Source: Thermincola carboxydiphila
GTDB taxonomy: Bacteria; Bacillota; Thermincolia; Thermincolales; UBA2595
NCBI GenBank assembly: GCA_016841725.1
Contig: JAENYP010000023.1
Location: forward strand, 1 to 37,133
Direction of reading: 5' to 3'
Length of the DNA stretch: 37,133 nucleotides
Made by a program: the position numbers and the translations under genes. Below the pieces are notes generated by a model. It did not search any database, was not told where the DNA came from, and saw only the letters and a program-made list of their open reading frames with translations. Numbering within the stretch: the first letter of the stretch is position 1; every line of letters begins with the position of its first letter. Below are positions 1 to 37,133 of this stretch, one piece after another.

Positions 1-98
1 AATTTACTAAAAATTTTTGACCTTAGGGTCTTGACATATTACCATAGGTCTTTTAATTTATCCCCGTCATATTTAATCATTGTTGCTTTAATGTCGGC

Positions 99-317
99 TT
101 ACGCCACCGGAAAACAATCTTTTCCCGCTCTGGTAACTATATCTACTAACTTTTCAACGGTTACCTTTTCCGGGTCATGCCAGATAGTAGCAAATTGCAT
201 GTCCACTTCTGCGTTGTCAACACCTTCTGCCCCTAACAGGGCCAGCTTTATAATAGGTATTCAGTTGCCGGTATTGGCAATAATCTGGAGTTTGGTCATT
301 TTTATCTCTGCAGCCAT
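99..317 (-). CDS. HMA/MerP-like small protein with in-frame UGA (candidate selenoprotein)
   Basis: The start codon follows AAGGAGG at a 6-nt spacing and lies one base past the upstream reductase stop, so translation is probably coupled. Read through one TGA at 261-263 (codon 19), the frame gives 72 residues. The part after the UGA fits a heavy-metal-associated ferredoxin-like domain: GAEGVDNAEVD, then WHDPEKVTVEKLVDIVTRAG. By spacing to the helix that follows (KLALLGAEGV), the UGA sits at the second cysteine of the usual CxxC metal/redox motif, giving T-x-x-U. One cysteine (C68) lies near the C-terminus. A hairpin at 227-245 has the placement expected of a bacterial SECIS. Competing reading: a nonsense-mutated relic, since the neighbouring reductase is N-terminally truncated. 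The domain is fairly sure; selenocysteine is plausible but unproven. Confidence 0.55.
227..245 (-). promoter_or_regulatory. Candidate bacterial SECIS hairpin
   Basis: On the minus strand CTGGCCC (245-239), loop TGTTA (238-234) and GGGGCAG (233-227) form a stem of six pairs with one internal G-G mismatch. The apical loop begins 22 nt after the UGA and has G as its second base. That matches the general bacterial SECIS pattern: a short stem-loop roughly 16-37 nt downstream of UGA, with a G among the first two loop bases. Short hairpins are common by chance, so this supports but does not prove selenocysteine insertion. Confidence 0.4.
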
Positions 318-318
318 A

Positions 319-1107
319 CTATTCCTCCTTTCTGTTTTCGGTTATGTACCTTTCAGCGGAAATGGCAGCGATTGCTCCGTCTCCAACTGCCGTGGATACC
401 TGTCTGAGGGGCGTAACCCTTATATCTCCTGCAGCATAAATGCCGGGAACCGAAGTTTGCATTTTATCATTAACTATCACATGCCCATGCTCGTCCAAAG
501 CAACAATATCCTTCAAAAAGGAGGTGTGAGGCCGAGAGCCTATTGCAATAAACAGGCCGTCCACCTCAAGTCGGGAGGTGTCTCCTGTTTCTAAATTCTG
601 CACCTTAACCCCTTCAAGGAAGTTGCTGCTAACCAGGCCTTGAATAATGTGATTTAGCAAAAAGGTAATCATTTGGTTTTGAAAGGCTGTCTCCTGGAGT
701 ATTTTAGCTGCACGCAGCTCGCTGCGCCTGTGGATTAAATAAACCCGAGAAGCAAACTTGGACAAATAAAGGGCTTCCTCAACTGCGGTATCCCCTCCGC
801 CAACAACGGCAACTCTTTTGCCAATAAAGTAATTGGCATCACAGACTGCACAGTAAGATACCCCTTGACCCCTGAGTTCCGTTTCCCTGGGAATACCCAG
901 TTCAGCAGTCTTGAGTCCGGTGGCCAGAATTACAGCCTTGGCTGAATAGATTTCATCACCGGCACGAACTTCTTTGTCCGATCCGGTTAACTGTATTTGG
1001 TTAACCCTTTTGAATGTTTGTATTTCCAGCCCGAACCTTCTGGCCTGCCCTTCCATATTCTTAATTAGCTCCCCGCTTTTTTTCATATCTTTTAAAGAAG
1101 CCACCAT
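319..1107 (-). CDS. Thioredoxin reductase-like protein, N-terminally truncated
   Basis: A 262-residue flavoprotein disulfide reductase of the TrxB type. It shows the redox motif CAVC, the NADPH-binding VVGGGDTAVEEA followed by HRRSELRA, and the C-terminal FAD motif GIYAAGDIR with QVSTAVGDGAIAA. TrxB proteins are normally about 300-315 residues and begin with a GGGPAG dinucleotide-binding motif. Here the protein starts at the equivalent of about residue 55, and I found no such motif in any frame between 1108 and 1327. FAD binding should therefore be impaired. An out-of-frame ATG with a strong GGGGG ribosome site at 1126-1128 opens only about 20 codons. It is either a 5' deletion pseudogene or a specialised reductase partner for the small HMA protein it is coupled to. 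The body of the frame is intact, which argues against long-standing decay. Confidence 0.75.
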   Translation of the reverse strand: MVASLKDMKKSGELIKNMEGQARRFGLEIQTFKRVNQIQLTGSDKEVRAGDEIYSAKAVILATGLKTAELGIPRETELRGQGVSYCAVCDANYFIGKRVAVVGGGDTAVEEALYLSKFASRVYLIHRRSELRAAKILQETAFQNQMITFLLNHIIQGLVSSNFLEGVKVQNLETGDTSRLEVDGLFIAIGSRPHTSFLKDIVALDEHGHVIVNDKMQTSVPGIYAAGDIRVTPLRQVSTAVGDGAIAAISAERYITENRKEE

Positions 1108-1220
1108 TTGCAGACGCGTTGAACATAATTCCCCCTTTAAAGAATTAATTTAGCAACCAAGGGATTGCATCTAAGCTTTTTAATCACCTCCGTTATATAT
1201 AAACTCCCTTATATAATAAG

Positions 1221-1278
1221 AGCGCTGCGAAAGATATTCATTGCTCTTTAAGCAATCCTCGAATTCTATCACAGCGCT
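1221..1278. repeat. Interrupted inverted repeat / hairpin between trxB-like and TDT genes
   Basis: Outer arms AGCGCTGCGA (1221-1230) and TCACAGCGCT (1269-1278) pair at 9 of 10 positions. An inner perfect stem is ATTGCT/AGCAAT (1240-1245, 1251-1256) with loop CTTTA, and GATA/TATC plus TTC/GAA can pair between the two. On the minus strand it is followed by CTTATTATAT, so it may end transcription of the transporter upstream. The U-tract is too weak to be sure. Confidence 0.4.
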
Positions 1279-1327
1279 TTCAACGACATTATTGGGCGGC
1301 GAACGGTTTCACGATGATTTGCTGTCT

Positions 1328-2278
1328 TTACATATCACGAACACAGACTTTGTTTTCTTTAAAAGCGCTTAAGGTCCTGAATAATACCGTAAATACTACT
1401 AAGGAGGTTAAGGCCAATAAACCTGTAGCTACCCAACCGAACATCTGCACTTTAAGCATTTTGTATGCCAGGGTACTGGCAATAGTAACTGCACACAAAG
1501 GGAATGTATAGGCCCACCAGGATACAAAGAAATTTATCTTTACGAAGTTTCTGGCCATCGATAAGAGCAAAATTACAAAAAACCAGGCAACATAAAGTAA
1601 TACACGGGCAAAGCTGTCAATTTGACCTGTTAATTTGGTATAAGAAATAAAAGCTACCGCAGGTGGAGCAATTAAAATAAACAAAGTAGGCAGTATTTGC
1701 TGAGGAAGCTGATCATTAAAAATGATTCGGTTGAAGATTACAGTAAATAAAATAATCCAAAAGAATAAACCAAGACTGAAGAAGAACCAGCATATTTCAT
1801 GATGAGCGAAACTCACCCCCGCTATTGGAACTATCAGGTTACCCACCACCGGTATAAACCATGCAGGGTTAGATTGAACTAATTCGTATTTATTGTTAAT
1901 CCATCGGGAAATGATAACAATTGTGAATAAAATATGTACTATGGCGCCAAGTAACCAAAGATAATGAGCTGCGGTTTGTTGAAAATTCATTGTTCCAATG
2001 CTCAATAACAGGAGACTTATCGAAAAGGCTGGGAAGAAGTTGGCCTTAACAGGGTGGTTAAATTCACTTACAACATCGGGAAAATATTTAACCACTTTCA
2101 AAAGGTAAGCAGCTGTAATCAAAATGAATACAACATAAGCTAACAACAGCAGCGGAAAACCTATGCCGAGCTTTAAATGAAAAACCTCTTCATAGCGTTG
2201 GTAAGCAATCGATAAGCCACAAAGTCCCATCACGCTGGCAAACAAACCAACAGGAAAATCCCGTATTCCCTTTTCCAC
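1328..2278 (-). CDS. TDT-family (TehA/SLAC1-type) anion/dicarboxylate transporter
   Basis: A 316-residue, very hydrophobic protein with about ten predicted membrane segments. The N-terminal FPVGLFASVMGLCGLSIAY is the signature-like first helix of the tellurite-resistance/dicarboxylate transporter family, to which TehA, the malate permease Mae1 and plant SLAC1 channels belong. Helix ends carrying W, P and R (YLWLLGAIVHILFTIVIISRW) fit the family. The start is GTG after GAGGAGG at a suitable distance. It precedes the reductase-like gene on the same strand, but the hairpin between them suggests separate units. Substrate (organic acid, sulfite, other anion) cannot be told from sequence. Confidence 0.8.
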   Translation of the reverse strand: MEKGIRDFPVGLFASVMGLCGLSIAYQRYEEVFHLKLGIGFPLLLLAYVVFILITAAYLLKVVKYFPDVVSEFNHPVKANFFPAFSISLLLLSIGTMNFQQTAAHYLWLLGAIVHILFTIVIISRWINNKYELVQSNPAWFIPVVGNLIVPIAGVSFAHHEICWFFFSLGLFFWIILFTVIFNRIIFNDQLPQQILPTLFILIAPPAVAFISYTKLTGQIDSFARVLLYVAWFFVILLLSMARNFVKINFFVSWWAYTFPLCAVTIASTLAYKMLKVQMFGWVATGLLALTSLVVFTVLFRTLSAFKENKVCVRDM

Positions 2279-2370
2279 TATTTTACCTCCTCTGTTAATA
2301 TTCTTATATGAGCTTGCGTTTATATGAGTCTTTTTTTATATCATATATGGTTAAGATTATTTTGTCAACT

Positions 2371-2395
2371 AAAAAAGAAGGAGCATTGGCGCTCC
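2371..2395 (-). terminator. Rho-independent terminator after EamA transporter gene
   Basis: On the minus strand GGAGC and GCTCC (2391-2395 / 2380-2384) form a stem with a short loop, followed by TTCTTTTTT. It lies about 70 bases past the transporter stop codon. Confidence 0.75.
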
Positions 2396-2463
2396 CTCTC
2401 ATCTTGGATTCCGAGAAATCTGTTTCAATGTGTAGATAGAATTATTTTGATGCTTCTGCCTTC

Positions 2464-3336
2464 TCAGTTATCCCACTGGATCATAATCACAGCTGCCAGA
2501 ATCAGAACACCCCCGGCAAGCTGGACCGGCAGCAGCTTTTCAGTGAAGGCAGCATAAGCGACCAATACAGTGACCACGGGTTCAAAAGTACTGATAATAG
2601 AAGTCTTTGAAGGCCCAATGAGTTTCATCCCCTTAAAGAGGGTCAGAATTGCCACAACTGTGGAAATAAGGGATAGCCCGAATACAGATAACCAACCGGT
2701 TAATCCAATATCCAGTTCAACCTGGCCTGTGGTCCAGCCAATAAGGTTAAATGCCAACGCTGCTGCAGTTATGACATATGCTGAAACAATCAGGGGGTTG
2801 TTTTCTGATACCATTCTGTTTCCAACAATCAGGTAAACAGAATAAACGACCGCTGCCCCCATTCCAAACAAGACACCGGCCATATTCAGGTTTTCCAGAG
2901 ACAGGCCGACAACCAATACCAATCCGCTTAAACTGATAAATAACGATACCGTCTTCCTCCAGGTAAATTTCTCATCACCCAATCCGGCTGCAATCAAAGT
3001 AACAATAACCGGGTACAGGTATAAAAGTATTCCTGCCATTGATGCCGAAGTAAGCCGTACCGCATTTAAAAAGAACGTTGACTGCAGCCCATAGCCCACA
3101 GCTCCCATCCCCGCCAGGTATAATACCTGTTTTCTGCCAAGCTTGTAATTCTCTTTTTTCCACAGTACTATCAGCCACATAACCGCTGCCGCAATGGCAA
3201 AACGAAGGCTGAGTAGTGTTAATATATTTAAATTAACGGTATAGGCATATTTTACAAATATAGCCATTAAACCAAAACTGGCGGCCGAGACAATAACGAG
3301 GCCCGTCCCCAGCAGGCTATGCTTCCTGTTCTCCAT
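2464..3336 (-). CDS. EamA/DMT-superfamily transporter
   Basis: A 290-residue protein with ten hydrophobic segments made of two EamA repeats. The first has ASFGLMAIFVKYAY and AGILLYLYPVIVTLIA; the second has AVVYSVYLIVGNRM and GPSKTSIISTFEPVVTVLVAY. The FEPV motif near the ninth helix is typical of drug/metabolite exporters. The start is ATG after AAGGAGAAGC. Length and topology are usual for the family. Substrate is unknown; members export amino acids, sugars or other metabolites. A terminator-like hairpin sits just before its ribosome binding site, so expression may be set by attenuation. Confidence 0.85.
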   Translation of the reverse strand: MENRKHSLLGTGLVIVSAASFGLMAIFVKYAYTVNLNILTLLSLRFAIAAAVMWLIVLWKKENYKLGRKQVLYLAGMGAVGYGLQSTFFLNAVRLTSASMAGILLYLYPVIVTLIAAGLGDEKFTWRKTVSLFISLSGLVLVVGLSLENLNMAGVLFGMGAAVVYSVYLIVGNRMVSENNPLIVSAYVITAAALAFNLIGWTTGQVELDIGLTGWLSVFGLSLISTVVAILTLFKGMKLIGPSKTSIISTFEPVVTVLVAYAAFTEKLLPVQLAGGVLILAAVIMIQWDN

Positions 3337-3352
3337 CAGATATGCTTCTCCT

Positions 3353-3378
3353 TAAAAAAAGCAACCCTTGCGGGTTGC
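3353..3378 (-). terminator. Strong intrinsic terminator directly upstream of the EamA ribosome site
   Basis: GCAACCC (3361-3367) and GGGTTGC (3372-3378) form a perfect 7-bp stem with a TTGC loop. On the minus strand it is followed by TTTTTTT and then at once by AAGGAG, the ribosome site of the transporter gene. It could end transcripts of the membrane protein gene at 3662-4045, or act as an attenuator. An upstream GCTTAT could pair with ATAAGC and compete with its 5' arm. Confidence 0.75.
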
Positions 3379-3527
3379 TTATGCAATTAACCAGCAGACA
3401 AATAAGCCATCGGAATAATGATATTACCAATATTTACTGCTATGTTATCATATATTTTAATAATTAGATATAACTATTTTTATCAAGTGGGCAGCATAAT
3501 AATAGTATTAACTCCAAAGGGGGTGAA

Positions 3528-3665
3528 ATGATGCAAAACATAGATGACAGATACGATATCGGAACCTGGGCCTTCCTGGGAACAGGCTGGTGGGTTTCAC
3601 ACCTGGCAGCGATGCTGGCAGTAGGATATATGGGATACTATCTCAGAAAGATGGTCCGTGATTAA
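3528..3665 (+). CDS. Small single-span membrane protein (45 aa)
   Basis: An open frame with two adjacent ATG codons (3528, 3531) after a strong AAAGGGGGTGA ribosome site. It encodes a polar N-terminus (MMQNIDDRYDIG), a hydrophobic segment rich in W, G, A and Y (TWAFLGTGWWVSHLAAMLAV), and a positively charged tail LRKMVRD, as expected of one membrane helix with the tail inside. It is convergent with the next minus-strand gene and overlaps its 3' end by four bases. I do not recognise a family. The good ribosome site and coherent topology make it likely real. Confidence 0.6.
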   Translation: MMQNIDDRYDIGTWAFLGTGWWVSHLAAMLAVGYMGYYLRKMVRD

Positions 3666-4045
3666 TTCCCGGACCATCCTGCTTTACCCCCGGTACTGCC
3701 GATTTTTTCTGTCAGTAGTCCTCCCCGCCTGGGATTAAAAACAAATCTTTTCCCATTCCGGGTAATGATTTCCCGGCCTTTAACCGTTATGGCGCTAATC
3801 TCTGACTTCTCCCTACTGAAAAGTGTTACAACAGAGATCTCCAAATCATTAAGATATACGGCAATAACAGTCCTCCGGACATACTTAAACAGGGCCAGTG
3901 ATATAGCGGTAACAGGAATCAGAAGCAGGGCGGCAGTCCAATATCTGTCGCCTGAAACAGCCCGTGCCAGTAACATGGCATGAAAAACAATTGTAAATAC
4001 ATAAAAGATAATCCGCAGATAAGGTATGTGATAATATATGCGCAA
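3662..4045 (-). CDS. Hypothetical membrane protein with PH-like C-terminal domain
   Basis: 127 residues beginning at TTG, with GGGAGG about 10 bases upstream. Two hydrophobic segments (about residues 9-30 and 36-53) are followed by a beta-rich region: VIAVYLNDLEISVVTLF, SAITVKGREII, NGKRFVFNP. This layout resembles bacterial PH-like (YdbT/DUF304-type) membrane proteins, but no diagnostic motif lets me name it. It lies divergent from the htrA-like gene. Confidence 0.55.
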   Translation of the reverse strand: MRIYYHIPYLRIIFYVFTIVFHAMLLARAVSGDRYWTAALLLIPVTAISLALFKYVRRTVIAVYLNDLEISVVTLFSREKSEISAITVKGREIITRNGKRFVFNPRRGGLLTEKIGSTGGKAGWSGN

Positions 4046-4111
4046 CCTGGGACAACCTCCCTTTAATCTTTCAACATCTTAATATAATGTTCCCCCGGGG
4101 TTAAATAGAAT

Positions 4112-4128
4112 TTCACAATTTGTTCACA
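4112..4128 (+). promoter_or_regulatory. PhoP/OmpR-type direct repeat upstream of the protease gene
   Basis: TTCACA (4112-4117), five bases, TTCACA (4123-4128): two identical hexamers at an 11-bp period, with a weaker TTAAAT at 4101-4106 in the same phase. This is the arrangement bound by OmpR/PhoB-family response regulators (compare the Pho box TTAACA-N5-TTAACA). A TATAAT at 4160-4165 is the likely -10 element. Confidence 0.45.
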
Positions 4129-4188
4129 TTTTTGCCATTCATTAATCTAAATCCTCTTTTATAATAAATATAAAGGAGAGTGATAGAT

Positions 4189-5331
4189 ATGATTAAGTTA
4201 AGAGAACGTTTCTCACTACTGAGTGTGATTGTCATTGGCTTTCTTATGGGAGCCATGTTCGTGGCTGGTGGATTTGCTGCCTATAAGTTCTATTTTCCCC
4301 CGGCGGTGGTGGCAGAGGATGGCGCTGGCGCTGAACCCATAAAAATCGGGCCCACAGACATTTCACAAACAGTTAAAAACGCCAGCCCTGCAGTGGTAAA
4401 TATCGAATCATTTGCTGCCCAGTCCTCACAACTAAGTCCATATATGAATGATCCGCTATTCAGGGAGTTTTTCGGCAGGAATTTTGACTACGAGCCATAT
4501 CCGGATACATCAACAGGAATCGGAACGGGTTTTATATTTGACAAGAGCGGCCTTATCATTACCAATGAACACGTAATCCATGGGGCTTCCAAAATCGAAG
4601 TTACCATCTCCGGATTTGACAAGCCTTTAAGTGCCGAGGTGGTCGGGTCTGACGAGGAACTGGACCTGGCAGTGCTCAAGGTATCTGTCAACAAGGAACT
4701 GCCTGTTTTGAAACTGGGTGATTCCAATAAAACCGAAGTCGGCAGCTGGGTAATCGCCATCGGAAATCCCTACGGTCTTGACCATACCGTTACGGTTGGG
4801 GTTATCAGTGCCAAGGGACGCCCGGTACAGATATCTAACCGCATGTTCAAAGACCTCTTGCAGACAGATGCTGCCATCAATCCCGGTAACAGCGGGGGTC
4901 CCCTTCTCAATACAGCCGGCCAGGTAATTGGAATTAATACCGCAGTCAACGCCTCTGCCCAGGGGATTGGGTTTGCTATTCCCGTGGCAACCGTTAACGA
5001 AGTTCTTGATGAACTGGTAAATAAAGGTAAGGTCATCAAGCCCTATATCGGTGTCTATCTGCAGCCTGTTGACAAAGAACTTGCCGACTACTTCGACGCA
5101 CCTGATACCAATGGAGCCATTGTCGCCTATGTGGTTCCCGGGAGCCCTGCGGAAAAGGCCGGAATGCGTAAAGGAGACATCATAGTCGAAGTAGATAAGC
5201 AAAAGGTGAAAACACCTGAGGATATCACAAATAAATTAAAAAGCTCTGAAATCGGAGCCAATGTTGTTATCCAGATTTTCAGAGAGGAACATAGTGAGTA
5301 TGTAACTGTAAAGATTGGAGAAAAACCTTAA
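4189..5331 (+). CDS. HtrA/DegP-like S1C serine protease with PDZ domain
   Basis: A membrane-anchored protease for misfolded envelope proteins. One N-terminal helix (SVIVIGFLMGAMFVAGGFAAY) places the catalytic part outside. The triad is visible: His128 in TNEHVIHG, Asp159 in ELDLAVLK, Ser235 in NPGNSGGPL. A PDZ domain follows (about residues 275-380; IGVYLQPVD, then GSPAEKAGMRKGDIIVEVD). The 380-residue length fits single-PDZ HtrA proteins of Firmicutes. ATG at 4189 is chosen because AAAGGAG lies ten bases upstream; a GTG at 4180 touches the ribosome site and is unlikely. It stands alone with its own promoter and a response-regulator-like repeat, consistent with stress control. Confidence 0.93.
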   Translation: MIKLRERFSLLSVIVIGFLMGAMFVAGGFAAYKFYFPPAVVAEDGAGAEPIKIGPTDISQTVKNASPAVVNIESFAAQSSQLSPYMNDPLFREFFGRNFDYEPYPDTSTGIGTGFIFDKSGLIITNEHVIHGASKIEVTISGFDKPLSAEVVGSDEELDLAVLKVSVNKELPVLKLGDSNKTEVGSWVIAIGNPYGLDHTVTVGVISAKGRPVQISNRMFKDLLQTDAAINPGNSGGPLLNTAGQVIGINTAVNASAQGIGFAIPVATVNEVLDELVNKGKVIKPYIGVYLQPVDKELADYFDAPDTNGAIVAYVVPGSPAEKAGMRKGDIIVEVDKQKVKTPEDITNKLKSSEIGANVVIQIFREEHSEYVTVKIGEKP

Positions 5332-5334
5332 TTA

Positions 5335-5521
5335 TCAGTCTAACACTCTCTTACGGTATTGTGAAGGGGTCACGCCCGTTTTCCTTTTAAAAGCCGTAGT
5401 AAAATGGCTCAGGCTGTTGAACCCGGTCATATAGCAGATCTGTATCCTGAACCAGGCGCTCGGGTGGAAAATCTGGCGGCCTCTCACCAAAGAAGAGCCT
5501 TCTTGCGTAATCATCCATAAT
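5335..5521 (-). pseudogene. Relic of an AraC-family regulator (C-terminal helix-turn-helix)
   Basis: The minus strand reads [19 protein letters not shown] followed by [15 protein letters not shown] and a stop. This is the second helix-turn-helix of AraC/XylS regulators with its GF-N-S-F-F-G-TPSQYR pattern. Only about 40 codons remain in this frame; upstream sequence continues in another frame from ATG near 5519 ([11 protein letters not shown]). No promoter or ribosome site precedes the piece. It is best read as a decayed fragment left by deletion. Confidence 0.7.
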
Positions 5522-5599
5522 TTCCCCCAAATTTAATGTTATTTTTAAACAATTTATCTACTCCTTTTAATATTAACCCATATCATACCAAATTGGCAA

Positions 5600-7243
5600 C
5601 TATTTCTCCAGCCGCAGAATTTCCTGCATGATTTCCCGGAAGAGCGGGGCCGCAGTCTGGCCGCCGCTCTCTCCGTCTTTTACCAACACAGTAACCACAA
5701 AGCGAGGGCTGTTTAAGGGGGCATAGCCGCTGAACCATGCATCAATCTGCTCATTTCCGGTTTGGGCGGAACCGGTTTTTCCCGCACTCCCCCAATTCTC
5801 AACCCATGCCTCTTTACCTGTACCTTCCCGGGTTACCCTTTCCAGCATCCCCTGCAGGATATTGGCGGTATTCTCCGATACTACCCGGCGCTTTCCCCCC
5901 GGTTGTATAACACGTTCCACCAGGCCTTCGTCACTTACCACCATCTTGACCAGCCTCGGCGGACTATAAATTCCGCCTCCTGCAACCACATTCATCATCC
6001 CGGCTACCTGGACAACACTGGCTTCAACCGGCCACTGACCAAGGCTTGCATTAGCAAGATTAAACTCCTGCCCGATAAGGTTTAACTTATTTTTTTTGTC
6101 TTGAGTCTGATAACCACCTATATCTGCGGAATCCAGCCCAAACTCTTCAGAGTACGCAATCAGCTTTTCGGCTCCCAGTTTAAGCCCCAGCCTTGCAAAA
6201 ACCGGATTACATGAGTATGCAACAGCCTGGGAAAAAGTAATCAGGCCGTGTCCTTCGGGCCGGTAGCACTTCACTATATCGTCTTTTTCACCAACACAAA
6301 GATATGTCTCCTCCGGTATTACCAGTCCTTCTTCCAGGGCGGCGGCGGCAACAACCACCTTAAATACAGAACCCGGCTGATAGCGCAAAAGCGCGTGATT
6401 AAGGTATGACTCCGGATAACCTTCTTCCGGATTTTCATTTCCCAAAAAATATTCGGGCCGGCTGGCAAGAGCCATGACATCTCCTGTACCTGCTTCCATA
6501 ACAACAACAGCGCCTTCTCTGATGCCTGACCTGTCCATTGCCTGCTCAACTGCTTCCTGGATTTGACGGTCAATAGTCAGCACAACATCTTTACGTTCAT
6601 TATCAATAGTCTTTTCTTCAAGACGCAGCCCCAGTCCGCTGATAATCCTTCCCCTGGCATCGAGGAATACCCTTGCTGCAGCCCGGGGGACGGCCCCCTT
6701 CAGTTCACTGTTGTAGACGGCTTCTATACCCATTTTCCCTTCCCAGCTTCCCCTGGTTTCTCCAATACCCAGGAAACCAAGAATATGAGCTGCCAGGCCG
6801 GGTTTCCTCTCCCGGATCTTAGTCTTTGCCACCATAATTCCGGGTAAGGAAAGGTTTTTCAATTCACCGGCCTGTACAGAACTCAAGTCCTGTGGAATCA
6901 TCCTGGCTTTAGTGGTAAAGTACTCCATTATTTGTGAAACATCCATATCCAATACATCGGCCAGCAGACGTGCTTCTCTGTCCCTGTCTGCCACATTCCA
7001 AGGCAAGACAATTACCCTGTCAGCCTCATGGCTGCCGGTCAGCGGCGTCATGCTGCGGTCAAGGATTTGTCCCCTTGGCGGTATTTCCAATGAAATCAGC
7101 TGTGTCTGTTGCGCCAGAGCCTGTTGGCTTAACAATGCGCCTTCATGAATTTGTATATAAGCCAGGTGGGCCGTCAAGCTGCAGAAAATCATGACAAACA
7201 CCCAAAATAAGAGAATAGTCCGTTTCCTGTTTCTGTTGTCCAC
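5600..7243 (-). CDS. Class B penicillin-binding protein (transpeptidase)
   Basis: A peptidoglycan DD-transpeptidase of 547 residues, anchored by an N-terminal helix (residues 9-30). A PBP-dimerisation domain spans about 50-205 (PPRGQILDRSMTPL). The transpeptidase domain carries all three active-site motifs: SxxK at Ser292-Lys295 (PGSVFKV), SxN at 344-346 (SCN) and KTG at 489-491 (GKTGSAQTG). It starts at GTG after GGAGG. There is no PASTA domain, so it is not a typical SpoVD. It is a single gene, not in a dcw cluster, and resembles the Pbp2/PbpI type used in elongation or sporulation. The exact role cannot be assigned. Confidence 0.92.
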   Translation of the reverse strand: MDNRNRKRTILLFWVFVMIFCSLTAHLAYIQIHEGALLSQQALAQQTQLISLEIPPRGQILDRSMTPLTGSHEADRVIVLPWNVADRDREARLLADVLDMDVSQIMEYFTTKARMIPQDLSSVQAGELKNLSLPGIMVAKTKIRERKPGLAAHILGFLGIGETRGSWEGKMGIEAVYNSELKGAVPRAAARVFLDARGRIISGLGLRLEEKTIDNERKDVVLTIDRQIQEAVEQAMDRSGIREGAVVVMEAGTGDVMALASRPEYFLGNENPEEGYPESYLNHALLRYQPGSVFKVVVAAAALEEGLVIPEETYLCVGEKDDIVKCYRPEGHGLITFSQAVAYSCNPVFARLGLKLGAEKLIAYSEEFGLDSADIGGYQTQDKKNKLNLIGQEFNLANASLGQWPVEASVVQVAGMMNVVAGGGIYSPPRLVKMVVSDEGLVERVIQPGGKRRVVSENTANILQGMLERVTREGTGKEAWVENWGSAGKTGSAQTGNEQIDAWFSGYAPLNSPRFVVTVLVKDGESGGQTAAPLFREIMQEILRLEK

Positions 7244-7412
7244 AATTTTTACCTCCGAAATTCGAGATACCTAGGCATAAATGCCCGTGTTTGTAGCATA
7301 AACTCCGCGAGGTAATTTTATACAGGTCCCGCACCGCTCGCCTCCTTTTCCTTAAACTGACACCTCTAAGTATTGTGGGAATACCATGATACTAGAAAGG
7401 AGTGCTTTAAAC

Positions 7413-7523
7413 ATGCTTTATAATGTACAACCAGGTGATACCCTTTGGATAGATCCCCGCCCTGTCTTTGCATGGTGGGGTTTATTTTTGCTTACAGATA
7501 AACAATTCTTAAGAAGTTCTTAA
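7413..7523 (+). CDS. Short LysM-like ORF (36 aa), possibly a truncated LysM protein
   Basis: ATG follows GAAAGGAG at a good distance. The first residues, MLYNVQPGDTLW, match the opening strand of LysM peptidoglycan-binding domains, but the frame ends after 36 residues instead of completing the roughly 44-residue domain. Its last codons lie inside the palindrome at 7503-7529. It may be a small secreted or leader peptide, or the stub of a lost cell-wall gene. Low confidence that it is functional. Confidence 0.35.
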   Translation: MLYNVQPGDTLWIDPRPVFAWWGLFLLTDKQFLRSS

Positions 7524-7529
7524 GAATTG
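7503..7529. promoter_or_regulatory. 27-bp perfect palindrome / 11-bp direct repeats, likely operator
   Basis: CAATTCTTAAGAA, a central G, then TTCTTAAGAATTG: 13-1-13 perfect dyad symmetry. It also reads as two TTCTTAAGAA units at an 11-bp period, the usual spacing for OmpR/PhoB-family dimers. It lies about 64-90 bp upstream of the -10 element of the response regulator gene, so autoregulation is likely. Confidence 0.6.
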
Positions 7530-7592
7530 TATCAAGCTTCTCGTAAGATTTAGCTGATATGATTATCTTAAAGTAAACCATAGGGGGTGTGA

Positions 7593-7598
7593 TATAAT
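7593..7598 (+). promoter_or_regulatory. Promoter -10 of the two-component operon
   Basis: TATAAT stands about 32 bases upstream of the regulator start codon. No good -35 hexamer lies 16-18 bases upstream (AAAGTA at 17), which suits a promoter that needs an activator bound at the nearby palindrome. Confidence 0.5.
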
Positions 7599-7630
7599 AT
7601 GAACAACTTAATATGTAGGAGTGATACATC

Positions 7631-8317
7631 ATGAATACACTGGTTTGCGATGATGACAAAGAAATATCTGAGGCTATAAAAATATATTTGGCTAATGAAG
7701 GCTATCAGGTATTTAAAGCTTCTAATGGGCTTGAAGCCATAAGAGCAGTTCAGGAGAATGAAATCCATCTTATTATTATGGATATTATGATGCCTCAAAT
7801 GGATGGCTTAAGGGCCACTATAAAGATAAGAGAAAAGAAAAATATACCGGTTATCATGCTCTCAGCAAAATCTGAGGACACTGATAAAATAATTGGGTTA
7901 AACATGGGGGCTGACGATTATATAACCAAGCCCTTTAACCCTTTGGAATTAATTGCCAGGGTGAAATCCCAGTTAAGAAGATATACAACTCTGGGGAGCC
8001 TGGAAACAAAAAGCAATGTCTATCAGACAGGCGGACTGGTAATAGATGATGAAAGTAAGATAGTTACTGTTGATGGTGATGAGGTAAAACTTACTCCGGT
8101 ACAGTATAAGATTTTAAAGCTGTTGGCTGCAAGCGCCGGACGAGTATATTCCATAGACGAAATATATGAAAAGGTCTGGCAGGAAACTGCCTTTAGTCCG
8201 GAAAACACAGTAGCGGTCCATATCAGAAAAATAAGAGAAAAGATTGAAATAACTCCTAAAGAGCCAAAATACTTGAAGGTGGTGTGGGGAATTGGATATA
8301 AAGTGGAGAAAATATAG
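7631..8317 (+). CDS. OmpR/PhoB-family response regulator (VanR-like)
   Basis: 228 residues. The receiver domain (about 1-115) has the acidic pocket near VCDDDKE, the phosphorylation Asp in IIMDIMMPQMDG and the switch residues in IMLSAKS and DYITKPFNPLEL. The winged-helix domain (about 130-228) contains VKLTPVQYKILKLLA and NTVAVHIRKIREKI, ending VVWGIGYKVEKI. TAGGAG is well placed before ATG. The next gene begins inside its last codons, so the pair is translationally coupled. Closest in style to VanR-type regulators of envelope stress or antibiotic sensing; the signal is unknown. Confidence 0.92.
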   Translation: MNTLVCDDDKEISEAIKIYLANEGYQVFKASNGLEAIRAVQENEIHLIIMDIMMPQMDGLRATIKIREKKNIPVIMLSAKSEDTDKIIGLNMGADDYITKPFNPLELIARVKSQLRRYTTLGSLETKSNVYQTGGLVIDDESKIVTVDGDEVKLTPVQYKILKLLAASAGRVYSIDEIYEKVWQETAFSPENTVAVHIRKIREKIEITPKEPKYLKVVWGIGYKVEKI

Positions 8318-10364
8318 CCATTCCGTAGTTGCTAAGGTCATTGTTTTTATAATTGCCATATTATGTTTCAGTGGCGCTGTGACAGTTTTTGTTGATATAG
8401 CAGGATTAAATCACGGTGATCTTGGTATTGTTTTTGAAGACAGCTATTATCTTGGTAAAGAATATATCGGTGACAGCAGCGCTGTCGTTGAAAACGTGGG
8501 AGTGATAGTAGAAAGATACAAGAGTGAGGAGCATATTTTACAGGGTGGATCGCTTACTGAAGATGAGGTTAAGAGGGTAGAAAGGGAGTTGTTTACAGAT
8601 TTTGAATACAACTCAAAAAGCTATAATCCCAATTTAACTTCAGAGGAGAATTATAAGACCTTCCATGAAGTCTATGCCGGTAAAATTTCAGAGGCAAAAA
8701 ACGAATTAATCAAACAAGAACTCCGGGCATATAATGCTGCTTTAAGAAGATTAGCAGAATATCAGGGTGTTTTTTATTATGCCAAAAATGGGACAGCCGA
8801 ATTTACCAATAGCCCTGACAGCGCTAAAGGCTATTTTCAAACATTTCCTTCTTATATGATCTTTGATGGCTCTGAACAGAAGCTAGTTCCGGAGGAGATC
8901 AAAGAAAATATCCACTACTATTGGATGCCCCAAAGTATTAACCAGTTAGGACAACAAGACATGATATATATTGCCTTCACTGAAGAGTTTTTGAATCCGC
9001 GAATTGAAGCATGGAGAAACAACAAAACCCTGATTACATATGGTCTCAAGCAAATAGCAGGTTTTTTAGCCGGGCTGGCTGCAGCTTTTATCTATCTGGT
9101 ACTGGTTATCGGGAGAAAACCGGAAGAGGAACAGGAGGTACAGTTAAACCCTATCGATAGACTCTATAATGACTTCAACTTACTACTGTGTTTCTCACTC
9201 ATAGCACTATGGGCTGGAGCCATAATTACCCTGCACCGCTATAATTCCTTTAAACTGATATTTCCGATTACCCTGTTAATATCTGCATGTGGATTAATCC
9301 TGATTCTTTCATTAGTTAAACACCTTAAAAACCGGACACTTATCATTCATACCTTACTTTATACCATTTTTTACAGGCTCTTTAAATTCGGCAAGGAGGT
9401 CTATGACAGCGGCAGTGTGGGAGTTAAGGTTGTCGTCATAGTAATAGGGTATCCCATCTTAGCTGCTTTAACATTCTTCATGTTCCCAATAACCCTGGGA
9501 GCAGCAGCTTGGCTGGCCCTTAAGAAGGTCAAGGAGTTTAATGCCATCAAAGAAGGGCTACAGAAAGTAAAAGAGGGAGATATCCATCACACTATCGCCG
9601 TCTCCGGAAACGGGGAGTTTGGCAGACTTGCTGCTGATATCAACAGCATCACTGATGGCTTAAACAAGGCAGTTGATAATGAGCTCAAAAGTGAACGTTT
9701 GAAAACTGAATTAATAACTAATGTATCCCACGATATCAGAACACCCTTAACCTCAATTATCACCTATGTAGATTTATTAAAAAACGAGCAGGATCAAACA
9801 AAGTCAGCAGAATATTTGGAAATAATCGATCAGAAGTCACAACGGTTAAAAATATTGACAGAGGATTTGTTTGAAGCAGCCAAGGCCACCAGTGGAACTA
9901 TACCGGTAAACTACGAAAAAGTTGATATTGTATCTTTAGTAACCCAGGGGTTAGGAGAACTTAATGATAAAATAGAGGAACTGAAGTTAGAATTAAAGCT
10001 TAATCATCCAAAAGATAAAGTATATATCAAAGCAGATGGGAAGTTATTTTGGAGGGCTATAGAGAATTTGTTTTCAAATATCCTCAAATATGCTCTTGAA
10101 GGGTCAAGGGTATATATAGATATTATAGACTCTGGAACTGGGGTAACCCTGATAATTAAAAATATCTCAGCCTATGAACTAAATATTTCTTCTGATGAGC
10201 TGATGGAACGCTTTAAACGGGGCGATGAATCCAGAAGCAGCCAAGGCAGCGGGTTAGGATTATCTATTGCTAAAAGTCTGATAGAAATTCAAAAAGGCCG
10301 TTTTCATATAGAAATAGACGGCGATTTATTTAAAGCCGTCATCCAAATGCCCAGGGAAAATTAA
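8292..10364 (+). CDS. Membrane sensor histidine kinase
   Basis: 690 residues with a large sensor part. A first membrane helix (about 13-35) is followed by an external region of about 215 residues and then a further group of hydrophobic helices between about 255 and 420. HAMP-like sequence (KVKEGDIHHTIAVSGNGEFG) leads into HisKA with the phospho-acceptor His in NVSHDIRTPLTS, and an ATPase domain ending in GSGLGLSIAKSLIE. The DxGxG loop is degenerate, as in many clostridial VanS-like kinases. The start is TTG inside the regulator gene (26-bp overlap); another nearby start is possible. It presumably phosphorylates the adjacent regulator. Confidence 0.9.
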   Translation: MDIKWRKYSHSVVAKVIVFIIAILCFSGAVTVFVDIAGLNHGDLGIVFEDSYYLGKEYIGDSSAVVENVGVIVERYKSEEHILQGGSLTEDEVKRVERELFTDFEYNSKSYNPNLTSEENYKTFHEVYAGKISEAKNELIKQELRAYNAALRRLAEYQGVFYYAKNGTAEFTNSPDSAKGYFQTFPSYMIFDGSEQKLVPEEIKENIHYYWMPQSINQLGQQDMIYIAFTEEFLNPRIEAWRNNKTLITYGLKQIAGFLAGLAAAFIYLVLVIGRKPEEEQEVQLNPIDRLYNDFNLLLCFSLIALWAGAIITLHRYNSFKLIFPITLLISACGLILILSLVKHLKNRTLIIHTLLYTIFYRLFKFGKEVYDSGSVGVKVVVIVIGYPILAALTFFMFPITLGAAAWLALKKVKEFNAIKEGLQKVKEGDIHHTIAVSGNGEFGRLAADINSITDGLNKAVDNELKSERLKTELITNVSHDIRTPLTSIITYVDLLKNEQDQTKSAEYLEIIDQKSQRLKILTEDLFEAAKATSGTIPVNYEKVDIVSLVTQGLGELNDKIEELKLELKLNHPKDKVYIKADGKLFWRAIENLFSNILKYALEGSRVYIDIIDSGTGVTLIIKNISAYELNISSDELMERFKRGDESRSSQGSGLGLSIAKSLIEIQKGRFHIEIDGDLFKAVIQMPREN

Positions 10365-10387
10365 TTCCCGGAAAGGAAGACTAATCC

Positions 10388-10600
10388 CTAGACATGTATA
10401 CTTACCGGCCAGGGGAGGTTTTGCAGGATATCCATCATATCTGCATAAGTATCCGGGGTTACGTGGACAATAACCTCCCCCGTCCCCGGGTTTCCGGTAC
10501 TGACTATTCCCAGACCGTCATAACCCTCTATAATGTTATCAAGAAAAAATATGTTTTTGGGTTCCATTCTAACTTTAATTTGAAGCTTATCCGCGGACAA
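10388..10600 (-). CDS. DUF4911-family small protein
   Basis: 70 residues starting at TTG seven bases after GGGGGTG. It looks like a small alpha/beta protein: KLQIKVRMEPKNIFFLDNIIE, then GEVIVHVTPDTYADMMDILQNL. I recognise it as a DUF4911-type protein, a small Firmicutes family with no known function. It is 16 bases downstream of the U32 peptidase-like gene and probably in its operon, so a link to tRNA modification or its control is possible. Confidence 0.65.
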   Translation of the reverse strand: MSADKLQIKVRMEPKNIFFLDNIIEGYDGLGIVSTGNPGTGEVIVHVTPDTYADMMDILQNLPWPVSIHV

Positions 10601-10616
10601 TTAATCACACCCCCAT

Positions 10617-11849
10617 TTAATTCAGGTTCTCGGTCTTTTCCCGGCGCAGCATATCCAGCGGCTTAACCGGATTATCCACCGGCATCATAACTATCTGCTG
10701 CGGGTGTGGCGCACTGTCAATAGCGTTTCCCTCAGCATCAGATAAATGTGTCACTTTTTGATAAAAACCGCTTGTTTCCGGGCCTGTTATTTCCAGCAGG
10801 TCCCCGGCGGCAAACCTGTTGCGCTGTTCAATCACAGCCATACCTTTTTCCGCAAGGTATTCCCTGACTATGCCAACAAAATCATAATCCCTGCGGTACT
10901 TTGAAGTATCCGTATTTTCTCCGCGCAGATACTCCCGGCCAAAGAAAAACCCCGTGGTATATTCCCGGTGGCTGACCTTCCGGATCTCCTCAATCCACCG
11001 GGGGTCAAAAGTATAAGCCCCGGGGTTGGCAAAATATGTATCTATTGCCTTCCGGTAAACGCCGACAACTGTAGCCACATAGTGAACACTTTTCATGCGG
11101 CCCTCAATCTTAAAGCTGTCAACCCCCGCCTCAATCAACTCAGGTATATGTCCTATCATGCATAAATCCATGGAATTAAACACATAAGACCCCAGGCTGT
11201 CTTCTTCAATGGGAAAATACTGCCCGGGTCTTTTTTCCTCTACCAGCGCATATTTCCACCTGCAGGGCTGGGCACATTCACCCAGATTGGCTGAACGTCC
11301 CGTCATAAAGCTGCTCAGCAGACACCTGCCGGAATAGGAAATGCACATGGCGCCATGTACAAATGACTCAAGTTCTAAATTGACTCTTTCCTTTATTTCC
11401 CTAATCTCCTCCAGGGAAAGTTCCCGTGCCAAAACTATGCGCTCAGCTCCATGGTCCGCCCAGAACTTTACAGACGCCCAGTTGGTGGTATTGGCCTGTG
11501 TACTGATATGTACCTGAAGACCGGGAACCACCTCCCTGGCAGCAGCAAATATGCCGGGATCAGATACAATGATTGCATCAGCGCCCAGTTCCGCAATTTT
11601 TTTCAGGTATTCCGGCAGACTCTCAAGATGCCGGTTATGAGCAAAAATATTAACTGTAACATAGACCCTGGCCCCGTGGTCATGGGCATATTTAATTCCC
11701 CGGCCCATTTCTTCAAGGCTGAAGTTCCCGGCAGCAGCCCTCAGACCAAATTCCCTGCCTCCGAGATATACTGCATCAGCCCCATACCGGATTGCCATGA
11801 CCAGTTTTTCCAGGTCTCCTGCAGGGGCCAGAAGTTCAGGTTTCCTCAA
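10617..11849 (-). CDS. trhP: U32 peptidase-family protein, TrhP-like tRNA hydroxylation protein
   Basis: 410 residues opening with LRKPELLAPAGDLEKLVMAIRYGADAVYLGG, the hallmark of the U32 family. It also has the cysteine-rich set expected for an iron-sulfur site (SYSGRCLLSSF, GRSANLGECAQPCRW). In B. subtilis the related YrrN/YrrO proteins (TrhP) and in E. coli YegQ are needed for prephenate-dependent 5-hydroxyuridine at tRNA position 34. The next gene upstream is trmR, which methylates that base, so the role is well supported by context. TTG at 11849 is preferred because GGAG lies eight bases upstream; GTG at 11858 overlaps the ribosome site. Confidence 0.85.
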   Translation of the reverse strand: MRKPELLAPAGDLEKLVMAIRYGADAVYLGGREFGLRAAAGNFSLEEMGRGIKYAHDHGARVYVTVNIFAHNRHLESLPEYLKKIAELGADAIIVSDPGIFAAAREVVPGLQVHISTQANTTNWASVKFWADHGAERIVLARELSLEEIREIKERVNLELESFVHGAMCISYSGRCLLSSFMTGRSANLGECAQPCRWKYALVEEKRPGQYFPIEEDSLGSYVFNSMDLCMIGHIPELIEAGVDSFKIEGRMKSVHYVATVVGVYRKAIDTYFANPGAYTFDPRWIEEIRKVSHREYTTGFFFGREYLRGENTDTSKYRRDYDFVGIVREYLAEKGMAVIEQRNRFAAGDLLEITGPETSGFYQKVTHLSDAEGNAIDSAPHPQQIVMMPVDNPVKPLDMLRREKTENLN

Positions 11850-11861
11850 TTTATTCACTCC

Positions 11862-12512
11862 TTATTTCTTTAGGCTCACGGCGAGGCCGTCCCCAAAAGG
11901 AATAATTGTCGTCTCCAGCCCCGGATGTGATGTAATCATCCTCAGGTAATCTCTGAGCCGGCGCACCGCAGTTTTCTGCCGGTGCCGCAGTTCCTCGTCG
12001 GGAACCACAACCGTTCCCTCTGCCAGCACATTATCTGAAACCAGGAGACCGCCAGGCTTCAGCCTGGGATACAGTTCCCCAAAAAACCAGCCGTACTGTC
12101 CCTTGGCCGCATCTATAAAAATAAAGTCATAATCGTCCTTTAAATGAGGCACAATATCTACCGCATGTCCTTTAAGTAGGGTAATCTTATCCTCCAGTCC
12201 GGCCTGGCGGATATTTTCGGCCGCCGCTGCCGCCCGCCGCTCATTAATTTCAATAGTGGTAATATGCCCCTCACGCGGAGCCACCGCCCAGGCCAGCCAG
12301 ATGGTGGAATACGCAATTGCGGTGCCGATTTCGAGAACATCCCGGGCCTGACTCAGGTGAATCAGGGTGGTAAGAAACTGGGCTACCTCAGGAGGGATAA
12401 TAGAAACATAGTTTTCCTCAGCATATTTTTCCATTTTCATCATGTATTCCGGTCTTTCCGGTGCCAATCCCCTGATATATTCTTCAATTTGCGGGTTTAT
12501 TATACTGACCAT
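11862..12512 (-). CDS. trmR: SAM-dependent O-methyltransferase, TrmR-like (tRNA 5-hydroxyuridine methyltransferase)
   Basis: 216 residues of the class I, catechol-O-methyltransferase-like family. Motifs are VLEIGTAIAYSTIWLA (SAM loop), ITTIEINERRAAAAAENI, YDFIFIDAAKGQYGWFF (metal-binding Asp) and GGLLVSDNVLAEG. In B. subtilis the gene at this position (yrrM/trmR) converts 5-hydroxyuridine-34 to 5-methoxyuridine. The order mltG-trmR-trhP is kept here, with only 12 bases to trhP. ATG follows GGAGGG. Identification rests on family plus conserved neighbourhood. Confidence 0.85.
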   Translation of the reverse strand: MVSIINPQIEEYIRGLAPERPEYMMKMEKYAEENYVSIIPPEVAQFLTTLIHLSQARDVLEIGTAIAYSTIWLAWAVAPREGHITTIEINERRAAAAAENIRQAGLEDKITLLKGHAVDIVPHLKDDYDFIFIDAAKGQYGWFFGELYPRLKPGGLLVSDNVLAEGTVVVPDEELRHRQKTAVRRLRDYLRMITSHPGLETTIIPFGDGLAVSLKK

Positions 12513-12559
12513 TACAGCCCTCCGGCCATTTGTATACTTTTAAGCAAATGCTTATCCAC

Positions 12560-13591
12560 CTAAGGCGTTTCCAGACTGTTCAGGTAAAGGGCCTTGTTAC
12601 GGTTGTGTTCACTTAATGTCCTGCTGAAAACGTGCCTGCCATCCTCAGAAACAACAAAAAACATGAAGTCCACATCAGCCGGGTGGACCGCAGCCTTAAG
12701 TGAGGCGCTTCCCGGGGAAGCGACAGGTCCCGGCGGAAGGCCTGAGTTTTTGTACGTATTATAGGGTGAGTCAACCTCCAGGTCCTTATTCAACAAGCGT
12801 GTTTTCTGTTCACCAAGAGCATATTGCACGGTTGCACAGGATTCCAGTCTCCAGCCCTTTTTCAGCCTGTTCAGAAAGACAGCGGAAACTTTAGGTCTTT
12901 CCTCATCTTTTTGGGCCTCACGTTCAATAATTGAAGCCAGAATAACCGCCTCATGAATCGTCAGGCCAGTATCAGCAGCGCTCGTCTTGAACTCGGGAGT
13001 GATTTCCCTGGCAAAACGGCCCAGCATCATGGCGATGATTTCTCTTTCTGTTGTCTCCCTGGTAATCTTGTACGTATCAGGAAAAAGATAACCCTCCAGC
13101 CTGTCCGGTCCTTGGGGAATTCCCTTCAGGAAATCATGGTCAAAATCCTCTGTTGCCGCAATCTCCATGAACTTGTCCCGGTCAATGATTTTCATTTCAG
13201 CCAGCCGGTCAGCAATCTGGGTAAGATTGTAACCCTCCGGAATGGTAAAGGATAATGTAACCGTCTCCCCCTGAACCAGCCGGGCAACAATCTCAGGAAC
13301 GGTCATCCCTGTATTCAGGCTAAATTCTCCGGCCTTAAGACTGCTGTCAAGCCCGCGGTAAGCGGTATAAGCCCTAAAGGCGCCACTGCTCCTGATTAGT
13401 CCCTGTTCCTCAAGAATATTTGCTATCCCCACCGTACTGGCGCCCTGTGGAACAACTACAGTCATCTCGGATACTACACCGGAGGCTGCAGGGGGCTGCA
13501 GCAGGTTATTGAACCGGTAATAAGCTAACAGTAGTCCTGCAGACAGCAGTAACCCGAGGATAATCATAATAATAATTATTTTGCGTCCCAT
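12560..13591 (-). CDS. mltG: Endolytic peptidoglycan transglycosylase MltG
   Basis: About 343 residues: one N-terminal membrane helix (IIIIMIILGLLLSAGLLLAYY), a LysM-like region (VVPQGASTVGIANILEEQGLI), and the YceG catalytic domain. The latter has EGYLFPDTYKI, the catalytic Glu in LASIIEREAQ, and YNTYKNSGLPPGPVASPG. It cleaves nascent glycan strands to set their length. ATG at 13591 is chosen because AAGGGG lies six bases upstream; a GTG at 13630 would add 13 residues but has a poor ribosome site. Gene order beside trmR matches B. subtilis (yrrL-yrrM). Confidence 0.92.
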   Translation of the reverse strand: MGRKIIIIMIILGLLLSAGLLLAYYRFNNLLQPPAASGVVSEMTVVVPQGASTVGIANILEEQGLIRSSGAFRAYTAYRGLDSSLKAGEFSLNTGMTVPEIVARLVQGETVTLSFTIPEGYNLTQIADRLAEMKIIDRDKFMEIAATEDFDHDFLKGIPQGPDRLEGYLFPDTYKITRETTEREIIAMMLGRFAREITPEFKTSAADTGLTIHEAVILASIIEREAQKDEERPKVSAVFLNRLKKGWRLESCATVQYALGEQKTRLLNKDLEVDSPYNTYKNSGLPPGPVASPGSASLKAAVHPADVDFMFFVVSEDGRHVFSRTLSEHNRNKALYLNSLETP

Positions 13592-13715
13592 GCCTGTCCC
13601 CTTCCGGACCGCAGGAAAACCTGTTTCCACTTTTTATCACTTCTTTCAGACAAGTCATATATTTCTACACTATTATACAACTTTCCTGAAGATGGGACAA
13701 CAGGTCTCCCTTTAA

Positions 13716-14459
13716 TCAACCTCTAAGGGCCGGGTTTTTCCTTCCCTGTTCCTCATTTTCCAAAAGCTTGATGGGATCAGCCAGTCTCTTCAATACCTCA
13801 TCCAGGACCAGGTCCATATGAACCCCCTGGGTAGCAACTACGGGAATGATCGGTTTATACCTGTATATCCTCCTCAGGAGTTTAATTGTTGTGGTGGCGA
13901 TATCCCTCGCAGTTTCATCTATTTTGGTGACCACCAGAATATCTGCCTCATCAAGCAGGGTGTTTCCCTGTTCCATGATAATTTCCGTCTTGATCCCTGC
14001 CGGTACAATTGTTACCAAAATATCTCCCAAACGCCTGGTTTCCTCAGATTTGTACCCGTCATTTATTCCCACTGCCTCAATTAAAATCACATCTGGAATT
14101 GTGGCCACCGGTGGGATATCCTTCTGGTACAGATGCCCCAAATCCAGCACTGACCTGACCTTGTTAAGTTCCTCCAACGCCTTTCTGGCGTGCTGTATCA
14201 GAGTATTTCTTTCCTTTATCAGGTTGATTGCATTCCTGACAACCCTGTCTATATCTGTAATTACGTCATGTCCGGATTCGGGTATGGCAACAGTCAGGTA
14301 AGTTGCCTCAATACCTTTTAAAAGATACGGCTTCTCATCCTGAACCCCCGAACCGACAGCAAGAGGCTGGTAGTCTTTTAACTTCAGTCCCTTATACATC
14401 TCTCCGAGGATAGTTGACTTACCGGAATCATTCCGCCCCGCAAACACTATTTTCTTCAT
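13716..14459 (-). CDS. SIMIBI-class P-loop GTPase (HypB/UreG/MeaB-like), function unknown
   Basis: 247 residues beginning with MKKIVFAGRNDSGKST, a Walker A loop. PDVILIEAVGIND resembles the switch region of MeaB/ArgK proteins, and ILVVTKID is an NKxD-type base-recognition motif. Such GTPases insert metals or cofactors (nickel by HypB and UreG, cobalamin protection by MeaB). No partner enzyme gene is adjacent; it sits between vanW and mltG, which is not its position in B. subtilis. The start ATG follows AAAGGGGAG. A cobalamin- or metal-related role is attractive given the corrinoid genes further along, but this is inference. Confidence 0.7.
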   Translation of the reverse strand: MKKIVFAGRNDSGKSTILGEMYKGLKLKDYQPLAVGSGVQDEKPYLLKGIEATYLTVAIPESGHDVITDIDRVVRNAINLIKERNTLIQHARKALEELNKVRSVLDLGHLYQKDIPPVATIPDVILIEAVGINDGYKSEETRRLGDILVTIVPAGIKTEIIMEQGNTLLDEADILVVTKIDETARDIATTTIKLLRRIYRYKPIIPVVATQGVHMDLVLDEVLKRLADPIKLLENEEQGRKNPALRG

Positions 14460-14599
14460 TTTTTCTCCCCTTTCGATTCCTTATTCCGACCAGATCAGAC
14501 ATCTCTAATATGTATATGCAAAAAATCTTTAATCTTGCCGTAAAAAAAGAGTCTAACGTCAGCTTGGCCGAACTCCATCTGACATTAGAACTCTGTTGA

Positions 14600-16225
14600 T
14601 CAGGGTCTTGGCGGTATAGTTACAGGCCTTTCGAAGGTGTCTTCAGTCTGTTCAGGAGAATCCTCCGGTGAATTTGTCTCCTCAGGCGGGCTTGTCTCCT
14701 CAGGCGGGCTTGTCTCCTCAGGCGGATTTGTCTCCTCAGGCGGATTTGTCTCCACCGGTGGAGTAATTTCTCCTGGAGCGGTTGTTTCTTCCGGGGGACC
14801 GACTGGGCCCGGAGGATTTGCATCTGCAGGCGGCTGTGTCCCGCCTCCTGAAGGCACACCTGTGTCCGGCGAAACCGGCACCGGTTTTACCCCGACATTG
14901 ACTACCTGGTCTAAAGGCTTATAGTAGCTGGAAGGCAGCTGTTTTGATTCTACAAGCGCCCCACCCTCATATACCAGCATTTTGGAAACAACCCGGTAAC
15001 CGTTTTGACCGTTATTGGCCACAACCTGTTGACCTTTTGACAAATTCGGGTCATTTTTATATACAATTTTGAAGGGATATTCTTTAATGGTGCTGTTTAC
15101 AATTCTGATGTTCTTTTTCAGAGAACTATCCCCAAAAATCTTAAAGGTTACAGTGTTCCTCGTCATTAATGTTTTTATGATAATGGCACATGGCAGGTTA
15201 TTGGTAAACTTAAGGTCTTTAGCTCCATAGGCAACTGCTGCATCCTGACCCATAGGAACATAAGTAACGACCAGTGAGTGATTATGCCTTTCCTTAACCT
15301 CGATTCCGGCGCGGAGCAAAACATTGTAAAGCGTGGAGGAAACCTGGCAGACGCCCCCGCCAAGGCCGTCAATAAACTCATTGTTCAGAATAATCTTGGC
15401 GTTTTTATAGCCCGCTTCCTGGCTTCTTGGCCCAACAACATCGTTAAATGAAAAAGCCTCATCCTGTTTAATCATTATTCCATTGAGAGCCATGGCAGCT
15501 ACCCTGACATTTTCGGACCTGTTGGTATTTTCAGCATTAAAACTGGTGGTAAACTGAGCCAGAAGGCCGTTTATCCTTAAGTTTTTTACCTCCTCAGTAG
15601 TCTGTGACGGGCTTACTTCAACAAGGTTAACACTTATCTCTGGCTCAAGGTCATCCCGAAAGATAGGTTCTAACTGACTGAATGCGCCTTCGAAATCAAT
15701 TTCGATGCCATTAGTGCCTTGAACTATCTCCACAGTCTCCTGTGGAGTTATAATCAGCCTGGCATCCCTTGGAGGTACTCTTACCTCCCTGGTGATATCA
15801 TTAAGTATGTTCCTAACCTTATCTTGGGAAAAGTTGACTTCAAAAGGAATCTCCCTGCCGTCTTGCGCAGCAGCCTTACGTTCCTGCCACTGCTGCAGGT
15901 AACTTCCGGTCCGGCCGACCGACCAGGCTGCCTGCACTATATTATCCGTGTCAACCTGCAGCCCTGTGTCTGATACCCGCATCCTGCCGCTGCCCCCGCT
16001 AAAACTCACATTTATATACTTTTCCTGCAGTGAGCTGATATAGTCTTCAACTGCTTGAGTAGCCTGATTTTGGGTCAGGTCTCCCAGGTTGACCCCCTTT
16101 AAGGAGACTCCGGGAAAAATCCGGTCACTTCTCCCGGTCAGTTCAATGAATGAAATGAAGGAAACCACCGCAGAAATTAACAGTACCGCAGTAATCAGGA
16201 GAACCACTTTTACATTTCTGGTCAT
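14600..16225 (-). CDS. VanW-family cell-wall protein with proline/glutamate repeat tail
   Basis: 541 residues. An N-terminal membrane helix is followed by a PG_binding_4-like region (about 35-220), then the VanW domain (VGPRSQEAGYKNAKII, GGGVCQVSSTLYNVLLRAG, ERHNHSLVVTYVPMGQDA). The tail is low-complexity with PPEET units. VanW proteins occur in some vancomycin-resistance clusters and widely in Clostridia; the biochemical role is unknown. ATG at 16225 is preferred because GAGGTG lies six bases upstream; the longer frame from 16249 has no ribosome site. The tail could span the wall. Confidence 0.85.
   Translation of the reverse strand: MTRNVKVVLLITAVLLISAVVSFISFIELTGRSDRIFPGVSLKGVNLGDLTQNQATQAVEDYISSLQEKYINVSFSGGSGRMRVSDTGLQVDTDNIVQAAWSVGRTGSYLQQWQERKAAAQDGREIPFEVNFSQDKVRNILNDITREVRVPPRDARLIITPQETVEIVQGTNGIEIDFEGAFSQLEPIFRDDLEPEISVNLVEVSPSQTTEEVKNLRINGLLAQFTTSFNAENTNRSENVRVAAMALNGIMIKQDEAFSFNDVVGPRSQEAGYKNAKIILNNEFIDGLGGGVCQVSSTLYNVLLRAGIEVKERHNHSLVVTYVPMGQDAAVAYGAKDLKFTNNLPCAIIIKTLMTRNTVTFKIFGDSSLKKNIRIVNSTIKEYPFKIVYKNDPNLSKGQQVVANNGQNGYRVVSKMLVYEGGALVESKQLPSSYYKPLDQVVNVGVKPVPVSPDTGVPSGGGTQPPADANPPGPVGPPEETTAPGEITPPVETNPPEETNPPEETSPPEETSPPEETNSPEDSPEQTEDTFERPVTIPPRP
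14673..14762. repeat. 18-bp tandem repeats encoding PPEET/S/N units
   Basis: About five copies of an 18-bp unit (TTTGTCTCCTCAGGCGGA on the plus strand), the last one diverged, in the 3' part of the vanW-like gene. Each unit keeps the frame and adds six residues. Copy number is likely to vary between strains. Confidence 0.85.
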
Positions 16226-16320
16226 AATCAACACCTCATATTTTGCCATACATATTGTTTCTAAGATATAGATATATTAGACAATATTACATTTAATTCC
16301 TCTGTGATTACTGTAGTAAG

Positions 16321-16352
16321 AAAAAAAAAGAAGAAGCAGTTTATGCTTCCTC
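16321..16352 (-). terminator. Terminator overlapping the end of the DUF1292 gene
   Basis: GAGGAAGC and GCTTCTTC pair (7 of 8) around a loop that contains the stop codon, followed on the minus strand by nine Ts. It would end the ireB-to-DUF1292 transcripts before vanW. Confidence 0.7.
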
Positions 16353-16613
16353 TTCTTCAACCATTGACGCCCAAGTATCGGCGACTTTTTCCCATTCTTC
16401 ATCATCTTCAATATCCACGAGAATTTCATTGCCTTCATCGTCTTTGTCAATTCTGAGAATTATGGCTTCGCCGCCCTCTTCATCGTCACTTTCTTCCACC
16501 GGCAGCAGAATCGCGTATTCAGAACCGTCCAATTCAATAAGGTCGATAACCGAAAATTCGTGTTCATTTCCTTCTTCATCTGTCAGCATAAGAACTTCTG
16601 TTTCTTCAGACAT
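16341..16613 (-). CDS. yrzB: DUF1292 acidic protein (YrzB-like)
   Basis: 90 residues, strongly acidic: LMLTDEEGNEHEFSVIDLIEL, EYAILLPVEESDDEEGGEAII, ILRIDKDDEGNEI. This is the DUF1292 family, whose members sit next to ruvX across Firmicutes, as here (82 bases downstream of ruvX). Function is unknown. ATG follows GAGGTGATTA. Confidence 0.88.
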   Translation of the reverse strand: MSEETEVLMLTDEEGNEHEFSVIDLIELDGSEYAILLPVEESDDEEGGEAIILRIDKDDEGNEILVDIEDDEEWEKVADTWASMVEEEEA

Positions 16614-16695
16614 TTAATCACCTCATAATTTAATTAAGTATATGTATTGTATATTACCAAACATTGGTTGTCAACAAAAACAACCTTTTCCTATT

Positions 16696-17130
16696 TTATC
16701 CGTTTTCCCCTTCATTATACTTAATATTCCTGTCCATGTAACCCTGTAAAATCATAACTGCCGCCATTTTATCAATCACCAGTTTTCTTTTGGACCTGCT
16801 CACATCAGCGCTTATCAGCATTTTTTCCGCTGCCACGGTGGATAATCTCTCATCCCACATGGCGACAGGAAGATTAAAGGTCTCCTCCAGCAAAGATGCA
16901 AATTCCCGGACAAACCCGGACTGCGGTCCCATGGTACCGTTCATATTCCTGGGCAGTCCCACCACAATTCGGTCTACTTCCTTTTCAGCGATAATATCCC
17001 TCAAGCGGGCCAGGTCCTTTTCTTCTCCCTTGCGCCTGATGACTTCAAATCCCTGCGCCGTAAGCCCCAGGGGGTCACTCAGGGCAACTCCGATAGTTTT
17101 AGTCCCGACATCCAAACCCATTAATCTCAA
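16696..17130 (-). CDS. ruvX: RuvX/YqgF-type Holliday junction resolvase-like nuclease
   Basis: 144 residues with an RNase H-like fold. Active-site acids lie in [16 protein letters not shown] (Asp7), the central [30 protein letters not shown] and [14 protein letters not shown]. The family is linked to 16S rRNA 5'-end maturation and proposed resolvase activity. It starts at TTG after GGGGGTGG. The length is standard, and the order ireB ... ruvX-DUF1292 is conserved, here split by an aldo/keto reductase gene. Confidence 0.92.
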
Positions 17131-17198
17131 GTCATTCCCACCCCCGCCAAATAATCCTATTATACCTCTGCAATATATTTTTTAAACAAATTATAAAG

Positions 17199-18146
17199 CT
17201 AGATAATCTTAATACAAAACTCCTCACACACCGGACCACAGTACCCGCAGACCCGGCAGCGTCCGGGATCTGCCACAGCTTTCCCGTTCTCAATCTGGAT
17301 GGCTCCGGCAGTACAGCGGTCCGCACATTTACCGCATCCTGTACACCATGATTCGATATGCACCTTCCGGGGTACAGATTTTACCTTGTCCCTTAGCGCT
17401 TCAGGGACTTCCCTGCCGCTGAATATCAGGACATTCATTTTTACTTCTTCTAATGACTTCATTCCCACTGCAATTGAATGCAAATCCCTATTCCCAAGGA
17501 CAAAGTCAAACGCCTCCCGGGACTCTGCCAGCAGGTTTCCTCCCCCTAAAGGTTTCATACTGTAGATGCCCTTACCGCGAGAAACGGCTTTAGTGATAGC
17601 TAGTCCCATTTCCTGGACAGCACCGTCAGTTATCCCTACACCTCTGTAATTGTATAAAGGGTGTATCACATCAATTTCCGGTATCTCACAGGCTGCCCGG
17701 ACAGCTGCAACCATATGGGTGGAGATGCCGGCTGCCCTGATAATGCCTTTCTGTTTACATTCAAGAAGGTATTCATAGGCCTCCCAGTGACCCTTAATAG
17801 TTAATGCAGACTCCTGTTCATGGAGCAGGAAAATATCTATCATATCCCGTCCGGTTTCTTTGCGCGCCTCTTCAACTGCTCCCTGCATCATTTTCCTGGT
17901 ATAGGCATAAGACTTGGAAGCCAGGACCACTTCCCCGGGATAACCTTTAAGAGCCTGCTTTATATATGGGTAAGTCTTGTAATACTGTGCCGTATCCAAA
18001 AAACTGACCCCATTCTCCAAAGCAGACCTGATAACTTTCGCTCCACTGTCAACCGAAAGATCAGCCTGAAGAGGGCCCACTGTCAGAACTCCAAAACAAA
18101 GCCTTGACACCCCGATACCGGTTTGTCCAAGTTCCCTGTATTCCAT
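17199..18146 (-). CDS. Aldo/keto reductase fused to a ferredoxin domain
   Basis: 315 residues. The AKR barrel begins YRELGQTGIGVSRLCFG and keeps the catalytic set: Asp51 and a Tyr at 55/56 (FLDTAQYY), Lys78 (ASKSY) and His109 (FLLHEQ). The last 50 residues form a two-cluster ferredoxin: CTGCGKCADRCTAGAI and CRVCGYCGPVCEEFC. Such fusions are common in anaerobes and may couple aldehyde or quinone reduction to iron-sulfur electron carriers. Substrate unknown. It is inserted between ireB and ruvX, unlike B. subtilis, and lies downstream of a terminator, so it needs its own promoter. Confidence 0.88.
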   Translation of the reverse strand: MEYRELGQTGIGVSRLCFGVLTVGPLQADLSVDSGAKVIRSALENGVSFLDTAQYYKTYPYIKQALKGYPGEVVLASKSYAYTRKMMQGAVEEARKETGRDMIDIFLLHEQESALTIKGHWEAYEYLLECKQKGIIRAAGISTHMVAAVRAACEIPEIDVIHPLYNYRGVGITDGAVQEMGLAITKAVSRGKGIYSMKPLGGGNLLAESREAFDFVLGNRDLHSIAVGMKSLEEVKMNVLIFSGREVPEALRDKVKSVPRKVHIESWCTGCGKCADRCTAGAIQIENGKAVADPGRCRVCGYCGPVCEEFCIKII

Positions 18147-18190
18147 AACATCACCACTGTAACTGTTTTTTCGCGGGCTCTGAAGTCAAG

Positions 18191-18223
18191 TTAAAACAAT
18201 AAGGAGGGCATTGGCTGCCCTCC
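18191..18223 (-). terminator. Terminator downstream of ireB
   Basis: Perfect 8-bp stem GGAGGGCA/TGCCCTCC (18203-18210, 18216-18223) with loop TTGGC, followed on the minus strand by TTATTGTTTTAA. It lies just past the ireB stop codon. Confidence 0.8.
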
Positions 18224-18224
18224 A

Positions 18225-18479
18225 TTACTTCTGCAGGTAATGCTTTACCAATTCTTCTATTACTTCATCCCGCTCCATTTTTCTGATCATACTCCGGGCA
18301 TTGTTGTGACTGGTTATGTAAGCAGGGTCTCCCGACAACAGGTAACCTACAATCTGGTTGATAGGATTATAACCTTTTTCTTTCAAGGCATCATGTACTT
18401 TGAAAAGTATATCCCTGACTTCATCATAGTCCTCAGCCTTAACCTTGAACATCATTGTCTCTTCAAAACTCCTGTTCAT
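18225..18479 (-). CDS. ireB: IreB-family regulatory phosphoprotein (UPF0297)
   Basis: 84 residues starting [13 protein letters not shown], then [45 protein letters not shown]: a near-perfect family pattern. In Enterococcus, IreB is phosphorylated by the PASTA kinase IreK and influences cephalosporin resistance; the B. subtilis homologue is YrzL. ATG at 18479 follows GGGAGGG. A longer in-frame start at 18572 lacks family similarity. The gene normally follows alaS; here two other genes come between. Confidence 0.93.
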
Positions 18480-18600
18480 ATCGGTTCCCTCCCTTGCACG
18501 TTGATAGTAGTAGTATTCTCCATTTCTCCTTTTTTTCCTCTTGTCAGGCAAAAAAATTGTTCCGGTATACATCTGGTATTAAAACATGAAATATGATAGA

Positions 18601-18606
18601 ATTATA
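18601..18606 (-). promoter_or_regulatory. Candidate -10 element for ireB
   Basis: TATAAT on the minus strand about 120 bases upstream of the ireB start. No clear -35 hexamer. The remaining 18480-18814 stretch holds no other gene that I can support. Confidence 0.35.
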
Positions 18607-18814
18607 CCAAATATATTATTTCCAATATGGTCAGGAAATGGCACGAATGTGAGGTAATCCTAAAGCATCGTTTTAAGCACGGCACCGGTTGTTACCAAAT
18701 GCCGCCAACAGCATTCAGTGTCCCTTTGAAAATCTCAATACTGAACCGGTATTCGTGAGTTGCCTTGGTATTGCCTCAAGAGGTTTTTTAAAACCAATTG
18801 AAGGAGGAGTTACT

Positions 18815-19204
18815 ATGGCACAGGGATATTGCAAGGACTTAGGTTATTTTTTCGGTCGTTTGGATTCTCCGGATGAACTGACTATTGCCTTCCTGGGACA
18901 AAACGATGATCTTGTGTTTGGTTTGGCATCAATTCTTTCAGATATCGGTCCTGAAAACCTCCACGTGAAATGCAGTATGAGTCCTACCGGTTTTGTGGAA
19001 ATAACGGTTTTTGATTGTCGCGACCCCGAGAACTTCAGTGACACGCGAAAAAGGCCTATCGAACATGTATCTAGATTTATGCTGGATTTTCAGAATGATA
19101 AAAAGTTTGTAGTTACAGTTGGTGACCTGAACTTAAACCTCCATTATGATATCCTGAGACTGGAAATTGACCATATTGACTGGATACCTGAATACCTGCA
19201 GTAA
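18815..19204 (+). CDS. Hypothetical soluble protein (129 aa)
   Basis: ATG follows GAAGGAGGAG seven bases upstream, one of the best ribosome sites here, and a bidirectional terminator follows the stop. The sequence is mixed alpha/beta without membrane segments: ELTIAFLGQNDDLVFGLASIL, FVEITVFDCRDPENFSDT, KKFVVTVGDLNLNLHYDILRL. I do not recognise a family. It is the only plus-strand gene between 10388 and the window end, which suggests an insertion into the alaS-ireB neighbourhood. Confidence 0.75.
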   Translation: MAQGYCKDLGYFFGRLDSPDELTIAFLGQNDDLVFGLASILSDIGPENLHVKCSMSPTGFVEITVFDCRDPENFSDTRKRPIEHVSRFMLDFQNDKKFVVTVGDLNLNLHYDILRLEIDHIDWIPEYLQ

Positions 19205-19205
19205 A

Positions 19206-19244
19206 TAAAACAAGCGCTGTCACAGCGCTTGTTATTTATTATTT
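19206..19244. terminator. Bidirectional terminator between convergent genes
   Basis: Perfect 9-bp stem CAAGCGCTG/CAGCGCTTG (19211-19219, 19223-19231) with loop TCA. A T-rich run follows on the plus strand, and TTTTATTTAC on the minus strand. It serves the 129-aa gene and the glycosyltransferase gene. Confidence 0.85.
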
Positions 19245-20361
19245 ACAAAGCTCCGGCAAGACTGAGTACATTAAAAGCAGCATCCGGACCGGAATTGGGC
19301 TTACCCAGCAGCAGAGCCTTTTTGTGAAGCAGCTTGGAGCTGTTTTTATCACTTGTGATAATCCTTACTTTTTCCGGTATAGCTTCAATTGAATCCGCCT
19401 TCAGAGCGGCGCCGTTACCGGTAACAAACCTGGCATTCCACACTTCCTGCCCATAGAGCACATCAAACAGAACCATTGGAACTCCTGATGCCAGGCATTC
19501 TGTTGTGGAAAGGCCGCCCGGTTTTGTCACCATAACATCCGCAGCCCACATGTGTTCATGGATATTGTCTACCAATCCCTCAACCTTGATACTGCCTTTA
19601 TTGGAAAAGCTTCTCATCATGACTTTTCTGAGTCCGGTATTAATACCTGTAACAACTGTCACCTGTGGCCCTTCGGGCATCTCTGCCAGCATGGCTGTTA
19701 TTTTTCCCAGAGCGCCGAGACCCCAGCCGCCTCCGCCTACCAGCACTACAGGCCTGCCGATGTCCAGCCCCAGTTTTTCCCTGGCTTCTTCCCGCCCGGG
19801 ACTTTGGGCAAAAACCGGATCTATCGGGATACCCTGCCCGGAAACCCTGCGGGGTTTGAAGTTAAGATCTGTAAAGCCATTCTTGAGGCTGTTGTCCCCG
19901 ACAATATACAGGTCAATATTTTGGTTCAGCCAGTAACCATGTACATCATAATCCGTTATTATCCCCACCAGAGGAACATCCAGACCTTTTTCCTTGAGTC
20001 CGGCAATAACCGCAGCCGGAAAGGGATGTGTACATACAATGACATGGGGCCTGAACCTTTTTATTTCTGAGGTAATCGAACCTTCCAGCAGTAGCTGCAC
20101 CATTCTCCTGGATGTTTCATCATCTGTCTGTGCCCTGCTGTTCTCATAAAACCTGTGCCAGGTCTGTGGCAGCCTGTTAATTAACTGCAGGTAACACCTG
20201 AAGATCATATCCTTCAGACGGGGAAAGCTGCTGCCGATACTGTTGGTATGACGAACCTCGATATCGGGAACAAGCTGCTTCATAGCCCTGGTTAAAGCAT
20301 CTGCGGCCCTTTCATGTCCAAGGCCGAAAGACTCAGAGATAACCAGCACTCTTTTTGCCAT
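19243..20361 (-). CDS. MGDG synthase/UgtP-like glycosyltransferase (GT28)
   Basis: 372 residues. The N-terminus, VLVISESFGLGHERAADALTRAM, matches the MGDG-synthase N-domain (usually ASxGxGHxxAA). FRPHVIVCTHPFPAAVIAGLK and IITDYDVHGYWLNQNIDLYIV follow. The C-terminal nucleotide-sugar site has LVGGGGWGLG and VTKPGGLSTTECLASGVPMV. Relatives add glucose or galactose to diacylglycerol at the inner membrane face (UgtP); MurG is more distant. ATG at 20361 is chosen; the GTG at 20373 touches the GGAGG. It lies between alaS and ireB and probably uses diacylglycerol, although the acceptor is not shown by sequence. Confidence 0.85.
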   Translation of the reverse strand: MAKRVLVISESFGLGHERAADALTRAMKQLVPDIEVRHTNSIGSSFPRLKDMIFRCYLQLINRLPQTWHRFYENSRAQTDDETSRRMVQLLLEGSITSEIKRFRPHVIVCTHPFPAAVIAGLKEKGLDVPLVGIITDYDVHGYWLNQNIDLYIVGDNSLKNGFTDLNFKPRRVSGQGIPIDPVFAQSPGREEAREKLGLDIGRPVVLVGGGGWGLGALGKITAMLAEMPEGPQVTVVTGINTGLRKVMMRSFSNKGSIKVEGLVDNIHEHMWAADVMVTKPGGLSTTECLASGVPMVLFDVLYGQEVWNARFVTGNGAALKADSIEAIPEKVRIITSDKNSSKLLHKKALLLGKPNSGPDAAFNVLSLAGAL

Positions 20362-20505
20362 GGATCCTGTCACCTCCGGTAATCAAATCCCTGATGCCGC
20401 CTAAACTTCAATAACTATAATATACAATACTCATCTACTATACTACAGAATATTCGTCCGGAGTTCAATTGAATATATTTGGCTAAATTACTTGATTTGG
20501 TTAAA

Positions 20506-23163
<2,658 letters not shown>

Positions 23164-23200
23164 CTAACTTAAAAGCCTTCCGCCCGAAGTGAACAACACT

Positions 23201-23238
23201 CCAGGGACGAAAGACTGTCTTTCGCGGCGCCACCCTGG
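23201..23238 (-). promoter_or_regulatory. T-box-like antiterminator/terminator hairpin in the alaS leader
   Basis: On the minus strand CCAGGG (23238-23233), then TGGCGCCGCG, then CGAAAGAC/GTCTTTCG and CCCTGG (23206-23201). The element around 23223-23235 resembles the T-box GGGUGGNACCGCG with a G for the conserved A. The acceptor-matching base is C, although tRNA-Ala normally has discriminator A, which would need U. The transcript predicted from the promoter at 23272-23300 is too short for a Stem I with specifier loop. No U-run follows the hairpin. It is probably a degenerate or minimal T-box. Confidence 0.6.
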
Positions 23239-23271
23239 TAACAGTAAATGGCAATTTGTAAATTCGCTAAA

Positions 23272-23300
23272 ATTATACCTAAAGCTGCTACTATTGTCAA
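23272..23300 (-). promoter_or_regulatory. Consensus sigma-A promoter of alaS
   Basis: TTGACA (minus strand, 23300-23295), a 17-bp spacer, and TATAAT (23277-23272): both hexamers and the spacing are exact consensus. Transcription should start near 23265, giving a leader of about 110 nt. Confidence 0.85.
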
Positions 23301-23305
23301 GGCAA

Positions 23306-24355
23306 TTAACCGGCTCCCTTGTCGTCGACCAGCTTAAGATAAATATATCGCAGGATCACTTTCAAAGCCGCCGCAGCCGGTACTGCCAGAAGGATACCGG
23401 CAAAACCGTAGATTTCCCCCCCTGCCAGTAAAGCAAAAATCACCACAAGAGGATGCAGCCCAAGGCTTTTCCCAAGAATTTTGGGTGAAATTACAGCATT
23501 CTCTAACTGCTGAACTATAAGAATAATTATTATGGCATATAACGCAGTCTCTTGGGAAACAAGCAGGGCCAGGGATACCGCCGGCACAGCAGTGATAAAA
23601 GGACCCAAATACGGGACCAGTTCGGCTATCCCTGCAATCAGCCCGATGATGAAGGCAAATTCCACCCCCACAAGATACATGCCCAACCCAGTCATCAGGC
23701 CCACAATTAAAGATATTGTCACATGCCCCCTGAGAAAACCGCTGATAATTTCATCCAAGTCCCTTAAGACAGCCATGACATCACTGCGGTATCTGCGTGG
23801 TATGGTTAATATAAAGGAATTTTTTATCTGTTCTGCATCCTTCAGCATATAAAACGCAAAAAAAGGGGCAATAATCAGTCCCAGCAGGTATGAAAACAAC
23901 TTAACCAACGAATCTGCTGCCGCCCTGATAATACTTGTAAGCAAGGCTTCTCCCTGTTGAATCCGCTCATCAATTACATCCCTGATCCCCTGTGGCAGCT
24001 TAAACCTGCTGTAGCTGCCCTCAATATCGGTAATAATACCTCTTATTTCCGTGGTCAGCCTGGGAATGACATTCCCCAGACGGTTAAATTCCTCGACAAT
24101 ATATGGAACACCAAATACCATTATTGATGTAACCACACTGAATACCACCATATATACCAGAAGTATTGCCAATCCCCTGGGGACTTTTTTGTTTTCCACA
24201 TAGTGCACCAAAGGATTCAGGAGGTAGGCAATAAAAAAGGCCAATATAAATGGAATAAAGATGATTTTAACCCTGTATAGAAAGTACAAGCCGGCAATTG
24301 ATACTGTTCCCAGGAACAATCGCCGGTACACTGTTTTGGTATTTGTATTATGCAT
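23306..24355 (-). CDS. AI-2E family transporter (YtvI/TqsA type)
   Basis: 349 residues with about eight membrane helices in the pattern of the AI-2E_transport family. There is an N-terminal pair of helices (LFLGTVSIAGLYFLYRV, FIPFILAFFIAYLLNPLVHYVE), a long amphipathic middle, and the C-terminal block GMYLVGVEFAFIIGLIAGIAELVPYLGPFI, then SPKILGKSLGLHPLVVIFALLAGGEIYG. Substrate is uncertain; some members are antiporters. ATG lies three bases after the upstream gene's stop, so the two are coupled. In many Clostridia this permease precedes alaS, as here. Confidence 0.9.
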   Translation of the reverse strand: MHNTNTKTVYRRLFLGTVSIAGLYFLYRVKIIFIPFILAFFIAYLLNPLVHYVENKKVPRGLAILLVYMVVFSVVTSIMVFGVPYIVEEFNRLGNVIPRLTTEIRGIITDIEGSYSRFKLPQGIRDVIDERIQQGEALLTSIIRAAADSLVKLFSYLLGLIIAPFFAFYMLKDAEQIKNSFILTIPRRYRSDVMAVLRDLDEIISGFLRGHVTISLIVGLMTGLGMYLVGVEFAFIIGLIAGIAELVPYLGPFITAVPAVSLALLVSQETALYAIIIILIVQQLENAVISPKILGKSLGLHPLVVIFALLAGGEIYGFAGILLAVPAAAALKVILRYIYLKLVDDKGAG

Positions 24356-24358
24356 TCT

Positions 24359-24544
24359 TTATTTCATCCAGTCATCAGCCATTTTTTTTGCTCCCTTGAT
24401 AACCCTTCGCGCGCTGCTTTTGACCAGTCTGGAGTCCTTTAGCACAGGTACTCTGTGCTTCTTATACTGGGGTGCCATAAACATTGTCAAAACCATTGCT
24501 GCGATACCGCCTGTAAGTAAACCGTTCCAAAATCCCTTGCGCAT
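24359..24544 (-). CDS. Small membrane protein (61 aa), YtxH-like
   Basis: ATG follows AAAGGGGGTG. One N-terminal hydrophobic segment (WNGLLTGGIAAMVLTMFMAP) precedes a basic tail rich in K and R (SRLVKSSARRVIKGAKKMADDW). The layout resembles YtxH-type stress proteins, but it is short and lacks a firm signature. It is coupled to the permease gene three bases downstream. Confidence 0.6.
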   Translation of the reverse strand: MRKGFWNGLLTGGIAAMVLTMFMAPQYKKHRVPVLKDSRLVKSSARRVIKGAKKMADDWMK

Positions 24545-24567
24545 GTATTCACCCCCTTTATCGGTTG

Positions 24568-24738
24568 CTAAATTTCGTCCTGAGCGCCCAAAACCATCAG
24601 GGTACCGTCTTCTGCCACTTCAAAGATATTAACTTCATTTCTTTTTAAACTGTATTCCACACAGCAGTCCCAGCAATAATACTGGTCCACCCCTACCCTT
24701 CCGGTAGCCTTGCTGCCACAGGCAGGACAATTCAACAT
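24568..24738 (-). CDS. Zinc-ribbon micro-protein (56 aa)
   Basis: ATG follows GGGGGGAAAC. The protein starts MLNCPACGSKATGRVGVDQ and continues YYCWDCCVEYSLKRNEVNIF, with CxxC ... CxxCC expected to bind one zinc, then a short acidic tail. It lies 16 bases downstream of the PRC-barrel gene and upstream of the small membrane protein, in an apparent operon with the AI-2E permease. Family not named; possibly a nucleic-acid or protein adaptor. Confidence 0.65.
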   Translation of the reverse strand: MLNCPACGSKATGRVGVDQYYCWDCCVEYSLKRNEVNIFEVAEDGTLMVLGAQDEI

Positions 24739-24754
24739 GTTGTTTCCCCCCTTA

Positions 24755-25246
24755 TCAAGGAATCCCGCTTATTTCAGAAGACGCAATAATCCGGTCCGGA
24801 CCAATGCTGACACCTGTATTAGGTATAGAAAACCGCCCCTTGAGAAGGTCTTCAATAACACCGTCCGAAATCTCATATCCGGTTATCTCCCCGGTATTTT
24901 CATCAAGAATCAGATCCTGAATTATCCCGATGCTCCGGCCATCCTCGTATTCAACACGCAGACCCCTGATATCTCTTTTTTCGCTCACAGTTTTCTTTAA
25001 AACAGGGATAGATTTGATAGGTTTAATTACAGATTCATCGGCTATTATCAGGCTTTCGTTTTCACGCCTGAAAACGTCATCGTGAAGGAATCCCTTACTG
25101 TTCCTGAGCCACCCGCCGTTTTCGATAAGATAACCGATAACTCTGTTTTCGCCGAAATCATAAATCAGGTCTTTAACTTCTCCAAGCTGCTTTCCATTGC
25201 TTAAGGCAATCACCGGCAGGCTTATGATTTCCCTCCCTTTAAGCAC
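24755..25246 (-). CDS. PRC-barrel domain protein (two repeats)
   Basis: About 163 residues from GTG at 25246, chosen because GGAGG lies eight bases upstream; the longer frame from 25342 has no ribosome site. Two PRC-barrel-like halves are visible: GREIISLPVIALSNGKQLGEVKDLIYDFGENRVIGYLIEN, read here only as the pattern L-x-V-x-D-h-h-h-D, and DIRGLRVEYEDGRSIGIIQD with ENTGEITGYEISDG. Such proteins occur in photosynthetic reaction centres, RimM and sporulation-linked YlmC-like proteins. Function unknown; it probably heads the small-gene operon leading to the AI-2E permease. Confidence 0.75.
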   Translation of the reverse strand: MLKGREIISLPVIALSNGKQLGEVKDLIYDFGENRVIGYLIENGGWLRNSKGFLHDDVFRRENESLIIADESVIKPIKSIPVLKKTVSEKRDIRGLRVEYEDGRSIGIIQDLILDENTGEITGYEISDGVIEDLLKGRFSIPNTGVSIGPDRIIASSEISGIP

Positions 25247-25421
25247 ATCTGTTACCTCCAAGTCCTGACTTCCCCTATGACCTGTGGTCCTTAATAGTAT
25301 GACCGGAAAATAAACAAATAATTCGAAACCCAATTCATGCAAAAAAAATGATGTTATCAGTCACGACATTTGCTCGCGCAGCCAATAACAATCATTTTAA
25401 CATTTTTCGTTACAATCAATA

Positions 25422-26435
25422 CTATAAATTGATAATATGCAGAATTGTACCCGCAGCCACGCTAATCCCAAAAAGCAGCCCTGTGATCATGAGGTTTTCC
25501 CTGATGTTCCTGTTTTCCTTAAAAAGAACCAGTATGCCCAGGCCGGCGCCTGATGAAAGTCCGGCAACCGCGGAACCGAAACTTATCCCTCCCCTGAGGT
25601 ATATTTCCGTCACTGCTACAGATGCGGCACAATTCGGTATCAACCCGATAATGGCGGCAATAAACGGCTGCAGCGCACTATTACCCAAGAAGAATTTCCC
25701 CAGGTTTTCTTCTCCGACCTGAAAAATTATGTAGTTTAGAAACAAGGTCACAATAAAAATAAAACCAAAAACCTTAATCGTATGGATAACAGGGTGAATA
25801 ATCCACTGCCTGATGTCATTTTTTTTCGGAGTACAGCTATGTCCACAGCAGCCAATATGTTCATTTTCAGGGTGCTGCCTCAGGGCTTTACCCCATTCTG
25901 CAGCGTCCGGAATCTGAGCATGGTCATGGCTGTGCCCATGGCTGTGCCCATGGCAGTCAGCCCCGTGTTCAGCTCCGTTGTGGCTCCCGTCTCCGCTGCC
26001 GGTCCCGGATGCACATACTTCACGTTCTACGGCGGCTTTTCCTGACCTTGACAGTACAAGGTCAACAGAATATCCCCCAATTAATGCAATACAAATTTTG
26101 GCCGCCAGAAGAGGCAAAAGTACTCCAATCTTTTCCGGTTGGGCCAGAATAACGGGAATTGCCTCATCAGAGGTTGAGAGGTAAACTGCCAGTAATGTTC
26201 CCATTGTAATCAGCCTTTTGGAATAAAGGGCAGCGGAAATTACCGAAAACCCGCACTGGGGAACCACTCCGAAAACCGAACCTAATGCAGGGCCGGCTTT
26301 CCCTACCCTCTGAACCTTATCCCTGATCTTACCCCCAAACCTTATTTCAAGATATTCGATACCTATATAAATGGCCAGTAAAAACGGTATCATTAGCGCT
26401 GAATCAATTAAAGCATCAATAATTATTTCCTTCAT
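25422..26435 (-). CDS. Putative multi-span heavy-metal exporter with His/Cys-rich loop
   Basis: About 337 residues with roughly ten membrane segments in two halves. Each half has a matching motif: VVPQCGFSVISAALYSKRLITMGTLLAVY and LIPNCAASVAVTEIYLRGGISFGSAVAG. This inverted repeat with P-x-C fits the 10-TM putative metal exporter/ArsP-like permeases. The central loop (about residues 140-205) is rich in His and Cys (HGADCHGHSHGHSHDHA, HIGCCGHSCTP), expected to bind Zn, Mn, Co or Ni. Its ATG overlaps the stop of the Fur-family gene by four bases (ATGA). The metal is unknown; control by the adjacent regulator is likely. Confidence 0.8.
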   Translation of the reverse strand: MKEIIIDALIDSALMIPFLLAIYIGIEYLEIRFGGKIRDKVQRVGKAGPALGSVFGVVPQCGFSVISAALYSKRLITMGTLLAVYLSTSDEAIPVILAQPEKIGVLLPLLAAKICIALIGGYSVDLVLSRSGKAAVEREVCASGTGSGDGSHNGAEHGADCHGHSHGHSHDHAQIPDAAEWGKALRQHPENEHIGCCGHSCTPKKNDIRQWIIHPVIHTIKVFGFIFIVTLFLNYIIFQVGEENLGKFFLGNSALQPFIAAIIGLIPNCAASVAVTEIYLRGGISFGSAVAGLSSGAGLGILVLFKENRNIRENLMITGLLFGISVAAGTILHIINL

Positions 26436-26866
26436 GTGGATAGCTCCTTCCTGCACTGCCTGCAGTAGCCGAAGACCTCGAACCTGTGGGTAGTTACCTT
26501 GAAATCTTCAGGAACAGTATTATTAATATTAAGGCCTTCCAGCGGGCAGGCCTTTAATTTCCATGTTCCCCCACATTTCAGACATACCAGATGATGGTGA
26601 TGGTCCTGGCTGCGGTTAAGTTCATACCTGCTGCGTCCCTCCTGAAAGTCCAGCCTGTTGACAATATGTAAGTCCTGCAAGAGGTTCAGGTTACGGTAGA
26701 CCGTATCAAAGCTCATATGGGGATATTTCTTCAGCATCCGGTCATAGATTTCCCTGGCAGCCAATGGAGTTTTAGCTCTTATAAGTATCTTTAACAGTTC
26801 CCTTCTCTGCAGGGTAAGTTTGCAGCTTTGGGTAGATAGCTGTTCAAGTATGCTCTCATATATCAT
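26432..26866 (-). CDS. Fur-family metal-dependent regulator (Zur/PerR/Fur type)
   Basis: 144 residues. The winged helix has LTLQRRELLKIL and the recognition helix MSFDTVYRNLNLLQDL. The dimerisation domain has DHHHHLVCLKCGG and the structural zinc site C95/C98 ... C135/C138 (GYCRQCRKEL). The regulatory metal ligands include the HHHH run at 89-92. It is translationally coupled to the exporter gene. A perfect palindrome at its promoter indicates autoregulation. Whether it answers to zinc, manganese, iron or peroxide cannot be decided; pairing with a His-rich exporter suggests zinc or manganese. Confidence 0.88.
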   Translation of the reverse strand: MIYESILEQLSTQSCKLTLQRRELLKILIRAKTPLAAREIYDRMLKKYPHMSFDTVYRNLNLLQDLHIVNRLDFQEGRSRYELNRSQDHHHHLVCLKCGGTWKLKACPLEGLNINNTVPEDFKVTTHRFEVFGYCRQCRKELST

Positions 26867-26881
26867 AGCTCTACATCTCCC

Positions 26882-26902
26882 AAATCAGAATGTTTCTGAT
26901 TT
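26882..26902. promoter_or_regulatory. Fur-family operator (9-3-9 perfect palindrome)
   Basis: AAATCAGAA, TGT, TTCTGATTT: perfect symmetry over 21 bp. It lies just downstream of the -10 element of the regulator-exporter operon, where a bound repressor would block initiation. Size and AT-rich arms are like Fur/Zur/PerR boxes, but the sequence is not one of the standard consensus boxes. Confidence 0.7.
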
Positions 26903-26904
26903 AT

Positions 26905-26933
26905 ATTATACTACCGCAAACACTCCCTGTCAA
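26905..26933 (-). promoter_or_regulatory. Consensus sigma-A promoter of the fur-exporter operon
   Basis: TTGACA (26933-26928), 17-bp spacer, TATAAT (26910-26905) on the minus strand, all consensus. The -35 box directly follows the T-run of the preceding terminator. Confidence 0.85.
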
Positions 26934-26979
26934 AAGAAATCGGACCGCGTTGAGCCCTTTGTATTAAAGGAAACGGTCC
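26934..26979 (-). terminator. Terminator of the mtaB-ramA operon
   Basis: GGACCG/CGGTCC (26942-26947, 26974-26979) with an inner CCTTT/AAAGG stem (26956-26960, 26966-26970), followed on the minus strand by ATTTCTTTT. It lies about 40-80 bases past the ramA-like stop. Confidence 0.6.
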
Positions 26980-27019
26980 TTCAGAGGAGGCTTGATAATA
27001 ATATTTTTTTTTGCAGCTT

Positions 27020-28645
27020 TTAGGAAATGAAAGGAATCAGGGCAAACTCAAAAACCTTTTTCGGGCAATTTATTTCACATCTCTTGCAGGCAGTGCCATT
27101 ACACCTGTCAGGCCTTATCAATATAGTCGGCTGCTGTTCCGGCAGAAGCTGCAGCGCTTTTTCAGGACACTTTTCCACACAGGCGCCGCATCCTGTACAA
27201 CCATCAAACCGTACCTGGCATGGTTTTCCGACAATATCGATATAGGACACTCCCCGGCAGCCCAAATCCGGGATATCCCGCTCATAGAGCCTGATAATTT
27301 CCGGTTCTCCATAAGGTTCGATCAAACGCGGCAGCTTATACATCCTGCTGAATTTGTGATACTGCTCCCAGGGCATGCCTTCACCCCAAAAGGATAATTC
27401 CAACAGGTACGCCCTTTCAAAAACCTGGGAGTCTCCAAACATACAGTGATTAGCCCTGAGCGCACGCGCCAGGTCCTGTAATTCCCACAGTTTCTCCGGA
27501 TCCAGCACAATATCCCGGGCCATTGCCAGTGAGGTATTGCCAACCTGGTAGACTTTTTGGGCTCCGGGGGGCACCAGACCAACCTGTAGGGCTTTTCGCG
27601 CATTCACATAGGTTCCGGAAGCGCCCGCCATATATGCGGTCTTAATATCCTCCAGCTCTATCCCGGCTTCTGCTGCCAGGGTGATGAACCCGGCCCTGAT
27701 AGCGCCTATTGCTTTGCCGGCTTCGGTAATGTCATGCTCACTGAAGGCAACATCTTTTCCCAGATGTATTTTCTTTTGCGGTGTTTTTATTTGGGGAAGC
27801 CGAATAAGGTTTGCGGCCATGCCCTCATAAAGGATTGAGATTACACCGGTCCCCGTAATTCCGGCAACACCTACCGCTCCTGTTTCCAGAACGGTCCCTG
27901 CCGTTATATCCACCAGGTCTCCCGGTTCACTAATCATATTCTGGTTTAGGACATAACACCTGAAGCCAACCTTTTCGGCTTCTATATCGTGAACAGCTCC
28001 CGGGGCCGCCAGCATTCCAAATTCAATATGCTGTCCTTCCAAAGCCGGCCCGGCCGCACAGGAACCTGTAATTATCCTGTCTCCGATTTTAAGCGCCATT
28101 TCGGCATTTGTTCCATAATCGGTAACCAAAGCGATATCCCTGTTTTCCAGCAATCCTGACTGGGCCATCATTGCCAGGGCATCAGCCCCGATTTCGTGCT
28201 TCACTGCCGCCGGAATGTATACTCCCACACCCGGTGGCAGAAACAGGCCGTCGATGTCGGAAGCTGCCAGCTTTTTGGCATCCCTGTTTGGCGGCACAAT
28301 GCCCATGAGCTTCTTTTTGCGTTCCCCTGCATAAGCCAGGTCCCTTATTTCAATCCCCTCAAACAGTGATAACTGTATGGGGTTCCCGCATACAGCAAGC
28401 CTTGTGATATCTTCTTTTGGTATTCCCAGGGTACTGATAACCTGATTAACTGTCTCGATAACCACACCATGGGCTGTTTCCAGTCCGGCTTCTATAGCAA
28501 AATTCAGATGGTCCATGACATTTGCCCCTGGCAGAGGATGCCTCGCAGTGAGCACTGTTGCTATGATTTCTTTTCTTTCCAGGTCAATGGCCTGCCCTCG
28601 GAAGCCGCTGGTACCCAAATCAAGCGCTATACCTGTTTGACCCAT
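27020..28645 (-). CDS. ramA: RamA-type corrinoid protein reductive activase (ASKHA ATPase plus 2x[4Fe-4S])
   Basis: 541 residues, the length of methanogen RamA. The ASKHA ATPase body shows ALDLGTSGFRGQAIDL, ALVTDYGTNAEMAL, GITGTGVISILYEGM and AYMAGASGTYVNARKALQVG. The C-terminal part carries two cluster motifs: CTGCGACVEKCP and CNGTACKRCEINCP. In methanogens RamA uses ATP to reduce inactive Co(II) corrinoid proteins to active Co(I). Bacterial homologues often have an N-terminal ferredoxin instead; this one keeps the archaeal C-terminal layout. It is last in the mtaB-mtaC-cobW-like-ramA operon, so MtaC is its probable substrate. Confidence 0.9.
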   Translation of the reverse strand: MGQTGIALDLGTSGFRGQAIDLERKEIIATVLTARHPLPGANVMDHLNFAIEAGLETAHGVVIETVNQVISTLGIPKEDITRLAVCGNPIQLSLFEGIEIRDLAYAGERKKKLMGIVPPNRDAKKLAASDIDGLFLPPGVGVYIPAAVKHEIGADALAMMAQSGLLENRDIALVTDYGTNAEMALKIGDRIITGSCAAGPALEGQHIEFGMLAAPGAVHDIEAEKVGFRCYVLNQNMISEPGDLVDITAGTVLETGAVGVAGITGTGVISILYEGMAANLIRLPQIKTPQKKIHLGKDVAFSEHDITEAGKAIGAIRAGFITLAAEAGIELEDIKTAYMAGASGTYVNARKALQVGLVPPGAQKVYQVGNTSLAMARDIVLDPEKLWELQDLARALRANHCMFGDSQVFERAYLLELSFWGEGMPWEQYHKFSRMYKLPRLIEPYGEPEIIRLYERDIPDLGCRGVSYIDIVGKPCQVRFDGCTGCGACVEKCPEKALQLLPEQQPTILIRPDRCNGTACKRCEINCPKKVFEFALIPFIS

Positions 28646-28693
28646 GTTACCACTCCTCTTTTGCAGTTTTCAGATTCATTTGTACCGTTCGTT

Positions 28694-29608
28694 TCACAAC
28701 TGGCATCTGCCGAACTCTTCCTTCAGCAAATCCTTCCTGAGGTCTGTACCTATTACTATTATCTTGCTTAACACCAACCCCTTTTTAACGTCTGATTCTG
28801 CAACTTCGCGTGATGCCAGGTCAAGGCGTACCCAGTCATCGCCCGCAACCCGAAAGACACCTTTTGCCCTGTCAACCAGGCCAAAAGTGCTGTGGTTAAT
28901 TTTCCGAAACAGGTCTCGCAGCTTTTCCAGGTCAAAAATACCGCCGGTAGAGGTACTGAACTGCTCATACCTCTTCAGGGGCACTTCCGATACACCTGGC
29001 AAAAAAAGTTCTTCGTTGATTAAATCCCCGGTTTGAGTTGTTTCTCTGCTTGTAACCCTCCCGTGGATAGTCAGTAAAATCCCGGCCGCTGTATTTATAC
29101 TTCTGATAAAACCTGTTATCCAGCTGATTTCACCGGCATCGACCCGGTCGCATTTATTTACGGCAATAACATGTGCGGCCTTGAGCTGATTTTCCACAAA
29201 GGCGCGGTTTTGAGCAACTATTTCCCTAAGATTTGCTGCATCTATGACCAGAGTGACCCGGATATCTTCAATGTATTTTTCAAGGCTAAGGCTGTTCAGG
29301 ATACCCAGTAAATTCTTTATGGTAGCAATACCGGTAGGCTCTATCAGAAGCCGGTCCGGCTCAAAGTTCTCGGCAATCTCCTTGACCTGGGTACGGAGGT
29401 CGGCAGTCAGGGTGCAGCAGATGCACCCATTGGGGAGTTCCACCACACTGGCTCCATGTCCACTGAGGATATCACCGTCAATGCCAATTTCCCCGAATTC
29501 GTTTACCAATACCACTGTTTTTTCACCAGGGTCCTTTTGTTCCAGCAGGTTTAACATATATGTCGTCTTACCTGATCCCAACAGTCCGTTAATTACGTCA
29601 ATCTTCAT
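28694..29608 (-). CDS. CobW/G3E-family GTPase, candidate metallochaperone
   Basis: 304 residues from ATG at 29608 (GAGGGG upstream). Walker A is GLLGSGKTT, the family CxCC motif is C62-I-C64-C65 (PNGCICCTL), Walker B-like LLIEPTGIA follows, and NKCD is the guanine motif. The C-terminal CobW domain ends at GRCQL and has no His-rich tail. G3E proteins deliver Zn or other metals, or assist cobalamin enzymes. Here it lies between mtaC and ramA. MtaB is a zinc enzyme and MtaC a cobalt-corrinoid protein, so either could be its client; the choice is open. Confidence 0.88.
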   Translation of the reverse strand: MKIDVINGLLGSGKTTYMLNLLEQKDPGEKTVVLVNEFGEIGIDGDILSGHGASVVELPNGCICCTLTADLRTQVKEIAENFEPDRLLIEPTGIATIKNLLGILNSLSLEKYIEDIRVTLVIDAANLREIVAQNRAFVENQLKAAHVIAVNKCDRVDAGEISWITGFIRSINTAAGILLTIHGRVTSRETTQTGDLINEELFLPGVSEVPLKRYEQFSTSTGGIFDLEKLRDLFRKINHSTFGLVDRAKGVFRVAGDDWVRLDLASREVAESDVKKGLVLSKIIVIGTDLRKDLLKEEFGRCQL

Positions 29609-29650
29609 ATTTCGGCGCCCCTCATTTCTGGGATTTGACATATTGGAATA

Positions 29651-29684
29651 CTGACCCGGGCCTGGATACCCAGTCCCGGGTCAG
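29651..29684. repeat. Strong hairpin between mtaC and the CobW-like gene
   Basis: CTGACCCGGG (29651-29660) pairs perfectly with CCCGGGTCAG (29675-29684). Inside, CTGG/CCAG adds four pairs after one mismatch, with a 4-base loop. There is no T-run on either strand, so it is more likely an mRNA-stability or processing element, giving more mtaBC than cobW/ramA message, than a terminator. Confidence 0.6.
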
Positions 29685-29698
29685 CAATCAGACATTAA

Positions 29699-30448
29699 TT
29701 AATTGTTCCACTTCTCTCTTAACTGGCTCCAACTCAGGCCATTTACAGCATCATTGGCCATTCCGGGGGCCTCTGAAGCATCCTTGCCAAATATCCCGAG
29801 CTCATAACCGCTCACATATTCCAGAGATACAGCGCCGCCGCCACAGACAAACGGTACATAGTTGCTGTCTTTAACCAGGCGCTTGGAGATTCTTTCAAAT
29901 GCCGTCATGGTGGTGGTCATCAGGGCTGTCCCGGTTACCATAACCGGTTTATGCTCCTTAACTGCCGCAACCACCTCATCAACAGGAACGTCCTTGCCCA
30001 GGTCAACAACATTATAGCCATTGGCCCTGAGGAGTGCATTCACAATTTTCTGTCCCAGGTCATGAATATCTCCTTCTGCAGTATGGGTAATTACAGTTCC
30101 CTTCTTCTCCAGGGCTTTACCCAGTTTTTTCTCACAGATATCCAGCCCTTGAAGCATGGCATCAGATGCCACAATAGCCTGGGGAAGATAATACTCTCCC
30201 TCATCCCAGAGCCTGCTGACTTCATTCATGCCTCTAATCAGACCATCATTGATAACCGTCATAGGGTCTTTTGATGCCAATGCCTCATTAACGGCAGCGG
30301 CGATATTATCACTGTCCCCTTCCAGGACACAATCCAAAACCTTCTGCATTGCGGAGTCCTTGTTTGAAACCTTTACCCCTTTAGCTTCTCCCGAGCCAAT
30401 GAGGTCATATCTTACAAAGATATTAGCATAATTTGCCACTGTTGCCAT
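29699..30448 (-). CDS. mtaC: Methanol-type corrinoid protein MtaC
   Basis: 249 residues, the size of MtaC. An N-terminal extension (ANIFVRYDL) and helical cap domain (about 35-115; RLWDEGEYYLPQ) precede the B12-binding Rossmann domain with EGDIHDLGQKIVNALL (lower-ligand His129), VVDLGKDVP and CGGGAVSLEY. It carries the methyl group from MtaB on its corrinoid. ATG follows AAAGGAGGG. It is 41 bases after mtaB, and the next gene follows a strong hairpin. Confidence 0.93.
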   Translation of the reverse strand: MATVANYANIFVRYDLIGSGEAKGVKVSNKDSAMQKVLDCVLEGDSDNIAAAVNEALASKDPMTVINDGLIRGMNEVSRLWDEGEYYLPQAIVASDAMLQGLDICEKKLGKALEKKGTVITHTAEGDIHDLGQKIVNALLRANGYNVVDLGKDVPVDEVVAAVKEHKPVMVTGTALMTTTMTAFERISKRLVKDSNYVPFVCGGGAVSLEYVSGYELGIFGKDASEAPGMANDAVNGLSWSQLREKWNN

Positions 30449-30489
30449 CTTTGTCCCTCCTTTAATTTATGACATTTCTTCCCAACGGT

Positions 30490-31863
30490 TTACAGACCAT
30501 AATTGGCCAGAGTAAAACCAGGGATTAGTTTCTTGTAAATGTCGGTACATTCACTGATGAAATCTTCCTCTTTATCAGGCAGGCTTTCCAGGGTACGCAT
30601 AGCTGATTCCAGTGACTCTTTTTCAAAAGCAGATATCTGTAGTTTGCTGTCACCGAGCATCAGTTCTCCGGACTTAATAGCAGCAGCACGCGCCCTGGCA
30701 TAGTAGGAAGTATTGTTGGCAACAATTGCTTTACCAATTTCATATGCATTTTCCGGGCAAAGAATGAAGCCATGGGTATCACGGTACTTGTCGGAATGAA
30801 TCATCATCTGCTGCAGATCCTTGGCCTTACCCAGTTCAATAGCGGTATTCATCAAGGACACATCATAGCCAAGAATCTCAGCAAATACAGCTACCGTAGT
30901 TCCACCGAACATGTCATGGTATTCAACTGCTTCGTTACTCCACAGGTCACAGCACGCTCCAACCAGGTTGCCCAGGAGGTCGCTGTGGGCACAGGCACAC
31001 GTTTTACCTTCCATTGATATGGGGTTTCCGGTGATTGACTTGATGATAACATCTTCATAACCACAGTCCTTACTTGGACCTTTGGCTCCCTGCTCATAAG
31101 CAACCAGGGAACGTGCTGCAGCAATAGCCCTTGTCAAAGCGGCAAAGGTATGCGGAACAGAGCGGTCCTGAAAGCCTCCGGCCATAAACATGGCCACATT
31201 GGCCTGGGCACAGTTGGTGTCGCCACCTGGGGTAGCCCCATATTTGTCAGCAATGGCAACAATTTTCTTCCACATAAACTCCATATCCAGGCTCCCGAGA
31301 ACACCAATCCCAAAGAGGGTTCCCCGGATATCCTGCCTGACAATGGTATAGTCGGAGATTTCCTTGCCACCTACAGATTCGATGGAAAGGTTATCTGCTC
31401 CACCTGCTGCGCTTGTTTCAAAAGTCTTTAACTGGTTTTCCAGAGCTACACTGTTTCTGATGTCTTCCTCGTCAGGTTTCCGGTAGTCTGCAACAGTTGC
31501 TCTGATAGCGCTCTTGAGACCATACTTACGGAAATAATCCTCCTGCAGGTGCTTTGTTGCTGCGGCAATTTCACCGCCCCACTCCGGGTTTTTGGTCATT
31601 TGATAAACGTGTTCCAGCTCGATCTGGATTCCTGGGATACCAATGCCCACACAACGATCGAGCACATCGGTAACCATTTTTTCATATTCTTTGACCAGAG
31701 TTTTCTTGGTTGATTCCGTGCCCGGTCTGGGATGCGGTACCAGCTCCGGATAAACGTAACCTCCACCGACAGTAAAATCGCGACCGTACTTCACAGGATT
31801 CTTTGCTGAGCCAAATATCATTTCATCAGCGCTTGCGTAAGCCATCTTGTCATATTTCGGCAT
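30490..31863 (-). CDS. mtaB: Methanol:corrinoid methyltransferase MtaB
   Basis: 457 residues from ATG at 31863, chosen because AAGGAGG lies nine bases upstream and the length then matches known MtaB. It breaks the C-O bond of methanol and methylates MtaC. The zinc ligands of the Methanosarcina enzyme (Glu164, Cys220, Cys269) are all found with a constant offset of two: Glu162 in LSIESVGG, Cys218 in GGDTNCAQAN and Cys267 in SKDCGYED. It is first in the operon, behind a sigma-54 promoter. No MtaA follows directly, so methyl transfer onward, presumably to tetrahydrofolate, must use a partner elsewhere. Confidence 0.95.
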   Translation of the reverse strand: MPKYDKMAYASADEMIFGSAKNPVKYGRDFTVGGGYVYPELVPHPRPGTESTKKTLVKEYEKMVTDVLDRCVGIGIPGIQIELEHVYQMTKNPEWGGEIAAATKHLQEDYFRKYGLKSAIRATVADYRKPDEEDIRNSVALENQLKTFETSAAGGADNLSIESVGGKEISDYTIVRQDIRGTLFGIGVLGSLDMEFMWKKIVAIADKYGATPGGDTNCAQANVAMFMAGGFQDRSVPHTFAALTRAIAAARSLVAYEQGAKGPSKDCGYEDVIIKSITGNPISMEGKTCACAHSDLLGNLVGACCDLWSNEAVEYHDMFGGTTVAVFAEILGYDVSLMNTAIELGKAKDLQQMMIHSDKYRDTHGFILCPENAYEIGKAIVANNTSYYARARAAAIKSGELMLGDSKLQISAFEKESLESAMRTLESLPDKEEDFISECTDIYKKLIPGFTLANYGL

Positions 31864-32020
31864 TCTTGCTAACCTCCTTTTGTTAACTAAACTACTGGGC
31901 ACTTAAACAACCTGCTAAACAGAACACAAGGGAAATAATTGTACCTAATACACCTCCTCCCGACACGGAGCATGATTGATCCGGTGAAAATTCCACCAAG
32001 CGCATCTGTACATTACATAA

Positions 32021-32037
32021 AGCAATAACCATGCCAA
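32021..32037 (-). promoter_or_regulatory. Sigma-54 (-24/-12) promoter of the mtaB operon
   Basis: Minus-strand TTGGCATGGTTATTGCT matches the consensus YTGGCACGrNNNTTGCW at all but one fixed base (T for C), with the invariant GG and GC at the right spacing. Transcription should start near 32010, giving a leader of about 150 nt before mtaB. A sigma-54-dependent activator is encoded 1.3 kb upstream. Confidence 0.75.
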
Positions 32038-32049
32038 AACCAGGTGTTG
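32034..32049. promoter_or_regulatory. CCAAAACC-type dyad at the promoter (copy 1)
   Basis: CCAAAACCAGGTGTTG, an imperfect palindrome just upstream of and touching the -24 element. A second copy (14 of 16 bases identical) lies at 32141-32156. Possible binding site for a regulator or bending protein. Confidence 0.35.
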
Positions 32050-32140
32050 GTGCAAAATATTTGGTTTAACAGTTTTCTCCCTTGATACTGCTATGATTTC
32101 AATGATATGCATTCATCCGGGGCTGTTCCCTGAGCGTGGG

Positions 32141-32156
32141 CCAAAACCTGGTATTG
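32141..32156. promoter_or_regulatory. CCAAAACC-type dyad (copy 2)
   Basis: CCAAAACCTGGTATTG, same orientation as copy 1 and 107 bp away. It runs into the TGTT-N9-AACA dyad that follows. Confidence 0.35.
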
Positions 32157-32173
32157 TTCCATTGCAGAACAAT
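32153..32173. promoter_or_regulatory. Candidate activator site A (TGTT-N9-AACA)
   Basis: ATTGTTC, seven bases, GAACAAT: perfect 7-7-7 dyad, about 120 bp upstream of the -24 box, a usual distance for a sigma-54 enhancer. Confidence 0.5.
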
Positions 32174-32243
32174 CCAATGCCCGTGATTTGTTTTATTCTC
32201 TGAAACTACCTTGTACAGGTTGGCCCGTTCCCCTTTTTTAGAA

Positions 32244-32262
32244 GTGTTACGAAATGAAACAC
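32244..32262. promoter_or_regulatory. Candidate activator site B (TGTT-N9-AACA)
   Basis: GTGTTAC, GAAAT, GAAACAC: dyad with one mismatch, with the same TGTT-N9-AACA frame as site A and exactly 90 bp from it. A further TGTTAC half-site follows at 32263-32268. Confidence 0.5.
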
Positions 32263-32286
32263 TGTTACAACCGAAAGAACACTAGA

Positions 32287-32496
32287 AAAGCGCGCATATT
32301 TCAGTTCCCTATGCGCGCGCTTTCACCCGCAAGGGGTGGGCCGCATCCCTAAGAAGCTACGCTTCAAGGGCTGCGCACTCTGTACTACATTCCTTAACCT
32401 TTTCCACACTGCGGAGCCGTTACCGCTTCAGCGGTTTACGGCTCCGGCGTACCCCTTGCGGGTACATGTGGAAAAGATATACTTTCCTGTAGTACA
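32287..32496. repeat. Block of nested inverted repeats (possible MITE or structured RNA)
   Basis: Several arms pair. GCGCGCAT/ATGCGCGC is at 32290-32297 and 32311-32318. ACCCGCAAGGGGT (32325-32337) has its exact complement ACCCCTTGCGGGT at 32451-32463. TGTACTACA/TGTAGTACA is at 32381-32389 and 32488-32496. CTTTTCCACA/TGTGGAAAAG is at 32399-32408 and 32467-32476. GGAGCCGT..ACCGC-TTCA-GCGGT..ACGGCTCC is at 32413-32445. GTACCC/GGGTAC is at 32449-32454 and 32460-32465. No coding frame here looks real. It begins about 20 bases past the second mtaC; the GC-rich hairpin at 32287-32323 is followed on the minus strand by TTTT and may also terminate. Confidence 0.8.
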
Positions 32497-32513
32497 AAAA
32501 AAGGGAAGGTGTC

Positions 32514-33266
32514 TCAGCCGTTATATTTTCGTCTGAGCCCCTCCCATGACATCCCCCGTTCAGCGTCCTCAGCCATCTTAGGAGCAAGGGAAGCATCCTT
32601 TCCATAAATTCCGTAATCAAAGCTGGTAATAAAAGAAAGGGTGACTCCTCCTCCTCCTCCACAGGCAAATGGAACGCTCAGTCCCTGTTCCTTCAGCCTG
32701 TCAGATATCCTTTTAAATGCTCCCATGGTTGTGCTCAGGTGGGCTGTACCACAGATAATATCAGGATTATGTTCTCTGACAGCCTGAACAACTTCGGGCA
32801 CCGGAACGTCCTTCCCGAGGTCAACCACCTCAAAACCGCTGGCCCGGAGTAAGGCATTAACAATTTTCTGCCCCAGGTCATGAATGTCTCCTTCGGCAGT
32901 ATGAGTGATGGCAAGCCCCCGTTTCCGCACCGGACACCCCAGTCTTTCCTCACAGATTTCCAGCCCCAGAAGCATGGCATCTGAAGCCAGGAGGGTCTGG
33001 GGCAGATAATAAACCCCTTCATCCCAGAGTATGCTGACTTCTTTGATCCCTGCAATCAGTCCGTTGTAAATAACATCTACCGGATCTTCTTCTTCCAGGG
33101 CCGACTTGACGACATCGCCAATGTTTTCCAGGTCACCAAGGATAACACATTCAGTCACTCTAGCCATGGTCTGTTTTTCTCCTGCACTTCTCTTAATTGA
33201 ATAATATGGGCTCTCAGTAACCAAGTCATAACGGATAAACACATTTGAATAATCCCTGATAGGCAT
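32514..33266 (-). CDS. mtaC2: Second methanol-type corrinoid protein MtaC
   Basis: 250 residues from ATG at 33266 (AAAGGGG upstream; a TTG at 33284 lies too close to it). It is a close paralogue of the first MtaC: the same N-terminal NVFIRYDL, WDEGVYYLPQ, THTAEGDIHDLGQKIVNALLRA with lower-ligand His129, and CGGGGGVTLS. The N-terminal 40 residues differ most. No mtaB lies with it; instead it follows the sigma-54 activator gene by 30 bases and is probably co-transcribed with it. It may serve another methyltransferase or sense pathway state. Confidence 0.9.
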   Translation of the reverse strand: MPIRDYSNVFIRYDLVTESPYYSIKRSAGEKQTMARVTECVILGDLENIGDVVKSALEEEDPVDVIYNGLIAGIKEVSILWDEGVYYLPQTLLASDAMLLGLEICEERLGCPVRKRGLAITHTAEGDIHDLGQKIVNALLRASGFEVVDLGKDVPVPEVVQAVREHNPDIICGTAHLSTTMGAFKRISDRLKEQGLSVPFACGGGGGVTLSFITSFDYGIYGKDASLAPKMAEDAERGMSWEGLRRKYNG

Positions 33267-33296
33267 TATTTTTACCCCTTTCAAAAAAAACCGTCC

Positions 33297-35285
33297 TTAA
33301 CCATGGCTCCTATCCTGACGCAAATTATACCTCTCAATCTTTCTGTAAAGGGTGTTTCTGCCAATCCCCAGAACTGCAGCAGCCTTGGAAATGTTCCAGT
33401 TGCTGGATTCCAGGGTGTTGATGATTACAGTGGCCTCGGCATTTTTTAGTTTATCTGTCTGGATACTCTTTTTAGAAACAGTCTTTTGCGATGAGAAAAT
33501 TCTTGAAGGGAGATGTTCTGGAATCAAAATATCTGATTCCACCATGTGCAGGGCCTGTTCAATAACATTTTCCAGTTCCCTGACGTTACCCGGCCAGTTA
33601 TATTCGGTAAGGCAATTGTAGAATTCAGGGGTGATTGTTGGTGGGTTCTGTCCAAGTCTGCAGCTTATCTTTTCCACAAAATACTGGGCAAGGTAAGGGA
33701 TATCCTTGGGGCGTTCCCGCAAACCGGGGAGTTGAAATGTGATTACATTGAGCCGATAATAAAGGTCAAGCCGGAAGTTTCCTTTTTCTACTTCCCCGGC
33801 CAGATTCTTATTGGTAGCAGCAATTACTCTTGTATTAATCGGAATCGCTTTCTGACCGCCTATTCTGGTAACCTGCCGTTCCTGTAACACCCGCAACAGA
33901 CTGGACTGGATATCAAGGGGCATGTCACCTATTTCATCAAGAAAAATGGTGCCGCCGTTTGCCAGTTCGAATTTACCCGGCCGGCCTCCCTTCCTGGCAC
34001 CGGTAAAAGCGCCGTCCTCATATCCGAAAAGCTCGCTTTCAACAAGTTCACGCGGGATGGCACCACAATTAATCACTATAAAAGGTCCCCCGCTGCGGCC
34101 GCTGGCATTGTGCACAGCCTGGGCGAATATCTCTTTCCCGGTTCCGCTCTCACCCTGCAGCAGAATGGTCGAACCGCTCCTGGCAACTCTTTTGGCACGC
34201 TTCATCAGGGAATGTAGCTGGGGGTCATTGCCAATGATATGATCAAAGGTCAGGGTAGCCTGTGCTCCCACCATTTTATGGACAAGTTTGTGTACTGTAT
34301 CCATTTCCCGCAGTGTCGCAATCATCCCGGTAATATTTCCTTCTTTATCCCTGATGGCTCTGGCAGTGGATGTAAAACGCGAGCCACCGTAAGGCGTGTC
34401 CAGAAAAAATTCCTTGTCCTCAAACTCTTTCCCACTGCTTATGGCATCCAGCAAAGGAAAGTCGGCTCCAAAAACGTCGGATACGTATTTGCTGAGACAG
34501 TCTTCCGGTGCCACCTGAAGAATTTTTGCTCCCAATGAATTCAACTGTGTAATCTGTCCATTGGCCTCAATGGCTATTAACCCGTCACTCATTGTTTCAA
34601 TGGCTGTCTTCACTTTGTTATAGGCGATCATCAATTCATAAGATGCCTTCTGACTGGCCAGCTGGTTTCCGATTGCCTCTACGGCTGCAACTACCATCCC
34701 CAGGGTATGTGGATGTACATTGTGATACATTCCAACAATGCATAAAACCCCCAGTAATTCCTGTTCAGGGCTGAAAATCGGGGCTGCTGAGCCTGTCAAT
34801 TCATGGAGGACTTTACAATAATGCTCACTGGCATTTATCTGTATCGGCTTTTTCTCAAATAACGCGGTCCCTATAGAGTTGGTCCCCGCTATAGCTTCAC
34901 CCCAGTCGGACCCAATATGGTGGCATAAATGTTTCGTCCGGTATTGGATAACAGGGTCTCTTAAAACATCCAGAACCATACCCTGGTCATCGGCCAGGCA
35001 GACCAGGGTATCAGTTCCCTTGACAAAGTTATATAAATGATTCATAAAAGGCATCGCAGCATCAATAAGCCTTTTCCTGCGTTTAATTCGTTTTTCAACC
35101 TGCACCGGGCTTAAGAGGCGAAGGTCACTCAATGTTGCACAGGGGTCAACCTTCATCCTCAGGCACCGATGCCAAGAATTTGCGACCAAAGGCCTGATTA
35201 CATAAGGTTCAATTTCAAAGTTGTTTATGAACTTTTCCCAAGACCGGTAAATTCTGTTGAGTTTACGGTCCACAGGTTCACCCAC
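33297..35285 (-). CDS. Sigma-54-dependent transcriptional activator (GAF-PAS-AAA+-Fis HTH)
   Basis: About 662 residues. A GAF-like sensor (about 70-215; DWGEAIAGTNSIGTAL, as in AcoR-type proteins) is followed by PAS (about 228-330; MSDGLIAIEANGQI) and the AAA+ domain. The latter has Walker A GESGTGKE (378-385), the sigma-54-contacting GAFTGA (425-430) and Walker B GGTIFLDEIGDMP. The last 50 residues hold a Fis-type helix-turn-helix (NISKAAAVLGIGRNTLYRKIERY). There is no receiver domain, so it should sense a small molecule directly. Start is GTG at 35285 or, with better ribosome-site spacing, GTG at 35273. It is the natural candidate to drive the sigma-54 promoter of mtaB. Confidence 0.93.
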   Translation of the reverse strand: MGEPVDRKLNRIYRSWEKFINNFEIEPYVIRPLVANSWHRCLRMKVDPCATLSDLRLLSPVQVEKRIKRRKRLIDAAMPFMNHLYNFVKGTDTLVCLADDQGMVLDVLRDPVIQYRTKHLCHHIGSDWGEAIAGTNSIGTALFEKKPIQINASEHYCKVLHELTGSAAPIFSPEQELLGVLCIVGMYHNVHPHTLGMVVAAVEAIGNQLASQKASYELMIAYNKVKTAIETMSDGLIAIEANGQITQLNSLGAKILQVAPEDCLSKYVSDVFGADFPLLDAISSGKEFEDKEFFLDTPYGGSRFTSTARAIRDKEGNITGMIATLREMDTVHKLVHKMVGAQATLTFDHIIGNDPQLHSLMKRAKRVARSGSTILLQGESGTGKEIFAQAVHNASGRSGGPFIVINCGAIPRELVESELFGYEDGAFTGARKGGRPGKFELANGGTIFLDEIGDMPLDIQSSLLRVLQERQVTRIGGQKAIPINTRVIAATNKNLAGEVEKGNFRLDLYYRLNVITFQLPGLRERPKDIPYLAQYFVEKISCRLGQNPPTITPEFYNCLTEYNWPGNVRELENVIEQALHMVESDILIPEHLPSRIFSSQKTVSKKSIQTDKLKNAEATVIINTLESSNWNISKAAAVLGIGRNTLYRKIERYNLRQDRSHG

Positions 35286-35381
35286 CTCATTTTTGTCTTT
35301 GAAAGACTGATTTACCCACTCTTATTATAAATAATAATTTTTTGCTTTAAGTTAATTATATACAAAATCTGTTAAAATCAG

Positions 35382-35453
35382 TGTCGAATCATTTTTATAT
35401 TACTACTAAATTTAATAGTATTTTTAAATAAGACTGTCGTTTACTGTCGAATC
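35382..35453. repeat. TGTCGAATC direct repeats upstream of the activator gene
   Basis: TGTCGAATC at 35382-35390 and again at 35445-35453, with another TGTCG at 35435-35439. The region between is AT-rich with a TACTA/TAGTA dyad. It is the only non-coding stretch before the activator gene, so these may be regulatory, but short repeats in AT-rich DNA are weak evidence. A minus-strand TATAAT-like -10 is present, without a good -35. Confidence 0.3.
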
Positions 35454-36133
35454 TAGTCTATCCGGCTTTGCTTATCCAATGATTTTAATATAGTAATCGT
35501 TTCAAGAGCATATTTGATTGCATTATGGGCATTATCCGCATAGCTGTCGGCGCCCCATTGATTTGCCAGATTTCTGTTAACCGGAGCGCCTCCTACCATT
35601 ACTTTCACCCCGGGACTCTTTTCTTTGATTCGTTTAATGATTTCACTCATACTGTTCATCGTAGTCGTCATCATAGCTGAAAGGCAGACTATTTCAGCAT
35701 CGGTGCGCAGCTGCTCATCAACAAACTTATCCAGGGGTACATCACAGCCCAGATCGTGAACCTTAAACCCGGCAGCATCAAACATCATTTTAATAATGTT
35801 TTTCCCGATATCATGGATATCTCCTGCTACCACTCCGATAACAATCTGTCTTTTTTCCACATATTGTTCTCTTTTTATATGGGGGAGCAAGACATTTAGT
35901 CCGGCATAAAGAGCATCAGAGCACATCAGCATTTCTGCTATAAAATAGTCTCCTCTTTCGTATAGTTCTCCCACTTCTTCGATTCCGGGCAAGAGACCTT
36001 TCATGATACATTCATAGATATCAAGGTTATAGTTCAGTACATCCCGGGATGCATTGACGACTATTTCTTCATCGTAATTCAAAACTCCTTCTTGCAGCCT
36101 TGCCCAAATTTTTCTGCGAACATCACCAGCCAT
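35453..36133 (-). CDS. Corrinoid protein, MttC/MtgC-like (copy 1)
   Basis: 226 residues. A helical cap domain (about 1-90; IEEVGELYERGDYFIAEMLM) precedes a B12 domain with VVAGDIHDIGKNIIKMMF (lower-ligand His107), VHDLGCDVPLDKFV and VMVGGAPVNRNLANQWGADSYADNA. The DIHDIGKNI form and short N-terminus separate it from the MtaC type and resemble corrinoid proteins for methylamines, glycine betaine and O-demethylation. GGGGGGAG precedes ATG. It lies 48 bases downstream of a close paralogue. Confidence 0.9.
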   Translation of the reverse strand: MAGDVRRKIWARLQEGVLNYDEEIVVNASRDVLNYNLDIYECIMKGLLPGIEEVGELYERGDYFIAEMLMCSDALYAGLNVLLPHIKREQYVEKRQIVIGVVAGDIHDIGKNIIKMMFDAAGFKVHDLGCDVPLDKFVDEQLRTDAEIVCLSAMMTTTMNSMSEIIKRIKEKSPGVKVMVGGAPVNRNLANQWGADSYADNAHNAIKYALETITILKSLDKQSRID

Positions 36134-36181
36134 GCAACTCCCCCCTTTAGGACATTAGAAAAATTTTTCCTTTATGTTTTT

Positions 36182-36832
36182 TTACATATCTCTCAGGGAA
36201 GCAACCATATTAATGGCATCTTTAAGGGCATTATTGGCATCCTTGGCATAGCCGTCGGCCCCCCACTGTCCGGCGAGGTTTTCATTTACCGGAGCGCCGC
36301 CGATCATAATCTTGACATTGGGGTTTTTATCTTTGAGCTTCTTGATGATTTCAGGCATTCCCACCATAGTTGTTGTCATCATGGCAGAGAGACAGACCAG
36401 GTCGGAGTTTGTGTTCAACTGCTCTTCAATAAATGTCTCCAGGGGAACATCGCGGCCCAGGTCGTGGACTTCAAAGCCGGCTACATCAAACATCATCTTG
36501 ACAATGTTTTTGCCGATGTCATGGACATCGCCCTGAACAACACCCATAATAACCTGGCCTTTAATACCACCAGCCTTTTTCTTCATATTTGGTTTCAGAA
36601 TGTTTAGGCCGGCATACATAGCATCTGCTGCCAGCAGCATTTCGGGAACAAATATCTCTTCAAGTTCATATAATCGTCCGATTTCCTCAATCCCGGCAAC
36701 CAAGCCGTCAAAGATTGCCTCCTCGGCATCGATGCCTTTTTCCAGGGCTTCATTTGCCGCTTCGATTACCATGTCATTGTCGTATTCGATTACTCCATCT
36801 TTGAGCCTTGCTAAAATCTGTTCTTTACTCAT
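36182..36832 (-). CDS. Corrinoid protein, MttC/MtgC-like (copy 2)
   Basis: 216 residues, full-length for the family. The cap domain has IEEIGRLYELEEIFVPEMLLAADAM; the B12 domain has VVQGDVHDIGKNIVKMMF (lower-ligand His104), VHDLGRDVPLETFI and IMIGGAPVNENLAGQWGADGYAKDA. ATG follows AAAAGGAGGA. It is clearly paralogous to the next gene and closer to a standard sequence. A UroD-like methyltransferase gene ends 176 bases upstream, which suggests a second methyltransferase/corrinoid pair. Confidence 0.92.
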   Translation of the reverse strand: MSKEQILARLKDGVIEYDNDMVIEAANEALEKGIDAEEAIFDGLVAGIEEIGRLYELEEIFVPEMLLAADAMYAGLNILKPNMKKKAGGIKGQVIMGVVQGDVHDIGKNIVKMMFDVAGFEVHDLGRDVPLETFIEEQLNTNSDLVCLSAMMTTTMVGMPEIIKKLKDKNPNVKIMIGGAPVNENLAGQWGADGYAKDANNALKDAINMVASLRDM

Positions 36833-36889
36833 TTTGTGTTCCTCCTTTTAATTGTTTAAGTCTCTGGAAAATAGAATTCACTTTATGTT

Positions 36890-36906
36890 CAAGGCTTTAC
36901 GCCTTG
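36890..36906. repeat. Small hairpin between the UroD-like gene and corrinoid genes
   Basis: CAAGGC, TTTAC, GCCTTG gives a 6-bp stem. A second fold, CCGGAAAT with ATTTCTCCGG, lies nearby (about 36922-36947). Neither has a T-run; both are probably message-processing structures inside an operon. Confidence 0.35.
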
Positions 36907-37008
36907 GACTATTTGTTGGGTCCGGAAATGACCGTAGATTTCTCCGGCAGCAGTGCTGGAAATCGGTACAACAGCTCACCATATGCGCCCACGCTCATTT
37001 CCGAGAGC

Positions 37009-37133
37009 CTAACTGTTTTTGCGTACCCATTTGGCCGCACCATAGGCATTGACTGTTTCCGTCATTTTCTTGAGGTTTTCCACAGGGGCTGTGGGCCAGA
37101 TGTCACAGCTGGGCCATACGGCATCACAGCTTT
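37009..37133 (-). CDS. C-terminal end of a UroD/MtaA-like methyltransferase (partial)
   Basis: The last 41 codons of a gene running off the window. The frame reads SCDAVWPSCDIWPTAPVENL, then a helical tail and WVRKNS before TAG. The D-A-V-W-P-x-C-D-h-W-P pattern followed by ENL and a C-terminal helix fits uroporphyrinogen-decarboxylase-family methyltransferases found with corrinoid proteins (MtaA/MtbA relatives and the bacterial forms). It is on the same strand and just upstream of two corrinoid genes. Only the C-terminus is visible, so its substrate cannot be judged. Confidence 0.65.
   Translation of the reverse strand, partial: SCDAVWPSCDIWPTAPVENLKKMTETVNAYGAAKWVRKNS

Follow-up and report, generated by a model that had tools for sequence, protein, structure and literature searches.

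We identified, at one end of the window (the whole 37,133-nucleotide stretch of Thermincola carboxydiphila DNA analysed here), a 72-codon gene for a small HMA/MerP-like protein in which an in-frame TGA very probably encodes selenocysteine (Sec); the insertion itself we infer from gene-level evidence. What lifts this reading above chance is the conservation of the TGA in relatives together with codon-constrained divergence downstream of it. We call the gene HMA-TGNU after the motif that holds the proposed Sec at codon 19. In relatives it sits in an operon of candidate selenoprotein genes around a corrinoid methyltransferase, and we hold its Sec identity and this operon assignment jointly with nearly the same confidence. 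The window is one contig (C13) of a 3.9 Mb genome assembled in 40 contigs.

Gene, motif and predicted fold

The gene and its immediate signals are as follows.

99..317, minus strand: HMA/MerP-like gene, proposed selenoprotein, 72 codons, TGNU at residues 16-19 (from translation, profiles, TGA orthologues and predicted fold)
261..263, minus strand: in-frame TGA, the proposed Sec codon 19 (TGA at the same codon in two relatives, G002 and L009)
324..328, minus strand: GGAGG, a Shine-Dalgarno-like ribosome-binding site of the gene (from sequence)

The frame opens with an ATG at 317-315, beginning 1 nt past the TAG of an upstream reductase remnant, and closes with a TAA stop at 101-99. Translation through the TGA yields 72 residues, MAAEIKMTKLQIIANTGN-U-IPIIKLALLGAEGVDNAEVDMQFATIWHDPEKVTVEKLVDIVTRAGKDCFPVA. 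The original prediction had described such a frame, with a single in-frame TGA at 261-263 and HMA similarity continuing beyond it; this is confirmed, and the strand, unstated at the time, is minus. The Pfam HMA profile PF00403 matches residues 18-67, past the TGA (E 9e-4), at 20 bits, which falls below its gathering cut-off of 24.8 bits. The best NCBIfam match, NF041115 (UxxU_metal_bind), covers residues 17-65 (E 4e-8) at 33.4 bits, well short of the curated cut-off of 95 bits. Filing the protein under NF041115 or among CxxC HMA proteins is ruled out by score and by motif, there being one Sec and no UxxU spacing.

Profile alignment places the second cysteine of the CxxC motif of distant HMA proteins (e.g., CopZ, 6ff2) opposite Sec19. 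The earlier assignment of the UGA to that cysteine therefore stands, but the CxxC pair it presupposed does not: the first position is Thr or deleted, and the first ligand is absent in all members. On its sequence the product is an HMA protein with a single putative selenol in a TGNU motif; with Thr or a deletion where the first CxxC ligand should be, this selenol would be exposed. Ordinary two-ligand metal chelation of the CxxC style is unlikely because the HMA loop holds only one chalcogen.

The protein is predicted to adopt an HMA-type fold with the motif opening helix 1. AlphaFold2 run on a three-row alignment gave a beta-alpha-beta-beta-alpha arrangement with a mean pLDDT of 77, in one of five models only, and the single-sequence model was poor (pLDDT 61). 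Helix 1 spans residues 17-28 in the model, with Sec19 in its first turn, and the final strand of the ferredoxin-like beta-alpha-beta-beta-alpha-beta HMA fold is not resolved. The best PDB matches in Foldseek were a Bacillus copper-ion-binding protein, the CzcP N-terminal extension, MerP, and CopZ, with TM-scores of ~0.65-0.74 against MerP/CopZ-type structures (PDB 1osd, 6ff2, 2l3m).

A corrinoid operon, intact in relatives and damaged in the window genome

Intact forms of the operon were found in G002, a sister genome of the same genus (locus L043), and on L009, a contig of a Syntrophaceae metagenome-assembled genome (MAG). In G002 the five genes run in this order.

L043:6775-7446: corrinoid protein gene, first
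L043:7478-8707, plus strand: thioredoxin reductase with N-terminal TsoX, TGA in GDPN-U-RPC, second
L043:8709-8927: HMA-TGNU gene, third
L043:8988-10037: MtaA/CmuA-like methyltransferase, fourth
L043:10076-10309, plus strand: second HMA gene, two TGAs, SMTUTSUAAM (UxxU), fifth

On L009 the order is reductase, CobW-like GTPase, HMA-TGNU, MtaA-like protein, HMA-UxxU (SLTUTTUIVM), and corrinoid protein, with two further TGA genes.

L009:2674-3924, plus strand: TsoX-thioredoxin reductase, TGA in GDPN-U-KPC
L009:6308 onward, plus strand: HMA-UxxU gene (TUTTU)

The TsoX domain (NF045809) that opens the G002 reductase scores 104 bits against a cut-off of 52, and the operon proteins shared by L009 and G002 are 57-77% identical. 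The HMA-UxxU protein reaches 48 bits with NF041115, below the cut-off, and resembles MerTP, MerP, and CopZ. Judged from sequence, the cluster is common to two distant lineages and brings together a corrinoid methyltransferase and three candidate selenoproteins, an assignment that is firm for the relatives. The neighbouring genes that we read in L043 and L009 included no recognisable corrinoid activase. In other genomes of the phylum, the ~1.5-kb flanks of MtaA-like homologues (34-47% identical) contained neither a TGA-bearing HMA gene nor a clear TsoX gene. Near the L009 operon we also observed an arsenite methyltransferase/AhpD double selenoprotein gene (L009:8856-9962, plus strand, two TGAs; NF041537 at 599 bits, above 510).

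In the window genome the same operon is damaged, and its remains are distributed as follows.

319..1107, minus strand: thioredoxin reductase remnant without TsoX/TGA and FAD-binding N-terminus, its first codons being the corrinoid gene tail (TIGR01292 from profile position 54 only; comparison with L043)
1075..1113, minus strand: 3'-end remnant of the corrinoid gene, fused in frame to the reductase remnant (100% match to L043:7405-7443)
1125..1283, minus strand: operon upstream/leader remnant, corrinoid gene body deleted (95% match to L043:6614-6772)
1..50, no strand: end of a multicopy element between the HMA-TGNU and methyltransferase genes (G002 homology ends at 51; 14-48 repeated)
contig C40, 1148-1381 (locus L026), plus strand: second HMA gene (UxxU, two TGAs; TUTSU)

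Compared with G002, the window lacks ~630 bp of the corrinoid gene and a further ~505 bp comprising its last codon, the spacer, and the reductase N-terminus with the Sec motif and the FAD-binding GGGPAG. Homology to G002 ends at window position 51 and picks up again at C40:48, and the 35 bp at window 14-48 recur exactly at six other sites (on C10, C11, C17, C18, C19, and C37), several of which are contig ends. The multicopy element is probably an insertion sequence (IS) that fragments the assembly and sits in the operon. The methyltransferase gene survives on C40, 98% identical to that of G002, and from the G002 gene order we infer that C13 and C40 adjoin. Window positions 51-1077 are 97% identical to L043:7949-8975, as compared with 87-89% in the flanks on the contig, and this elevated identity may reflect recent exchange.

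These results qualify two proposals of the original prediction. A carrier coupled to a reductase gene was a sound description insofar as the intact relatives have a thioredoxin reductase at that place; the reductase of the window itself is a remnant without its FAD-binding N-terminus. The setting imagined for a redox or metal carrier differs from the actual one, a corrinoid methyltransferase operon containing two more genes with a TGA. With one chalcogen in its HMA loop, the protein itself is unlikely to chelate metal in the CxxC manner.

Because the operon is damaged in the window genome, HMA-TGNU may be idle there or use another reductant. It may be a Sec gene by descent that has become a non-functional relic of a broken operon and will erode, as the deleted corrinoid gene, the reductase stripped of its FAD/Sec N-terminus, and the probable IS before the methyltransferase gene would suggest. 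A genome-wide search found no TsoX domain elsewhere, the domain having been lost with the reductase N-terminus. However, the protein is identical to the copy in the intact operon, with synonymous changes only (which a recent split might equally explain), the methyltransferase and UxxU genes persist on C40, and other corrinoid proteins in the window could substitute for the missing one.

We consider it rather unlikely that HMA-TGNU is a MerP/CopZ-type copper or mercury chaperone in which Sec has replaced a Cys, and that its methyltransferase neighbours are incidental. The first CxxC ligand is missing in all members, and corrinoid and MtaA-like genes are kept alongside in two distant lineages, whereas the chaperone reading draws on the HMA profile and predicted fold, on the likeness of the neighbouring UxxU gene product to MerTP, MerP, and CopZ, and on an ArsR-type regulator downstream on C40 (best match TsoR, 78 bits, below the cut-off of 115).

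At its other end the window carries a methanol/corrinoid methyltransferase island (24755-36832, minus strand).

30490-31902, minus strand: mtaB
29699-30448, 32514-33284, 35453-36133 and 36182-36832, minus strand: corrinoid proteins
27020-28645, minus strand: RACo-type activase
28694-29641, minus strand: CobW-like protein
33297-35285, minus strand: sigma-54 activator
25422-26456, minus strand: ArsP_2-type exporter

Selenocysteine machinery, codon constraint and the downstream hairpin

Profile searches of the window genome recovered SelA (632 bits), SelB (358 bits), tRNA-Sec (selC, 72 bits; also found by ARAGORN, anticodon TCA), and a pair of SelD genes that both contain an in-frame TGA. The latter lie at C37:35023-35949 and C25:82355-83272, and the same pair occurs in the genomes G001, G002, and G003. 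The selenocysteine reading put forward originally is thus well supported: selA, selB, selD, and tRNA-Sec are all present, and every close homologue found has TGA at codon 19, none an ordinary non-Cys residue.

The G002 protein is identical to that of the window, with the TGA kept. The L009 orthologue, which emerged from a genome-collection scan, is ~70% identical over 71 residues and has its TGA at the same codon, within a stretch (ANTGN-TGA-IPIIK) identical in both; as a MAG contig, L009 may be misbinned. The subfamily is known from three genomes only, and since the window and G002 proteins are the same these represent two independent lineages.

Between the window and L009, codons 20-71 differ at 46 positions, 31 of them third positions (binomial p 2e-6), and the same frame is under codon constraint before and after the TGA. 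All four codon changes relative to G002 in codons 20-72 are synonymous (p about 0.003; synonymous opportunities 23%). By contrast, the truncated reductase shows 14 synonymous and 7 non-synonymous changes over 252 codons in the same comparison, the latter clustered. Because the differences are mostly third-position in the one case and all synonymous in the other, these alignments indicate that the sequence after the TGA is selected as protein.

It is very improbable that we are looking at an ordinary HMA pseudogene, its TGA a private nonsense mutation or a sequencing error, even though the surrounding operon is decaying through deletions and a probable IS: TGA in two other genomes, one of a distant lineage, rules out a private mutation, the downstream sequence is under purifying selection, and adjacent genes also have TGAs, at UxxC and UxxU motifs. 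Still less credible is UGA read as another amino acid, or an 18-residue leader with downstream re-initiation. A short leader frame is formally possible, but the genome has Sec machinery, constraint holds in one frame on both sides of the TGA, and the TGAs of the cluster, like those in selD, are confined to in-frame motif positions, as Sec predicts.

Sec at codon 19 thus remains the preferred reading, and the subfamily that carries it appears rare, as no further strong match emerged from the genomes scanned. Among 398 genomes of the phylum, strong scores were confined to the window genome and G002 (163 bits; the rest ≤34), and among 42 genomes of L009's class the only strong match was in L009's own genome. 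Neither set contained a Cys form of the subfamily, viral contigs and plasmids gave no matches, and the window genome has no second copy. Elsewhere in the phylum, an HMA-like, lipoprotein-like frame with TGA in VEGIT-U-ESC (locus L042, G097:C47, ~1090-1300, plus strand) is a possible Sec HMA protein of a different subfamily.

Downstream of the TGA we found a hairpin of the bSECIS type, enclosed by a predicted outer helix.

227..245, minus strand: bSECIS-type hairpin, loop GUU at 237-235, loop start 23 nt after the TGA (folding and constraint check)
219..261, minus strand: predicted outer 7-bp helix around the hairpin, 261-255 with 225-219 (folding)

The hairpin, CUG/CCCU-GUU-AGGG/CAG, has 7 bp with a one-base bulge or internal loop and an MFE of -10.6 kcal/mol. 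The 46-nt stretch that includes the outer helix folds at -14.7 kcal/mol (z -2.2; -1.7 in G002 and -2.3 in L009). The outer helix is predicted in all three sequences, with one A-U to U-A change affecting both sides in L009. Applying the published bSECIS limits of a hairpin 16-37 nt after UGA, a small loop, G in the first two positions, and MFE ≤ -7.5, we found the window hairpin within them (23 nt, GUU, -10.6). Its U-G-U-U-A also agrees with the consensus loop N-G-[G/U]-N-N (PMC13188914). The hairpin had been predicted at the right distance, with its loop at 22 nt and G as second loop base; it is present, at 23 nt, and G is the first loop base as folded but becomes the second once the closing U-A pair is left unpaired. 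It is not distinctive, however. In a control, 39 of the 250 TGA triplets in the window (16%) passed the same limits, so the hairpin by itself is weak evidence for Sec and we reject it as stand-alone proof. A loop motif, CUG[G/U]NAG, derived post hoc from these sites, lies downstream of only 1.2% of window TGAs. It or a near variant follows other TGA sites, namely in the reductases of G002 (CTGGAAG) and L009 (CTGGATG), the UxxU gene on C40 (CTGGAGG), and an HMA-like gene on C19 (CTGGAAG). The C19 gene (locus L027, G000:C19:94500-100500, where G000 is the window genome; 3212-3808, minus strand; ~199 codons) is a candidate selenoprotein in its own right, with an HMA-like part, TGA in LLCGGU, and the CTGGAAG loop after it.

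Possible role and relation to known systems

Gene neighbours suggest a tentative mechanism. Electrons from NADPH would pass through the reductase to its UxxC redox domain and keep the HMA-TGNU selenol reduced. The selenol would bind a soft or methylated element (a Se, As, or Hg species) and pass it to, or receive it from, the corrinoid/MtaA-like methyl-transfer pair. We regard this scheme as a whole as plausible but somewhat short of probable, and we would say the same of the general role that we propose, in which the protein serves corrinoid methyl transfer either by carrying a soft or methylated element on a reducible selenol or in a redox capacity. The MtaA-like proteins found in mlp clusters have been linked to methyl-selenium chemistry, and methylcobalamin:selenide methyl transfer was reported for one of them (PMC10418091). 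A more speculative and on balance doubtful proposal is a new type of corrinoid operon, in which the single-selenol HMA protein would bind or accept methyl-Se, methyl-As, or methyl-Hg, replacing coenzyme M or folate, with the Sec thioredoxin reductase recycling it.

Comparison with described families places HMA-TGNU near several of them. NF041115, the UxxU metal-binding (seleno)protein, is a predicted selenoprotein family (PMC13188914) whose members likewise are small HMA-type domains carrying Sec in the loop that binds metal, and the UxxU motif itself is found in the operon's second HMA gene; HMA-TGNU, however, has one Sec rather than two, has lost the first Cys/Sec position, and scores 33 bits against 95. 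With MerP/CopZ-type HMA proteins (PF00403) it shares the predicted beta-alpha-beta-beta-alpha fold and a Sec where the second Cys of CxxC sits. Unlike them it lacks the CxxC pair, has Sec for Cys and a shorter hairpin, and scores below the gathering cut-off.

The operon as a whole recalls the Tso selenoprotein neighbourhoods (TsoX NF045809, TsoR NF045707; Haft and Tolstoy 2025, as cited in PMC13188914) in the above-cut-off TsoX of the G002 reductase, in the C40 ArsR-type regulator being nearest TsoR, and in the clustering of selenoprotein genes. It differs in that TsoX is fused to a thioredoxin reductase, the partners are corrinoid and MtaA-like proteins, and the TsoR match is below cut-off; TsoA/B/C genes were not recognised among the neighbouring genes scanned. 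Type 1 mlp clusters (PMC10418091) likewise occur in anaerobes, combine a corrinoid protein with an MtaA-like methyltransferase and are linked to selenium genes, whereas the operon here has three TGA genes, including two HMA genes and a reductase, and no recognised activase.

HMA-TGNU would extend the HMA fold to a Sec form whose metal loop has a single chalcogen, beyond the reach of curated models. It ties three candidate selenoproteins to corrinoid and MtaA-like proteins in two distant lineages. This links the selenoprotein operons described in recent work to the methyl-selenium chemistry that has been proposed for mlp clusters, and does so in a small system open to biochemical testing.
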